A program made the translations under genes and the position numbers. This document shows, one piece after another, positions 1 through 51,260 of a stretch of 51,260 nucleotides of DNA (positions are counted from its first letter, which is position 1; every line of letters starts with the position of its first letter). The stretch is from a virus. The notes under the pieces were generated by a model. It was not told where the DNA came from. It saw only the letters and a program-made list of their open reading frames with translations, and did not search any database. The DNA lies in the IMG/VR virus record IMGVR_UViG_3300042328_000940, positions 1 through 51,260 of that record; one strand, given 5' to 3'.

Positions 1-1
1 G

Positions 2-154
2 TTTAATCTTATTGCTGCCTATGGTGCTGCTAACAGTATGGCAGTGATGGCATACATTACGGCCCTGTGTGGTTGGGTAGCCATTGCCTGGGATGAGTAT
101 CTGATGTTTAAACGAAACAAAAGGATCGAAAATGTTGTTGATTCCGTTGCGTGA
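2..154 (+). CDS. C-terminal part of a membrane protein (cut by window edge)
   Basis: An open frame enters from the left edge and stops at 152-154, leaving 50 residues. A hydrophobic stretch of about 20 residues (AVMAYITALCGWVAIAW) is followed by an acidic-then-basic tail (DEYLMFKRNKR), which reads as one membrane segment with a cytoplasmic end. The start lies outside the window, so length and family cannot be judged. It is the last gene before the tRNA and terminator. No function is assigned. Confidence 0.6.
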   Translation, partial: FNLIAAYGAANSMAVMAYITALCGWVAIAWDEYLMFKRNKRIENVVDSVA

Positions 155-209
155 AATTCCGTATTATATCAAATGGTGTTTCCAGCAGTTGATGAAACGA
201 TTCCGATAA
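132..209 (+). CDS. possible 25-residue basic peptide
   Basis: A short ATG frame overlaps the end of the preceding gene in another register and stops 6 nt before the tRNA. It encodes a basic, partly hydrophobic peptide (MLLIPLREIPYYIKWC then FQQLMKRFR). There is no clear Shine-Dalgarno sequence. It may be real because this phage uses very small overlapping genes, but it could equally be a chance frame. Confidence 0.25.
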   Translation: MLLIPLREIPYYIKWCFQQLMKRFR

Positions 210-215
210 ACAATG

Positions 216-287
216 GCGGAGGGGAGAAACGGTTTACTCGTTAGTCTCATAAGCTAAAGACATCAGGTTCGATTCCTGTTCTCCGCA
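216..287 (+). tRNA. tRNA with anticodon CAU (Met, or Ile if lysidine-modified)
   Basis: The acceptor stem GCGGAGG (216-222) pairs with TCTCCGC (280-286), followed by discriminator A287. The anticodon stem TTAGT/GCTAA (241-245, 253-257) encloses loop CTCATAA with anticodon CAT at 248-250. The T arm TCAGG-TTCGATT-CCTGT (263-279) has one T-T mismatch at its base. The D arm is weak: a 3-bp GAG/CTC stem with GG in the loop, about one nucleotide short. The first pair is G-C, which argues against an initiator tRNA. CCA is not encoded directly after the discriminator (the sequence reads A-ACCA), so the host would have to add it. Confidence 0.8.
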
Positions 288-296
288 ACCAAACAA

Positions 297-320
297 AAAC
301 GGGTCTATGGCCCGTTTTTT
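297..320 (+). terminator. rho-independent terminator after the tRNA
   Basis: AACGGG (298-303) pairs with CCCGTT (311-316) around a 7-nt loop and is followed by a run of T to 320. An A run lies on the 5' side. It ends transcription through the tRNA just before the next promoter. Confidence 0.8.
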
Positions 321-321
321 A

Positions 322-349
322 TTGACTTTAGCAAGTGTAGTGTTATAAT
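322..349 (+). promoter_or_regulatory. sigma70-like promoter
   Basis: TTGACT (322-327), a 16-nt spacer and a perfect TATAAT (344-349) lie directly after the terminator and upstream of the gene at 368. The predicted start is near 356, leaving a short leader with GAGG at 357-360. A 4-bp TAGC/GCTA pair (329-332, 360-363) flanks the -10 box, a weak echo of the stronger promoter hairpins elsewhere in the window. Confidence 0.7.
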
Positions 350-367
350 TATGTATGAGGCTATATC

Positions 368-547
368 ATGCGAAAACCTGAACGAATTTATCGAGTCAAA
401 AACCTTCGCACCGGCGAAGTGTTTACCACCAGCACGGTTTACGAAAAGGCAATAGATGGCGAACCATTTATTGGTGTTTGGCGTGAATCCGATCCGCATC
501 GTAGAGTGAATTGGATACGCAAGGACAGCACGGTCAAGGTCAAATGA
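368..547 (+). CDS. small basic protein of unknown function
   Basis: A 59-residue protein starts at an ATG 7 nt after GAGG. It is rich in Arg, Lys and aromatic residues (starts MRKPERIYRVKNLRTGE, ends DSTVKVK). The pattern suggests a small beta-rich fold, but no family is recognised. It is first in a transcription unit with its own sigma70-like promoter, and its stop overlaps the next start (ATGA at 544-547), so the two genes are translationally coupled. Early expression is inferred from the promoter type. Confidence 0.65.
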   Translation: MRKPERIYRVKNLRTGEVFTTSTVYEKAIDGEPFIGVWRESDPHRRVNWIRKDSTVKVK

Positions 548-846
548 GCACATCTATTCCAATCAATCGGCAAGGAACTGGTGGGAATTTCACTTGGTCC
601 GGTGTCAATACAAATAGCCAAATTCATGTTCAAGGTGATGCTGTATTTGAAGGAAATATTACTTGGCAAGATAGAGACATGCGAGAGTGGTTTGAATCCG
701 TAGAATCTAGATTGGCCATACTTCACCCTAATCCGGAATTAGAAGCAGAATGGTCGGAATTGGCCGAGTTAAGAATGAAGTATGTGGAACTAGAACGCCG
801 GTTGCTAGAAAAGCAACGAGTATTTGATATCCTTAAAAAAAGTTAA
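544..846 (+). CDS. unknown protein with N-terminal beta region and C-terminal coiled coil
   Basis: The 100-residue frame starts at the ATG that overlaps the previous stop; an upstream TTG in the same frame is less likely because it would run deep into that gene. Residues 1-45 are Gly, Asn and Thr rich. From about residue 55 to the end the protein is charged and helical (SELAELRMKYVELERRLLEK), consistent with a short coiled coil. No family is recognised. Its 3' end meets the convergent minus-strand gene with a 4-nt overlap. Confidence 0.6.
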   Translation: MSTSIPINRQGTGGNFTWSGVNTNSQIHVQGDAVFEGNITWQDRDMREWFESVESRLAILHPNPELEAEWSELAELRMKYVELERRLLEKQRVFDILKKS

Positions 847-1046
847 AGCGGCATATCTATTTCATAGGTTGCTGCTATGCGTTTAACTAGGCCGATTCTA
901 CCTGCACCTAAATCTTTATCATGTAGTATAGTTTTTAAAATATCAACTGCAACAAGTGACGCTATGGCTTGTATCTGTTTATCGTTATCTTGATATTTGG
1001 ATACAGAATCGAATTTTTCTAGTAGTGATGCGATATGAGTTTTCAT
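843..1046 (-). CDS. small helical unknown protein, minus strand
   Basis: 67 residues (MKTHIASLLEKFDSVSKYQD through ATYEIDMPL), predicted mostly helical. The ATG follows the upstream minus-strand stop by one codon, and an AGGA lies about 11 nt upstream, so the two minus-strand genes form a short operon. It converges with the + strand gene at 544-846. No function is visible. Confidence 0.55.
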   Translation of the reverse strand: MKTHIASLLEKFDSVSKYQDNDKQIQAIASLVAVDILKTILHDKDLGAGRIGLVKRIAATYEIDMPL

Positions 1047-1244
1047 TCAAAAAGTCCTACGAGGAGTAAGGTATTCTCTAAATTCACAACTACCGGACAC
1101 TTGTGTGCCTCTTAGATGTAGAGCTTGCACAGCATCCGCTAATTCTTTTCTGCATTCGGATTCGGATCTATAGAAGTTTTGGACCGAGCCTCTATGATTA
1201 TATGGTGGTTCCGAACTTAACACAATGATTAGCAACAACCACAT
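1047..1244 (-). CDS. small exported protein of unknown function, minus strand
   Basis: The frame stays open further upstream, into the metallophosphoesterase gene on the other strand. The likely start is the ATG at 1244, preceded by AAAGGATCAAT, a good ribosome-binding site. The 65-residue product begins with a hydrophobic signal-like segment (MWLLLIIVLSS) and continues with a polar region containing two Cys (SECRKEL and SGSCEFREYL), which could form a disulphide after export. No family is recognised. Confidence 0.55.
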   Translation of the reverse strand: MWLLLIIVLSSEPPYNHRGSVQNFYRSESECRKELADAVQALHLRGTQVSGSCEFREYLTPRRTF

Positions 1245-1266
1245 ATTGATCCTTTTGGTATTTATA

Positions 1267-1295
1267 TAGACCTCTAACGCTTTTTGTGCTATAAT
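1267..1295 (+). promoter_or_regulatory. sigma70-like promoter giving a predicted leaderless mRNA
   Basis: A perfect TATAAT (1290-1295) lies 17 nt after TAGACC (1267-1272), a 4/6 match to TTGACA. Only AACACT separates the -10 box from the ATG at 1302, so the predicted transcription start falls on or next to the start codon. Confidence 0.5.
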
Positions 1296-1301
1296 AACAC
1301 T

Positions 1302-1466
1302 ATGTATAAAGTAAATATTCCTGTAAATCGAGCACATGCTGCTATTGTTTGGGCCAGCGCAAGATTTGAACAATTTGATGTGCAGCACATGATACCAGCC
1401 CAGAACTATGAATTTAGATTTGAGCGAAGTGAAGAAGCCAGTTATTTTGCATTGAAATGGACCTAA
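1302..1466 (+). CDS. small unknown protein
   Basis: 54 residues from the ATG at 1302 (MYKVNIPVNRAHAAIVW to ASYFALKWT). An in-frame TTG lies 18 nt upstream, but it overlaps the -10 box and is rejected as a start. There is no Shine-Dalgarno sequence, consistent with leaderless initiation from the promoter just upstream. It is followed after one base by the metallophosphoesterase gene, so the two are probably co-transcribed. No family is recognised. Confidence 0.55.
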   Translation: MYKVNIPVNRAHAAIVWASARFEQFDVQHMIPAQNYEFRFERSEEASYFALKWT

Positions 1467-1467
1467 A

Positions 1468-2307
1468 ATGAAAATTGCAGTATGCAGCGATCTCCACTTG
1501 GAGTTTGGAGACTTAGATTTGGCTAACGACGAAGGTGCCGATGTGTTGGTGCTTGGCGGCGATATCTTTATTGCCACTGAACTGTCAGAGTTTGCCTACG
1601 ACACGAGTGCTGCAATTATACCTGCAACTGATTCGGTTCGTGAGCGAGGTCAAAGGTATGTGGATTTTGTTACTCGTTGTAGTGAGCGATTCCCGCATGT
1701 GATCTTGATCATGGGCAATCACGAACACTACCACGGTGACTTTGCACAGAGTGCCAGAATCATTCGTGACACTTTTGGTCACCTTGACAATGTGTATTTC
1801 ATGGACAAAGAATGTCGTATCATCAACGGCGTTGTGTTCTACGGTGGCACATTATGGACCAACATGAATGGTGAAGATCCTTTGACCATGCACAATATCC
1901 GTATGAGCATGAACGACTACAATTGTGTCAAGAACACCAGTGAGGAAGGCAAAAAGGTATTCATGCCGCAGGATAGTGTTGACGATCATCGAGACTTTTT
2001 GCAAAAACTAGATGACACATTGGCACTACACCCCGAGCTGCCTGTGGTAGTGTGTGGGCATCATGCTCCCAGTCGTGCCAGCACACACCCTAGATACCGC
2101 ACAGAGTTTGTAGTAAATGGTGCTTACAGTAGCAACCTAGACGAGTTCATTTTGGATCGTAGACAGATCCGGTTATGGACACATGGTCATACGCACGAAG
2201 ACTTTGACTACAAGATCGGTACCACTAGAATTGTGTGTAATCCACGTGGATACGATGGCTACGAAGCTCGAGCCGACAACTTTAAACTAAAGTATGTGGA
2301 GATCTAA
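1468..2307 (+). CDS. calcineurin-like metallophosphoesterase
   Basis: 279 residues with the whole metal-binding signature of the calcineurin-type phosphoesterase family. It has DLH at 8-10, GGD at 30-32, GNHE at 83-86, a GHH around 198 and GHTH around 240, followed by the usual NPRGY strand. These enzymes use a two-metal centre to hydrolyse phosphomono- or phosphodiesters. The substrate cannot be told from sequence; nucleic-acid ends, cyclic nucleotides and nucleotide derivatives are all possible. It sits in a run of small genes behind a sigma70-like promoter, suggesting early expression. The family assignment is firm and the substrate unknown. Confidence 0.9.
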   Translation: MKIAVCSDLHLEFGDLDLANDEGADVLVLGGDIFIATELSEFAYDTSAAIIPATDSVRERGQRYVDFVTRCSERFPHVILIMGNHEHYHGDFAQSARIIRDTFGHLDNVYFMDKECRIINGVVFYGGTLWTNMNGEDPLTMHNIRMSMNDYNCVKNTSEEGKKVFMPQDSVDDHRDFLQKLDDTLALHPELPVVVCGHHAPSRASTHPRYRTEFVVNGAYSSNLDEFILDRRQIRLWTHGHTHEDFDYKIGTTRIVCNPRGYDGYEARADNFKLKYVEI

Positions 2308-2550
2308 ATGAAGCTACAAGGACGCATTTATGAACTCAGTAAAGAAGCTGGGTTCACTGGCAAATACGATTTTCCTTACGGGGAAAATCTCAATCCTGCC
2401 ATACAGAAATTTGCCGAGTTGATTGTTGAGGATTCTATTGGTATATTAGTTGATCACTTGGAAGCGATGGATAAAGAACAAAAAACACCTAGTTTTAATG
2501 GGATGGCAATGACAATTTCTCGTATACGAGAAAATTTTGGAGTTGAATAA
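2308..2550 (+). CDS. conserved-looking small phage protein, unknown function
   Basis: 80 residues, starting directly after the phosphoesterase stop. The N terminus (MKLQGRIYELSKEAGF) is followed by a helical stretch rich in acidic residues (FAELIVEDSIGILVDHLEAMDKEQ) and a C terminus MTISRIRENFGVE. There are no membrane segments or metal motifs. It is probably cytoplasmic and co-expressed with the phosphoesterase. The stop overlaps the next small frame (TAATG). Confidence 0.6.
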   Translation: MKLQGRIYELSKEAGFTGKYDFPYGENLNPAIQKFAELIVEDSIGILVDHLEAMDKEQKTPSFNGMAMTISRIRENFGVE

Positions 2551-2603
2551 TGTTTTGGTTCATGTTAACATTGGTCATGCTGGCCTGGGTCATACGCAGT
2601 TAA
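2550..2603 (+). CDS. 17-residue hydrophobic peptide
   Basis: The frame starts in a TAATG overlap with the preceding stop and encodes MFWFMLTLVMLAWVIRS, a single membrane-spanning segment with one Arg near the end. The tight overlap and the following intergenic spacer make it plausible as a translated membrane micropeptide. The size leaves much room for chance. Confidence 0.35.
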   Translation: MFWFMLTLVMLAWVIRS

Positions 2604-2625
2604 ATAACTTTTTAAAGGAAAGATT

Positions 2626-2826
2626 ATGAGAAAGAAACTATTAGAAGCAGCACGAGCACATTTTGAAAGCCATATCCATAAGCATCGCATGAATGTTGAA
2701 GTTATGCTAAACAATCCTATTGCCATCCACGATCATACCGATTGGATGTCAGCCATGGAAGCGGAAATTGCACACATTGCTGAATACGAAGATAAACTAG
2801 AAGTTCTCAACAAACATTTCTCTTAA
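2626..2826 (+). CDS. small helical phage protein, unknown function
   Basis: 66 residues with a strong ribosome-binding site (AAAGGAAAG) about 5 nt before the ATG. The product is helical and His-rich (MRKKLLEAARAHFESHIHKH, later IHDHTDWMSAMEAEIAH), with charges spaced as in an amphipathic helix pair. A late-like TTAAATA at 2600-2606 precedes it, and a weak 4-bp CTTT/AAAG inverted repeat with a 7-nt loop (2608-2622) follows that. No function is assigned. Confidence 0.6.
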   Translation: MRKKLLEAARAHFESHIHKHRMNVEVMLNNPIAIHDHTDWMSAMEAEIAHIAEYEDKLEVLNKHFS

Positions 2827-2827
2827 T

Positions 2828-3166
2828 ATGCAAGCTCAGACACCTGCCGAAGGCATAATGCGAACCAATGATTGGGGAGACACCAAAGTATATCGTGTGG
2901 CCTGCGAGTGTGGATCCGAAGAACATAATCACGATCTTTGGGTTGAAGCAGATGCATCTAATGTTACTGTAACTACGTTTACAACTGTAAAGTCAGAATG
3001 GTGGAAACTGAATCGCTGGCAACAGATTTGGAGATTGTTAACCAAAGGGTATGTTGAGTACCAAGCATCACTGATTATGTCCAAACAGCAGGCTTTGAAC
3101 TATGCAAAAACTCTCGAAAGTGCTATAATTGATGTAGAAACTTTTAGAAAGAAACCTAATGCGTAA
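2828..3166 (+). CDS. unknown cytoplasmic protein with a CxC motif
   Basis: 112 residues beginning one base after the previous stop. The first half is beta-like with CEC at about 26-28 and nearby His and Glu residues (CECGSEEHNHDLW), a possible metal site. The second half is helical and Trp-rich (WWKLNRWQQIWRLLTKGY). The end overlaps the next start by 8 nt, indicating coupled translation. No family is recognised. Confidence 0.55.
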   Translation: MQAQTPAEGIMRTNDWGDTKVYRVACECGSEEHNHDLWVEADASNVTVTTFTTVKSEWWKLNRWQQIWRLLTKGYVEYQASLIMSKQQALNYAKTLESAIIDVETFRKKPNA

Positions 3167-3986
3167 TCATTATTGGACAACTGGGCCATTCGCTGACTGG
3201 ATTCGTGGCACACCTAGTCCAGGAGCTTTAACAGCCAAGGGCTGGCGTGAATGGCGCGAAGCTGCCCAGAAAAAACATCCCATTCGCTACTGGATAGCCG
3301 AAGAAGGGCTAGACTACCTACAAACCATTGTTTACTGGATACCAGATCGACTCTATGCTATCAAATATTATATCAACAATCGTTGGGTCACTAAAACCCA
3401 CGCTCTTACTGCTCATCCAAGCGATGTTCCTCGCGGCGAGTGGCGTGATGTTGGCAGCAGGTTTATGCCATGTCTTTTTAATGAACTTAGAGATTTTGTT
3501 GAAGTAGAGCTGGCCTGGTGGCACATAGCCTGGGAAGGTCAAGAATTTCGAAAGAAATACAATCCACCTTTTTGGGCCATTGGTTGGTTCCGTTGGCGTA
3601 CTTGGCGCTGCTCCCAAGCAGGACTAGATAATTTGGCCTGGCAAATGAGTCTCACAAATGATTGGTTGGAGGAGGATCATCCTGACAGGCATAAGCCTAG
3701 CCGCCAAGCCGAAACTGCCAAAGAAATATTAGAACTCTATAATTGGTGGACCGAAGTATATCCCAACCGACCGGATCCTATGGATGCAAGCGGATGGAGT
3801 GCGTACTGCGAACAAATTAGACAATCTGGTCGAGGTTTTTTTGATTTTGAAGATCGCACCAACGAAGAACAGAAACAAAGTAGTCGAGCACTGGACCTTA
3901 GTAATGAAATAGAAGATAAGTACAACAAAGAGGACGAAGAAATGATGATTCGTCTAATTCGAATTCGACACTCACTTTGGACTTAA
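3159..3986 (+). CDS. tryptophan-rich unknown phage protein
   Basis: 275 residues with about 20 Trp and many Arg and Tyr, an unusual composition. Recurrent W-aromatic-basic patterns (YWIAEEGLDYLQTIVYW, GWFRWRTWRC, YNWWTEVYPNRPD) suggest a helical protein with aromatic faces, perhaps binding nucleic acid or a membrane surface. The C terminus is acidic then basic (NKEDEEMMIRLIRIRHSLWT). It overlaps the preceding gene by 8 nt. No domain is recognised and the function is open. Confidence 0.55.
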   Translation: MRNHYWTTGPFADWIRGTPSPGALTAKGWREWREAAQKKHPIRYWIAEEGLDYLQTIVYWIPDRLYAIKYYINNRWVTKTHALTAHPSDVPRGEWRDVGSRFMPCLFNELRDFVEVELAWWHIAWEGQEFRKKYNPPFWAIGWFRWRTWRCSQAGLDNLAWQMSLTNDWLEEDHPDRHKPSRQAETAKEILELYNWWTEVYPNRPDPMDASGWSAYCEQIRQSGRGFFDFEDRTNEEQKQSSRALDLSNEIEDKYNKEDEEMMIRLIRIRHSLWT

Positions 3987-3987
3987 T

Positions 3988-4347
3988 ATGGATTTGCTGA
4001 ACATTCTTGGTTGGGCGTGTTTCTTTTATCTAATGTGGCAATTGTTAGGGTCTTGGTTATTTGTACAACAGTTAAAGCACAAAATAAATGATGCGGTGGA
4101 GGAAGCAGAACTTTTAAAAGAAGCAGAAAGATCCGTTCTTGCTTTACGCTTTGAACATGTAGAAGAAAACGGTCACAGTGTGGTGTTGGCATATGGAAAA
4201 AACAACAAATTTCTTGGCCAAGGTCTTACCGAAGACGATGCAGCAAAAAATATACAAATTTATTTCCCTAATCACAAAATATTAATTGTTAACGAAAAAG
4301 CAACAATCACCAAAATATTAGATCCTGTTGACATTAAATCCGTTTAG
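3988..4347 (+). CDS. single-pass membrane protein, unknown function
   Basis: 119 residues. Residues 4-27 (LNILGWACFFYLMWQLLGSW) form a membrane segment. A charged helix (KINDAVEEAELLKEAERS) and a soluble domain with alternating beta pattern up to the C terminus follow. The expected topology is an N-terminal anchor with the domain in the cytoplasm. It starts one base after the Trp-rich gene. The -35 box of the next promoter lies inside its 3' end. Confidence 0.55.
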   Translation: MDLLNILGWACFFYLMWQLLGSWLFVQQLKHKINDAVEEAELLKEAERSVLALRFEHVEENGHSVVLAYGKNNKFLGQGLTEDDAAKNIQIYFPNHKILIVNEKATITKILDPVDIKSV

Positions 4348-4356
4348 TACTATAAT
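4328..4356 (+). promoter_or_regulatory. sigma70-like promoter, consensus
   Basis: TTGACA (4328-4333), a 17-nt spacer and TATAAT (4351-4356): both boxes are perfect. The -35 box is inside the preceding gene. ATCCGT in the spacer (4338-4343) can pair with ACGG and GAT (4377-4384) just before the ATG at 4388, with a 2-nt bulge, a weak version of the promoter-hairpin pattern. Confidence 0.8.
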
Positions 4357-4387
4357 ATAACTCTTTACATAATTTTACGGTGATACT

Positions 4388-4765
4388 ATGAGTATGCACA
4401 TGGAGGGTCCTTGGCTGAGTATGACTGGACGGCGCAAGGGCAAGAAAAAATTTGCATCAGCAGAACAAAAGCGACAGGCCGAGATATTAGAACAAGAATG
4501 GCAGGCTCTTAAAGACCGTTATGCGCCTAATAAAAAAATTAAACTAGAACGTAAGTCTTATGTAAGTCCTAAGCCGCTACGTCGTGATGCTGACCGGCCG
4601 CGAATTCCTAGTCTAGATACAGGTGTCAAAGGTGCCGTCAATGTTCGTATGCCGCAAAAATATACAGGCGACAATATTGTAGGTATTGGTACTATGCACA
4701 AGAGTAACGCTGTACCTATTTTTAGTGATCAAGAAGCAAAAGATATAAGCAGTATGCGCAGATAA
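4388..4765 (+). CDS. basic, low-structure phage protein of unknown function
   Basis: 125 residues, rich in Lys, Arg and Pro ([34 protein letters not shown]), then a Gly-rich tail. The composition suggests a nucleic-acid-associated or RNA-polymerase-binding accessory protein, but that is a guess. It is driven by a consensus sigma70-like promoter, so early host-polymerase expression is likely. Its stop codon lies inside the ATAAATA late element for the next gene. Confidence 0.55.
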
Positions 4766-4768
4766 ATA
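4762..4768 (+). promoter_or_regulatory. T4-type late promoter element
   Basis: ATAAATA followed by C, overlapping the stop codon at 4763-4765, 20 nt before the GTG start at 4789. It matches the T4-like late consensus (TATAAATA), which works without a -35 box through gp55-type sigma and the sliding clamp. Confidence 0.65.
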
Positions 4769-4788
4769 CGTACTTTATAGGGAGATGT

Positions 4789-5007
4789 GTGAGTAAGGAA
4801 GATTTAATTAGGATGACTGGTGTGGTAGATGAACTCTTACCCAGTGCCATGTTTCGAGTAACACTAGAAAACAACCATCAAATTATAGCCACCATTGCTG
4901 GTCGGCTACGTCAAAATAATATACGCATATTAGCTGGTGATTCGGTAGAAATTGAAATGAGTCCATACGATTTGCATCGTGGTCGTATAGTGTATCGCAC
5001 TAAATAG
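4789..5007 (+). CDS. infA: translation initiation factor IF-1 homologue
   Basis: 72 residues, the normal length for bacterial IF-1, and co-linear with it from the first residues. [12 protein letters not shown] matches the family's KEDxIEMxGxV start, followed by [30 protein letters not shown] and [11 protein letters not shown]. This is one complete OB fold. IF-1 binds the 30S A site and assists IF-2/IF-3 selection of initiator tRNA. The start is GTG with a good AGGGAG site. It sits behind a late promoter and before the superoxide dismutase. A phage copy could tune initiation on phage mRNAs, which is inference. The family assignment is firm. Confidence 0.9.
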
Positions 5008-5011
5008 CAAT

Positions 5012-5563
5012 ATGCGTGATATCATTGATCTCTTAGAAGAAAAGAAAAAACTAGAGCTTAAAAAGCTGCCTTATGCAATGACTGCGTTATCGCCAGTTAA
5101 AAGCAAAGCCACAATAGAAAATCATTATGGTAAACTGGCACGTGGTTATGTGGATAGGTACAACAAGGGCGAAGGCGATGCCACCTTCAATGAAGCCGGC
5201 GCATATTTACATAACATCTACTTTCCGCAGTTGAGGCCACCCAAAAATGGCAACAGCCCTACAGGTGCTAGTCTAGCATTAATTAACAAACACTTTGGTA
5301 ATTTCACAGATTTCAAAAAAGATATTGAAGCTGAAGCCATGAAATTGCAAGGTTCAAATTGGATTTACTTGAGCCGCAGCGGTCAAATCAAAACAATCAA
5401 AAATCATGCCATACGCACAGATATTGCGTTGTTGATTGACTGGTGGGAGCATGCCTGGACATTAGACTACGGCACAGACAAGAAAAAATATCTACAAAAT
5501 ATTTGGCGCATAATCAATTGGGAATATGTTAATAGGCGTATCTATGCCGGAGATCGTGCATGA
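5012..5563 (+). CDS. Fe/Mn superoxide dismutase family protein
   Basis: 183 residues aligning to SodA/SodB along its length: [23 protein letters not shown], then [27 protein letters not shown], and DWWEHAW with a WEYVNRR end. The four metal ligands of the family are present at H38, H67, D143 and H147. The paired His after HYGK (family HYGKHH) is replaced by Leu-Ala at 42-43, and residues lining the substrate funnel may therefore differ. It could still dismutate superoxide, or be a derived metal protein. It overlaps the Fe-S carrier gene by 4 nt. Confidence 0.85.
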
Positions 5564-5886
5564 TTGATTTACAAGAAAGCGCAGTAACCAAACTAAGAGA
5601 ACTTATAGCCGAAGAAGGCAACCCGGATCTTAAACTGCGCATATTTGTGCAAGGTGGTGGATGTTCGGGCATGCAGTATGGATTTACCTTTGACGAAGAA
5701 CAAAACGAAGACGATTTTGATATCAATATTGATGGTGTTGGCTTGCTGGTGGACAGCATGAGCGCACAGTATCTGCAAGGTGCCAAAATCAAGTACACAG
5801 AAGATGCCATGGGTGCCAGCTTTAGTATAGACAACCCACAAGCTCAAACCACCTGCGGCTGCGGCAGCAGTTTCACACCTTACTGA
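5560..5886 (+). CDS. A-type iron-sulfur carrier (ErpA/IscA family)
   Basis: 108 residues, typical length for IscA/ErpA. The three conserved cysteines are C35 ([11 protein letters not shown]) and C99 and C101 (TCGCGSSF), which bind and transfer a [2Fe-2S] or [4Fe-4S] cluster to client proteins. The start overlaps the dismutase stop (ATGA), so the two metal proteins are co-translated. Together with IF-1 they form a short block of host-type genes. ErpA and IscA cannot be separated from sequence alone. Confidence 0.9.
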
Positions 5887-5917
5887 TCCTTCCAAAACTC
5901 CATTCCTTGCAAAAGCC

Positions 5918-5924
5918 ATAAATA
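5918..5924 (+). promoter_or_regulatory. late promoter for the tail-fibre genes
   Basis: ATAAATA followed by CC, 20 nt upstream of the ATG at 5945. CCTA (5925-5928) can pair with TAGG (5934-5937), which is the Shine-Dalgarno core. The predicted start of transcription (about 5930) falls in the loop. Confidence 0.65.
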
Positions 5925-5944
5925 CCTAGTATATAGGATGATTT

Positions 5945-8917
5945 ATGGCACAGCAAGTAATTGACGTTGGAAATTCAGCCAGTGATGGCACCGGAGATCC
6001 ATTACGCGATGCGTTTACTAAAATTAATGATAATTTTACAGAACTTTACGCTACCGTAGAAAACGAAGGGCTAACATACGGTAACATTTCATCTAATGTT
6101 GTCGGCATTACTTTTAATGTTACTCGCTATACCGAAAGTTATGCTGCAACACCCGTGCTCAAAGGTATCGGACAGGTTGTTGGCAATGTCTATCTTATTC
6201 GGGGTAATGTACTTGGTGGTACTACTCCATTAAACGATGTTAAACTTACAGTAACCACTTTAGCCAATGCTACAGTAGGTAATATTGCGACTGTATCTGC
6301 AGCTGGTATTCCAGTGGCTCCGGTGTTACGGGTTAATGGATTAACAGGTAACATAGTATTGACAGTAAACAATATTACTGGAGCCGCTAGCAAGGCATAT
6401 GTAAATGCTGCAATTGCAGCAAACATAGCTAATGTAACTGGTTCAGTAACTGATTCTTTAAGTGCTAATATTACTGCTGCCAACGCAGTTATTAGTAATC
6501 ATAGTGCTAGAATTACAACTTTGGAAAGCAACGCGGCCGCCCAGTCCACAGCAATCACTAACCTAACAAATATCAAAGCAACTATTGCCTATGTTGATAC
6601 TAGTATAGGATTGGCTTTAAGTTCTAATGCTGTTTTGGCCAATGTAGCTGCGGTAAATGCAAATGTTGCAGCAGCCAATGCTGCTATTCTTTTAAGAGCC
6701 AATTTGTCGGGGGCAGCGTTTAGTGGTAATATTTCTGCTAATTATATTGCTGCTTCGAATTATGTTAGAACAAACACTTATTTTGTTGGCGGAGCCGAAG
6801 CCAATCAAGGCTTAGGACAGCAATGGGCTAGCCCTGCTGCCTTGTTCTTTGGTAACACCAGCGCAAATCCATCTCCCGAAAAATATTATCAAATTAACTT
6901 ACAAAATTTAGATCCAGAAGGAAGCGGCGATCTTGTTGTAACCGCAGATGACGGAACTGATGGTTCCAATTATGTTGTTGTAGGTATTAATAATAGTTTG
7001 TATAATAATACAAATTTTGGCACTCAAACGTTTCCCCATGACGGTTATCTTTATATCACCGGTGGCAATTTAGGAGTACAGAGTGCCACTCACAATATAG
7101 CGCTAATAGCTGGTGATGGAAACACAATTCCACAGGTGTTGCTAACACAATCAAATATTTTAGAACTCCGCAATGGTGTAACTATTAAATTTGGTGATGG
7201 CACTGTGCAATCAACTGCTTTTGGTGGTAATGCGAATCTCTCCTCATTAAATGCTAATATTACCGCAGCTAATGCAGCAATAACAAGTTTACAAGCAAAC
7301 GCTTCGTCGCAGGCATTAGACTTGAATAGTTTATTAAATAATGCAGCCATTCAAGGAGCAACAATAAATGCATTAGTTTCGAATGCTGCTAGCCAAGCTA
7401 TTCAAATTGAATCAATTAACAATTACCAAGTTTTCGCTAATTCCAACGCCGCTGCTCAAGCAATTAGTATAAGCAATTTGAATGCTAATATTACAGCAGC
7501 AAATTTAAACATTACTACATTACTTGCAAATGCAGCAACACAATCTTTAGAACTGGATAATTTGCAGGCTAACGCTCAGACACAACAAGGCAATATTATA
7601 TCATTGCAGAGCAATTCTGCTGCCCAGGCAATACAAATTAATTTGTTAAATGCAAACGTGACTGCTGCTAACACAAACATAATATCTTTGACCTCTAATG
7701 CAGCTACTCAAGGATCACAAATAAATTTAATAAATGCAAATGTAATTGCAGCAAATCTTAATATCGTTACTCTAACCACAAATGCAGCCACCCAAGCTCT
7801 GTCGTTGGATAATCTTCAAGCAAATATTAATTTTTATTTGTCAAATGTAAATTCAGTAAACGCAAATGTGTCTGCAGCCAACTTAGAGATAGGAAAGCTA
7901 AACAGCAACATCACAGCAGCCAACTCAGCAATCACAACATTGCAAACTAATGCTGCTTCTCAAGCCGTATCAATAAATCTTTTAAACACTTATTCTGCAA
8001 ATCTCAGTGACAGTGTAATATTCAACGGCAATGTTAGATCCAATTATCTGTTAGCTAACGCAAATGTAATTGCAACCAATGGTATATTTGAATCTATTCA
8101 AGGTACCAGCAGCACTAATTATCCTGGATTGGCTTCACGATTTATTGGAAATGTTGACGGCTACTATCAATTAGTGATACAAAACATGAGTAGTGATAGT
8201 GATGCCTCAGGTGATATTGTAGTGACAGCCGATACAGGCAATAACGCTATCAATTTCATTACCATGGGTATTAATAGTAGTACATTTAATCAACAGTGGC
8301 AAGATACTATTTTTATTGAAAATGCATTAGATGGCTATATTGAATGTGTAGGCGGTAATATAGCACTTAGGACATTAAGTAATTTAAATCTTCTTGCAGG
8401 CAACGCATTAGTAGTATTGTTACCAAATGACGATTTGTATTTGTTCAATACCAATTTGAGATTTCAAGATGGTAGTATTCAAAAAACTGCAATAACTGAT
8501 GTGCCTGCACTATATGCAAATATTGGTTTAATTGTAAACAATTTGCAGTCCATTGATGCTAATATTGGCACAACAATAATAGATTTTGATATACTTGATG
8601 CTAATGTGGGGGCATATCAAGATTATGCAAACACAACCATATACACAGACTCTAATGTAACAAGTTATCTACAATCTGTTACAGGCAACATATTACCTGC
8701 TGCTAATCTAATATATACGCTTGGTAATGTTGATTATCAGTGGCAAGAACTTTATGTCAGCGGTAACATTACTATAGGTAATGTAATAGCATTATCTAAT
8801 GTAATTGGTAATGTAAGTTATACGCCTGCTAATGCTGCAAACTACAACAGCACGATTACTAATGTACAACAGGCGTTAGACGAACTTGCCGAAAGAATAA
8901 AAGCCTTAGGTGGTTAA
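5945..8917 (+). CDS. long trimeric fibre-like virion protein with duplicated knob module
   Basis: 990 residues. Residues 1-35 carry a head motif (IDVGNSASDGTGDPLRDAF, then KINDNFTELY) shared with the next gene. Two related modules at about 305-430 and 735-855 (YYQINLQN...GDLVVTADDG; YYQLVIQN...GDIVVTADTG; each ending with a FGDGTVQ or FQDGSIQ strand) flank many repeats of the form L-NAN-ITAAN-xxI-xxL-xxNAAxQ. The repeats resemble the heptad stalks of trimeric fibres. The C terminus is helical (VQQALDELAERIKAL). It probably forms a tail fibre or adhesin stalk. The late promoter is upstream. Confidence 0.75.
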   Translation: MAQQVIDVGNSASDGTGDPLRDAFTKINDNFTELYATVENEGLTYGNISSNVVGITFNVTRYTESYAATPVLKGIGQVVGNVYLIRGNVLGGTTPLNDVKLTVTTLANATVGNIATVSAAGIPVAPVLRVNGLTGNIVLTVNNITGAASKAYVNAAIAANIANVTGSVTDSLSANITAANAVISNHSARITTLESNAAAQSTAITNLTNIKATIAYVDTSIGLALSSNAVLANVAAVNANVAAANAAILLRANLSGAAFSGNISANYIAASNYVRTNTYFVGGAEANQGLGQQWASPAALFFGNTSANPSPEKYYQINLQNLDPEGSGDLVVTADDGTDGSNYVVVGINNSLYNNTNFGTQTFPHDGYLYITGGNLGVQSATHNIALIAGDGNTIPQVLLTQSNILELRNGVTIKFGDGTVQSTAFGGNANLSSLNANITAANAAITSLQANASSQALDLNSLLNNAAIQGATINALVSNAASQAIQIESINNYQVFANSNAAAQAISISNLNANITAANLNITTLLANAATQSLELDNLQANAQTQQGNIISLQSNSAAQAIQINLLNANVTAANTNIISLTSNAATQGSQINLINANVIAANLNIVTLTTNAATQALSLDNLQANINFYLSNVNSVNANVSAANLEIGKLNSNITAANSAITTLQTNAASQAVSINLLNTYSANLSDSVIFNGNVRSNYLLANANVIATNGIFESIQGTSSTNYPGLASRFIGNVDGYYQLVIQNMSSDSDASGDIVVTADTGNNAINFITMGINSSTFNQQWQDTIFIENALDGYIECVGGNIALRTLSNLNLLAGNALVVLLPNDDLYLFNTNLRFQDGSIQKTAITDVPALYANIGLIVNNLQSIDANIGTTIIDFDILDANVGAYQDYANTTIYTDSNVTSYLQSVTGNILPAANLIYTLGNVDYQWQELYVSGNITIGNVIALSNVIGNVSYTPANAANYNSTITNVQQALDELAERIKALGG

Positions 8918-8933
8918 CATATTGGAATAACAA

Positions 8934-11060
8934 ATGGCAATAAACAACATTAACATAGGTGCAGTAGCAAATGATGGAACAGGCGATCCAATCAGGACTG
9001 CCTTTGACACAGTCAATGATAATTTTTCATTTATTCAAGGCGGTTTATTTGCAGGCACAGAATCTACAATATTAAGTGCGGCTAGTATAACAACTGATGT
9101 ATTAACATCAAATACCTTCATTTATGCCACTACATATGCAAATGCTAACACTGTTGTATCTCGTGGTAACACAATTGTTGGTAGTAATTTGTTGGTACAA
9201 AGCAACGGCGCTACTATCATTGGCAACGTTACTATTCTTGGTAACTTAACAGTCAGCGGTACTCAAGCGGCAGGTGCAAGTCAGGCCACCGATGCTGCTA
9301 TGTTGAACATCCATTATCCTAGTGTTGGGTCACTTATTGTAAATGATGGTAAAGATATTGGCGTCACTTTTAAGTATTATAAAGGCAGTGAGTCCCAAAC
9401 TTTTCTTGGTTGGCAAAATACCACCGAAACTTTAGTTTGGATGGATAAAGTGACCGAATCTGCCGGTCCTGGTAACGTTATCACAGCAGGTACATTTGGT
9501 AATGTACAATTTGGTCAGCTTCTCCTAAGCAACACTACCCAGGCAACCAGCAACGTGACAGGTGCTCTTCAGGTACGTGGTGGCGCTGGAATTCAGGGAA
9601 ATCTTTATGTACAAAGTAATTTATTTGTTGGTAACAGTGCGAATGTAGGAAACTTAACTGTAAGAGGGTTTCATGTTGGCAGTTTATATTTTGGGGGTGC
9701 AGATACAATTTTTATAAACGGCAGTCCAGTACAAACTGCTGCAACCGCGTTCAATGGGGGAACCGTAGGTTTAGCAACTATATTTGCCGACACCACACAA
9801 TCAACTTCGGCAATAACAGGAGCGGTGCAGCTACGCGGGGGTCTTGGTGTGGCAGGTAATATTTGGGCCGGAAATATTCATGCCAATATTGGCGGTAATG
9901 TTAGAGCCAATATTCAAGGTAATATTTTTACACCTGCACAACCCTTTATAACAAGTTTGGGTACATTAACTAGTTTGGCAATGGCCGGTACCATTACAGC
10001 TTTCAACGTTAATCCTAACACAAATATAACTTATAGCTTAGGTTCAGGAACTTCCAATCGATGGAATACTTTATGGACTTTTGACATAAACATGAGTGGT
10101 ACTTTAACAGGAGGAACCATTAACAGCACCGGAGGTGCTCATACTGGTAACATAGCAATAAACACCGCAACAGCAGCAGCATTGACTTCTACTACCGCAG
10201 TCGGCGAACTATTTGAATCTGGACCAACTACAATTAGAATTGGCGGAAGTGGCGTAACTCAATTTAGAAATAATACTAGAGCTACTTCTACATCAACTGG
10301 TGCTGTTATTGTAACCGGAGGCATGTCTGTAACAACTGGTAATTTATATATAGGCGGAAGTGCAGGCAATGCCATTGTTGCCATTGGTGCTATTCATGCA
10401 ACAAATGGTATAAATTCCAACAGCAATGTAATAGCACAGGGTAACATTGACACCTCAAGTAACACACAAGCAACCAATACCTCTACAGGAGCATTACAGA
10501 TTCAAGGCGGTGGTAGTTTTACACAAGGAAATTTATATATTGGTGGTAGTGGTGGCAATTCTATTATTGCAACCGGTAACATTAATATTTCTGGAAATGT
10601 ATTACCGTTTGGTGCCAATACAGCTTATAATATTGGTAGCGTCACCTCCTGGTTTCAGACTTTTTACGGTGTTTCAACTCAAGCTCAATATGCTGACTTG
10701 GCAGAAAAATACGAGGCAGACGCTGAATATGATGTTGGTACAGTGGTTGTATTTGGAGGCGATAAAGAAATTACAACTACAAATGCTTTTGCAGATACTA
10801 GGGTAGCAGGAGTAATTTCACACAATCCAGCGTATTTAATGAATGCAGCAAGCGAAGGGCTTCCAGTGGCGTTGCGAGGAAGAGTTCCGGTTAGAATTAT
10901 AGGTGCAGTAAGTAAAGGTGATTTGTTAGTAACTTCAACACAAGAAGGCTATGCTCAGAGTGTTGGACAAAGTAGTTCGTATCCTAACGCCGTATTTGCA
11001 AAAAGTTTAACTACAGATGGAAGAAACGGCAATAAAGTTATCGAGGCGGTAATTTTGTAA
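8934..11060 (+). CDS. tail-fibre-like virion protein with C-terminal assembly domain
   Basis: 708 residues. The N terminus (INIGAVANDGTGDPIRTAF, then DTVNDNFSFI) repeats the head motif of the previous protein. The middle is made of Gly/Asn/Thr-rich beta repeats (TSTGALQVRGGAGIQGNLYV and similar, several copies), as in beta-helical fibres. The last 120 residues (starting ADLAEKYEADAEYDVGTVVV) resemble the C-terminal chaperone or autoprocessing domains of phage fibres, a likeness judged from memory. It starts 16 nt after the previous gene and is followed by one base and the next ATG, so the fibre genes form one late operon. Confidence 0.7.
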   Translation: MAINNINIGAVANDGTGDPIRTAFDTVNDNFSFIQGGLFAGTESTILSAASITTDVLTSNTFIYATTYANANTVVSRGNTIVGSNLLVQSNGATIIGNVTILGNLTVSGTQAAGASQATDAAMLNIHYPSVGSLIVNDGKDIGVTFKYYKGSESQTFLGWQNTTETLVWMDKVTESAGPGNVITAGTFGNVQFGQLLLSNTTQATSNVTGALQVRGGAGIQGNLYVQSNLFVGNSANVGNLTVRGFHVGSLYFGGADTIFINGSPVQTAATAFNGGTVGLATIFADTTQSTSAITGAVQLRGGLGVAGNIWAGNIHANIGGNVRANIQGNIFTPAQPFITSLGTLTSLAMAGTITAFNVNPNTNITYSLGSGTSNRWNTLWTFDINMSGTLTGGTINSTGGAHTGNIAINTATAAALTSTTAVGELFESGPTTIRIGGSGVTQFRNNTRATSTSTGAVIVTGGMSVTTGNLYIGGSAGNAIVAIGAIHATNGINSNSNVIAQGNIDTSSNTQATNTSTGALQIQGGGSFTQGNLYIGGSGGNSIIATGNINISGNVLPFGANTAYNIGSVTSWFQTFYGVSTQAQYADLAEKYEADAEYDVGTVVVFGGDKEITTTNAFADTRVAGVISHNPAYLMNAASEGLPVALRGRVPVRIIGAVSKGDLLVTSTQEGYAQSVGQSSSYPNAVFAKSLTTDGRNGNKVIEAVIL

Positions 11061-11061
11061 A

Positions 11062-14000
11062 ATGAGCACTGTAACCTGGATAACTCCACGAGGCAACTTA
11101 GGTACAATACCTGAAAATACCTTTTTCTCCTTTAGGCTTGAAGCAGTTGATAGTGACCAACAACCTTTATTCTATAGCTTTATCAGTGGTAACTTGCCTG
11201 GAGGCATGTATGTAACGAGAGATGGATTTCTACGCGGAATTCCAACTATTCTTAGTTCCGTTAATCAAACTGCTTTTAGCACTTTTACTATAAGAGCTAC
11301 CAATCCAGATGGAAATGTTGCAGACAGAAGCTTTAGCTTTACTGTAAGTAATATCAATGGTCCGCAAATAATACCAAAACCTGACTTATTGGGAGCCTGG
11401 TTTGATGGTAATTTTTTAGACTACACTTTTACTTCAGTAAATGATAACCCTAATGCTAGACAAACTTGGAGTATAATTTCGGGCACAATACCTCCAGGAA
11501 CTACGTTTTCATCTTCAGGCAGATTGTCGGGATATGTGGATATAATAGCGTCCAACACAAACGAACTTGGTTTTGAAGCTGCTGCTATAGAAAGTGTTTT
11601 GTATGATACTCCAGCTCTAAGCACCGACAGATATTATAATTTTACAGTTGAAGTTACAGACGATTTAAAAATTGAAACATTGAATGTTAGATTATTAATT
11701 GTTAGCAAAGGAAACTTTTCTACTGATAACAACATAACTTTAATAAACAATACTTTTATTAGAGTTGACGCAGATAACAGATATAGACCTATAATTCTAA
11801 ATCCTCCAGATTCGCTGCCTGTTTTAGTTTCTGGTAGTACCTTTCTTTACAAGTTTATTGCATATGACCCACAAGACGAAGATGTATCATGGAGAATAGA
11901 TGAACTTGCATTTAGTGGAATGGACGATCTTGATGCAGCATTAGATCAAACTTTTCCAGGAAACGGCACAAGTGGCCCGTATGCACTATCTAACGTACCT
12001 GCAAGTGCAGCAAGAATAACTGTTCAGGTAAACGATGCATTGTATACTGCTTTCACAGACTACACTGTATCAATTGTTGGTCCTAGTGCATCACTGACAC
12101 TGGCTTACAATTCTTTTACAATACTGACTGCCACCAGTTCACAAGGATTTGCCACTTTAACATTTGCTCCGCAGGCCAATCGGCCATTTCCTGTTAGCTC
12201 TAGTATCACAGTGTCAGGTATAACTGGTGTAACAACTTACAATGGAACTTTTATAGTAACAAATTGTACCACAAGTTCAGTCACATATGAACTGTCGGCA
12301 GCTGGCCCGGGAATAGTTACTACCACTGCATTGTCTCTTTTGACTGCCACTTGTACAGACGGATTGGCAACCGTGACATTTACAGCACAGCCGGAAGCTC
12401 CTTATGCGGTAGGTGCTGTGATCACAGTGGCAGGTGTTACAGGCGTAACTAGTTATAACGGTACATTTACAGTGATCGCTTGCACAACTACTTCATTATC
12501 GTACGTATTGGCAACAGTGGCAGCAGGAACTGTGACATCGGCCACTGTCACAGGCACAGTAACAGTGGCGACCACCATACCTGCTGCAGGCGACAACATA
12601 TTAGTACAATACATAAGCACAGCCAACGGTTACGATACTATATTATTTGATCAAGGTGCCGGAGGTTTGCCTGCAGGGTTAACTATTAATTCAGAAACTG
12701 GTTGGATTTTAGGTATCTTGCCTAGCCAAACTGAAGATTTTAAAACATATTCTTTTGATGTATACGCTTATAGGACGGCTGCTCCCGATGAAGAAAGCGA
12801 CAAGGTAACTTTTCAAATAAATGTAAAACGCACTATTAATGAGGAAATAATTTGGACATCACCTTTTGATCTTGGTACGATTGATAATGGAGCTGTAAGC
12901 GAACTGTCGGTTAGCGCATATAACACGCTTGGAAAAGAACTAGTTTATAGATTAGTATATGCGCCGTTTAGAAAAATTCCTCAGGGTCTAAAATTCTTGC
13001 GTTCTGGCAGACTAATTGGTAGAACCACATTTAGGTACTTTAGTTTAGATGGTAAATCAGCTCAACTTAACCTAACATCTACAGCTGATTTAACCATTGG
13101 CATGACTATTCAAGGTGTAGGTGTAGCTACCGGATGTAAAATTACACAAATTATAGATTCAAACACAATTGAAGTAAGACCAGCTATATATGTAACACAA
13201 GGTACTATTTTAATTTTTTCAAATGATAATATTCAAAAAGCGGTTAGCACTACAAGTAATGCTGTATCAACTGTAATAGACGATGGAAATACAACTTTTG
13301 ATCAACAGTGCGGTTTTACTGTAATTGCAAGTTCTATAGATAATTCAATATCATCAAGACAATCATTTACTTTAAGAGTTAGACCCCGTAGTTTAGCTCC
13401 TTATGAAAATGTATATCTTAAAGCACTGCCTAGCCCAGAACAAAGAAATAACTGGAACGTTATTGTGAAAGATACAACCATATTTCCTCCTGAGTTAATC
13501 TACCGACCAGATGATAGCTATTTTGGAATACAGTCAAGTTTTAAATCTTTATTTTTATCAGGATTAAATGCTGACACAGCAGAAAATTTTGTTTCTGCAA
13601 TTGAAAGAAATCATTATTTAAAACAAATTAATTTTGGCGAATTAAAAACTGCTATTGCAGTTAATCCGGATGGCACAATTGGGTACGAAGTTATATACGC
13701 CGATTTAATAGATAATCAATCCGTTGGAAAACAGGGACCATCCTTAGAAGTTGTACTTAATATAGCAAATGATTTTTTATTTGAAAATCAATCCTACAAT
13801 ATAATATACCCTAATAGTTTTCCTAACATGCAGAAAAGATTAGAAAATGGAAAAGGATATACAAATAGAAGCACTTTACCTAGATGGATGACTAGTGTTC
13901 AAGAAGATGGAACAGTTTTAGGTTTGATAAGGTGTGTTGTTTTAGCTTACACGCAACCGGGTGCATCTAAACTAATTACCTATAGATTACAAAATAGTGA

Positions 14001-15057
14001 CTTCAATCTTAGTTCTATTCCTTTTATTGCAGACAGATATCAATGGGATAATTATCTATCAACATACTATAACACAAGCACTAACAGTTTTGAAGCTAGC
14101 GAATCTACAACTTTTGACAAATATCCAAATATTGAAGCAGGTACTGCTGTAATTCAAACAACATTAGTGTCATCGGTTGTTAATTCAAATATAATTGAAA
14201 TACCTAATTCTATTACAGTAGGTTATGGCTGGTCTGTAGCAAGTATTAGTGCTAATTTAACCATTCCTCAGAATACATCTATTACAAACTTGAATAGTTC
14301 AGGTAATATTTTAACCATTAATAGTAACATTACTGCTAGTGCTGGATCTATTTTGAAAATATCAGGAGAAGCAGCAGCAGACTATGCTGTATCAACCTCA
14401 TTTGATAGCATAGACGGAGAAAATCTAAGCGAAGTGCGATCATCGTTACGAATTGATGGAGTCGCGGATTTTTCAGAAGGCGAAAAACTTATTTTTGCCA
14501 AGCAATTTGGATTCGGGGGTATAAATGACGGATGGATAGATGCCGTAGGAAACACGATTCCAGGATATTTAGATAAAGTAAGCGAGATCACAAATATCAA
14601 TTACCAGGGCGGAATATGGGAAATTACATGGGAAGAATTTCCAGTATCGGGGCTTGATGATGATGAATTGGGTTTTGACGAAGTAAGTGAAACACTGAAT
14701 TTTAGTCATTTTGACCAAGGAAATGACGCAGAAATTACTCTGCTGTTTAATCAAGAAATGATTCTAAATCAGTTGGTTAAAGTAAGAACCGGAGACACTT
14801 ACAAAGTAACTACATTAATATACGAAACAAATGAGGGTGAAGCTATTCCTAGATATTTTATTGCTTCAAGTGCTACAGGGTTTGAAAGAACAGCCGAAAC
14901 TACTTTTGATGGTGGGACTTGTATAATGCGCGAAGGCTTTGTCGCCGGCAATTCAGTAACAGGAGGTACTACGTTTAGTAGTAATCAAGATATTTGGATA
15001 GTTCCAGAATCTTTAGATAAATATATCAAGTTCCCACAAAATGGAGTATTTGTATAA
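11062..15057 (+). CDS. very large Ig-like/cadherin-like virion protein
   Basis: 1331 residues. The N terminus (WITPRGNLGTIPENTFFSF, SGNLPGGMYVTRDGFLRGIP) is of the putative-Ig (He_PIG) type, and similar units recur (FDLGTIDNGAVSELSVSA with IPQGLKFLRSGRLIG). A tandem 72-residue repeat lies at about 353-496. The second half is mixed alpha/beta and ends with a beta-rich region. Strings of such domains are common in phage adhesins and baseplate-attached proteins, so a surface-binding role is likely. It is encoded in the late fibre operon; no enzymatic motif is seen. Confidence 0.7.
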   Translation: MSTVTWITPRGNLGTIPENTFFSFRLEAVDSDQQPLFYSFISGNLPGGMYVTRDGFLRGIPTILSSVNQTAFSTFTIRATNPDGNVADRSFSFTVSNINGPQIIPKPDLLGAWFDGNFLDYTFTSVNDNPNARQTWSIISGTIPPGTTFSSSGRLSGYVDIIASNTNELGFEAAAIESVLYDTPALSTDRYYNFTVEVTDDLKIETLNVRLLIVSKGNFSTDNNITLINNTFIRVDADNRYRPIILNPPDSLPVLVSGSTFLYKFIAYDPQDEDVSWRIDELAFSGMDDLDAALDQTFPGNGTSGPYALSNVPASAARITVQVNDALYTAFTDYTVSIVGPSASLTLAYNSFTILTATSSQGFATLTFAPQANRPFPVSSSITVSGITGVTTYNGTFIVTNCTTSSVTYELSAAGPGIVTTTALSLLTATCTDGLATVTFTAQPEAPYAVGAVITVAGVTGVTSYNGTFTVIACTTTSLSYVLATVAAGTVTSATVTGTVTVATTIPAAGDNILVQYISTANGYDTILFDQGAGGLPAGLTINSETGWILGILPSQTEDFKTYSFDVYAYRTAAPDEESDKVTFQINVKRTINEEIIWTSPFDLGTIDNGAVSELSVSAYNTLGKELVYRLVYAPFRKIPQGLKFLRSGRLIGRTTFRYFSLDGKSAQLNLTSTADLTIGMTIQGVGVATGCKITQIIDSNTIEVRPAIYVTQGTILIFSNDNIQKAVSTTSNAVSTVIDDGNTTFDQQCGFTVIASSIDNSISSRQSFTLRVRPRSLAPYENVYLKALPSPEQRNNWNVIVKDTTIFPPELIYRPDDSYFGIQSSFKSLFLSGLNADTAENFVSAIERNHYLKQINFGELKTAIAVNPDGTIGYEVIYADLIDNQSVGKQGPSLEVVLNIANDFLFENQSYNIIYPNSFPNMQKRLENGKGYTNRSTLPRWMTSVQEDGTVLGLIRCVVLAYTQPGASKLITYRLQNSDFNLSSIPFIADRYQWDNYLSTYYNTSTNSFEASESTTFDKYPNIEAGTAVIQTTLVSSVVNSNIIEIPNSITVGYGWSVASISANLTIPQNTSITNLNSSGNILTINSNITASAGSILKISGEAAADYAVSTSFDSIDGENLSEVRSSLRIDGVADFSEGEKLIFAKQFGFGGINDGWIDAVGNTIPGYLDKVSEITNINYQGGIWEITWEEFPVSGLDDDELGFDEVSETLNFSHFDQGNDAEITLLFNQEMILNQLVKVRTGDTYKVTTLIYETNEGEAIPRYFIASSATGFERTAETTFDGGTCIMREGFVAGNSVTGGTTFSSNQDIWIVPESLDKYIKFPQNGVFV
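12118..12549 (+). repeat. two tandem 216-nt units inside the Ig-like protein
   Basis: Two adjacent 72-codon units encode parallel sequences: LTATSSQGFATLTFAPQ... GITGVTTYNGTFIVTNCTT, then LTATCTDGLATVTFTAQ... GVTGVTSYNGTFTVIACTT. The offset between equivalent ACT codons is 12127 to 12343, exactly 216 nt. The units are similar at protein level but clearly diverged in DNA, so the duplication is not recent. Confidence 0.8.
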
Positions 15058-16188
15058 ATGACAAGCCAAGTTAACCCAAACAACATTGACGGTTCTTATC
15101 CGGTAGCCGGGCAAGATAATGACAGTCAAGGTTTTCGTGATAATTTCACTAATATTCGTAACAATTTTACTTTTTCAAAAGCTGAAATTGAAGATTTACA
15201 AAACAAAGTTGTATTAAAAAGTGCCCTGTTAAACACAACATTAAGCAACGATTTTGCTGGTAATGCTATGGTAAATCCTGCATTGACTAGTTGGCGTGAA
15301 ACATATAACAATATTGGCAGCGTAAGCGGTAGTGTAACAATAAATTTTGTAAACGGTAATTTCCAAAGAATTACAATGTCGGGGTCAACTACATTGACAT
15401 TTAGTTTTCCAGCTAATACTGGAAATCAATATGCAAGTGTAAAATTATGGGTAAATAATACCAACAATGCCTGGACACTGACATTGCCCAGTTCTGTGTC
15501 GCTGAATGGTCCTTTGAGTGTGGGCGGTGCAGCAGGCAGTCCACCTGTAATCACTTTTACAGCAGATGAAATCAGTAACAATAATAATTACTTCTTTGAA
15601 TTTTTTACAGTAGATGGCGGCACTACAATTGGCATTATTGATCATACTAGAAACAGAGACATAGCGTTAACAGCAATGTCAGTTTCAGGAGCATTTACTG
15701 CAAATGGTACTGCCACCTTAGGCTCAGGATCGAGCAATGTGGTTGTAGCAGCAACAACAGGATCAACTTCATCAACCACCGGCGCTTTGGTAGTAAACGG
15801 TGGAGCGGGTATTGCAGGCAATGCATTTGTAAATGGAAATCTAATAATCAACAATGGTATTATCAATCCAGATTATCTGTTAGCCAATGTAGTCACCGGT
15901 CAAAATTTATTTGCCAATGTGAATTTTAATAGATTTATTGCCAACTGCTCGCCAACCGGCACAGTAGCAAACTTGTTTATCACACTACCAAATTCTGTCG
16001 AAGATGGTAGAGAAATTGATATAGTATCATTAACTCCAATTACCAGTTGCTTTGTGTCAAATATGACAGCGGGTGTGACCAGTGTGTACGGATTGGCCAA
16101 CAACTGGTCAGCTTCGGCAAGTTTAACTAGTTCAGTATCTATTAAATTACTTTACAGCGCATCAGTTGGTAGATGGTTTAGGGTTTAA
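15058..16188 (+). CDS. virion protein with GQDNDSQGFRDNF-type head motif
   Basis: 376 residues starting immediately after the Ig-like gene stop. The N terminus (VNPNNIDGSYPVAGQDNDSQ, GFRDNFTNIRNNFTFSKAE) is a divergent form of the head motif in the two fibre proteins: polar loop, then (R/K)xxFxxIxxNF. A beta-rich middle with TGSTSSTTGALVVNGGAGIAGN, the same beta repeat found in the 8934 protein, is followed by a compact C-terminal domain. It is likely a fibre or baseplate appendage subunit attached by the common head. It is the last gene of the fibre operon; a terminator-like hairpin follows. Confidence 0.7.
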   Translation: MTSQVNPNNIDGSYPVAGQDNDSQGFRDNFTNIRNNFTFSKAEIEDLQNKVVLKSALLNTTLSNDFAGNAMVNPALTSWRETYNNIGSVSGSVTINFVNGNFQRITMSGSTTLTFSFPANTGNQYASVKLWVNNTNNAWTLTLPSSVSLNGPLSVGGAAGSPPVITFTADEISNNNNYFFEFFTVDGGTTIGIIDHTRNRDIALTAMSVSGAFTANGTATLGSGSSNVVVAATTGSTSSTTGALVVNGGAGIAGNAFVNGNLIINNGIINPDYLLANVVTGQNLFANVNFNRFIANCSPTGTVANLFITLPNSVEDGREIDIVSLTPITSCFVSNMTAGVTSVYGLANNWSASASLTSSVSIKLLYSASVGRWFRV

Positions 16189-16202
16189 ATTTCCGTTAAC
16201 AA

Positions 16203-16231
16203 TTGACTCCTAGCTTTGCATAGTTTATAAT
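16203..16231 (+). promoter_or_regulatory. sigma70-like promoter of mazG
   Basis: TTGACT (16203-16208), 17-nt spacer, perfect TATAAT (16226-16231). Transcription should begin near 16238. The -10 box lies in the loop of a long inverted repeat, described separately. Confidence 0.85.
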
Positions 16232-16253
16232 TGTGCAAACTAGGAGTTTTTTT
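16207..16253 (+). terminator. composite hairpin: terminator, RBS mask and promoter loop
   Basis: The left arm 16207-16220 (CTCCTAGCTTTGCA) pairs with the right arm 16234-16246 (TGCAAACTAGGAG), 13 bp with one bulged C, followed by seven T (16247-16253). For RNA arriving from the fibre operon this is a rho-independent terminator, and it also hides GGAG, the ribosome-binding site of mazG. RNA started at the embedded promoter (about 16238) lacks the left arm, so it neither terminates nor masks the site. Confidence 0.75.
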
Positions 16254-16688
16254 ATGACTGTAGATTTACTAAGATATCAAGAGTTTGTTAAAGCAGTAAC
16301 CAGCAAACCATCAAATGATCTAACTACCTTTATGGACAGACTAGATCAATTGGACGGCAATTGGGATTTTGAAGCACAAGGACATGGTCCTGATATCAAT
16401 GTTCCGTTGTTAATGACTGCGGCATTGGGACTAGCTGCTGAAACAGGTGAGTTTTGCGAAATTCCAAAAAAAATATTCTTTCAAGGTAAACCATTAAACG
16501 ATGAAAATGTGTTTCATATGAAACGCGAACTGGGTGACATCATATGGTATTGGATCAATGCCTGTCGAGCACTCGGCTTAAATCCAAACGATGTTGTTGA
16601 AGAAAATGTAAATAAATTAAAAGCTCGCTATCCTGGTGGTGAATTTGATGTACACTACTCTGAGAACAGGAGCAAAGGAGATTTGTAA
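16254..16688 (+). CDS. MazG-like nucleotide pyrophosphohydrolase
   Basis: 144 residues from the ATG at 16254 (GGAG 7 nt upstream). An in-frame TTG at 16233 lies inside the promoter hairpin and is rejected. The helical MazG core is visible: LGLAAETGEFCEIPKKIFF, then MKRELGDIIWYWINACRALG and EENVNKLKARYP, with the paired acidic ExxE...ExxD metal residues. The family converts NTPs or (p)ppGpp-like nucleotides to monophosphates. Phage copies are thought to alter host nucleotide or stringent signalling. It is first in an early operon that reaches the replication genes. Confidence 0.85.
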   Translation: MTVDLLRYQEFVKAVTSKPSNDLTTFMDRLDQLDGNWDFEAQGHGPDINVPLLMTAALGLAAETGEFCEIPKKIFFQGKPLNDENVFHMKRELGDIIWYWINACRALGLNPNDVVEENVNKLKARYPGGEFDVHYSENRSKGDL

Positions 16689-16924
16689 TGCATCCATTGA
16701 TACCAGACTTGACAGATGTGAGCACAGAAGAGCTACACAAAAAATATAACGAACTATTGCAAAAACTAAATCAGGCATATAGATTTGGACCCAGCGGTAT
16801 TATTCCACAAATGCAAATGATTATAGAGAACTATCGGCACGAAATGGATGTACGCAATAGAAAACTCATGGAAGAAATGGAAGCCAAAAACGACAAATTT
16901 AAAGGCATCATAGACATACAATGA
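16688..16924 (+). CDS. small conserved-type phage protein, unknown function
   Basis: 78 residues, start in a TAATG overlap with mazG. The sequence is helical and charged (STEELHKKYNELLQKLNQAY, RFGPSGIIPQMQMIIENYRHEM, RKLMEEMEAKNDKF) and would form a short antiparallel coiled coil. There are no membrane or metal motifs. Its position between MazG and the DnaE-like fragment suggests early expression. The stop overlaps the next start by 4 nt. Confidence 0.65.
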   Translation: MHPLIPDLTDVSTEELHKKYNELLQKLNQAYRFGPSGIIPQMQMIIENYRHEMDVRNRKLMEEMEAKNDKFKGIIDIQ

Positions 16925-17439
16925 AATATGATAATTTTGGCCAAGCCTATGTGTCTAGCACAGAATTGTGCGAATTGCTTTATAAAAATCCGGACATAAA
17001 CATAGATCAATTTTTTGTTGAAGATTGGAACCAATATAACACAGCAGTTTATCAAACCTTTGCTGATCTACCTCAAGTAAAGCAATATCATCCTTATCCT
17101 GGAAATTATTCTGCTGAAATATTCCACAAAACAAAACAAAACATATGGAATATGCCTTCTGACTACAGCACAATGAATATAGCTCAATGGCTACTAGATA
17201 AATGTAAAACAGAAGAGGAATTACAAAGAGTTGGCAAAGAACTTCTGCTTTATCAAGAAAGAGACCTGTTTCCTTTATTACAACAGCTAAAATACATGGT
17301 TGATATCTGGAAAGAAAATAACATTATATGGGGTGTAGGTCGAGGATCTAGCGTGGCCAGCTACGTGCTGTATTTAATTGGTGTTCATAAAATTAACAGC
17401 ATATATTATGATTTAGATATCGAAGAATTTTTACGATAA
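16921..17439 (+). CDS. DNA polymerase III alpha-like fragment
   Basis: 172 residues. The last 75 (YQERDLFPLLQQLKYMVDIW, then NNIIWGVGRGSSVASYVLYL, and a FL end) match the start of the bacterial DnaE polymerase domain. There a GxGRGS...SLxxYxLGIxxIxPxxYxLxFERFL block binds nucleotide phosphate. The downstream catalytic PDxDxD palm motif and the PHP domain are absent, so it cannot be a polymerase by itself. It may be a repurposed nucleotide- or DNA-binding piece. It is intact from ATG to stop, with no frameshift seen. Confidence 0.65.
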   Translation: MKYDNFGQAYVSSTELCELLYKNPDINIDQFFVEDWNQYNTAVYQTFADLPQVKQYHPYPGNYSAEIFHKTKQNIWNMPSDYSTMNIAQWLLDKCKTEEELQRVGKELLLYQERDLFPLLQQLKYMVDIWKENNIIWGVGRGSSVASYVLYLIGVHKINSIYYDLDIEEFLR

Positions 17440-17442
17440 ATA
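17436..17442 (+). promoter_or_regulatory. late promoter element
   Basis: ATAAATA followed by CC, overlapping the stop of the DnaE-like gene (TAA 17437-17439), 18 nt before the ATG at 17461. AAGGAG lies in between. Confidence 0.65.
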
Positions 17443-17460
17443 CCCGATCAAGGAGATGTA

Positions 17461-17874
17461 ATGAGTAAAAGAATTTATAGAACTGCAAATGGCAGACAAA
17501 TTAACATTGATGCAATTATGGCGCAAAATGAAGATGCCATAGCAGTTGGTAATATGCGTGTAAATGCCCGTGGAGACGAGTTAGGTCCTGGTGGTCGAAT
17601 TGAGAGAACCAGAGACAAAGCAATGGCCGATTACTATAAATTGAACACTCCGGTAGCGTCTGACTATGTACCGGTGCCAAGAGAAGCACCTAAAAAAGAT
17701 TTAGTAGATGATTGGATAGAACCATTGAATGAATCAAAACAGGAAGACCTGTCTAGTGTCGAAGAAAACACAATTACTACTAAACCATTAAGAGGTAGCC
17801 TTGCAAGCTCTGTAGCAAACACACAACCCCAACAACCAATGGGACTTAAAAAAACAGGCCCAACAAGAATTTAA
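17461..17874 (+). CDS. phage protein with extended proline-rich tail, unknown function
   Basis: 137 residues, strong AAGGAG site. The N terminus (MSKRIYRTANGRQINIDAIM, VNARGDELGPGGRIERTRD, YYKLNT) looks like a compact conserved head. The C-terminal half is low complexity with Pro, Gln, Ser and Thr (TTKPLRGSLASSVANTQPQQ) and probably disordered. A late promoter precedes it, suggesting a virion or assembly role. It lies 11 nt before the co-chaperonin gene. Confidence 0.6.
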   Translation: MSKRIYRTANGRQINIDAIMAQNEDAIAVGNMRVNARGDELGPGGRIERTRDKAMADYYKLNTPVASDYVPVPREAPKKDLVDDWIEPLNESKQEDLSSVEENTITTKPLRGSLASSVANTQPQQPMGLKKTGPTRI

Positions 17875-17885
17875 GCGAGGAAAAA

Positions 17886-18308
17886 ATGGCAGTAGAGAAT
17901 CCGTTTGATCAAAAACGAGGATATCAATTTGGTTTAAACATAGATGGCGACATAAGGCCTCTAAGAAATAATATTATTGTCTCTGACATGAGTTTTGAAG
18001 GCAGACAATTAAGCAGCGGTATAGTATTATTAGGTGATGATGGAAAGACTGATGGCATTAGACCGCGATGGGCGCGAGTATTTGCCGTAGGACCTGAACA
18101 GCACGACATTTGTGTAGGGCAATGGGTGCTTGTTGAGCACGGAAGATGGAGTCGCGGTACAAAAATATTCCGAGAGGGACAGGAACTTACAATACGCAGA
18201 GCGGATCCTGAGGCAATTATTTTTGTAAGTGACACCGAACCAGAACATATAGACACCATTTCAACAGCAGTTCACGCAGAACGCCGATCAAGAGAACAAT
18301 ACGAATGA
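17886..18308 (+). CDS. GroES-like co-chaperonin (T4 gp31 analogue)
   Basis: 140 residues. The central region IRPLRNNIIVSDMSFEGRQL, then SSGIVLLGDDGKTDG, ARVFAVGPEQHDICVGQWVL, GTKIF follows the GroES beta-barrel, including the mobile-loop position (about 35-52) that docks on GroEL. The C terminus has an extra helical tail absent from bacterial GroES. T4 gp31 replaces GroES to fold the major capsid protein, and the same role is likely here. RBS GAGG. It shares a late promoter with the gene before it. Confidence 0.8.
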   Translation: MAVENPFDQKRGYQFGLNIDGDIRPLRNNIIVSDMSFEGRQLSSGIVLLGDDGKTDGIRPRWARVFAVGPEQHDICVGQWVLVEHGRWSRGTKIFREGQELTIRRADPEAIIFVSDTEPEHIDTISTAVHAERRSREQYE

Positions 18309-19105
18309 ATACAGACTATAAATTAAAAGATCCAGTTGTATTGGATTTGTCTCCTTACGGAGTCAAAAATCGTACATGCACTTGGTACGATTTTGAACAT
18401 CCCTTACACAGACTACCCCCTTTTGAACAGGTTTTCGCATCTTACTGGAATGGCTATCACTACAGTAAATGGATTAGTCCCGGAATGACCTGTGTAGATA
18501 TTGGCGCACATATTGGTGACACAGCTTTGCCCATGATGGTAGCTTGTCAAGCAACTGTGCTGGCAATTGAACCCAACATTCATATGCTACCATTTTTAGA
18601 AAAAAACTGCGAAGCAAATCAAGAGTTTGGTCGTTTTGTAATTGCCACCGAAGCTGTTACTAATGCAATCACTGAAGATCTAACCTTTGGTGACCACAAC
18701 AATGCCATGATAAATGGTGGAATACTAGATTCAAGTTGGGATTCAGGCACTGCCGCAACTGTAAAAGGAATGACTGGCAATACATTACAAGTAAAAGGAT
18801 TGCCCTTTGTGGACATCTGTGAAAAATATCTCACCCAAGACGAAGTAGATCGCATAGGTTTCGTAAAAATTGACACCGAGGGGCATGATATTGCTATAAT
18901 AGAAAACATGCGCGACTTTTTAATCAAACATAAACCAGTATTGTTGACTGAATGGTTTTTTGGTTATAGTGCCGCAGACAGTAAAAAACTATTTGACGCT
19001 ATTCATGCAGCCGGTTATGTAGCACACAATCCTGTAACCATGGAGCCAGCTAATTTGAGCCATCGTATCGAAGACCTACTATGTATACATCAAAACAATC
19101 TATGA
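18305..19105 (+). CDS. FkbM-family SAM-dependent methyltransferase
   Basis: 266 residues, start overlapping the co-chaperonin stop. Motif I is MTCVDIGAHIGDT (61-73), followed by VLAIEPN (acidic residue binding the SAM ribose) and the FkbM-type IGFVKIDTEGHD around 185. The family O-methylates sugars and other small molecules. In a phage this could act on glycan parts of the virion, on host polysaccharide or on modified DNA; the substrate is not deducible. A second FkbM gene lies at 48104. The end is coupled to the next gene (ATGA). Confidence 0.85.
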   Translation: MNTDYKLKDPVVLDLSPYGVKNRTCTWYDFEHPLHRLPPFEQVFASYWNGYHYSKWISPGMTCVDIGAHIGDTALPMMVACQATVLAIEPNIHMLPFLEKNCEANQEFGRFVIATEAVTNAITEDLTFGDHNNAMINGGILDSSWDSGTAATVKGMTGNTLQVKGLPFVDICEKYLTQDEVDRIGFVKIDTEGHDIAIIENMRDFLIKHKPVLLTEWFFGYSAADSKKLFDAIHAAGYVAHNPVTMEPANLSHRIEDLLCIHQNNL

Positions 19106-19299
19106 AAATTGAATTAAGTAATGTTGATGGGTATCGCACCTATGGATATTTTGAACCCGTAAATCATCCCGCGGGATATCATAGTTTAAAAATTACAAGT
19201 CAATGGGAAACAGCAAAAGATCCTAACGCCGAACAAGTGAAACTGACCATGCTGCTTTCCCCGGACGCACTCAACAATCTACGCACTTTAATTAAATGA
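19102..19299 (+). CDS. small protein of unknown function coupled to the clamp loader
   Basis: 65 residues from the ATG overlapping the FkbM stop; an upstream in-frame ATG at 19081 is possible but less economical. The sequence is beta-rich (MKIELSNVDGYRTYGYFEPV, YHSLKITSQWETAKD) with a short helix at the end. It overlaps the clamp-loader start by 4 nt. No family is recognised. Confidence 0.6.
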   Translation: MKIELSNVDGYRTYGYFEPVNHPAGYHSLKITSQWETAKDPNAEQVKLTMLLSPDALNNLRTLIK

Positions 19300-20219
19300 A
19301 AGAACTTTGGACTGAAAAATATCGCCCACAAACACTTGATGGGTATGTGTTCACCGACCCCACACAGCGTGAACAAATAGAATACTTCGTTAAAGATAAA
19401 AGTATTCCACACTTGCTGTTTACTGGACCGGCTGGCACAGGTAAAACTACACTGGCAAAAATCTTAGTTAATACTCTAGATATTGATCCGTATGACTTCT
19501 TGCAAGTCAATGCCAGTAGAGACAATGGTGTAGATTTTCTTAAAAGTCGAATCGAAGGCTTTGTAAGCACAATGCCGTTTGGAGATTTAAAAATTGTGTT
19601 ACTGGATGAAGCCGATTACCTGTCACATAATGCACAGGCAATACTTCGTGGACTAATGGAGACTTATCAAGCGCAGGCAAGATTCGTTTTAACTGCTAAC
19701 TTGGCACACAAGATTATTGGTCCACTCAAATCCAGGTGTCAACAAATAGTTATTGATCGAACAGATAAAACAGAATTTACCACTAGAGCAGCAACAGTAT
19801 TGATTAATGAAGGTATTGAATTTGACATAGACACATTAGACAGTTATGTGAGAGCAACATATCCAGATTTGCGTAACTGTCTGAAACAGTTACAAACTAA
19901 TAGTTTAACCGGATCACTTACTATTGCAAAAAGTACAGGTGATGGCAGTAGTATAGATTATAAATTAGAAGTAGTTGAATTGTTTAAAGCAGGTAAAATA
20001 CGCGAGGCAAGAACTCTATTTTGTTCACACACATCAGCTGATGAATGCGAAGCAGTTTTCACTTGGATGCACAACAATCTTGATCTTTGGTCCAACACAC
20101 CAGACGGTCAAGACGAAGCAATTAAAATTATTAGAAAAGGTGCAGCTTCACATTCATTGGTAGCAGACCATGAAATAAACTTATCAGCAACATTTGTAGA
20201 ACTGAGTCAAATACAATGA
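19296..20219 (+). CDS. sliding-clamp loader ATPase subunit (T4 gp44-like)
   Basis: 307 residues. It begins like RFC small subunits (LWTEKYRPQTLDGYV). Walker A is GPAGTGKT at 44-51, Walker B VLLDEAD at 101-107, and an SRC arginine-finger motif lies near 150 (PLKSRCQQ), followed by lid and collar helices. It would open the gp45-type clamp and load it on primer-template DNA for the family B polymerase. Clamp and polymerase genes are 20-25 kb away here, whereas T4 clusters them. No gp62-like partner is recognised downstream. RBS is within the preceding gene. Confidence 0.92.
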   Translation: MKELWTEKYRPQTLDGYVFTDPTQREQIEYFVKDKSIPHLLFTGPAGTGKTTLAKILVNTLDIDPYDFLQVNASRDNGVDFLKSRIEGFVSTMPFGDLKIVLLDEADYLSHNAQAILRGLMETYQAQARFVLTANLAHKIIGPLKSRCQQIVIDRTDKTEFTTRAATVLINEGIEFDIDTLDSYVRATYPDLRNCLKQLQTNSLTGSLTIAKSTGDGSSIDYKLEVVELFKAGKIREARTLFCSHTSADECEAVFTWMHNNLDLWSNTPDGQDEAIKIIRKGAASHSLVADHEINLSATFVELSQIQ

Positions 20220-20584
20220 AAAAACAAAACATTTATCTAGTAGCCCAATATACAACAAAACCTCGTGATCCGCGTAAAACCCGAATATCTGGTTACATGA
20301 AAGATCCTGCCAATCATCAATACGATGAGCGAGTACAAATTACCAGTAGATTAAGAAATCAAGATTTGTACACAGCAAAGATTATTATAAATCTATCAAA
20401 TAAAACTGTAGATAAAAATTCATTCAATGATTTAACAAACTTCAATGATCTTTTTAAATATTTTTTCAAAGGTTATCACAAATACATTACTGAAGTAATG
20501 ATAAAACTAGATGCAGAGTACTTCAATCAAATGCTAGACGAAATGCAAGCGGAACTGGACAATGAAAAAGTACAAGCTGAGTGA
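20216..20584 (+). CDS. unknown protein following the clamp loader
   Basis: 122 residues, start overlapping the clamp-loader stop. The N-terminal half is basic (YTTKPRDPRKTRISGYMKDP), and the C-terminal half is helical and aromatic (LFKYFFKGYHKYITEVMIKL) with an acidic end. In T4 the small clamp-loader subunit gp62 follows gp44, and this gene occupies that place, but I see no convincing resemblance. Overlaps the cupin gene by 23 nt. Confidence 0.5.
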   Translation: MKKQNIYLVAQYTTKPRDPRKTRISGYMKDPANHQYDERVQITSRLRNQDLYTAKIIINLSNKTVDKNSFNDLTNFNDLFKYFFKGYHKYITEVMIKLDAEYFNQMLDEMQAELDNEKVQAE

Positions 20585-20933
20585 TTCTGGTGCTAGGGGC
20601 TGGTTCATTGGTGATTTTCCCCAAGCAGTAATTCGAACCCAAGATTTTGAAGTCTGTTGGCAAGGAAATAAAGCAGGGCATGTAGATACTCCGCATTACC
20701 ATAAAGTAATTACTGAAGTGCAATTAATAACTGAGGGTAGAATGGTAATTAACGGGGAAGAATTTGGTCCCGGCGACATTTATGTAAGCGAGCCTGGTGA
20801 ACATTACTATGCTCATTATTTAGAAGACACCGAAGTCCTAGCAGTTAAATTTCCTAGTGTTCCTAACGATAAATATTACATAGATGAGCAATATATTCAA
20901 AGCAATGAAGGCAAAGAAGAAGCGGGCAGTTGA
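20562..20933 (+). CDS. cupin-fold protein
   Basis: 123 residues. A small single-domain cupin: HVDTPHYHKVITEVQLITEG gives the first metal-binding motif (H45, H47, E52), and FGPGDIYVSEPGEHYY the second, with His near 80. Such proteins bind a metal and serve as isomerases, dioxygenases or ligand-binding regulators; the reaction cannot be predicted. It overlaps both neighbours (23 nt and 50 nt), showing strong compaction. Confidence 0.75.
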   Translation: MKKYKLSDSGARGWFIGDFPQAVIRTQDFEVCWQGNKAGHVDTPHYHKVITEVQLITEGRMVINGEEFGPGDIYVSEPGEHYYAHYLEDTEVLAVKFPSVPNDKYYIDEQYIQSNEGKEEAGS

Positions 20934-21117
20934 TCCAAATGCACCACCGCGCCCTAACTTGATGACACACGATGTAAAAATTAGAGATCAACAAAATGTT
21001 ATAAGCAATATGCAAGCAGAACTTTTCAATCTAAAAGATACAGTAAGATCACTACAAAACAAATTAAATAATCAAACTGTGTATCTACAGGCAGTACATT
21101 CAAAACTAAAAAAATAA
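20884..21117 (+). CDS. small coiled-coil protein
   Basis: 77 residues with a basic N terminus (MSNIFKAMKAKKKRAVDPNA) and a C-terminal coiled coil (QAELFNLKDTVRSLQNKLNN). The first 50 nt overlap the cupin gene in another frame, and the stop abuts the TTG start of the nucleotidase. It may be an adaptor or oligomerisation partner. No family is assigned. Confidence 0.6.
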   Translation: MSNIFKAMKAKKKRAVDPNAPPRPNLMTHDVKIRDQQNVISNMQAELFNLKDTVRSLQNKLNNQTVYLQAVHSKLKK

Positions 21118-21600
21118 TTGAACACACTATATTTAGACATGGACGGAGTCATAGCAGACTTCAATGAATATGCGTACCGCACTTTAGGAGTTCCCCCAAG
21201 CCAAGGCATCTATCCCAATGATATATGGCAACAATTAGCAAAAAATTCTAGAATCTATCGCGATTTAATTAAAACTCATTACGCTGATAGACTAGTTGCT
21301 GAGTGCAAGGATTTTACATTAACCAAAGAATATAATTTGTATTTTCTAACGGCAGTGCCCAAAGGTAACGATGTTCATTGGGCGTTTTATGATAAAGTGT
21401 TGTGGGCAAGTAAATACTTTCCAAACATAGCTGTAATGTTTGGTCCTTACAGTAAAGATAAACACATGCACTGCCAACCTGGTGATATTTTAATAGATGA
21501 TAGATTAAGCAACGTAGAAGAATGGCGTACAGCCGGTGGCATCGCTATACATCATGATAATATTGATGCCACCCTGTATGAATTATCTCGACTCTATTAA
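21118..21600 (+). CDS. 5'(3')-deoxyribonucleotidase-like HAD phosphatase
   Basis: 160 residues. TTG is taken as the start because the next ATG would cut through the catalytic motif LDMDGVIADF (D7 nucleophile, D9). The later HAD motifs are FLTAVPK (Thr) and DILIDDRLSNVEEW with paired Asp. This is the NT5C type that dephosphorylates deoxynucleotide monophosphates. In T4-like phages it would act in nucleotide-pool adjustment during host DNA breakdown. The 3' end overlaps PhoH on the opposite strand by 4 nt. Confidence 0.85.
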   Translation: MNTLYLDMDGVIADFNEYAYRTLGVPPSQGIYPNDIWQQLAKNSRIYRDLIKTHYADRLVAECKDFTLTKEYNLYFLTAVPKGNDVHWAFYDKVLWASKYFPNIAVMFGPYSKDKHMHCQPGDILIDDRLSNVEEWRTAGGIAIHHDNIDATLYELSRLY

Positions 21601-22346
21601 ACCTCCCCGTAAAGTTTAAGAACTTCGCCTACAGCAGGATGTCTACGAACATCCTTGACTGCAAATTCTACACCAGCAATGTATTGGCTATCAAAATTTG
21701 TCATCAAACTTTGGAAATTCAATAATCCGTTGTCCTTGGCCCTACGGTCGGCCTGCTGTGTATCACCTGTAATAACCATCTTGGAGTTGTCACCTAAACG
21801 AGTTAGCAGCATCTTCATCTGACTTGGTGTCGCGTTTTGCATTTCATCTGCAATAATCCACGAGTTTTTAAATGTCCGCCCTCGCATGTATGCTAGTGGA
21901 GCAATCTCTATATATTTTTCTTCTAGCAGACGCAATACCTCCTGTGGTCTATAATATTCTTCTATAATGTCAAAGATGGGCCTAGTCCAGGGTTCCATCT
22001 TTTGATTCAGTGTGCCCGGCAAAAATCCGTGTTGCTCGTCATCAACGCCTACTGCGGGCCTAGTTATAACAATTTTAGAGCATTCTCCAGCTCTAAATGC
22101 TCGTAGTGCGGCCAACACAGCCAGCATAGTTTTGCCTGTACCTGCCGGACCTGCGGCGTAAACTATTAAGCGTTGTGGATTTTGTAAGAGATCTATGTAT
22201 GTCTCTTGATTGAGACTTTTTGGAATTAACTGAATGGTGCGACGTTGTTTTTGGTATGAATCAAACTGTACTACTTGTAATTGTGTTGCTTCGCTTCTAC
22301 GGCGTTTACTCAAGACTTCCTCCTTTATAGTTGGTGGATCTGTCAT
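21597..22346 (-). CDS. phoH: PhoH-like ATPase
   Basis: 249 residues on the minus strand. Walker A GPAGTGKT at 66-73, ITRPAVGV, the PhoH-specific GFLPGTLNQKMEPW, APLAYMRGRTF, Walker B IIADEMQN near 168 and TGDTQQAD. PhoH proteins are RecA-fold ATPases linked to RNA metabolism, and phoH is a common marker gene of marine phages. RBS GGGACAAGG before the ATG. It is transcribed against its neighbours, so it has separate control; a possible minus-strand promoter lies in the 193-nt gap upstream (TTGAAC, 16 nt, TAAAAT) but is not convincing. Confidence 0.92.
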   Translation of the reverse strand: MTDPPTIKEEVLSKRRRSEATQLQVVQFDSYQKQRRTIQLIPKSLNQETYIDLLQNPQRLIVYAAGPAGTGKTMLAVLAALRAFRAGECSKIVITRPAVGVDDEQHGFLPGTLNQKMEPWTRPIFDIIEEYYRPQEVLRLLEEKYIEIAPLAYMRGRTFKNSWIIADEMQNATPSQMKMLLTRLGDNSKMVITGDTQQADRRAKDNGLLNFQSLMTNFDSQYIAGVEFAVKDVRRHPAVGEVLKLYGEV

Positions 22347-22514
22347 TGCCTTGTCCCTGTAGTGGGCTTGGCAACCTTTTTATCAAGTCCACGTTTCTAT
22401 TTAATAAAGGATTTGATTGCTTATAATGCAGTTTTATGCCAATATCATTGAGCTAAGTATTAAGCTATCCACTAAATTTTAAAAAACCAATAGCTGTGTT
22501 CAAATCTTTATTCG

Positions 22515-22539
22515 ATAAATAACTTATATTGGAAGTTAT
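22515..22539 (+). promoter_or_regulatory. late promoter inside a 7-bp inverted repeat
   Basis: ATAAATA at 22515-22521. ATAACTT (22519-22525) pairs perfectly with AAGTTAT (22533-22539), loop 7 nt, the right arm touching the ATG at 22540. The predicted late start (about 22528) is in the loop, so only read-through RNA can form the hairpin, which covers part of GGAAG, the ribosome-binding site. Confidence 0.7.
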
Positions 22540-23088
22540 ATGGCTACAGATATCAACAACGTATTAGAAAATATTAAAGAACTGTCAATGACTGATAGTG
22601 CAGTTAATACACTATTGGACTTTGAGCGTGTGATTGATGAATTAGATATATACGCATTTAAAAATTGGAAGCGTGGCGAGCTAGTTGAAGGGCCAAAATA
22701 CGAAAAATATTTTGTTGTCTGCACATTCATGTGGCCGTACAAAAAAATGCCCGACCCACGAGGTGGCGAGCGTCTATTAGACTATGGCTGCGAAATCAAA
22801 TATAAAAAAGACATATTAGAATATCCAGTCAAAGTCAAAGATCAAAATGATTTTAAACCTGGCACTCGAGTACCTAAACTAGCTAGCACACCAGTTTGGC
22901 TTGTGGAGATTGTAATGCCAAAAAAACTAATGCAAGAAATCAACCAGGGCAGCTTGGAATTAGAATCCGGCACAGTTGATGTTGAAGATATTGAATCCAG
23001 TTACGAAGAAGGGCTCGATGACAAAATGTACAACACGAACACCAACGCTCCAGAAGCAGCAGTACAAGGAAAACCAAATGCAGTCTAA
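22540..23088 (+). CDS. conserved-type phage protein, probably structural, unknown function
   Basis: 182 residues. The N-terminal helix (NVLENIKELSMTDSAVNTLL) is followed by a mixed domain with motif FVVCTFMWPYKKMPDPRGGE and LDYGCEIKYKKDI, and an acidic disordered C terminus (ESGTVDVEDIESSYEEGLDD). It is late-promoter driven with an RNA hairpin at the start codon, suggesting a late virion or assembly protein. It overlaps the next gene by 11 nt. No family is assigned. Confidence 0.6.
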   Translation: MATDINNVLENIKELSMTDSAVNTLLDFERVIDELDIYAFKNWKRGELVEGPKYEKYFVVCTFMWPYKKMPDPRGGERLLDYGCEIKYKKDILEYPVKVKDQNDFKPGTRVPKLASTPVWLVEIVMPKKLMQEINQGSLELESGTVDVEDIESSYEEGLDDKMYNTNTNAPEAAVQGKPNAV

Positions 23089-23626
23089 TATAAACGAGGG
23101 CTTAGAACAAAACGATCTAGCTAGACTAATAACACCAGAATTGCACATTGATGAGTACAAAAGCAAAATGGGCAAGGACGAAGATATTGTTGTTCTAAGT
23201 TTTAAAGTAAGTGGGCGCGAGCCAGCTGAGGATCTAGTTAACTTTATTGAAAAGGGTTATGAGTGGGTATTAGATGCTGATGTTAGTGCCGGTGAATTAG
23301 ATGACGGTGATTTTCTAGTTTTTGTTGAGTTAGATCGTGAGTCCCACGCAGCTGAAAATATTATAGCCATGATGCAAGATATAATGAACTTGACCAGTCA
23401 AGTCATGGGCGAGTGGTCAGTTCAAATTAGATCACGCCCAGAAAAACTAGAACTAACAGCAGACAATATCAGAAACAATGTTCCACTTACAACCAGCACA
23501 TATCAAGCACAGTATGGTAAAAAAGGACTTGACGAAATGCGCACAGCAGCAGGCGTGGCTGTGACTACTCGAGCACCTGTAAACGACCATACTCAAACCA
23601 TAAGAAGCCTAGCAGGCATTCTTTAA
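23078..23626 (+). CDS. conserved-type phage protein, unknown function
   Basis: The frame is open further upstream, but the ATG at 23078, preceded by AAGGA, is the sensible start. The 182-residue product has a ferredoxin-like beta-alpha pattern: IVVLSFKVSGREPAEDLVNF, GYEWVLDADVSAGELDDGDF, LVFVELDRESHAAENI. It ends with a helical and low-complexity tail. It is paired with the gene before it by an 11-nt overlap and is probably a virion or assembly component. No enzymatic motif is seen. Confidence 0.6.
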   Translation: MQSNINEGLEQNDLARLITPELHIDEYKSKMGKDEDIVVLSFKVSGREPAEDLVNFIEKGYEWVLDADVSAGELDDGDFLVFVELDRESHAAENIIAMMQDIMNLTSQVMGEWSVQIRSRPEKLELTADNIRNNVPLTTSTYQAQYGKKGLDEMRTAAGVAVTTRAPVNDHTQTIRSLAGIL

Positions 23627-23636
23627 CCAAAAGAGC

Positions 23637-23665
23637 ATAAATACTGGTAGTTCAATTACCAGTAT
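23637..23665 (+). promoter_or_regulatory. late promoter inside a 9-bp inverted repeat
   Basis: ATAAATA at 23637-23643. ATACTGGTA (23641-23649) pairs perfectly with TACCAGTAT (23657-23665), loop GTTCAAT, ending 3 nt before the ATG at 23669. The predicted late start (about 23650) is at the loop edge. No Shine-Dalgarno sequence is visible. Confidence 0.7.
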
Positions 23666-23668
23666 ATT

Positions 23669-24181
23669 ATGTGGCTATTACATTTACTACCTGACTCATT
23701 TATTTTATTCGTTACCTACTGCTTGTTGGCAGTAGGCTTTGCTGGCATTATATTGGGTTTTTTCCTAGCCAAGATTCCGTTTGTCAGCCAATACAAACTT
23801 CCAATACAAATTGTATCCATAATCCTATTTTGCTTGGGATTGTATTGGTACGGCGGCTACAGCAACGAAATGCTATGGCGTGAGCGTGTGGCTGAAATGG
23901 AAGCTAAAGTGGCAGCGGCTGAAGCCAAGAGCAAAGAGCTAAACAAAGAAATAGAAGCTAAAACCGTAGAACGGACAAAGCTAATTCGCGAAAAAGGCAA
24001 GAAACAAGTTGAATATATTACTAGACTTGTAGAAGGCAAAACTACTGAGATAGTTAAAGACATGAGCGCAGAAGAGCGTGCTGTTTTTGAAGCAAAACAA
24101 CGAGAATTATTAGATGCTATAAAATCTTGCCCTGTGCCACGAATTATAGTAGAAGAACAAAATAAGGCAGCATCAAAATGA
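23669..24181 (+). CDS. membrane protein with coiled coil, candidate inner-membrane spanin
   Basis: 170 residues. Two hydrophobic segments (about 8-34 and 42-62) are followed by a long charged coiled coil (MEAKVAAAEAKSKELNKEIE, EYITRLVEGKTTEIVKD) and a C-terminal CPVPRI. The stop overlaps the start of a small lipoprotein gene, the arrangement of Rz/Rz1 i-spanin and o-spanin pairs, which fuse inner and outer membranes at lysis. Two membrane segments rather than one is less usual for an i-spanin. It is located directly before the endolysin. Confidence 0.55.
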   Translation: MWLLHLLPDSFILFVTYCLLAVGFAGIILGFFLAKIPFVSQYKLPIQIVSIILFCLGLYWYGGYSNEMLWRERVAEMEAKVAAAEAKSKELNKEIEAKTVERTKLIREKGKKQVEYITRLVEGKTTEIVKDMSAEERAVFEAKQRELLDAIKSCPVPRIIVEEQNKAASK

Positions 24182-24444
24182 AACTACATGGCCTATTACT
24201 AGCATTCGTATTAACTGGCTGCTCAACCACAGTTCCGGTGGTGGCTAAATTTCCTGACGCGCCTCCATCGTTAAAAGCCAGTTGTCTCGAACTTAAAAAG
24301 ATAGAAGGCGATACAATCTCTATCGTAGATCTACACCGAGTTGTAGTTGAAAATTACACAGAGTATTATGCCTGCGCTCAAAAAGTTGAAGGTTGGAACG
24401 AGTGGCACACCAAGCAAAAGAAAATATTTGACGAGGTAAAATAA
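24178..24444 (+). CDS. lipoprotein, candidate outer-membrane spanin
   Basis: 88 residues with a signal peptide and lipobox (LLLAFVLTGCSTT; lipid-modified Cys at 15). The mature part has further Cys residues (SCLELKK, YYACAQK) and a helical end. The start overlaps the coiled-coil membrane protein (ATGA), and the endolysin follows, so o-spanin is the likely role. It implies a Gram-negative host with an outer membrane. Confidence 0.6.
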   Translation: MKLHGLLLAFVLTGCSTTVPVVAKFPDAPPSLKASCLELKKIEGDTISIVDLHRVVVENYTEYYACAQKVEGWNEWHTKQKKIFDEVK

Positions 24445-24491
24445 TGGAACAAGAAGCCTGTCCGGTATGCGGCGGAAAACACAACAAATAA
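24444..24491 (+). CDS. 15-residue CxxCGG micropeptide
   Basis: The frame begins in a TAATG overlap with the lipoprotein stop and encodes MEQEACPVCGGKHNK. The CPVCGG knuckle plus His resembles half of a zinc ribbon. AAAGGAGA after its stop serves the endolysin, so it may be a leader peptide coupling the genes or a small metal-binding peptide. Very short, so uncertain. Confidence 0.4.
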   Translation: MEQEACPVCGGKHNK

Positions 24492-24500
24492 AGGAGAATC

Positions 24501-25118
24501 ATGGAACTAACCAAAGATCAATTAGCACAACTATTACCAAAGAATCCATACATCAGTTATTGGCACAATGCTTTAAGTCAGTTACTGCCTGATTATGAAA
24601 TCAACACTCCCCAAAGAATAGCTGCATTTATTGCACAATGCGCTCATGAGTCTGGTAATTTTGTTTTCTTGACAGAGAATTTGAATTACAAAGCCGAAAG
24701 TTTAACGAAAATTTTTGGCAAATATTTCAAGGACATGGCAACTGCCAAAGCCTATGAAAAGAAGCCTGAAAAAATTGCCAACAAAATCTATGCTGACAGA
24801 ATGGGCAACGGCAACGAAGCATCAGGTGACGGCTGGCGTTATCGCGGAAGAGGTCTAATTCAATTGACTGGTAAAACAAATTACACTTGGTTTGCAGCAA
24901 GTTTGGAAATTAGCCCCGAAGAGGCAGCAGAGTATACACAAACCTTTGAGGGTGCTGCACAATCAGCATGCTGGTTTTGGGAGACCAACAAGTTAAACAA
25001 AGAAGCAGATGCTGGTGATATCAAAACAATGACTCGCAAAATCAATGGCGGCTTTATTGGTCTAGATGATCGCATCAAACATTACAACCATGCGCTTCAT
25101 GTGTTAGGAGTTCATTGA
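24501..25118 (+). CDS. GH19-family endolysin
   Basis: 205 residues. The GH19 (chitinase/lysozyme) fold is shown by RIAAFIAQCAHESGNFVFLTEN with catalytic Glu at 50, RYRGRGLIQLTGKTNY around 112-127, AAQSACWFWETNKLN, and MTRKINGGFIGLDDR. Phage members cut peptidoglycan between MurNAc and GlcNAc. There is no signal peptide, so release needs a holin, and two candidates follow. RBS AAGGAGA. Confidence 0.9.
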   Translation: MELTKDQLAQLLPKNPYISYWHNALSQLLPDYEINTPQRIAAFIAQCAHESGNFVFLTENLNYKAESLTKIFGKYFKDMATAKAYEKKPEKIANKIYADRMGNGNEASGDGWRYRGRGLIQLTGKTNYTWFAASLEISPEEAAEYTQTFEGAAQSACWFWETNKLNKEADAGDIKTMTRKINGGFIGLDDRIKHYNHALHVLGVH

Positions 25119-25357
25119 TGAGATATCTATTTCTGCTTCTAGCACTTCCGTTATTGGTGGCTTGTCAGGAGAGATATAGATATCCTTGTCAAGATCCCGA
25201 CAACTGGGACTCCAAAGAATGTAAAAAACCATTTTGCAGTGCCAATGGCACTTGCCCAGAAGATTTAACACCATATGAAAAAGACAAAGCAGGCGGACAA
25301 CCTGGTAACAGTTTTGCACCAGCTGCACCTGCACCTAAAAAAGGAGAATGTAAATGA
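25118..25357 (+). CDS. small lipoprotein
   Basis: 79 residues. The ATG shares one base with the endolysin stop and has TTAGGAG upstream; a TTG one codon earlier is ignored. Signal peptide LFLLLALPLLVACQ with lipobox Cys at 16. The mature part has five more Cys (YPCQDPD, KECKKPFC, GTCPED, final ECK) and a Pro/Ala linker. It could be a second o-spanin-like or a superinfection-exclusion lipoprotein. Location in the lysis module is clear, the role is not. Confidence 0.6.
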   Translation: MRYLFLLLALPLLVACQERYRYPCQDPDNWDSKECKKPFCSANGTCPEDLTPYEKDKAGGQPGNSFAPAAPAPKKGECK

Positions 25358-25860
25358 TTAAAGATATTTGGGAAGGCCCAAGATACACAACCGAAGAACT
25401 GAATGTTAGATTGAAATTCTTTATTGGTATTGTGTTAGGCCTTACACTGTTTGGTATTGTGTTTGTTGTTTTGTACAGTCTAATTTTTGTTACTCAACCA
25501 ATGAATGGTATGAGTCCAGTGGATAATAAATTCTTTGAACTTATTATTCCTATTGCTACATTCTTGACTGGAACATTATCGGGTATCATGTTGGCCGGCG
25601 ACGACAAGGATTTGAGAGCAAAGGCATTGGAAGCAGCCAACAAGCCACCTCCACCAAGTGCTCCACCTCCTGCACCAACTAGAATTGAACCAACACTAGG
25701 TGGCTTTGGTGCGCCAGCAGCAGGAGCGTTTGGAGCAGCCGCAGAACCTGCACCATTGGCTTCGTTAGCTGATGCAGCAATGGCCAGTTTTACTCCATCA
25801 GTTGGCGGAGGATTTGGCGGTAAAGAAGCACCGGTTCAACCAGATCATCCGGAACGATAA
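25354..25860 (+). CDS. two-helix membrane protein with Pro/Ala/Gly-rich tail
   Basis: 168 residues, start overlapping the lipoprotein stop. Membrane segments at about 21-46 (FFIGIVLGLTLFGIVFVVLY) and 60-84 (FFELIIPIATFLTGTLSGIM) precede a charged DDKDLRAKA and a long low-complexity tail (PPPPSAPPPAPTR, then GGFGAPAAGAFGAA). The topology would suit a holin, antiholin or envelope anchor next to the endolysin. No named family is claimed. Confidence 0.6.
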   Translation: MIKDIWEGPRYTTEELNVRLKFFIGIVLGLTLFGIVFVVLYSLIFVTQPMNGMSPVDNKFFELIIPIATFLTGTLSGIMLAGDDKDLRAKALEAANKPPPPSAPPPAPTRIEPTLGGFGAPAAGAFGAAAEPAPLASLADAAMASFTPSVGGGFGGKEAPVQPDHPER

Positions 25861-26087
25861 TGAGCTTCTTGGCTAAAATGCTTTCAGGCGAAAGCGAATC
25901 AAATCCCAGCAGCAAAAGAGTCATAACATTTTTGGCTTTCTTGTTGTGTGCAACAGGATTTATAGCCGAAATGTTTTTTGAGAAACGAGTTAATCCTACC
26001 ACTTTTGAATATATGATGTATATTGTAATAGGTGGTTTAGGATTCACAGCATCAGAAAAATTTACTAAAAAGGAAACAACAAAATGA
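25860..26087 (+). CDS. small two-segment membrane protein, holin candidate
   Basis: 75 residues. Hydrophobic segments at about 21-36 (VITFLAFLLCATGFIA) and 49-63 (YMMYIVIGGLGFTA), a basic C terminus (KFTKKETTK) and small size fit a class II holin. It starts on the last base of the preceding stop and overlaps the next gene by 4 nt. Holin would release the signal-less GH19 enzyme. Assigned from size and context only. Confidence 0.5.
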   Translation: MSFLAKMLSGESESNPSSKRVITFLAFLLCATGFIAEMFFEKRVNPTTFEYMMYIVIGGLGFTASEKFTKKETTK

Positions 26088-26290
26088 AAAAATTAATTGC
26101 ACTAGTAATGTTAGCCGCATTGCCATTGGCCTACGCTGATTGTCATGCAGCTGAAGAGAAACGAGTTTGTGTCAAAGAGTTTGATAACAAAACCAAAAAA
26201 GAAAAAGAAGTTTGCAAAACAATCAAGGTACACAAGAAGCTAGAAGGTACCAAGATTGAAGATGCAAAAAAAGACAGCGGCAAAAAGTAA
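26084..26290 (+). CDS. small secreted basic protein
   Basis: 68 residues with a cleavable signal (MKKLIALVMLAALPLAYADC). The mature region is very Lys-rich with three Cys (ADCHAAEEKRVCVKEFD, KEVCKTIKVHKKLE). It is probably periplasmic and last in the lysis operon, ended by the terminator at 26311. Function unknown. Confidence 0.6.
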   Translation: MKKLIALVMLAALPLAYADCHAAEEKRVCVKEFDNKTKKEKEVCKTIKVHKKLEGTKIEDAKKDSGKK

Positions 26291-26310
26291 ATAGACGCAA
26301 CTATGACATA

Positions 26311-26334
26311 AGAGCCCATTTGTGGGCTCTTTTT
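26311..26334 (+). terminator. strong rho-independent terminator
   Basis: AGAGCCCA (26311-26318) and TGGGCTCT (26323-26330) form a perfect 8-bp stem with loop TTTG, followed by TTTT. It closes the lysis operon immediately before the dnaJ promoter. Confidence 0.92.
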
Positions 26335-26336
26335 GT

Positions 26337-26365
26337 TTGACAAACACCAGCGAAAGGTATATAAT
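26337..26365 (+). promoter_or_regulatory. consensus sigma70-like promoter of dnaJ
   Basis: TTGACA (26337-26342), 17-nt spacer, TATAAT (26360-26365): both boxes perfect. The predicted start (about 26372) is the A of the dnaJ ATG, so the mRNA should be leaderless. Confidence 0.85.
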
Positions 26366-26371
26366 ATTAGT

Positions 26372-27238
26372 ATGACACATTACGACATCTTGGGCGTTTC
26401 AGAATCTGCTAGTCAGGATGAAATTAAACAGGCCTATCGTAAATTGGCCAATCAACATCATCCTGACAAAGGTGGTGACACAAACCGTTTTCAACAAATA
26501 CAGTCTGCATACGAGACTCTAAGCAATGACCAAAATCGTGCCCAATACGATGCAGAACGACGCGGCATGGGCGGATTTAGATTTTCAGTAAATGGTCAAG
26601 ATGTTGGCAGCGGCATGCCACATGAAATGGAAGAAATGCTGCGCAATTTTGGGTTTGCCTTCGGACACGGTTTCGCTCATACCTCAGATCCATTTAATGT
26701 GTTTAGACAGCCAAGAAAAAACAAAGACCTACAGATTGAAATAGTTGTCAGCTTGGCTAGCACTCTTGAAGAACAAATAAAAATTATTAATGTTAAAACC
26801 AGTAACGGCGAAACTTATCCGGTAGAAGTACGAATCCCTAGAGGTGTAAGTCCAGGATCAACAATCAAATATCCGGGCCTAGGTGATAACTTTTTTGCTA
26901 GTTTACCAAGAGGTGACTTGTATGTTAGAGTCAACATAGAGGCAAACACAGAGTTTGGTCTTGACAATATAGATTTGCACAAAACTTTAGAGATTGATTG
27001 TGTACATGCCATGTTAGGCGGACCAACCACAGTGGTAGGATTAGATGGCAAGCATTTTGACATTAGTATATCACCCGGCACTCAGCCTAACAGTCGTCTT
27101 AGATTAGCGAATCAAGGGTTATATTCAATGAATCAAAATGTTAGGGGAAGTTTAATTATCAATGTTAAAATAGTCGTACCTACAAATCTTACAACAGATC
27201 AGCAGTTGGGTCTTAGAAATCTATTCAAAATACAATAA
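26372..27238 (+). CDS. DnaJ-like co-chaperone (type II, no zinc finger)
   Basis: 288 residues. J domain: MTHYDILGVSESASQDEIKQ, AYRKLANQHHPDKGGDTN with the HPD motif at 30-32, which stimulates DnaK ATPase. A Gly/Phe-containing linker (GMGGFRFSVN) and CTD I/II-type substrate domain follow (ISLAST-like start, VRIPRGVSPGSTIKYPGLGD, GDLYVRVNI), without the Cys-rich zinc repeats. It would recruit host DnaK. The start at 26372 follows the promoter; an upstream frame extension lies in the terminator and is rejected. Confidence 0.9.
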   Translation: MTHYDILGVSESASQDEIKQAYRKLANQHHPDKGGDTNRFQQIQSAYETLSNDQNRAQYDAERRGMGGFRFSVNGQDVGSGMPHEMEEMLRNFGFAFGHGFAHTSDPFNVFRQPRKNKDLQIEIVVSLASTLEEQIKIINVKTSNGETYPVEVRIPRGVSPGSTIKYPGLGDNFFASLPRGDLYVRVNIEANTEFGLDNIDLHKTLEIDCVHAMLGGPTTVVGLDGKHFDISISPGTQPNSRLRLANQGLYSMNQNVRGSLIINVKIVVPTNLTTDQQLGLRNLFKIQ

Positions 27239-27246
27239 ATATTTTT

Positions 27247-29538
27247 ATGTTACAAACCAATCCTGAAATTGATCACATAGTTGCCGAAGCGACACAGCTT
27301 GCTAAAAATCTCAGTCATGAATATGTAACTCTGGAACATGTCTTTTTGTCCATGATTAGATTTGATCCATTTAGAGATTTAGTATCACAGTTTGGTGCAG
27401 ATGTAGACAGTCTTGATGCCGAACTGGAGGCTTATATGTTACAAGCAACAAATTTGGTTGTCAACGAACAGGAACCAAAAAAAACTCACGCATTAGAACG
27501 AGTATTTAATAGAGCATTCACACAGGTGCTGTTTAGTGCCAGAACACATATTGAACTAATGGATCTGTTTCTAAGTATTCACGCCGAATCAAACAGTTAT
27601 GCTCACTACTTCATGGTCAAGTATGGTCTTGACAGAGCCAAGTTGGTAGAGCTATATAACAAGAGTTACAAATCTGATACAAGAAAATCAATAGCCACCA
27701 CTACCCGTGCCGACAAAGTGTTGGAACATTACTGCGACAATTTAAATAGTCAGGCCACAGAAGGCAAAATTGATCCTGTGATTGGCAGGGCACAAGAACT
27801 TGATGACATAGTTGAAATATTAGCAAGACGCAACAAGAGCAACGTGCTCATGGTAGGCGATCCGGGTGTTGGTAAAACAGCAATTGCAGAAGGATTAGCA
27901 CTTTCAATCGTGACCAAGACTGTACCAGAATACTTACACGGTTACACAGTGTACAATTTAGATATTGGTAGTTTGCTGGCTGGCAGCAAATACCGTGGTG
28001 ATTTTGAAGAAAAGATTCAAGAAATCTTAAGTGCTCTTAATGTTAAAGGCAAAACTATTTTGTTCATCGATGAAGCTCATCAGATGCGTGGCGCCGGTGC
28101 TGGTAGCCAGAGCAGTGTAGATTTAGCAAATATGATCAAGCCAGCGTTGAGCAAAGGTAAAATTAAAGTTATTGCCAGCACCACATGGGAAGAATATACG
28201 CAGAGTTTTGAAAAAGATCGCGCACTCATGCGTAGATTCCAGCGTGTGACCATTGATGAACCTAGTCCAGAAATTGCTAAAGAAATTTTACATGGACTAA
28301 GATTTAACTTTGAAGATTTCCATGGTGGCACCATACACGATGACGCTATTGAAGCAGCAGTGGATTTATCAGTGAGATATCAAACTGATAAAAAACTTCC
28401 AGATAAAGCAATTGATCTGATTGATGCCTGCTGTGCAAAAAACAGGGTCAAACAAACAGTGTGGTCAATTGGTAAACGAGACATTGTAAATGCTATTAGT
28501 AGAATTACTAAAATACCCGTTGATCAAATTGGCGTGCAGCAAGGTACTGACAATGCAGGTGTGGATTATTTAGAACACAAGATTAAGGATAGATTGTATG
28601 GTCAAGACCGTGCAGTAGATACAGTATTAGAAAAAATCTATGTAAGCAAAGCTGGTCTTAAATCTATTAACAAACCAATAGGTAATTTTTTGTTCTTAGG
28701 CCCCACTGGTACTGGTAAGACTGAACTGGCAAAATTGTTGTCCGTTACACTTGGTATGAAACTGCTCAGGTATGACATGAGTGAATATCAAGAGCGTCAT
28801 ACTGTGGCCAAGTTGATTGGAGCTCCTCCTGGTTATGTGGGGTATGAGGACGGTAACTTGGGCGGTGGATTGTTGATCAGCGACATCGAAAAGAATCCCA
28901 ACTGTATCATTTTAATGGATGAAATTGAAAAAGCACATCCTGATGTCAGTAATATTCTACTGCAAATGATGGACGAAGGCTCAGTTACCAGCAGCAACGG
29001 TAAAAAAGCCGATTGCAGAAACTCAATTATTATATTAACAAGTAATCTTGGGGCAGCAGACAACGATCAAAACACCATTGGATTTACTACTGCCTTGGAA
29101 CGAGAAGGTGAAGATGACCGAGCTGTAAAAGATTTCTTTAAACCAGAATTCAGAAACAGATTGGATGGCGTAGTTAAGTTTGTCAAGCTTGATCAACTCA
29201 GTATGCGTAAGATTGTGAACAAGTTTATCAATGAACTAAATGAACTACTACTAGACAAACAACTGCGTGTCCGACTTACTGAACAGGCGGTAGATGAATT
29301 GATTGTAAATGGTTTTGATAGCAAGATGGGTGCAAGACCATTGCAAAGAAAAATTAATGAATCAATTAAAGTGCCTTTGAGTAAAAAGATTTTGTTCGAA
29401 GCTATCATGCCCAATGCCACTATAGTGATTGATTGTGTAGATAGCAAATTTGTATTTCAACCAGTTGCAGCCGACTTCAAACATAGAATAGACGAAAATG
29501 GATACATCGTTCTGGAAGAACCTATCGCCGAATATTAA
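27247..29538 (+). CDS. ClpA-like AAA+ unfoldase
   Basis: 763 residues, the size of ClpA (ClpB is longer). Clp N domain at 1-140 (HEYVTLEHVFLSM). AAA1 has Walker A GDPGVGKT at 204-211 and FIDEAH around 273-278. There is no ClpB middle domain. AAA2 has GPTGTGKT at 485-492, sensor and arginine motifs (FKPEFRNRLDGVV). IGF at 611-613 lies in the loop that in ClpA/ClpX (IGL/IGF) docks on ClpP. It could redirect host ClpP to phage-chosen targets. An ATAAATA lies at 27235-27241 but is too close to the ATG to act as its normal promoter; co-transcription with dnaJ is likelier. Confidence 0.9.
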   Translation: MLQTNPEIDHIVAEATQLAKNLSHEYVTLEHVFLSMIRFDPFRDLVSQFGADVDSLDAELEAYMLQATNLVVNEQEPKKTHALERVFNRAFTQVLFSARTHIELMDLFLSIHAESNSYAHYFMVKYGLDRAKLVELYNKSYKSDTRKSIATTTRADKVLEHYCDNLNSQATEGKIDPVIGRAQELDDIVEILARRNKSNVLMVGDPGVGKTAIAEGLALSIVTKTVPEYLHGYTVYNLDIGSLLAGSKYRGDFEEKIQEILSALNVKGKTILFIDEAHQMRGAGAGSQSSVDLANMIKPALSKGKIKVIASTTWEEYTQSFEKDRALMRRFQRVTIDEPSPEIAKEILHGLRFNFEDFHGGTIHDDAIEAAVDLSVRYQTDKKLPDKAIDLIDACCAKNRVKQTVWSIGKRDIVNAISRITKIPVDQIGVQQGTDNAGVDYLEHKIKDRLYGQDRAVDTVLEKIYVSKAGLKSINKPIGNFLFLGPTGTGKTELAKLLSVTLGMKLLRYDMSEYQERHTVAKLIGAPPGYVGYEDGNLGGGLLISDIEKNPNCIILMDEIEKAHPDVSNILLQMMDEGSVTSSNGKKADCRNSIIILTSNLGAADNDQNTIGFTTALEREGEDDRAVKDFFKPEFRNRLDGVVKFVKLDQLSMRKIVNKFINELNELLLDKQLRVRLTEQAVDELIVNGFDSKMGARPLQRKINESIKVPLSKKILFEAIMPNATIVIDCVDSKFVFQPVAADFKHRIDENGYIVLEEPIAEY

Positions 29539-30220
29539 TATTGGCGAGTCCCAAAAACAATTTTACAATCAGTATCATTTTAGATTAGACATCCTGGCTC
29601 CCGGTTGTAAAAGTATTCGCTGTGACGACATTTCTTACGACATAGAAAAGCGTAGGGCTTGGGTAAGAGATTATCGCAGACAAGGATCATGGTGGAACAA
29701 ACAGCTGGCTAAATATCTCAAGGAAGCTGACACTGGTTTTTTGTATAGTCTTAAAGATCTATATTATGAATACCCTGATGTAAAGATTAGGACAGAAGAA
29801 CCAAAAATATCTGTTTATGCAACCGATGAATTGGTTTTGCAGAGCGTAGCCCAATCTATAGATCCTGATCACAGGAACAAGCTGACAGCCATAACTGGAC
29901 CGGCTAACGAAGAAATCAAAGCCATATTAAACAAACATGTTGTGCTAGTCAAAAAGCCACCAAAATACCGGTATCGTGTTTGGTTGAGAGAAAAGAATTT
30001 TAACTCAGATATTAGACATCAGGTGTTGGCATATTTGGACAGTCTAGGCGATTTGGTACGATTGAGTGATCATGCCAGAGAAAGTTTGAGTAAGCCATAC
30101 GATTGGATCTGGGGAACCAATTTCTTTACAAACGATCGTCATGTGGCCACATTCCTTACTCTGATACATCCAGATTTGATTAGAGAAGTTTCTGAGCTGG
30201 TATGCCTGGATAATAAATAA
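29498..30220 (+). CDS. unknown phage protein overlapping clpA
   Basis: 240 residues. The start at 29498 overlaps the clpA end by 41 nt; no later ATG precedes the conserved-looking region. The sequence is mixed alpha/beta and aromatic-rich: NQYHFRLDILAPGCKSIRCD, WVRDYRRQGSWWNKQLAKYL, KPPKYRYRVWLREKNFNSDI, YDWIWGTNFFTNDRH. It is basic and has no membrane segments. No family is recognised. Its stop lies inside a late ATAAATA element for the next gene. Confidence 0.6.
   Translation: MDTSFWKNLSPNINIGESQKQFYNQYHFRLDILAPGCKSIRCDDISYDIEKRRAWVRDYRRQGSWWNKQLAKYLKEADTGFLYSLKDLYYEYPDVKIRTEEPKISVYATDELVLQSVAQSIDPDHRNKLTAITGPANEEIKAILNKHVVLVKKPPKYRYRVWLREKNFNSDIRHQVLAYLDSLGDLVRLSDHARESLSKPYDWIWGTNFFTNDRHVATFLTLIHPDLIREVSELVCLDNK
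30213..30219 (+). promoter_or_regulatory. late promoter element with nearby TATAAT
   Basis: ATAAATA overlapping the preceding stop (30218-30220), 25 nt before the ATG at 30245. A TATAAT at 30224-30229 is also present but lacks a good -35 box. Confidence 0.55.
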
Positions 30221-30244
30221 AGTTATAATTCAAGGATTGCTCAT

Positions 30245-30409
30245 ATGGCAAAAGTACATGAAGAAGTGGTTGTAATCACTGTAAGTAAACTGGTTAAAAA
30301 CACAGAATCAACAACAGAAATTATCAATGATGATATTATTACGGCTCTAGGATCAGTAGCAGAAGAGTTACTGGGACAAGGTGTAGTAGTAGAAGTAAAC
30401 AAAGCTTAA
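30245..30409 (+). CDS. small acidic phage protein, unknown function
   Basis: 54 residues with AAGG upstream: MAKVHEEVVVITVSKLVKNT, then EIINDDIITALGSVAEELLG and QGVVVEVNKA. The strand-helix-strand pattern suggests a small ferredoxin-like half or a dimer-forming domain. It precedes the glycosyltransferase by 19 nt. No function is recognised. Confidence 0.65.
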   Translation: MAKVHEEVVVITVSKLVKNTESTTEIINDDIITALGSVAEELLGQGVVVEVNKA

Positions 30410-30428
30410 TTCAAAAAGAGAGAAATCA

Positions 30429-31373
30429 ATGGCAAAAAAAATTATTGGGGAAAATGCTTCCACACAGGCAGACGCGATTGCGGCAATTAAAGCTGCCACA
30501 GCACAAAAGTCAACTGCACCGGATCCAAAAGATGCCGTGGCCATGATCAAAGCAGCCGCAGCACAACAAGCACAACAACGACAACAGCAGCCACAAGGAG
30601 TTCCATTTGACTTTACCAAATGTCATCTGCACATTGGTATGCCTTGTTATGGTGGCAATGTCAGTGAGCCAACAATGACATCATTGCTTCGCTTTATTCT
30701 AATGGCACAACAAGTTGGACTCAATTGGTCATTGGACACCATGGTAAATGAAAGTTTGGTTACTCGTGCTCGCAACAACTTGATGGCCAAGATGATGACC
30801 AATACAACAGCCACACACTTTATGTTTATTGATGCCGATATTAGATTTCAACCAGAATCAATTTTACAGATGATAGCCTGTGATAAAGATGTTATTGGTG
30901 GTTTATATCCCAAGAAGGCACTTCCTGTTAACTATGTTATTAATCTAAAACGTGAAACCAAAGTTCAAGGTGATATCTTTACAGTAGACACCATGGGCAC
31001 CGGTTTCTTGCTGTTCAAGCGACATGTTTACGAACAACTATGCAAAGCACATCCCGAATGCAAGTATGTGGACGATGTTGGTCTAGGCAAACAGTATGAG
31101 CCTACAATGTATAGTATATTTGATGTTGCCATTGACGAAAAAGGACACTACTTATCCGAGGATTGGTTGTTCTGTCGTCGTTGGAGTGCCCTGGGCGGGG
31201 AAATTTGGGCACATGGCAAAGTATTGCTTAATCATATTGGCCACTATGAATTTGTTGGCGATCTTAGCAAGATGCCTGACTTTACTAAACCACCTGGTGA
31301 TACTCCACAAATTGATGCAGGACCGGCTGCTCTCCAAGATGCGATTAAAATGGCTCAAAAAGTTCCGACATAA
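30429..31373 (+). CDS. GT-A-type glycosyltransferase-like protein
   Basis: 314 residues. An Ala/Gln-rich N-terminal extension (1-57) precedes the enzyme domain: HIGMPCYGGNVSEP, SLVTRARNNLMAKM and FMFIDADIRF with the DAD metal motif at 135-137, then GGLYPKK and GTGFLLFKRHVYE, and LSEDWLFCRRW with an acidic base candidate. This is the GT-A pattern for nucleotide-sugar transfer. The target may be modified DNA, as in T4 glucosylation, or host or virion glycan; sequence does not tell. Good RBS (AAGAGAG). Confidence 0.75.
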   Translation: MAKKIIGENASTQADAIAAIKAATAQKSTAPDPKDAVAMIKAAAAQQAQQRQQQPQGVPFDFTKCHLHIGMPCYGGNVSEPTMTSLLRFILMAQQVGLNWSLDTMVNESLVTRARNNLMAKMMTNTTATHFMFIDADIRFQPESILQMIACDKDVIGGLYPKKALPVNYVINLKRETKVQGDIFTVDTMGTGFLLFKRHVYEQLCKAHPECKYVDDVGLGKQYEPTMYSIFDVAIDEKGHYLSEDWLFCRRWSALGGEIWAHGKVLLNHIGHYEFVGDLSKMPDFTKPPGDTPQIDAGPAALQDAIKMAQKVPT

Positions 31374-31383
31374 GGAGACCTAA

Positions 31384-31863
31384 ATGGAAAAGGAAACTCT
31401 TCACTTTAAATTTGGATTAAAGGGATCATCGCCATTAAAACAACCTGAAATTTCAATTTTTATAGGAAACAAGGAATTTTTTGCTGGTAGTTTAAATTCA
31501 GCGCCCAATCAAGTTGAATATATTGAATTTGATGCAGACATTATAGAAGGCGAAAATACCATCGTAATAGAACTTAAAAATAAACTGAGTGCAGATACGA
31601 TTGTTGGTCCTGATAACAAGATTGAAAGTGATATGTTGTTAACTATTGATTCAATTGAAGTGGACGAAATAGATATTGGATCTTTACTGTGGACTAACAG
31701 TAAATATTATCCTAAATATCCACAAGATTATATAGATGCACAAAACAAACTAGGAAATAAACTCGAACCTGAACTTAAAGAGTTTGTTGATTTAGGTTGG
31801 AACGGACGTTGGGTGCTTCCGTTTCAAAGCCCCTTCTACATTTGGTTACTAGAAAACCTTTAA
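31384..31863 (+). CDS. beta-sandwich (carbohydrate-binding-like) protein
   Basis: 159 residues. Beta pattern LHFKFGLKGSSPLKQPEISI, FIGNKEFFAGSLN, then YIEFDADIIEGENTIVIELK and MLLTIDSIEVDEIDIGSLL, typical of jelly-roll sugar-binding modules. The helical and aromatic C terminus (WNGRWVLPFQSPFYIWLLEN) is extra. The protein at 32798 follows the same order of strands, so the two look like distant paralogues flanking the NadM-like gene. The role may be sugar recognition on virions. RBS AAGGAG. Confidence 0.55.
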   Translation: MEKETLHFKFGLKGSSPLKQPEISIFIGNKEFFAGSLNSAPNQVEYIEFDADIIEGENTIVIELKNKLSADTIVGPDNKIESDMLLTIDSIEVDEIDIGSLLWTNSKYYPKYPQDYIDAQNKLGNKLEPELKEFVDLGWNGRWVLPFQSPFYIWLLENL

Positions 31864-31864
31864 G

Positions 31865-31871
31865 CTAAATA
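31865..31871 (+). promoter_or_regulatory. late promoter variant CTAAATA
   Basis: CTAAATA followed by C, 21 nt before the ATG at 31893. An odd palindrome ATGGAA-A-TTCCAT (31882-31894) spans the Shine-Dalgarno-like TGGAA and the first bases of the start codon. Confidence 0.5.
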
Positions 31872-31892
31872 CAGCAATATAATGGAAATTCC

Positions 31893-32798
31893 ATGTACGT
31901 TGCTGATCTTTTTGAAAATTATGTAGCTGAAGCCGGTACTCAGTTAGTTGTATTATACCCAGGTCGTTTTCAACCTTTTCACCTGGGACATGGCGATGTA
32001 TTTCGTAGCCTTCAAGGCAAATTTGGTAGAGATAATGTCTTTATTGCTACTAGTAATAAAGTAGAACTTCCAAAAAGTCCATTTAATTTTGCCGATAAAA
32101 CAGTTCTCATGAATGCAGCCGGTATACCCGGCGATCGCATTATTGAAGTTACTAATCCTTATAAATTACCTGAACCACAATTTAATCCTGCTAATACTAT
32201 TTTTATAGCGGCAGTAGGTGCACCTGATAAAGACAGACTACGTCCTGACAGTGTTAAGAAAGATGGTACTCCGGGTTATTTCAAAACATTTGAAAGCTTA
32301 GACAAATGCACAACAGCTGATAAACATGGTTATGTGATTATAGCTGATGAAAGACAAAAAGTAATTACAATAAATGGTCAGCCGGTAGATGTAAGTCACG
32401 GCACTCCTGCCAGGGCTGCATGGAACGCAGTAAGAGATAATCCTAAATTTAGAGTAGAATATTTACTACAAATGTTCGGAAGAGATGATCCTGAACTAGG
32501 AAGAATATTAGATAAAATACCACAAACGGTTAACGAAGAAACTGGTGGTGTTGGAGTAATAGCTAGTAAAAAACAGACGCGAGATCCTAGATACAGTCAT
32601 AGTTTGACAACGGATATACGACCCGGGGAAGTTGGTCGTCAACTAAAAAAAATGCACCTAGCAGATAGTGTTAAACAGTTACAAGAACAAATTGGATCAC
32701 TCAAAGAAAAATGGAGCACAAAATACAAACGCAGTATCAATTGTAATCGTCCTCGAGGTTTTAGTCAACGGGCACACTGTCAAGGTAGGAAAAAATAA
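31893..32798 (+). CDS. NadM-like nucleotidyltransferase with N-terminal tag and basic Cys tail
   Basis: 301 residues. Residues 1-14 (MYVADLFENYVAEA) form an acidic tag like those of the following genes and ending in VAE. The nucleotidyltransferase domain follows: VVLYPGRFQPFHLGHGD with HxGH at 30-33 (adenylyl transfer), VFIATSNK and IFIAAVGAPDKDR. This is the fold of archaeal-type NMN adenylyltransferase. The C terminus has a linker and a basic Cys module (KRSINCNRPRGFSQRAHCQG). Activity towards NMN is plausible but the C-terminal ISGT(K/R)-like motif is not clear. Possibly a packaged enzyme. Confidence 0.75.
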   Translation: MYVADLFENYVAEAGTQLVVLYPGRFQPFHLGHGDVFRSLQGKFGRDNVFIATSNKVELPKSPFNFADKTVLMNAAGIPGDRIIEVTNPYKLPEPQFNPANTIFIAAVGAPDKDRLRPDSVKKDGTPGYFKTFESLDKCTTADKHGYVIIADERQKVITINGQPVDVSHGTPARAAWNAVRDNPKFRVEYLLQMFGRDDPELGRILDKIPQTVNEETGGVGVIASKKQTRDPRYSHSLTTDIRPGEVGRQLKKMHLADSVKQLQEQIGSLKEKWSTKYKRSINCNRPRGFSQRAHCQGRKK

Positions 32799-33136
32799 TG
32801 CTACAAAAACTGGAGGTTTCGGTACATGCGCACTGGAACGATAATCCTCCAGTTTACAGATTGTATGTAAATGAAGAAATGTTTACTGAAAGAACATTTG
32901 GGCACACGCCTTATCAGTTTTATCTCATTGAGCATATATTTTGTAATTTAGTTACAGGAGTACACAGCCTGATATTGGAAAATCTAGACGATAATGCTAA
33001 ATTTAAACTAGAAGATTTAAAAGTCAATGGTGTTGAAGTTAATACCAATTTGATGAAAATAGAAGAAAATAATTCTATTAGATGGCGTTTTATCGTTGAC
33101 GAATTACTTAATCATCGTCAAAGTCAACTTAGTTAA
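32798..33136 (+). CDS. beta-sandwich protein, paralogue-like to the 31384 gene
   Basis: 112 residues, start in the preceding stop (TAATG). Strand order LEVSVHAHWNDNPPVYRLYV, NEEMFTERTF, YLIEHIFCNLVTGVHSLILE, LEDLKVNGVEVN matches the 31384 protein. It carries no N-terminal acidic tag, unlike the genes on both sides. A carbohydrate-binding jelly-roll is likely by pattern only. Confidence 0.5.
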   Translation: MLQKLEVSVHAHWNDNPPVYRLYVNEEMFTERTFGHTPYQFYLIEHIFCNLVTGVHSLILENLDDNAKFKLEDLKVNGVEVNTNLMKIEENNSIRWRFIVDELLNHRQSQLS

Positions 33137-33145
33137 AATATAAAA

Positions 33146-33172
33146 ATAAATACATTGTTATTAGGAAACAAT
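33146..33172 (+). promoter_or_regulatory. late promoter with 6-bp inverted repeat to the start codon
   Basis: ATAAATA (33146-33152), then ATTGTT (33154-33159) pairing with AACAAT (33167-33172) around loop ATTAGGA, which holds the Shine-Dalgarno core. The ATG follows at 33173. The predicted start (about 33159) is at the end of the left arm. Confidence 0.65.
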
Positions 33173-33637
33173 ATGAAACCAACAGAATTTATCGTAGAAA
33201 ACAGCATAATTGCACAGGAAGCCGATGATATGCATAGAGACCATGAAGTGCAAATGGCTCGTAGTCAGTTGTATAGCGCAGCGCAAGCAGCTATTCAAAT
33301 TCACAGACTGCTTAAAAATGTTAGCGAAATGGAAGGTCTAGAAGGTTGGGTACAGACCAAAATTGCTGTGGCTAGTGAATATTTAGAAAGCGTACAAGAT
33401 TATCTAAAATACGAAGCCGCAAGTGAACAATCAGAAATGATGGCATTTGCCGAAGACGCAGCTGATTATGCTTTAGACAAAATGATAAATGAAATGGCCA
33501 CAGGTGGTGCAAGTAGCGCAGGTTCAGTGGCCACTAGCATGACCGGTCCTGCCAACAAGCGCACATCTGGTGTGCCCAAGAAAGTTGGGAATAGTTACAA
33601 GCCCAAAAAGGTTGAGGTAGGTAAAGGCATTTATTAA
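33173..33637 (+). CDS. helical tagged protein, possible prohead-core or internal protein
   Basis: 154 residues from the ATG with TTAGGA upstream. The N terminus MKPTEFIVENSIIAQEADD is close in form to the capsid-targeting sequence of T4 internal proteins (MKTYQEFIAEA, from memory). The middle is helical and acidic (AAIQIHRLLKNVSEM, YLESVQDYLKYEAASEQSEM), and the end is basic and Gly-rich (KRTSGVPKKVGNSYKPKKVE). The stop overlaps the next start (TAATG). A head-assembly core or packaged protein is the favoured but unproven role. Confidence 0.55.
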   Translation: MKPTEFIVENSIIAQEADDMHRDHEVQMARSQLYSAAQAAIQIHRLLKNVSEMEGLEGWVQTKIAVASEYLESVQDYLKYEAASEQSEMMAFAEDAADYALDKMINEMATGGASSAGSVATSMTGPANKRTSGVPKKVGNSYKPKKVEVGKGIY

Positions 33638-34140
33638 TGACTGATATTAGAAAACTGTTAGAATCTATGGATGCCATGGCAGCTGCCGAACGCAAGCCTA
33701 CAGGTCCACGGTGGCCCGGATATTTAAAAGGCACAGACTCGGCCAAAAAATCTCGTAGCCGTATGGTAGGTGACGGCGGCGCTAGTGAAAGCGTAGAAGA
33801 AGATTTAGAAGAAAGTCTAAGACAGCAATTCGCCGAATACGGTGCTCCTGGTTCTGGCATTGGTAATGACACTGCCAAAGACCCCAATCAAGAAGCCATG
33901 CTAACGCAACAAAGAAATCAGCAAAAAGCACAAATTAAAGATCAAGTTGCTGGCTTGACTGCACAGTTACAAGGTGCTAGAGCTCAACTGTCGGATATGA
34001 ATCAAGCGTTTCCCCAGGGTGCCAATCCTGTAGAAAAGGCCATGAGCTTGCAACAGATGTCGGCACAAAAAGTTGATGTAAAACAACAAATTGAAAATTT
34101 GTCAGCACAGATAGCAGCACTCAGACAACAGGCGATTTAA
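33637..34140 (+). CDS. tagged coiled-coil protein, possible prohead-core component
   Basis: 167 residues. N-terminal tag MTDIRKLLESMDAMAAAERK, then a basic stretch (PTGPRWPGYLKGTDSAKKSR), an acidic linker (SESVEEDLEESLRQQFAEYG) and a C-terminal Gln/Ala coiled coil (QVAGLTAQLQGARAQLSDMN, QIENLSAQIAALRQQ). The shape recalls scaffolding proteins. One base separates it from the next ATG. No enzyme motif. Confidence 0.55.
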   Translation: MTDIRKLLESMDAMAAAERKPTGPRWPGYLKGTDSAKKSRSRMVGDGGASESVEEDLEESLRQQFAEYGAPGSGIGNDTAKDPNQEAMLTQQRNQQKAQIKDQVAGLTAQLQGARAQLSDMNQAFPQGANPVEKAMSLQQMSAQKVDVKQQIENLSAQIAALRQQAI

Positions 34141-34141
34141 A

Positions 34142-35605
34142 ATGTTCGTTAACGATCTCTTTAAGAAAAAATTAAACGAAGGTAAGGCCAATATTGATGT
34201 GCCCGAGATACCAAGAGCGCCTGTACCAAAGCCACCTAAAGAAAAAGGTGTGGCGGAGGATTTTGATGATACACATCCATACGATTCATATGTATCTGCT
34301 AAAAGAACTGTTACAAGTACAGGCGGAAATGATAAGCTTAGTGACAAAACAGCGTCGCTTGATACTGATAGATTTGGAAATCAACGTGTACGGGCAGTAG
34401 ACGGAGACAAACTTACCATTAATACCAATATTCCAAAAGGTGTTAATGTTAAAATGATTCCACAACAAGGTGCTGCAGATATAGACGAAGGCTCTGTGCA
34501 AAACAAGCTACACCGCCGTCATCAAGAACTAAGAAAAAAATCTGGTCTGCCTGATCCCGATTACTACAAAGAATTAAAAGCGTCGTATGACATTGAGGAT
34601 GATGCCAAGCGTATTGCTGCACAAGCAGAAATTAAAAAGAAATACCGGGTGGCAGAAGGCGACACCCTAGATACTGGACCTGATGGTAAACTTACTACCA
34701 AAGGTGAAGAGCAGATGCGTCGATACAGACAACAAAAAAGAGAACAAGAGCGACAACAAATTATCGCCAAACATACTAAGACAGTGAAGGGAGATACTTA
34801 CGGTGTCGCCCCATCAAGAATAAGCCAGAGTAGAAATGAAGTTAATTGGGCTGCGGCCAACAAGGAACTACGAAAAAAAGGTTTAGATGAGCAAGGTGTG
34901 GCGGAAGGTAATCTAAATGAATTCGCACCTGGTGATGGCAATAGTGGTCGCTGGTATTCAGATGATGATCTAGCTGATATTGTAGGCGAAGATTGGTACG
35001 AGTTTGATCTTAGTCACGAAATGGGCAACATCGGCACACAAGGCGAACGTGCCAGAATCTTTCTTGCACAACAAGCAGAAGCATATTTAAACGATAGAGG
35101 ATACAATGTAAATGTGCTTGATGTACGAGATCAAGGTGATAACTTGTCTTGGTACATATCAGGTTCATTAATGAATGAGCAAGGTGTGGCGGAAGGCTTA
35201 CCGCAGACTCTACGCAAGGTTGTTCCTGGGTATGCCAAGCGTGAGATTGATAAAAAGATGGATGCTGGCAAGTTTGGTAAAACTGATGCAGATAAAGATG
35301 CTAACTTTCAACGATATAAAAAGATTCAAGACAAGTTAAAAGAACAAGGTGTGGCGGAAGGCGTTGAACAATATCTAGAAGAAATGCGTCGTGCCGGTTA
35401 CGACATTGTGACCGAAGCTGCAACATTATGTCCTGAGTGCGGAGGTCCTGCTTACAACAATCAAATGCTAGCAGAAAAACAAGATGCCTGCTATCACAAA
35501 GTAAAAAGTCGTTACAAGGTATGGCCGTCAGCCTATGCATCAGGTGCATTGGTTCGCTGTCGCAAAAAAGGTGCCAAGAACTGGGGCAACAAAAGTAAAA
35601 AATGA
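34142..35605 (+). CDS. modular polyprotein-like gene with repeated GVAEG sites
   Basis: 487 residues. Tag MFVNDLFKKKLNEGKANID, then modules divided by EKGVAED (34-40), YRVAEGD (168-174), EQGVAEG (250-256), EQGVAEG (346-352) and EQGVAEG (401-407). Modules are charged helical (110-240) or compact alpha/beta (257-345, starting NLNEFAPGDGNSGRWYS). The end has a CPECGG knuckle and a basic Cys module (DACYHKVKSRYKVWPSAYAS, then VRCRKKGAKNWGNKSK) that I recall as DUF5872-like. VAE resembles the (L/I)xE sites of the T4 prohead protease, so processing into cargo pieces is proposed. Confidence 0.6.
   Translation: MFVNDLFKKKLNEGKANIDVPEIPRAPVPKPPKEKGVAEDFDDTHPYDSYVSAKRTVTSTGGNDKLSDKTASLDTDRFGNQRVRAVDGDKLTINTNIPKGVNVKMIPQQGAADIDEGSVQNKLHRRHQELRKKSGLPDPDYYKELKASYDIEDDAKRIAAQAEIKKKYRVAEGDTLDTGPDGKLTTKGEEQMRRYRQQKREQERQQIIAKHTKTVKGDTYGVAPSRISQSRNEVNWAAANKELRKKGLDEQGVAEGNLNEFAPGDGNSGRWYSDDDLADIVGEDWYEFDLSHEMGNIGTQGERARIFLAQQAEAYLNDRGYNVNVLDVRDQGDNLSWYISGSLMNEQGVAEGLPQTLRKVVPGYAKREIDKKMDAGKFGKTDADKDANFQRYKKIQDKLKEQGVAEGVEQYLEEMRRAGYDIVTEAATLCPECGGPAYNNQMLAEKQDACYHKVKSRYKVWPSAYASGALVRCRKKGAKNWGNKSKK
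34889..34908 (+). repeat. EQGVAEG DNA repeat, copy 1 of 3
   Basis: GAGCAAGGTGTGGCGGAAGG. Copies 2 and 3 are at 35177-35196 (identical) and 35342-35361 (one change, GAA for GAG). A shorter relative GGTGTGGCGGAGG is at 34247-34259. Synonymous positions are conserved, including the GTG and GCG codons, so the match is at DNA level and not only protein level. Confidence 0.85.
35177..35196 (+). repeat. EQGVAEG DNA repeat, copy 2 of 3
   Basis: Identical over 20 nt to the copy at 34889, 288 nt downstream of it, in the same reading frame. Confidence 0.85.
35342..35361 (+). repeat. EQGVAEG DNA repeat, copy 3 of 3
   Basis: 19 of 20 nt identical to the other copies, 165 nt after copy 2, in the same reading frame. 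Confidence 0.85.
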
Positions 35606-36177
35606 AATATAAAGAACTACTAGAAGCTTGCTGGGATGGCTATCAACAGCGTGGTATGAAAAAGAAAGGTGACCGCATGGTGCCTAACTGCGTTAAGATG
35701 AGCGAGCAAGAACTAGAAGAAGATCTCAAAAAATGGTTCCGAGAGAAATGGGTGCGCTTTGGGCCGGATGGAAAGATACGCGGCGAATGCGGCGGCAGAG
35801 ATAGCGGCGAAGGCAAACCTAAATGCTTGCCAGCCAGTAAAGCACATGCATTAGGCAAAAAAGGTCGTGCCAGTTCGGCGGCCAAAAAGCGCAGAGAAGA
35901 TCCCAATCCCGAGCGTAGAGGTCCTGCCAAAAATGTAGCCACTAAAACTCGTTCCATGCGAGAGCAAGGCATACCTGAATTACAACCACAAGATCAACAA
36001 CAGGAACCCGGTGCCATACGCAAAGGTTTAAATTTACTCGGTAACATTTTTACAGCAGGTAAATTACTACAAGATCCTAGAGCTCTAGCCGATCAAGAAA
36101 TTAAAAATTACTTAGATCCTGCAAGACAAAATCAAAGTATTATAAGAAGAATGCAATCAGACCAAGATCAACGATAA
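35602..36177 (+). CDS. tagged basic Cys-rich modular protein
   Basis: 191 residues, start overlapping the previous stop. The tag MKYKELLEA runs straight into a Cys module (CWDGYQQRGMKKKGDRMVPN, then CV), an acidic helix and a second basic module (WVRFGPDGKIRGECGGRDSG, KCLPASKAHALGKKGRASSA, REDPNPERRG) that I recall as DUF6321-like. REQGIPE near 117-123 is a variant of the neighbour's EQGVAEG with an IPE site. Likely DNA-associated head or internal protein, by composition and context. Confidence 0.55.
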   Translation: MKYKELLEACWDGYQQRGMKKKGDRMVPNCVKMSEQELEEDLKKWFREKWVRFGPDGKIRGECGGRDSGEGKPKCLPASKAHALGKKGRASSAAKKRREDPNPERRGPAKNVATKTRSMREQGIPELQPQDQQQEPGAIRKGLNLLGNIFTAGKLLQDPRALADQEIKNYLDPARQNQSIIRRMQSDQDQR

Positions 36178-36189
36178 GGTGTTCAATCA

Positions 36190-36873
36190 ATGAGTTTTTT
36201 AGTAGCGAATATACCGCCAGTACACTCGTATATTAGGCGTGAATTTCTTTATGATTTTGAAAAGGGCCATGGAGAATACGAACCTTGTATCTGGATCACA
36301 CTTAAAAGCATTCGAGGACAAGCATTTAGAATAGAAGCTTACTTACCCAACTATGGCGCACTTTATGACAAACTACCTCTCCATGCGTTTGTATCACGCA
36401 CAGAGAATCTTGACACACAAAATTTTTTATCTTTAGACTCATTGCAAATATGGGACTGCTTTGATTATGACATGGCCATTATTCAAAAAGCATTTCTCAA
36501 AAATCTCTCTTGCAAGTTTTACGCCAAAGATAAAAACATGTATCCAGGCAACTATCTTTTTACTGTGGACAATGCACATCCTGATCATAACATAATTGAT
36601 ACCGGTTACAGTGAATGGCCCGAAGATCATAAAAGTTTTAATTTTATAGAGCTAGACAATGGACAGTATGCAGCACAGCCCAACAATCGCTGTTTGTTTT
36701 ATGATGCTGCCAGTAATCCAACCAATATGAAGTTTCCCGATTTCAAGGTTTGCACACGCAAATATGTAGTAGAGCAAAATCCCAAATGGCGTTTGGGTGA
36801 CACAGATACTGTAATGTACGAAAAATCTAAGGTGAACAATGACGACTACGGTAAAAGTAGCCGATTCAAATAA
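36190..36873 (+). CDS. unknown phage protein, beta-rich
   Basis: 227 residues. Contains FLYDFEKGHGEYEPCIWITL, KSIRGQAFRIEAYLPNYGAL, YAKDKNMYPGNYLFTVDNAH and a hydrophilic end. It looks like a globular alpha/beta or beta protein, with His and Asp rich loops (DNAHPDHNIIDTG) that could hold a metal. No signal or membrane segment and no family recognised. It follows the tagged-protein block by 12 nt. Confidence 0.6.
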   Translation: MSFLVANIPPVHSYIRREFLYDFEKGHGEYEPCIWITLKSIRGQAFRIEAYLPNYGALYDKLPLHAFVSRTENLDTQNFLSLDSLQIWDCFDYDMAIIQKAFLKNLSCKFYAKDKNMYPGNYLFTVDNAHPDHNIIDTGYSEWPEDHKSFNFIELDNGQYAAQPNNRCLFYDAASNPTNMKFPDFKVCTRKYVVEQNPKWRLGDTDTVMYEKSKVNNDDYGKSSRFK

Positions 36874-36876
36874 TTA

Positions 36877-37791
36877 ATGGAAAAAATAAATTACACAACT
36901 TCGGCTATGGCAGTAGGAATGAGCATCTCATTCCTTTCAATGTTATTAAATTCTGAGCGTAGCTTTCATATTCAAGTGGATTCAGAAACACACAGCTTGA
37001 TTCCTTTAAAGAAAATTTATAATATCCCAGACGATAAATTGACCATATCAGTGACTGACGATATGTCGGATAATATCTTTTGGGAATTGAGTGATGTAGG
37101 AAAATTAACCAGTCCATATTTAAGCCCAGAACATATACATATCCGCAATCAACAAGTACCTGTTGGCTATAAAACTGACAAACCTTGCATAGCACTTGCC
37201 TGTTATCAAAATTATGAACATTTAAAAAGTTATGATGCCCAAGATACCAATTGGCCCAACAATAGATACTGGAGCTTGGAACAATATAGCAAAATTTTTC
37301 AACTAATCAAAGACAGTGGTTATGAAGTTGTTACTTTGGACAATCACGCTATAAATTTAGAAGACAAGGTCTACTGGTTAAATGAATATTGCGAAGCTGT
37401 TATAGGTTACGAAGGAGGACTGTGTCACCTAGCACACACTTTAAAAATACCAACGATCATTTTGCCTTGGCGTCCTTACGAATCTTTCCTTAATATAGAC
37501 AGTTTACACTTAGATCGTAGAACCTATTTTATACGAGAATTTGAGGAAATTTTAAATTGGAATAGATACACATTAGTGGATCATATAGAAGTATTAAAAA
37601 ATGAAGTAACAAATAATGTTTTTTATGCAGGCAAAGTTAGTTTCGCTAAAGATTTTAGTGAATATAAAATTTCATTAGGAAATCGTGAATATAGTATGTT
37701 AGCAGGATTTAGACCGTTTGAAATAGATTTTTTCTTAAATAAATTAAAAAGCAACACACTTTTTGGAAATCCAATAAAGTATTTCAACTAA
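36877..37791 (+). CDS. GT-B glycosyltransferase, heptosyltransferase (GT9)-like
   Basis: 304 residues. The C-terminal half resembles GT9 enzymes: YWSLEQYSKIFQLIKDSGYE, VVTLD, then CEAVIGYEGGLCHLAHTLKI, PTIILPWR, where the GGxxHLAxxL helix binds the sugar nucleotide. The N-terminal half is a reduced Rossmann-like domain (AVGMSISFLSMLLNSE). A role in glycan modification of host surface or virion is likely. Weak ribosome-binding site; three bases after the previous gene. Confidence 0.6.
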   Translation: MEKINYTTSAMAVGMSISFLSMLLNSERSFHIQVDSETHSLIPLKKIYNIPDDKLTISVTDDMSDNIFWELSDVGKLTSPYLSPEHIHIRNQQVPVGYKTDKPCIALACYQNYEHLKSYDAQDTNWPNNRYWSLEQYSKIFQLIKDSGYEVVTLDNHAINLEDKVYWLNEYCEAVIGYEGGLCHLAHTLKIPTIILPWRPYESFLNIDSLHLDRRTYFIREFEEILNWNRYTLVDHIEVLKNEVTNNVFYAGKVSFAKDFSEYKISLGNREYSMLAGFRPFEIDFFLNKLKSNTLFGNPIKYFN

Positions 37792-37801
37792 GGAGAGTAA
37801 A

Positions 37802-37951
37802 ATGGCAAAAGCAAAAGGAACTGCATCAGGAAAACCTGCAATTGATCATGTGGTCAAGCGCACACATATTGGCGGAATTAGACCAAAAACCAGTTCAATG
37901 AACAAAAGCTATAGACGCAGCTTCAAACTCAATAGAGGCCAGGGCAGATAA
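37802..37951 (+). CDS. small very basic protein
   Basis: 49 residues with a perfect AAGGAGAG site: MAKAKGTASGKPAIDHVVKR, then THIGGIRPKTSSMNKSYRRS and FKLNRGQGR. About a third of residues are Lys, Arg or His, like histone tails or ribosomal-protein extensions, so nucleic-acid binding is likely. Stop inside the late element for dps. Not assigned to a family. Confidence 0.7.
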   Translation: MAKAKGTASGKPAIDHVVKRTHIGGIRPKTSSMNKSYRRSFKLNRGQGR

Positions 37952-37975
37952 ATACTCGTATTAAGGTTTAAATAT
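37948..37975 (+). promoter_or_regulatory. late promoter of the dps-like gene, weak hairpin
   Basis: ATAAATA (37948-37954) overlaps the preceding stop. GTATT (37958-37962) can pair with AATAT (37971-37975, one G-U), loop AAGGTTTA holding the Shine-Dalgarno core. Same layout as the 22515, 23637 and 33146 promoters but weaker. Confidence 0.55.
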
Positions 37976-38408
37976 GGACGAGTTACACCGCGCACTAAAA
38001 ATAGCTTTTGCTAGTGAATATGCTTTTTATTTAAAAGCTCATTATTTTCATTGGAATGTGGAAGGGCCTAATTTTCCGCAATATCACGAACTTCTTGGAA
38101 ACATCTACGAAGAAGTATATGGCAGTATAGATAAATTTGCTGAGGAAATTCGTGCCACTGGTACATACACTCCAGGGTCATTCTCTAGATTTAGTATTTT
38201 AAGTCAAATTGACGATGAAACTGAAATCCTACCAGCTGAAGCAATGTTAGTTGAACTATTACAAGACAGCGACCGCATGGGAGAAATGTTCCGTATAGTT
38301 TTTAGAGCAGCTGAAGAACTGGGTTTCCATGGTCTCAGTGACTTTTTAGCCAGCAGGCAAGACGCTCATGCAAAACATAGTTGGATGTTGAGAGCAACGC
38401 TTAAATAA
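37974..38408 (+). CDS. dps: Dps-like ferritin
   Basis: 144 residues. Dps signature AHYFHWNVEGPNFPQYHELL with the intersubunit ferroxidase ligands H26, H38, D53 and E57, spaced 12, 15 and 4 as in E. coli Dps. Dodecamers oxidise Fe(II) with H2O2 and shield DNA. The basic N-terminal tail of E. coli Dps is absent, so direct DNA binding is less certain. With the superoxide dismutase and Fe-S carrier it forms an oxidative-stress and iron set, here under a late promoter. Confidence 0.9.
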   Translation: MDELHRALKIAFASEYAFYLKAHYFHWNVEGPNFPQYHELLGNIYEEVYGSIDKFAEEIRATGTYTPGSFSRFSILSQIDDETEILPAEAMLVELLQDSDRMGEMFRIVFRAAEELGFHGLSDFLASRQDAHAKHSWMLRATLK

Positions 38409-38415
38409 GTTTATC

Positions 38416-38994
38416 ATGTTATTAGTTTATATTCACGGTGCCAGTGCCACCAGTGAAAGCTTTAATTATATCAGACGACAAATCAAAGGCAAAGAGCTGT
38501 TAATAAATTATGACAGCAGAAATGGCTTTGAAAAAAATTTAGAAATTATGAAAGAACTTTTATCCGCACAAAAGGATATGTTCTTTATTTGTCACAGTCT
38601 GGGTGGTATATACGCATTACATCTTGCACAGGAATTCGCAGATCAAGTGCTAGGAGCAGTAACACTGAGCACACCATATGGCGGGGCTGAATCAGCCGAT
38701 GTTGCAAAATATTTCTTACCTTACAGTAGATTACTTAAAGACATAGGTCCCAATTCATGGGCTATGAAAAAAGCACACGCATTTGATTTACATCGTCCAT
38801 GGACTAACATTGTGACAACAACCGGATCGGCACCTTGGATATCTGCACCCAACGATGGTGTTGTTACTATTGCCAGTCAAAGTCATAGGGCGGATATCAT
38901 GGAATTAATCGAACTAGAATGTAATCATTATGAAGTTGTGCTTAATGATCACGTGATTGAAATCATCAAAAAGAAAATAGCAGATGCTAGGTGA
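38416..38994 (+). CDS. alpha/beta-hydrolase (lipase/esterase-like)
   Basis: 192 residues. Core strand LLVYIHGASATSES gives the oxyanion region, nucleophile elbow FICHSLGGIYA with Ser61, then LSTPYGG, an Asp in APNDGVVT near 157 and His in NHYEVV near 173 complete a triad. Small lipase-like enzymes of this type cleave esters. No signal peptide. Substrate unknown. The end overlaps the next gene by 11 nt. Confidence 0.75.
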   Translation: MLLVYIHGASATSESFNYIRRQIKGKELLINYDSRNGFEKNLEIMKELLSAQKDMFFICHSLGGIYALHLAQEFADQVLGAVTLSTPYGGAESADVAKYFLPYSRLLKDIGPNSWAMKKAHAFDLHRPWTNIVTTTGSAPWISAPNDGVVTIASQSHRADIMELIELECNHYEVVLNDHVIEIIKKKIADAR

Positions 38995-39178
38995 AATACC
39001 ATACATGATAGTTTGGGGTTTCTTTAGTGCCATGGGCTGGATGACTGCCAGTTATACAGTGGACAAGTTGGCTGCAGAAAAACTCAAACCTGAAACGCAG
39101 ATTTGTACTGAATGGCAAGAAGCAATAGACCCGGATGGTAAAATTGTTCGCACCAGACAGTGTGAAACCAAAAAATAA
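38984..39178 (+). CDS. small membrane-anchored protein
   Basis: 64 residues. N-terminal hydrophobic segment (IPYMIVWGFFSAMGWMTASY), then a soluble tail with two Cys (QICTEWQEAI, RTRQCETKK). The ATG at 38984 lies in the hydrolase end; an ATG at 39005 would remove part of the membrane segment. Envelope location likely. Unknown function. Confidence 0.55.
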   Translation: MLGEIPYMIVWGFFSAMGWMTASYTVDKLAAEKLKPETQICTEWQEAIDPDGKIVRTRQCETKK

Positions 39179-39179
39179 G

Positions 39180-39230
39180 AACACCTTTAGGACCGGTGTG
39201 CGCGGCTGCTGCGCTACTCAAAGGAGTCGT
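39180..39230 (+). other. G+C-rich stretch with three small hairpins
   Basis: In an otherwise A+T-rich genome this 82-nt gap holds ACACC/GGTGT, GCGC/GCGC and ACTC-AAAG-GAGT stem-loops in a row. There is no T run, so it is not a standard terminator. It may be a small structured RNA or processing site between 39178 and the gene at 39261. Confidence 0.35.
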
Positions 39231-39260
39231 GCCCTTAGAGTTAAAGTGAGCTAACTAATT

Positions 39261-39776
39261 ATGCAAATAAAAAATAAATTAGCCGACGGTTTATGGCATA
39301 TTGAAAAATTTCTTCCGGACCATCAATGGGAAGAAATTAAATATAAAATAATTGATCTACCAGGTAACGAATATCAAAGCCGCTACGAACCGATGAGAAA
39401 TCGATTAGAAATTTTAAATCCGACTGATCAATTTTATCAAGATTTAGCCAATATCGCAATAGAAACCGTTCCGATTGTGTCTAAATTAACTAAATGTTCT
39501 AATTTAAGAAATCCTCCTGGCTTATTCTTATGGAGAGACTTTATCGGATTTAAAAGTCATTGGCATCCTGACGATTTTACTCATTTACCGACCGCACAAA
39601 TTTATGTAGACGGTAATAAAGACCTTGGTACGTCATTCATTATTAATGATGAAGAAATAACTATTCCTTTTGAGCCAAACACAGGGTATCTTATGGACAA
39701 CAAATATCAGATTGTTCATGGCATGCTTAATCCTGTTAGAGAAAAAATTAGGCAATCAATTTATTTGATTTATTAA
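39261..39776 (+). CDS. 2-oxoglutarate/Fe(II) oxygenase-like protein
   Basis: 171 residues. HxD at 102-104 (SHWHPDD), distal His153 (IVHGML) and Arg164 (KIRQS) follow the iron and 2-oxoglutarate binding order of the double-stranded beta-helix oxygenases, with the strand AQIYVDGN between. Family members hydroxylate proteins, sugars or nucleobases. Phage copies are common but substrates mostly unknown. RBS not obvious. Confidence 0.65.
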   Translation: MQIKNKLADGLWHIEKFLPDHQWEEIKYKIIDLPGNEYQSRYEPMRNRLEILNPTDQFYQDLANIAIETVPIVSKLTKCSNLRNPPGLFLWRDFIGFKSHWHPDDFTHLPTAQIYVDGNKDLGTSFIINDEEITIPFEPNTGYLMDNKYQIVHGMLNPVREKIRQSIYLIY

Positions 39777-39818
39777 TAAAAAACATATAAAATATTATTT
39801 TTTTACTTAGGAGATATT

Positions 39819-40079
39819 ATGAGTTCAAGAATGTTCTCTGCAGAACAAAAGGCCAAACTTATACAAATCATCAATGAAGGCATGACTATTATGCAAGAAG
39901 TCGAAGATCTCAATGCAGGTCTAAGTGATACCATCAAAGCAGTAGCTGAAGAAATGGAAATCAAGCCTTCTATTCTTAAAAAAGCGATCCGTACTGCATT
40001 CAAATCAAAACTAGGCGAAGAAAACGCCGACAACGAAGAGCTAAACACTATTCTTCAAACTGTAGGTAAAACTCTTTGA
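39819..40079 (+). CDS. dsbA: DsbA-like dsDNA-binding protein (late transcription)
   Basis: 86 residues with TTAGGAGAT upstream. Helical: FSAEQKAKLIQIINEGMTIM, LSDTIKAVAEEMEIKPSILK, KAIRTAFKSKLGEENADNEE. The AEEM(E/D)IKPxxxxKAI core matches the T4-like DsbA family, which binds dsDNA and helps late promoters. It fits the many ATAAATA elements here. A TATAAAATA (39786-39794) with one extra A precedes it and may be its own late promoter. Not related to the bacterial disulphide oxidase of the same name. Confidence 0.75.
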   Translation: MSSRMFSAEQKAKLIQIINEGMTIMQEVEDLNAGLSDTIKAVAEEMEIKPSILKKAIRTAFKSKLGEENADNEELNTILQTVGKTL

Positions 40080-40366
40080 TTGATGCCGTATCTGGTATAT
40101 TAGCATGGATTATAGATGATTGGCGCAGCAATCCCGTTCGCTTTGTTGCCGAGTTTGTTGCTTGGCTTATTAGTATTGGCTGTGCTATTGGAATGGCACT
40201 TACCGTTCCATACCCTCCCCTCTTGGTACTTTACCCTGTGTGGATTGTTGGTTGTGCTATATATGCTTGGGCAGCTTATACCAGGCGGTCTTTTGGCATG
40301 CTTGCTAACTACCTATTGTTGACTACAATTGATGCCATTGGACTTGCTAGACTTTTACTTTCGTAA
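40076..40366 (+). CDS. multi-pass membrane protein
   Basis: 96 residues starting at TTG inside the dsbA stop; no ATG is available before the first membrane segment. Three hydrophobic segments (about 22-43, 48-66, 73-95), starting VDAVSG-like (IDAVSGILAWIIDDWRSNPV). It is co-translated with DsbA and precedes the polymerase promoter, whose -35 box lies in its 3' end. Function unknown; possibly anchors replication or late complexes at the membrane. Confidence 0.6.
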   Translation: MIDAVSGILAWIIDDWRSNPVRFVAEFVAWLISIGCAIGMALTVPYPPLLVLYPVWIVGCAIYAWAAYTRRSFGMLANYLLLTTIDAIGLARLLLS

Positions 40367-40372
40367 TATAAT
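40344..40372 (+). promoter_or_regulatory. sigma70-like promoter of DNA polymerase, nearly leaderless
   Basis: TTGCTA (40344-40349, 4/6), 17-nt spacer, TATAAT (40367-40372). The predicted start is 1-2 nt before the ATG at 40381, and no Shine-Dalgarno sequence is present. Confidence 0.65.
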
Positions 40373-40380
40373 TATAACCT

Positions 40381-43041
40381 ATGAGCTATGTTGACGCACT
40401 ATATGACCGTAACCAGGATCGTATCCACATTGTTGAACGTGTCAGTGGTGAACGTGTATACAAAGAATATCCCGCGTCCTATATCTTTTACTACGATGAC
40501 CCGCGTGGTAAATTTCGCACTGTGTATGGTACTCCCGTTAGCAGGTTTTCGAGTCGTTCACAGAAGGAATTCCAAAAAGAATTACGCATCAATTCTAACA
40601 AACGACTTTGGGAGTCGGATATTAATCCAGTATTCCGCTGTCTCGAAGAAAACTATTTGGGGGCGATCTCTCCCCAGCTACATACTGCGTTTTTTGACAT
40701 TGAGGTTGACTTTGATCCGGTAAGAGGTTTTAGTCGACCCGAAGATCCGTTCAACCCAATTACTGCCATCAGTGTGTATCTTGACTGGATGGACAAAATG
40801 GTTACTCTTGTTGTTCCTCCTAAAAGTTACAGTTGGGAAACCGCACAAGAAATTTGCAATCAATATGATAATTGTTTTTTATTTGAACGCGAAGAAGATC
40901 TACTAAACACGTTCTTAGATATAATCGATGACGCAGACATACTAAGTGGTTGGAACTCAGAAGGCTTTGATATTCCGTATATGGTTATGCGTATAACCAG
41001 AGTACTGAATAAAGATGACACTCGTCGATTTTGTCTCTGGGGTCAATTACCCAAACAAAGAACATTTGAACGCTTTGGTGCAGAGAACTTGACATTTGAC
41101 TTGATTGGTCGTGTGCATATGGACTATATGCAACTGTATCGCAAATACACATACGAAGAACGCCACAGTTACAGTCTGGATGCCATTGGTGAATATGAAC
41201 TGGAAGAACGCAAGACACAGTACGAAGGCACACTAGATCAATTGTATAACAAAGACTTTCCCAAGTTCATTGACTACAACAGGCAAGACACCATGCTTGT
41301 TGCCAAACTAGACAAGAAACTGCGTTTCCTAGATCTAGCCAATGAACTTGCACACGATAATACTGTGTTGCTACAAACAACAATGGGTGCGGTAGCAGTC
41401 ACAGAACAGGCAATTATTAACGAAGCACATCAACGTGGAATGGTAGTACCTAATAGGAAAAATAGAGATGATCAAGGTGACACACAAGCAGCAGGTGCCT
41501 ATGTTGCTTACCCCAAAAGGGGCATGCACGACTGGATCGGTGCAATTGACATCAACAGTCTCTACCCGTCAGCAATCCGCGCTCTTAACATGGCACAAGA
41601 GTCCATCATTGGCCAATTTAGACCGATAATGACTGACAGGTATATTCAAGAAAAAATAAGTTCAGGTAGTAGTTTTGCAGATGCCTGGGAAAATATGTTT
41701 GGTAGTCTTGAATACACTGCTGTAATGAATGCCGAACCTGGAACAGAAATTACTATTGATTGGGAAGCCGGCGGATCCGATGTTATGAGTGCCGCTGACA
41801 TCTGGAGAATGATCTTTGACAGTAATCAACCTTGGATGTTATCGGCCAATGGAACTATATTCAGTTATGAACAAAAAGCAGTTGTTCCTGGCTTACTAGA
41901 ACGTTGGTACGCTGAACGCAAAGAACTACAGGCCAAGAAGAAAGAGGCAATTACTGATGAAGATAAAGCATTCTGGGACAAAAGACAGCTGGTCAAAAAG
42001 ATTAATCTTAACAGTCTCTACGGAGCAATCCTCAACCCAGGTTGTAGATTTTTTGACAAAAGAATTGGTCAAAGTACTACGCTCACTGGACGTATCATTG
42101 CCAGACATATGGATGCATACATCAATGAATGCATATTCGGAAAATACGACCATACGGGTGAAAGTATCATCTACGGAGACACTGATTCATGCTATTTTAC
42201 TGCTTGGCCTGCGGTTAGATCAGAAGTTGAAGCCGGTAGAATGGAATGGAACAAAGACATCTGTGCTCAACTCTACGACAGTATTGCCGATCAAGTCAAC
42301 ACAAGCTTTCCAGCCTTTATGGAACGAGCTTGTCACGTGCCTAGAGCCATGGGCGAACTTATCAAGGGAGGACGTGAGCTTGTTGCGTCAAAGGGATTAT
42401 TCATAAAAAAGAAACGCTATGCGGTTCTTATCTATGACTTGGAAGGCAACCGGCTAGACACTCACGGCAAACCAGGCAAGGTCAAGGCAATGGGTCTTGA
42501 CTTGAAGCGATCGGATACTCCTAAGATTGTACAAGACTTCTTGAGTGAACTATTAACGGCTGTACTAACTGGCGCAGAACGAGAAGAAATATATGATCGT
42601 GTGCGTCAGTTTAAGATTGCGTTCCAAGATAGACCTGCATGGGAAAAAGGTACACCCAAGCGTGTTAACAATCTGACCAAGTATGGCAAAGAAGAAGAAC
42701 GGCTAGGTCGTGCAAACATGCCAGGACATGTACGTGCAGCACTCAATTGGAACAATTTACGTAGAATGCACGGTGATAATTATAGCATGTCTATTGTGGA
42801 CGGTATGAAAACTATTGTGTGTAAACTAAAAGACAATGCACTAGGTTACACATCAGTTGGTTATCCTACAGACGAAAGCCATATTCCACAATGGTTTAAA
42901 GACTTACCATTTGATGACGGGTTAATGGAAGCTACTATTGTGGACCAGAAAGTAGAAAATCTATTAGGTGTACTAGACTGGGATATTCCGTCTCATACTG
43001 ATATAAAAACAACCTTTGATGCATTATTCACCTTTGAATAA
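40381..43041 (+). CDS. family B replicative DNA polymerase (T4 gp43-like)
   Basis: 886 residues, near the T4 gp43 length (898). Exonuclease: FFDIEVD with D106 and E108 (Exo I), then NSEGFDIPYM (Exo II) and YNRQDTMLV (Exo III). Polymerase: IDINSLYPSAIRALN with D390 (motif A), KKINLNSLYGA around 541 (motif B), YGDTDS at 598-603 with D600 and D602 (motif C), KKRYAV. All proofreading and synthesis residues are present. It works with the clamp (44051) and loader (19296). It is placed behind its own early promoter, and the stop is inside a late element. Confidence 0.97.
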   Translation: MSYVDALYDRNQDRIHIVERVSGERVYKEYPASYIFYYDDPRGKFRTVYGTPVSRFSSRSQKEFQKELRINSNKRLWESDINPVFRCLEENYLGAISPQLHTAFFDIEVDFDPVRGFSRPEDPFNPITAISVYLDWMDKMVTLVVPPKSYSWETAQEICNQYDNCFLFEREEDLLNTFLDIIDDADILSGWNSEGFDIPYMVMRITRVLNKDDTRRFCLWGQLPKQRTFERFGAENLTFDLIGRVHMDYMQLYRKYTYEERHSYSLDAIGEYELEERKTQYEGTLDQLYNKDFPKFIDYNRQDTMLVAKLDKKLRFLDLANELAHDNTVLLQTTMGAVAVTEQAIINEAHQRGMVVPNRKNRDDQGDTQAAGAYVAYPKRGMHDWIGAIDINSLYPSAIRALNMAQESIIGQFRPIMTDRYIQEKISSGSSFADAWENMFGSLEYTAVMNAEPGTEITIDWEAGGSDVMSAADIWRMIFDSNQPWMLSANGTIFSYEQKAVVPGLLERWYAERKELQAKKKEAITDEDKAFWDKRQLVKKINLNSLYGAILNPGCRFFDKRIGQSTTLTGRIIARHMDAYINECIFGKYDHTGESIIYGDTDSCYFTAWPAVRSEVEAGRMEWNKDICAQLYDSIADQVNTSFPAFMERACHVPRAMGELIKGGRELVASKGLFIKKKRYAVLIYDLEGNRLDTHGKPGKVKAMGLDLKRSDTPKIVQDFLSELLTAVLTGAEREEIYDRVRQFKIAFQDRPAWEKGTPKRVNNLTKYGKEEERLGRANMPGHVRAALNWNNLRRMHGDNYSMSIVDGMKTIVCKLKDNALGYTSVGYPTDESHIPQWFKDLPFDDGLMEATIVDQKVENLLGVLDWDIPSHTDIKTTFDALFTFE

Positions 43042-43044
43042 ATA
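43038..43044 (+). promoter_or_regulatory. late promoter element
   Basis: ATAAATA overlapping the polymerase stop (43039-43041), 23 nt before the ATG at 43068. Confidence 0.6.
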
Positions 43045-43067
43045 AACTATGCATTTAATGACATTCA

Positions 43068-44000
43068 ATGAAACTAAACGAATTAGTAAGTTTAAGAAAT
43101 CAACTTAGACAATCCCTGAAAATGTCCACAATTCAGTCTGAGATTGAATGTAATTGTGCGCGAATGGAAAATTTAACAAAAGATACTGATCAGGACATTT
43201 CTTCTCGTATTTTAGAAGTAGTAAACAATCATAAACAAAATTTTAACCACTTCTTAAGTGATATTAATCAAATTCAATTTATCATTGAGTATGTGCAAAG
43301 CAAAATAGATGAACTATCAACAAAATTTTTTGCCGAAAACTATCAATTTGAATTGGAATATATAGATCCTGAATCAATAACGAGTATCAGACAAATAAGA
43401 CCGGATGTAGATTTTGAAACTGTTCTTAAGCAAAGAATTAATCTTTATAGCGACTGGCGCTATCCAGCCTTAGAAATAGGCTGCAGAAATGGAGAATGGA
43501 CTAAATTGTTAGTTGCCAGTGACCCTTTGTACGTGGCAGATTTTTTTCCAGAATTCTTTAATTCGGCGTTAGAACAATTTCCACCGCTTTATCAAAGTAG
43601 AGTAAGAAAATATCTAATTAAAAATTACTACGAAATAAAAAATTTGCCTGTTAATCAATTTGGATTTATTTTTAGTTATAATTTTTTTAATTACCTAAGT
43701 CTAGATACTATCAAACAGTATCTCTTACAATCACTAAACTGGTTAAGACCTGGTGGAAAGATTGTTTTTACATACAATAACGCCGACCTTCCTGCTGCTG
43801 CATCTTATGCAGAAACTTATTTTATGACATATGTGCCAAAAAGTATTTTAGTACCAATGGCCGAGAGTTTAGGTTACGAAACAATTTTTTCTTTTGACAG
43901 CGAACCTGCTTTTAGTATGATTGAATTTAAAAAGCCAGGAGAACTTAAAACTATCAAGGCAAGTCAAACACTTGGTGAAATAAAATCAAAAGTAAATTGA
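43068..44000 (+). CDS. class I SAM-dependent methyltransferase with N-terminal coiled coil
   Basis: 310 residues. Residues 1-100 are a long helical or coiled region (LVSLRNQLRQSLKMSTIQSE, IEYVQSKIDELSTKFF). The Rossmann methyltransferase follows: PALEIGCRNGEWTKLL (motif I), VADFFPEF, FGFIFSYNFFNYLS, LNWLRPGGKIVFTYNN. No target-recognition domain for DNA is evident, so a small-molecule or glycan substrate is as likely. Late promoter upstream; the next early promoter starts within its stop. Confidence 0.75.
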   Translation: MKLNELVSLRNQLRQSLKMSTIQSEIECNCARMENLTKDTDQDISSRILEVVNNHKQNFNHFLSDINQIQFIIEYVQSKIDELSTKFFAENYQFELEYIDPESITSIRQIRPDVDFETVLKQRINLYSDWRYPALEIGCRNGEWTKLLVASDPLYVADFFPEFFNSALEQFPPLYQSRVRKYLIKNYYEIKNLPVNQFGFIFSYNFFNYLSLDTIKQYLLQSLNWLRPGGKIVFTYNNADLPAAASYAETYFMTYVPKSILVPMAESLGYETIFSFDSEPAFSMIEFKKPGELKTIKASQTLGEIKSKVN

Positions 44001-44025
44001 CATTAGTACAAAAAAACGTTATTAT
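43997..44025 (+). promoter_or_regulatory. sigma70-like promoter of the sliding clamp
   Basis: Perfect TTGACA (43997-44002), 17-nt spacer, TATTAT (44020-44025). The leader of about 20 nt contains TTGGAGA. The clamp, needed for replication and late transcription, is therefore expected early. Confidence 0.8.
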
Positions 44026-44050
44026 TTTATTATTAATTGGAGATTGATAC

Positions 44051-44773
44051 ATGAAAGATTATTTGCAAGATATTGTTCAGCACACACATAGCTTAGGTGT
44101 AATTGACCTAGTTAAAATTGTAGGTGATTCAAATACAACTATAATTGAAGCAGTTGGCGAGGAAAGAACTGTAATTATGCATGCACAGTTTCATAATCCT
44201 GTTCCAGAATTTATTGGCACTTTTGGAATGCCAAATTTAGGTAAACTAAACACAATTCTAAATATTCCGGAATATAAAGAAGATGCTGAGTTAGCTATTA
44301 CTAAAAAAGATGATAGTGCCCCAAATGGTGTTCACTTTGAAAACAAAGCAGGAGATTTTAAAAATGACTATCGTTTTATGAGCGCAGAAATTGTCAATGA
44401 TAAATTAAAAACTGTAAAGTTTAAAGGTGTAAAATGGGGTGTTGAAATTGAACCTAGCGTAGCTGCTATTCAAAGACTTAAATTTCAAGCACAGGCCAAC
44501 AGCGAAGAGACAACCTTTATTGCTCGCACAGAAAATAATAATTTAGTTTTCTATTTTGGTGACCATAGTAGTCATGCTGGTAACTTTGTTTTTGCACACG
44601 ATGTTGCTGGATCTTTAACCAAAGCATGGTCATGGCCAGTAACTGCTGTTATAAGCATTTTAAGTTTATCTGGTAATAAAATGATTCGTTTTAGTGATGA
44701 AGGCGCTGCACAGATTACAGTTGACTCTGGATTGGCTATCTATAACTATATTCTACCAGCGCAACAAAAATAA
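44051..44773 (+). CDS. sliding clamp (T4 gp45-like)
   Basis: 240 residues, close to T4 gp45 (228). Two-domain clamp pattern: IDLVKIVGDSNTTIIEAVGE, FIGTFGMPNLGKLNTILNIP, later LKFQAQANSEETTFIARTEN and a C-terminal AIYNYILPAQ. Trimeric gp45 rings tether the polymerase and, in T4, also activate late promoters with gp33/gp55. It is separated from the clamp-loader gene by about 24 kb, unlike T4. RBS TTGGAGA. Its own early promoter is clear. Confidence 0.9.
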   Translation: MKDYLQDIVQHTHSLGVIDLVKIVGDSNTTIIEAVGEERTVIMHAQFHNPVPEFIGTFGMPNLGKLNTILNIPEYKEDAELAITKKDDSAPNGVHFENKAGDFKNDYRFMSAEIVNDKLKTVKFKGVKWGVEIEPSVAAIQRLKFQAQANSEETTFIARTENNNLVFYFGDHSSHAGNFVFAHDVAGSLTKAWSWPVTAVISILSLSGNKMIRFSDEGAAQITVDSGLAIYNYILPAQQK

Positions 44774-44786
44774 TAGAGGATCAGTT

Positions 44787-45536
44787 TTGTTAGAAAATTC
44801 AGAAAATAAATTAGATTTTTCTTACAAAGAATTAGATATAATAAAATTTAACAACAACATAATTGATATTGATTACACTAGATTGTGGGCATCAAAAGGA
44901 CACAGTTATGGCGAAGGGTTAATTAGTCCTGACAGGAAATTTTTTATATTTAAAATACCAAAAAATGCTAGTACATTCATTGTAAAAAATTTAACTAAAT
45001 TAAATTGGGAACATGCTAGTTATGGCGAGTTTCCTTCAGAAAAAACAATTGCCATTTTAAGAGATCCAATTGATAGATGGCTAAGTGGTATAGTTGAATA
45101 CTTGTTTTTGTATCACGAAAATGTGTTAGGAAATTTAGCAGATCCTTTTAATTATGAATATTTGCCATTATTAGGCGAGAAGCTAGGTTTAGCATTGCTT
45201 TTTGAAAAAGTCATATTTGATGATCACACAGATAGGCAATGCTCATTCTTAAAAAATCTTGATATTGATAATACAATATGGTTTAAATTTGACAATAATC
45301 TAAACAAAAACTTGGCCAGTTTTTTAGATTCTGAAGGACAAACAAATAGTTTACTCAACGCTGAAAAAATAAACAGCAGCGAATCAAATAGTTATGTACC
45401 TAGTCTCAAGCGTAAACTTAAGGAACTAATTAAATATGCCATGTTGAACGATGAGTTTAAAAAATACAATATCGAACAATGGATGTGGTGTGATATTGAA
45501 CTCTACAATCAAGTAAAATTTTATGACACAAGATAA
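44787..45536 (+). CDS. sulfotransferase-like protein 1
   Basis: 249 residues with TTG start 6 nt after GAGGA; upstream in-frame starts lie inside the clamp gene. The PAPS-binding motifs are present: FIFKIPKNASTFI with PKNAST at 58-63 (5'-phosphosulfate loop) and IAILRDPIDRWLSG with RDP at 92-94 (3'-phosphate binding). It would move sulfate from PAPS to a sugar or other hydroxyl. It is a distant paralogue of the gene at 49394. It overlaps the DpdA-like gene by 14 nt, suggesting coupled translation. Confidence 0.75.
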   Translation: MLENSENKLDFSYKELDIIKFNNNIIDIDYTRLWASKGHSYGEGLISPDRKFFIFKIPKNASTFIVKNLTKLNWEHASYGEFPSEKTIAILRDPIDRWLSGIVEYLFLYHENVLGNLADPFNYEYLPLLGEKLGLALLFEKVIFDDHTDRQCSFLKNLDIDNTIWFKFDNNLNKNLASFLDSEGQTNSLLNAEKINSSESNSYVPSLKRKLKELIKYAMLNDEFKKYNIEQWMWCDIELYNQVKFYDTR

Positions 45537-47070
45537 TTTAACAGCTAAACAATCAGACTATGCAGTGTTTCTTCCTGCTATATCTGGCTTCTATGCAACT
45601 TTTATAGGAAAACAACGTGTTAACAACGACTATGTTGATCCTGCTCGTATGCCTAAGGCACTACAAGACATGGAGCAATTCAATTGGCTTAACAGCCAAC
45701 AAGGACTCTTCCCCTACAAGTGGAGCCTCTACTCCGGCGGACATGCCAATCTAGATCTCAACAAAGAAGATGCCAGCGAAGACATGATTCGTAAGCGTGA
45801 ACCAGGTACTGTACTGTTAGGTGACTCTGGTGGATTTCAGATCGCAAAAGGTGTATGGGACGGCGATTGGCGAGCAGGCTCTGGATGTCCACGAGCACAA
45901 AAGAAGCGTGAACAGGCACTAGCTTGGTTAGATGGTATCGCAGACTATGCCATGGTATTAGACATTCCTAGTTTTGTAATCAACGAAAAGAACGGATGGA
46001 AGTCTGGCATACGCACTCTTGAAGAAGCAGCAGATGCCACCAAGTATAACAACGAATACTTTATTAAACATCGTAAAGGTGTTGTCAACGGTGGCACTAA
46101 GTTTCTTAATGTGTTACAAGGTGGCAACCATACTCATGCCGACGATTGGTATGAGATGATGAAAGGATATTGTGATCCTGCACAGTATCCAGATAGTCAC
46201 TTTAACGGTTGGGCCATGGGTGGTCAAAACATGTGTGATGTACATCTAGTACTACGTCGTTTGGTTGCATTACGTCATGATAATCTGTTACAGGAAGGTG
46301 TACATGATTGGATGCACTTCTTGGGTACTAGTAAACTGGAGTGGGCACTATTGCTTACCGATATTCAACGTGCTGTTCGTAAGTATGTGAATCCTAACTT
46401 TACAATCAGTTTTGATTGCGCAAGTCCGTTCCTTGCCACGGCCAATGGCCAGGTCTACCATCATATTGATCTCCCACACGATGGCAAGTGGTGTTATCGT
46501 ATGAGCCCTATTGTGGATGATAAAAAATATGCCACAGACACACGACCTTTTGGACAGGCTGTACTAGCAGATGGCCTGATTGATGTATTTGATGAAAGTC
46601 CGATCAGTCTCAATATGAGCATGAAAGATGTTTGCATATACAAACCTGGCGACTTAAATAAAAACGGTAAAGAAGGTAAAACTAGTTGGGACAGTTTTAG
46701 CTATGCATTACTAATGGGTCATAATGTTTGGACGCATATAGAGGCTGTGCAACGAGCCAATCGTGCGTATGATTCTGGTACATGGCCTAACATGCTGTGG
46801 AACTCCAAAGGGGATCATGCTAAATTTAGAGATATTGTGGATGCAATTTTTGCAACATCAGATCGTGCAGAATCCGAAGCCATAATTGAGCATTACAACA
46901 AATATTGGATGAATATTCCGGGCACTCGTGGATTCAAAGGCAAGAAGACCATGAATTCCAACACCCAGTTCAACGCATTATTTGAAGTAGAACATACTGT
47001 ATTATCCCAAACTGAATCAGAGGATTTGGACGAATCTAAACTGCACAATCTAAATTTTGAGTTGACCTAA
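45523..47070 (+). CDS. dpdA: TGT-like DNA transglycosylase (DpdA type)
   Basis: 515 residues. tRNA-guanine transglycosylase features: VLLGDSGGFQIAKG with the base-binding Asp101, YAMVLDIPSF, LNVLQGGNHTHADDWYEMM, FNGWAMGGQ, MHFLGTSKLEWALL and nucleophile candidate D298 (SFDCASPF). The tRNA-specific zinc site and PUA domain are not seen, and length and divergence match phage DpdA enzymes that insert 7-deazaguanines into DNA. No preQ0 synthesis genes (folE, queD, queE, queC) are clearly present in this window, so the base would come from the host or from genes elsewhere. Confidence 0.8.
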   Translation: MTQDNLTAKQSDYAVFLPAISGFYATFIGKQRVNNDYVDPARMPKALQDMEQFNWLNSQQGLFPYKWSLYSGGHANLDLNKEDASEDMIRKREPGTVLLGDSGGFQIAKGVWDGDWRAGSGCPRAQKKREQALAWLDGIADYAMVLDIPSFVINEKNGWKSGIRTLEEAADATKYNNEYFIKHRKGVVNGGTKFLNVLQGGNHTHADDWYEMMKGYCDPAQYPDSHFNGWAMGGQNMCDVHLVLRRLVALRHDNLLQEGVHDWMHFLGTSKLEWALLLTDIQRAVRKYVNPNFTISFDCASPFLATANGQVYHHIDLPHDGKWCYRMSPIVDDKKYATDTRPFGQAVLADGLIDVFDESPISLNMSMKDVCIYKPGDLNKNGKEGKTSWDSFSYALLMGHNVWTHIEAVQRANRAYDSGTWPNMLWNSKGDHAKFRDIVDAIFATSDRAESEAIIEHYNKYWMNIPGTRGFKGKKTMNSNTQFNALFEVEHTVLSQTESEDLDESKLHNLNFELT

Positions 47071-47113
47071 ATTTTCTCCTATGTTATTATGTAGTTACAG
47101 CACAATATAGGAG
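47062..47113 (+). promoter_or_regulatory. sigma70-like promoter inside a 10-bp RBS-masking hairpin
   Basis: TTGACC (47062-47067), 17-nt spacer, TATTAT (47085-47090). CTCCTATGTT (47076-47085) pairs with AATATAGGAG (47104-47113, one G-U), so the -10 box starts at the inner edge of the left arm and the predicted transcription start (about 47097) is in the loop. The right arm contains TAGGAG, the ribosome-binding site of the gene at 47120. Read-through RNA from dpdA would mask it. Confidence 0.75.
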
Positions 47114-47119
47114 TCGTTA

Positions 47120-48034
47120 ATGAACATCCAAAAATTACTTGCCCAAGATCCAGACAAAGCAGTTAAAAAGGCAATAGAAGCCGGTGTAAAGTTAGCATTT
47201 CTTGCTGGAGATTTAAGAAAATTTGCCAATCATGTTGGTGCTCGTACAATTGATGATCTAAAACCGTATTGTTATTACCAACGATTTTTTAATGGCGGAT
47301 TTGCAGCCAGTTCTGACTATAAGCAAGCCAGTATTACAGGAGATAGTGTACACTGGAGTAATGGTGGTGTAAGGACTCTACATTCAAATGTTATGGGATT
47401 GCAACACAGTACCGGCAACAGTGGAACAGATCTTATCAGTGGTAAGGCTCAAGGAAGAATGCTTGAGTTAGGGCTATCTGGTCTAACCGGCGATATCTTT
47501 AGTAGCGAATGGCACTGCGAACACACAGTTACCATTGATCAAATTCAAACTGATTTAATTAAAGATGTCATTGAGCGAAGTAGAAGGGTAAGTCCAAAAG
47601 AGATGTCCAGATATGTTATGAATCATGCTCTTGCTACAACAGTTCATATCTCAGAAAGAACACACGGCGGTCCTACTAGAAACGAAAATCTACGTCCATT
47701 TGAAAGATACAACGACGGAGTTTTGCAGTATGTGGATGGCAAACTGATTGATGTTACCAATGCTACCGTTCAGGAAATAACGTATAACAGATGGAATCGT
47801 AATTCTTATTATAAAAAATTTATAACACTATTTGAAGATCTCCCAGATTCTGATTTTGACAACGTTAAAGAAGAAGTAAGACACAAATTTTATGATATAA
47901 CACCTGGGTCAACTGAACGTAGACTTATCTCTTTAACATCCGAGTCATTGGACATTTTAGGAAAAAATGATCCTATGGAAATTGCAAAGAGATGGTGCCC
48001 AGATGCATTTAAAGATCGCTGGAAGAAAAAATAA
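47120..48034 (+). CDS. unknown protein next to dpdA, possible HNH-like nuclease
   Basis: 304 residues with TAGGAG upstream. An N-terminal helical segment is followed by GGFAASSDYKQASITGDSVH, then SSEWHCEHTVTIDQIQTD and GGPTRNENLRPFERY. The EH...N...N spacing is loosely reminiscent of an HNH or EHT-type nuclease centre, but this is weak. Its position directly after a DNA-modification gene, with separate early promoter and hairpin, would suit a nuclease that attacks unmodified host DNA. Function not established. Confidence 0.4.
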   Translation: MNIQKLLAQDPDKAVKKAIEAGVKLAFLAGDLRKFANHVGARTIDDLKPYCYYQRFFNGGFAASSDYKQASITGDSVHWSNGGVRTLHSNVMGLQHSTGNSGTDLISGKAQGRMLELGLSGLTGDIFSSEWHCEHTVTIDQIQTDLIKDVIERSRRVSPKEMSRYVMNHALATTVHISERTHGGPTRNENLRPFERYNDGVLQYVDGKLIDVTNATVQEITYNRWNRNSYYKKFITLFEDLPDSDFDNVKEEVRHKFYDITPGSTERRLISLTSESLDILGKNDPMEIAKRWCPDAFKDRWKKK

Positions 48035-48053
48035 ATTTATTAATTTTGTTTTT

Positions 48054-48080
48054 TCTAAATATATTATATAGTTTAAATAC
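48054..48080 (+). promoter_or_regulatory. A+T-rich region with two late-like elements
   Basis: CTAAATA at 48055-48061 and TTAAATAC at 48073-48080, both upstream of the ATG at 48104. Either could be a variant late promoter. The leader has no clear Shine-Dalgarno sequence. Confidence 0.4.
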
Positions 48081-48103
48081 TGTATAAAAACTTTTAAGAC
48101 ACC

Positions 48104-49153
48104 ATGACAAAACTTTTTAACATTAACGATAGAAAATTAGTAATTAACCGCATAGGTAGAGAATATTGGATTTGGAACAACGATAAACTTTACGAACAAA
48201 GGATGGCCCGCGAGAACGGTCCTTATCAAGCACGTAATCTTGTTATGAATCGCAGACTGTTGCCAAATGCAAGAACCGTAATTGATGTAGGCAGCAACAT
48301 TGGTATGAACACTATAGAATATGCAACTTGGTGTCAAAATATAAAAAGTTTTGAGCCAATGCAAAGCAGTATGGAATTGTGTAAAATGAACGTCAACATA
48401 GCAAAGAATGCCAAGCTAAAAGGACGTTATTGGGATAACAAACTAAAACAGGTAAGGCATCAGCCTGATCATGATGACGGTTGGTTCAAACAAAAAGATG
48501 GTACATTTGCTAGTCTTAAACTAGTAGGAAATATTGAATTTTTTGAATACGCATTAGGTCGCGAATCTGGCACAATTGTAATGGAACAAAAGACAAATGA
48601 ATGTAGTCGAGGCGATGCAGTTTTAAGACAAAATAAAACTACTAAAAATCCTACACAGACTGCAGAACAGCGTACACTAGATAGTTTTAATTTTGAAGAT
48701 GTTGACTTGATTAAAATTGATGTTGAAGGCACTGAACTATTTGTACTACAAGGAGCAACACAAACTATTTTAAAATATCAACCAGTTGTTCAAGTAGAAT
48801 TACGAGATACACACTGCAAACGTTTTGGTTACAAGTGTGACGATATTATTGACTTGATGATGAGTCTAGGTGATTATGTTATGTGCGATTTCAACGGTAA
48901 CGATCTTGGTAAAAAATACGAGAAAGTTTCTGGTGTTATGGATAGATTTTTCGTATCTCGTGCAATTTTTGATACTACAGAATTTAAATCTAAAAAAGTA
49001 CACCCAGGAATGAAAAAAATCAAAAAGGAAAAAGCTAAAGTAGATAAAAAAGTCATTGCAAGTATTTTTGATACAAATGAAAATAATATCACGATTCCTA
49101 AAAATTCTAAATCAACTTCTAAACGTCAAAAATCTAAATTGGAGGAAAATTAA
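48104..49153 (+). CDS. FkbM-family methyltransferase with basic C-terminal tail
   Basis: 349 residues. Motif I VIDVGSNIGMNTIEYA (59-74), IKSFEPMQSS, an inserted charged loop (about 103-125), then FKbM-type VDLIKIDVEGTELFVLQGA. The last 60 residues are Lys-rich (MKKIKKEKAKVDKKVIAS, KNSKSTSKRQKSKLEEN), unlike the 18305 paralogue, and could bind nucleic acid. Substrate unknown. It belongs to a run with sulfotransferases, suggesting tailoring of a common glycan. Confidence 0.8.
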   Translation: MTKLFNINDRKLVINRIGREYWIWNNDKLYEQRMARENGPYQARNLVMNRRLLPNARTVIDVGSNIGMNTIEYATWCQNIKSFEPMQSSMELCKMNVNIAKNAKLKGRYWDNKLKQVRHQPDHDDGWFKQKDGTFASLKLVGNIEFFEYALGRESGTIVMEQKTNECSRGDAVLRQNKTTKNPTQTAEQRTLDSFNFEDVDLIKIDVEGTELFVLQGATQTILKYQPVVQVELRDTHCKRFGYKCDDIIDLMMSLGDYVMCDFNGNDLGKKYEKVSGVMDRFFVSRAIFDTTEFKSKKVHPGMKKIKKEKAKVDKKVIASIFDTNENNITIPKNSKSTSKRQKSKLEEN

Positions 49154-49154
49154 C

Positions 49155-49361
49155 ATGAGTTATAAAAGTAAAATAAATCATTTGGAAGAAATGCATAAAC
49201 TACTTGACAAACAAATCAACGAAATGCAAACTAATCATCCCGGTGTTGATGTAGAACATTTGGCAGAACTAAAAAAGAAAAAATTGCAAATTAAAGACGA
49301 AATTAGTAGACTTACAAAATTACAATGGGACGAAGATCACGAACGGGTTAACCTAGATTAA
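49155..49361 (+). CDS. DUF465 (YdcH-like) small coiled-coil protein
   Basis: 68 residues with a strong GGAGG site 9 nt upstream, inside the end of the FkbM gene. MSYKSKINHLEEMHKLLDKQ, VEHLAELKKKKLQIKDEISR match the DUF465 consensus (HxxLDxxI, LKKxKLxLKDEI). Bacterial members are small helical hairpins of unknown role. One base separates it from the FkbM stop. Confidence 0.85.
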   Translation: MSYKSKINHLEEMHKLLDKQINEMQTNHPGVDVEHLAELKKKKLQIKDEISRLTKLQWDEDHERVNLD

Positions 49362-49393
49362 TTACCAATGACAAGTTAAAAAAAAGTTAGAAC

Positions 49394-50047
49394 ATGTTGC
49401 AAACATTGCCTAAATTAAAAGACGGCACATTAGGCTTTACCCATCCTGATGGCAAGTTGCAAATTATAACCATAATGAAAAATGCATCAACTTATATTGA
49501 GAAAGAAGCTTATAAACAAGAATGGAATTTGACAACTATACCATATAAGCAGAATATTGCAAGATGCATTATTTTGCGAGATCCAATGGAGCGATATCTG
49601 TCTGCATTAAATGAAGATATTTGTAGATATATAAATCGGGACGAAGGCGGGAAAAAGTTTTTCCAAACTTTAGTTGACAACTCACTTCTTAATAAGTTTT
49701 TTGATTTTCTATTTAATCATAAAATTTTTTTATTACAGGATCACACCGAGTTACAATATAATTTTATAAAATACTATGTTCATGAGGTAGGAATTCAAAA
49801 CATAACCTTTATAAAAATGACAGACAAACTTGGTGATAATTTAAATTTATTTTTGGAATTAGAAGGTTATAAAGGCAATTTTACAAATAACAAAATTCAT
49901 TTGACAGATACAAGTGACATCATATACAATGAAATTTCTAAATATTTTTTAGATGGAAAAAATTTTAGTAAACAGCAAAAGCTTTATGAATATCTACAAC
50001 CAGATTACGATTTTATCAACTCAATAAATTTTTTCAACAAATCTTAA
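49394..50047 (+). CDS. sulfotransferase-like protein 2
   Basis: 217 residues. IITIMKNASTYIEKEA (KNAST at 29-33) replaces the usual PK(S/T)AST loop, and RCIILRDPMERYLSAL has RDP at 62-64 for PAPS 3'-phosphate. A later helix LLQDHTELQYNFIKYY matches the conserved C-terminal substrate side of the 44787 protein (IFDDHTDRQCSFLKNL). The genes are clearly paralogues but strongly diverged. No Shine-Dalgarno sequence is seen before the ATG. Confidence 0.7.
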   Translation: MLQTLPKLKDGTLGFTHPDGKLQIITIMKNASTYIEKEAYKQEWNLTTIPYKQNIARCIILRDPMERYLSALNEDICRYINRDEGGKKFFQTLVDNSLLNKFFDFLFNHKIFLLQDHTELQYNFIKYYVHEVGIQNITFIKMTDKLGDNLNLFLELEGYKGNFTNNKIHLTDTSDIIYNEISKYFLDGKNFSKQQKLYEYLQPDYDFINSINFFNKS

Positions 50048-50049
50048 TA

Positions 50050-50580
50050 ATGAAGAGACCAGGGCACAACAACATTTCAATGTTTTTGGGGAAAGAAGTA
50101 GAACATAGTCCGGCTTATGGATTAAAAACTCTTTTTATTGTGGGTGTTCAACCCGCAGAAGAAATAGAAAAAATTCTAGAAGATCCATTTACAAAATTTG
50201 GAACTAACATCGACCATATCTACTTTGGTGCCAATCAAAGTTTTCCAAACGGCCGCGCCGATAGTTCCGATTGGAATCGCTGGACCAATATGATATTTCC
50301 TTTTATCATGCAAGGATATTGGTGTACTTTAGATATAGATGTCGGCGAAGTAGAAGGTTTGTTAGAAACCGGCTTAACCGAACATCACAAATTTATACCA
50401 ATGGTATCGGTTAAATTGCCCTATTTACAACAATTGGGATATAATGCTACAATTAAATTAGACGATCGAGATTTTGCAGCAACCAATCCCGGAGTGTGGT
50501 GCCATAGTTTACATGATCTAACTGATCGTCGAACCTTTACCGATTGGTCCCAATATACAAAGGATGAGTGGATAAAATGA
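50050..50580 (+). CDS. conserved-type phage protein, unknown function
   Basis: 176 residues, two bases after the sulfotransferase. Rossmann-like pattern: YGLKTLFIVGVQPAEEIEKI, IDHIYFGANQSFPNGRADSS, WCTLDIDVGEVEGLLETGLT, FIPMVSVKLPYLQQLGYNAT, IKLDDRDF. Several Asp and His could form a metal site. No known family is claimed. The stop overlaps the next gene (ATGA), indicating joint expression with the T-fold-like protein. Confidence 0.6.
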   Translation: MKRPGHNNISMFLGKEVEHSPAYGLKTLFIVGVQPAEEIEKILEDPFTKFGTNIDHIYFGANQSFPNGRADSSDWNRWTNMIFPFIMQGYWCTLDIDVGEVEGLLETGLTEHHKFIPMVSVKLPYLQQLGYNATIKLDDRDFAATNPGVWCHSLHDLTDRRTFTDWSQYTKDEWIK

Positions 50581-51026
50581 ATTTAGAAGAACGCGAAACA
50601 GCGGATAGAATTATGCATCACGCCCAGAGACAGATTTGGGTAACCTTTCAAAAAGAAGGTATTCATTGCTATCCCGCAGCAGCAACCGACCCACAGTTAA
50701 ATACTAATGATGAATACAATGTCTCGTTTCTCGCTAATCCTCACCGTCACATTTTTCATTTTAGGGTGTCGATCGACGTCTATCACAATGACCGTGATAT
50801 CGAGTTCATCCAATTCAAACGGTGGTTGGAATCACTGTATTCAAGGAAACAAGATTGTCTGCGATTGGACTACAAATCATGCGAAATGATTGCAGATGAT
50901 TTATATATCCAAATTGCCAATAGATATCCCGGACGCAATGTCGTAATTAGTGTAAGTGAAGACAATGAAAATGGTTGTACTATTACTTACAATACTCAAC
51001 AACCCTCTCTATCAATAAAAATCTAA
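50577..51026 (+). CDS. possible T-fold protein distantly resembling QueD/PTPS
   Basis: 149 residues from the ATG in the preceding stop. NPHRHIFHFRVSIDVYHNDR, DIEFIQFKRWLESLY, LDYKSCEMIADDLYIQIANR, NVVISVSEDNENG follow the strand and helix order of 6-pyruvoyl-tetrahydropterin synthase/QueD (HxH, then V(I/V)DFxxLK, then LDHxxLN and a Glu). The first zinc His of that family (FxAAH) appears as YPAAA here, so catalysis is doubtful. Presence of DpdA in the window makes the resemblance worth testing. Confidence 0.4.
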   Translation: MNLEERETADRIMHHAQRQIWVTFQKEGIHCYPAAATDPQLNTNDEYNVSFLANPHRHIFHFRVSIDVYHNDRDIEFIQFKRWLESLYSRKQDCLRLDYKSCEMIADDLYIQIANRYPGRNVVISVSEDNENGCTITYNTQQPSLSIKI

Positions 51027-51036
51027 GGAGAATAAA

Positions 51037-51258
51037 ATGGCTGCGAAATGGCTCAAAAAATATCTGGTAATGAAACCAGAAGTATCAACCATCTTTGACG
51101 ATCTAGATCGTTATCGCGAATTCTGTGTAAAGTACGGGCATCCATTTGATGAACGACATTTGTACAACGAAAAAACACCCTGGGGTGATTTTCAACGCAG
51201 TCTACGAGGTCGTGAGCCTCGTAACATGTGGTATGTCAAGAAAGAGCGTACACAGTGA
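51037..51258 (+). CDS. small basic phage protein, unknown function
   Basis: 73 residues, strong AAGGAGA site, complete with stop at 51256-51258. Sequence MAAKWLKKYLVMKPEVSTIF, DDLDRYREFCVKYGHPFDER, then GDFQRSLRGREPRNMWYVKK; aromatic and basic. It may bind nucleic acid or act as a small adaptor. No family is recognised. Confidence 0.65.
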   Translation: MAAKWLKKYLVMKPEVSTIFDDLDRYREFCVKYGHPFDERHLYNEKTPWGDFQRSLRGREPRNMWYVKKERTQ

Positions 51259-51260
51259 GC

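Follow-up and report, generated by a model that had tools for sequence, protein, structure and literature searches.

Modular genes of uncultured T4-like phages exchange segments at a short in-frame seam with the form of a prohead-protease site

Results

A polyprotein-like gene divided by near-identical seams

The window, the whole stretch of viral DNA that was analysed, is 51,260 nucleotides long (IMG/VR record IMGVR_UViG_3300042328_000940). At 34142-35605 on the plus strand, it carries one 487-residue open reading frame (ORF) of modular, polyprotein-like organization. A sequence-only reading of this DNA had divided the protein by five GVAE- or RVAE-type sites, and the ORF and all five sites were located: KGVAED at residues 35-40, YRVAEG at 168-173, and EQGVAEG at 250-256, 346-352 and 401-407. 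The protein contains 9 [LIVM]xE[AGD] sites, compared with 1.6 in protein shuffles, and 0 of 1000 shuffles reached 9. That reading had also pointed to three nearly identical 20-nt repeats. These are two exact copies of the 20-mer GAGCAAGGTGTGGCGGAAGG, at 34889 and 35177, and a third copy with a single mismatch at 35342; the core GGTGTGGCGGA was found also at 34247. The number of 20-mer copies expected in shuffles is 0.

The features of the gene, all on the plus strand, are given here in order, with a slash in a peptide marking the predicted cut. The gene opens with a putative T4-like capsid-targeting N-terminus, MFVNDLFKKKLNE/G (34142-34180), assigned from the pattern of N-termini among seam-bearing ORFs. 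Seam 1 (EKGVAE/D, 34241-34261), which holds the exact core, is followed by module M1 (34262-34639), which relatives carry in different orders and contexts. Seam 2 (34640-34660) is degenerate, KYRVAE/G, and fits the [V/M]xE pattern. Module M2 (34661-34888) is followed by seam 3 (EQGVAE/G, 34889-34909), an exact 20-mer, and by module M3 (34910-35176), copies of which at 94-98% are present in other contexts. AlphaFold2 predicted M3 to be a small alpha/beta domain with its first 11 residues disordered (pLDDT 76, alignment of 10 sequences), and this fold had no significant match in the PDB or in a viral structure comparison. For the whole 487-residue protein, AlphaFold with single-sequence input was uninformative (pLDDT 46). 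Seam 4 (EQGVAE/G, 35177-35197), again an exact 20-mer, precedes the mobile cassette M4 (LPQTLR...IQDKLK, residues 353-400, 35198-35341), and seam 5 (EQGVAE/G, 35342-35362) is the copy with one mismatch. The C-terminal module M5 (35363-35605) combines CPECGG with a basic peptide, KQDACYHKVKSRYKVWPSAYASGALV.CRKKGA.NWGN. M5 occurs in 98 ORFs and belongs to phrog_727, and its basic peptide is near-invariant; its relatives are a T4-like cyanophage protein adjoining the terminase small-subunit gene. We also observed that the basic peptide (ACYHKVKSRYKVWPSAYASGALV.CRKKGA.NWGN, 35440-35602) is preceded by L/I-x-E and is common to T4-like cyanophages.

Several neighbouring genes have similar starts. 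The next gene (35602-36177, plus strand) begins with the capsid-targeting-like MKYKELLE/A, matches DUF5872 weakly, and has the EQGIPE that had been noticed there, at 35962-35979. Upstream, a cytidylyltransferase gene (31893-32798, plus strand; Pfam PF01467) has the capsid-targeting-like start MYVADLFENYVAE/A; such a gene lies near or just upstream of a polyprotein-like gene in the window and in the isolates P-TIM68 and Cr30. By enzyme name, it can be set beside the cytidylyltransferase T4-GC190, which was detected in virions of cyanophage S-SM1 (PMC3037559). Between the window's cytidylyltransferase gene and the 487-residue ORF lie a gene starting with MTDIRKLLE (33637-34140, plus strand) and a gene (33155-33637, plus strand) that has both a capsid-targeting-like start and a stretch, ATGGASSAGSVAT, resembling the N-terminus of the major capsid protein (MCP). 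This stretch, ATGGASSAGSVAT or LE/TATGGATSAGAVATVP, resembles NASAGSTSAGNIAT, which stands just past the probable MCP maturation site of related contigs, and it is also present in the N-termini of L094, L144, L202 and L212; it may represent a second shared processing signal. Elsewhere in the window, an Fe/Mn superoxide dismutase (5012-5563; Pfam PF02777, PF00081) has an N-terminal extension resembling a capsid-targeting peptide and is possibly packaged in the head. Further genes encode an Fe-S cluster assembly protein (5560-5886), DnaJ (26333-27238), a ClpA/B-type ATPase (27247-29538) and a Dps-like ferritin (37974-38408).

The seam is widespread in metagenomic phages and confined to one reading frame

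The observation extends far beyond the window: many uncultured T4-like phages string short modules together by the same near-identical 20-base seam. The exact 20-mer is present in at least 119 IMG/VR stretches, and 557 of 558 core sites read EQGVAE in the frame of the longest ORF. Since this one frame is shared, a Chi-like element or other general DNA motif was rejected. The exact 17-mer occurred 70 times in 257 Gb of bacterial genomes, which is near chance, never twice in one locus and in scattered frames. All GVAE-seam sequences come from metagenome-derived contigs. The seam was not found in the isolates Phosso, Melnitz-3, S-SSM5, P-RSM1, Mel-JY01 and LR756508, and HTVC008M gave a single 3-mismatch match and nothing closer; M3 and M4 had no tblastn match among 50,697 phage records. 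In the literature, the string GVAEG appeared in one, unrelated, immunology paper only. An internal ribosome start was ruled out, Met not being enriched after the seam. Other dispersed 16-base DNA seams were sought in the same loci, and those shown seem to belong to an orthologous gene that the loci have in common (a DNA polymerase, by eye).

The seam is conserved both as peptide and as DNA

Residue statistics were based on 378 deduplicated in-frame copies, after the copies that had brought each locus into the set were dropped. P1 is Glu in 373/378 copies and P3 is V, M or L in 378/378; P2, P4, P5 and P6 are variable, P1' is mostly G, A, D, E or S, and information falls to background level one codon beyond the motif. 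The ratio of nonsynonymous to synonymous changes was 5:36 at P1, 42:24 at P2, 38:20 at P4 and 118:6 at P5 (P1 versus P2, Fisher p=1e-7). Nonsynonymous changes are thus rare at P1 only, and those at P3 are restricted to hydrophobic residues. To judge from these residues, the seam has the hydrophobic-x-E form of T4 gp21 sites, which are described as L/I-x-E (PMC9026906); in T4 IPIII, processing depends on positions 8 and 10 (PMC9026906), and an Asp at position 10 prevents it. The sequence-only reading had taken VAE and IPE for prohead-protease sites. The form it proposed is borne out by P1 and P3, and relatives encode a gp21-type protease, as described below, but the strict T4-type L/I is not what stands at P3, where GVAE seams carry V or M. 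L or I at P3 is seen in many N-termini of seam-bearing ORFs and in a second type of seam.

The seam is also uniform as DNA. A codon-degenerate scan for EQGVAEG found 113 sites in newly fetched loci, and 69 of these had the one spelling GAG CAA GGT GTG GCG GAA GG, where codon usage predicts 0.7 (in those loci GCG makes up 12% of Ala codons and GTG 22% of Val codons). Fourfold sites agreed at 32-38% in pairs of modules with 30-60% amino acid identity, compared with 90% in the seams that follow them. Third bases of the seam are therefore about 90% alike even beside synonymously saturated modules, which indicates that the seam DNA itself is kept uniform. Chance or codon bias as the origin of the seam was ruled out by the spelling excess, the fourfold-site comparison and the bacterial-genome count. 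Concerted evolution within genomes was also rejected: deviations were shared within a locus in 56/246 cases and in 40/231 after shuffling, a slight excess only, and the uniformity is therefore population-wide. Recombination alone does not fully account for the constant third bases, and selection may act on the DNA itself.

Modules are gained, lost and reordered at the seams

The sequence-only reading had proposed that modules are exchanged by recombination at the seams. In alignments at >=88% identity, homology ended on a seam in both sequences at 113/185 right ends and 70/215 left ends, compared with a random expectation of about 5% (for positions in one sequence), and 62 of 218 alignments ran exactly from seam to seam. 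Five pairs of filled and empty alleles were found (L336/L335, L005/L056, L140/L185, L151/L169 and L201/L003). In the empty alleles the overlaps were 15-20 bp, every one at a seam, so that the crossover is confined to the 15-20 bp seam. Thus modules are gained and lost with breakpoints inside the seam.

Different modules also lie between seam copies in metagenomes, where the earlier reading had suggested looking. M4 was found in 33 distinct contexts with differing neighbours; across 18 contexts its DNA is 90% identical, compared with 27-29%, the random level, in the flanks. A constant order of modules, which that reading had named as the case against itself, is excluded, because order differs among relatives: a 99% identical copy of M2 stands before M1 in L071, and M3 stands before M1 in L332. 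Module exchange at the seams is directly supported by these data. Among the eight seam contigs over 115 kb, six encode a RecA-family (UvsX-like) protein, and a tyrosine integrase, the only class of site-specific recombinase looked for, was present in 0/8.

A second seam type flanks the same cassette

M4 is also flanked by seams of the form KEEVE(L/Q)xE. KEEVELDEA is common: among the 246 matches listed, the residues after EEVE were L in 157, D in 147, E in 179 and A in 118. From its residues, KEEVELDE/A appears to be an unrelated second seam of the same L-x-E/A form. Its DNA is less uniform, with 15/120 copies in the commonest spelling compared with 2.6 expected. This dialect was seen in many contigs (L480-L495, L500-L579), and a possible third form, ESEEMINE/A, is repeated in Caulobacter phage Cr30 (L622:2762-4810). 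The isolates P-TIM68 (a Prochlorococcus phage), S-SKS1 and P-RSM6 have related stretches; P-TIM68, which has KEEVEKIDE, and Cr30 carry long ORFs beside the cytidylyltransferase. In these isolate proteins, [LIVM]xE[AG] exceeds shuffled levels no more than mildly, and we therefore regard the stretches as leads rather than proof.

Seam genes have a probable link to head maturation

A prohead protease of the Peptidase_S77 (gp21) family is encoded in 7/8 seam contigs over 115 kb. It belongs to the relatives, and the 51-kb window fragment is without it. The protease stands in T4 order, before the scaffold gene and the MCP gene, both putatively assigned from gene order and sequence; the MCP N-termini (...LxE/[NTS]A) are read as a probable maturation site. 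In the sampled list, the nearest isolate protease was that of Sinorhizobium phage Phosso (65%). The seam ORFs begin with an M-[KR]-[IL]-x-[DEQ]-[LIF]-[LFI]-x-E-like sequence, and 109/144 distinct N-termini (76%) have [LIVM]xE within the first 25 residues, compared with about 32% of later 25-residue windows. In several seam ORFs, the targeting peptide is followed directly by a seam (MKSFKQIREQGVAEG).

Tat signals work only when N-terminal. In 7/9 cases, Tat signals (RRGFLKG) lay 3-7 residues after a seam (p=1e-5), where cleavage would make them N-terminal. They were seen in L162, L135, L020, L022, L036, L047 and L191, and such modules are possibly phage proteins exported via the host Tat system after injection.

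Over 63 seam ORFs pooled, 20 Pfam families were detected, among them acetyltransferase, ParB, cytidine deaminase, nucleotidyltransferase and lysozyme/SLT, and no protease family was among these matches. Such module contents would be in line with injected proteins. PADLOC returned one weak match in 63 ORFs. The family phrog_13484, annotated 'virion structural protein', was matched by three seam proteins. In a separate observation, one seam protein (L067:4766-8686) weakly matched ribosome modulation factor (RMF; E 4e-4, under the Pfam cut-off). Taken together, the P1/P3 conservation, the gp21 homologue, the capsid-targeting-like N-termini, the Tat positions and the second seam strongly support the inferred cleavage of the seams by the prohead protease.

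Discussion

We consider it likely that these genes encode virion polyproteins that are packaged and cut by the prohead protease and are diversified by homologous recombination at their seams, with cleavage and packaging being the inferred parts. A T4-type capsid-targeting N-terminus would bring the chain into the prohead. During head maturation, a gp21-type protease would cut after Glu at each [V/M]-x-E/G seam and after L/I-x-E elsewhere, and the freed small modules would remain in the head and might later enter the host together with the ejected DNA. As DNA, the seam would provide 18-20 bp of shared sequence in a constant frame. UvsX/RecA-type recombination between seams of co-infecting phages or of paralogous genes could then insert, delete or swap entire modules with the frame intact. 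Each exchange would leave the new module with a cleavage site on either side and would hold the DNA of the seam uniform throughout the population. One short sequence thus seems to act both as recombination joint and as protein cut site. More specifically, we lean slightly towards a cassette system, in which a coding seam of 18-20 bp is held uniform because it is at once the homology for swapping and the site of release, and in which different dialects (GVAE/G, KEEVELDE/A and possibly ESEEMINE/A) exchange modules.

Alternatively, the seam could act mainly as DNA, either as a mini-mobile element or as a site recognized by a dedicated nuclease or recombinase, with the peptide as a by-product. We think this unlikely. 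The extreme synonymous conservation whatever the divergence of the modules, the sharp information edges at the motif and the insertion-like gain and loss of modules would all be expected of such an element; however, the seam is confined to one frame of these genes, the residue-specific selection at P1 and P3 shows a protein function, tyrosine integrase, the one class of site-specific recombinase looked for, is absent from the eight large contigs, and the KEEVELDEA dialect gets by on far less conservation of its DNA.

The seam might instead be a neutral flexible linker at which modules are shuffled and remain uncut, yielding intact multidomain 'polyvalent' virion proteins. Many polyvalent phage proteins do act as multidomain chains (PMC5512222), and their module content (acetyltransferase, ParB, lysozyme/SLT, deaminase, nucleotidyltransferase) is similar. 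A linker, however, predicts neither the fixed Glu and the hydrophobic residue two before it amid drifting neighbours, nor Tat signals right after seams, nor a second, unrelated L-x-E/A seam around M4, and we regard it as quite improbable.

It is highly improbable that much of the shuffling is an assembly artefact at short repeats: seam repeats in contigs that are all metagenomic, with no isolate found, could promote some chimeric joins, but assembler words are usually at least as long as the 15-20 bp overlap, identical combinations reappear across separate datasets (e.g., L371, L372 and L373 from 3300020172, 3300020161 and 3300020159), residue-specific and synonymous conservation cannot arise in this way, and partly independent evidence comes from the long ORFs beside the cytidylyltransferase in the isolates P-TIM68 (KEEVEKIDE) and Cr30 (repeated ESEEMINEA).

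If the polyprotein reading is true, T4-like phages can vary the set of proteins that they inject with frame and processing unbroken, as any exchange automatically gives new cargo that is correctly framed and correctly cut. The seam would be a sequence handle with which metagenomes could be combed for injected phage proteins, with anything between two seams a candidate head-delivered protein. It would also be a natural case of one sequence selected both as recombination joint and as protease site, like modular cloning. What fills T4-like heads would then become testable by mass spectrometry in isolates that carry the sister seam.

Cassettes shuffled through short repeats have a reported precedent in T4-type phages. 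Arbiol et al. reportedly described, in 2010, mobile regulatory cassettes (PeSL) in which short repeated DNA mediates modular shuffling; these are said to be intergenic promoter/stem-loop cassettes by which whole genes are shuffled. The seam differs in lying within coding sequence, in frame, and in being itself a putative protease site.

The internal head proteins of T4 (IPI-III and Alt; PMC9026906) resemble the seam genes in having a short N-terminal targeting peptide with hydrophobic-x-E, a protease of the gp21 family (found here in relatives) and small variable cargo. In T4, however, each gene carries one cargo and one N-terminal propeptide, with Alt cut also at its C-terminus (PMC9026906), whereas the seam genes carry many cargoes per chain, with internal seams near-identical in DNA and with shuffling. 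In the giant phages phiKZ and SPN3US, a gp21-related protease likewise cuts many head proteins after Glu, at S/A-x-E and A-x-E (PMC5694885, PMC9026906); there, cleavage chiefly removes propeptides, and the portions of these sources considered here report no shuffling seam. The T4-like cyanophage protein T4-GC119 (phrog_727) shares the C-terminal basic peptide and consists of Cys/basic peptides in series, separated by x-E-(G/A), but it is without the GVAE seam, and no repeated DNA seam was found in S-SSM5. Polyvalent proteins, which are encoded by phages and by conjugative elements and which the authors describing them compared to polyproteins (PMC5512222), are similarly mosaic, with unrelated domains in one chain, and are likely delivered with DNA. 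The portion of that paper considered here ascribes release to peptidase domains embedded in the chain rather than to prohead-protease sites that recur along it, and describes no conserved seam; in the genes reported here, such a seam joins the modules and would also release them.
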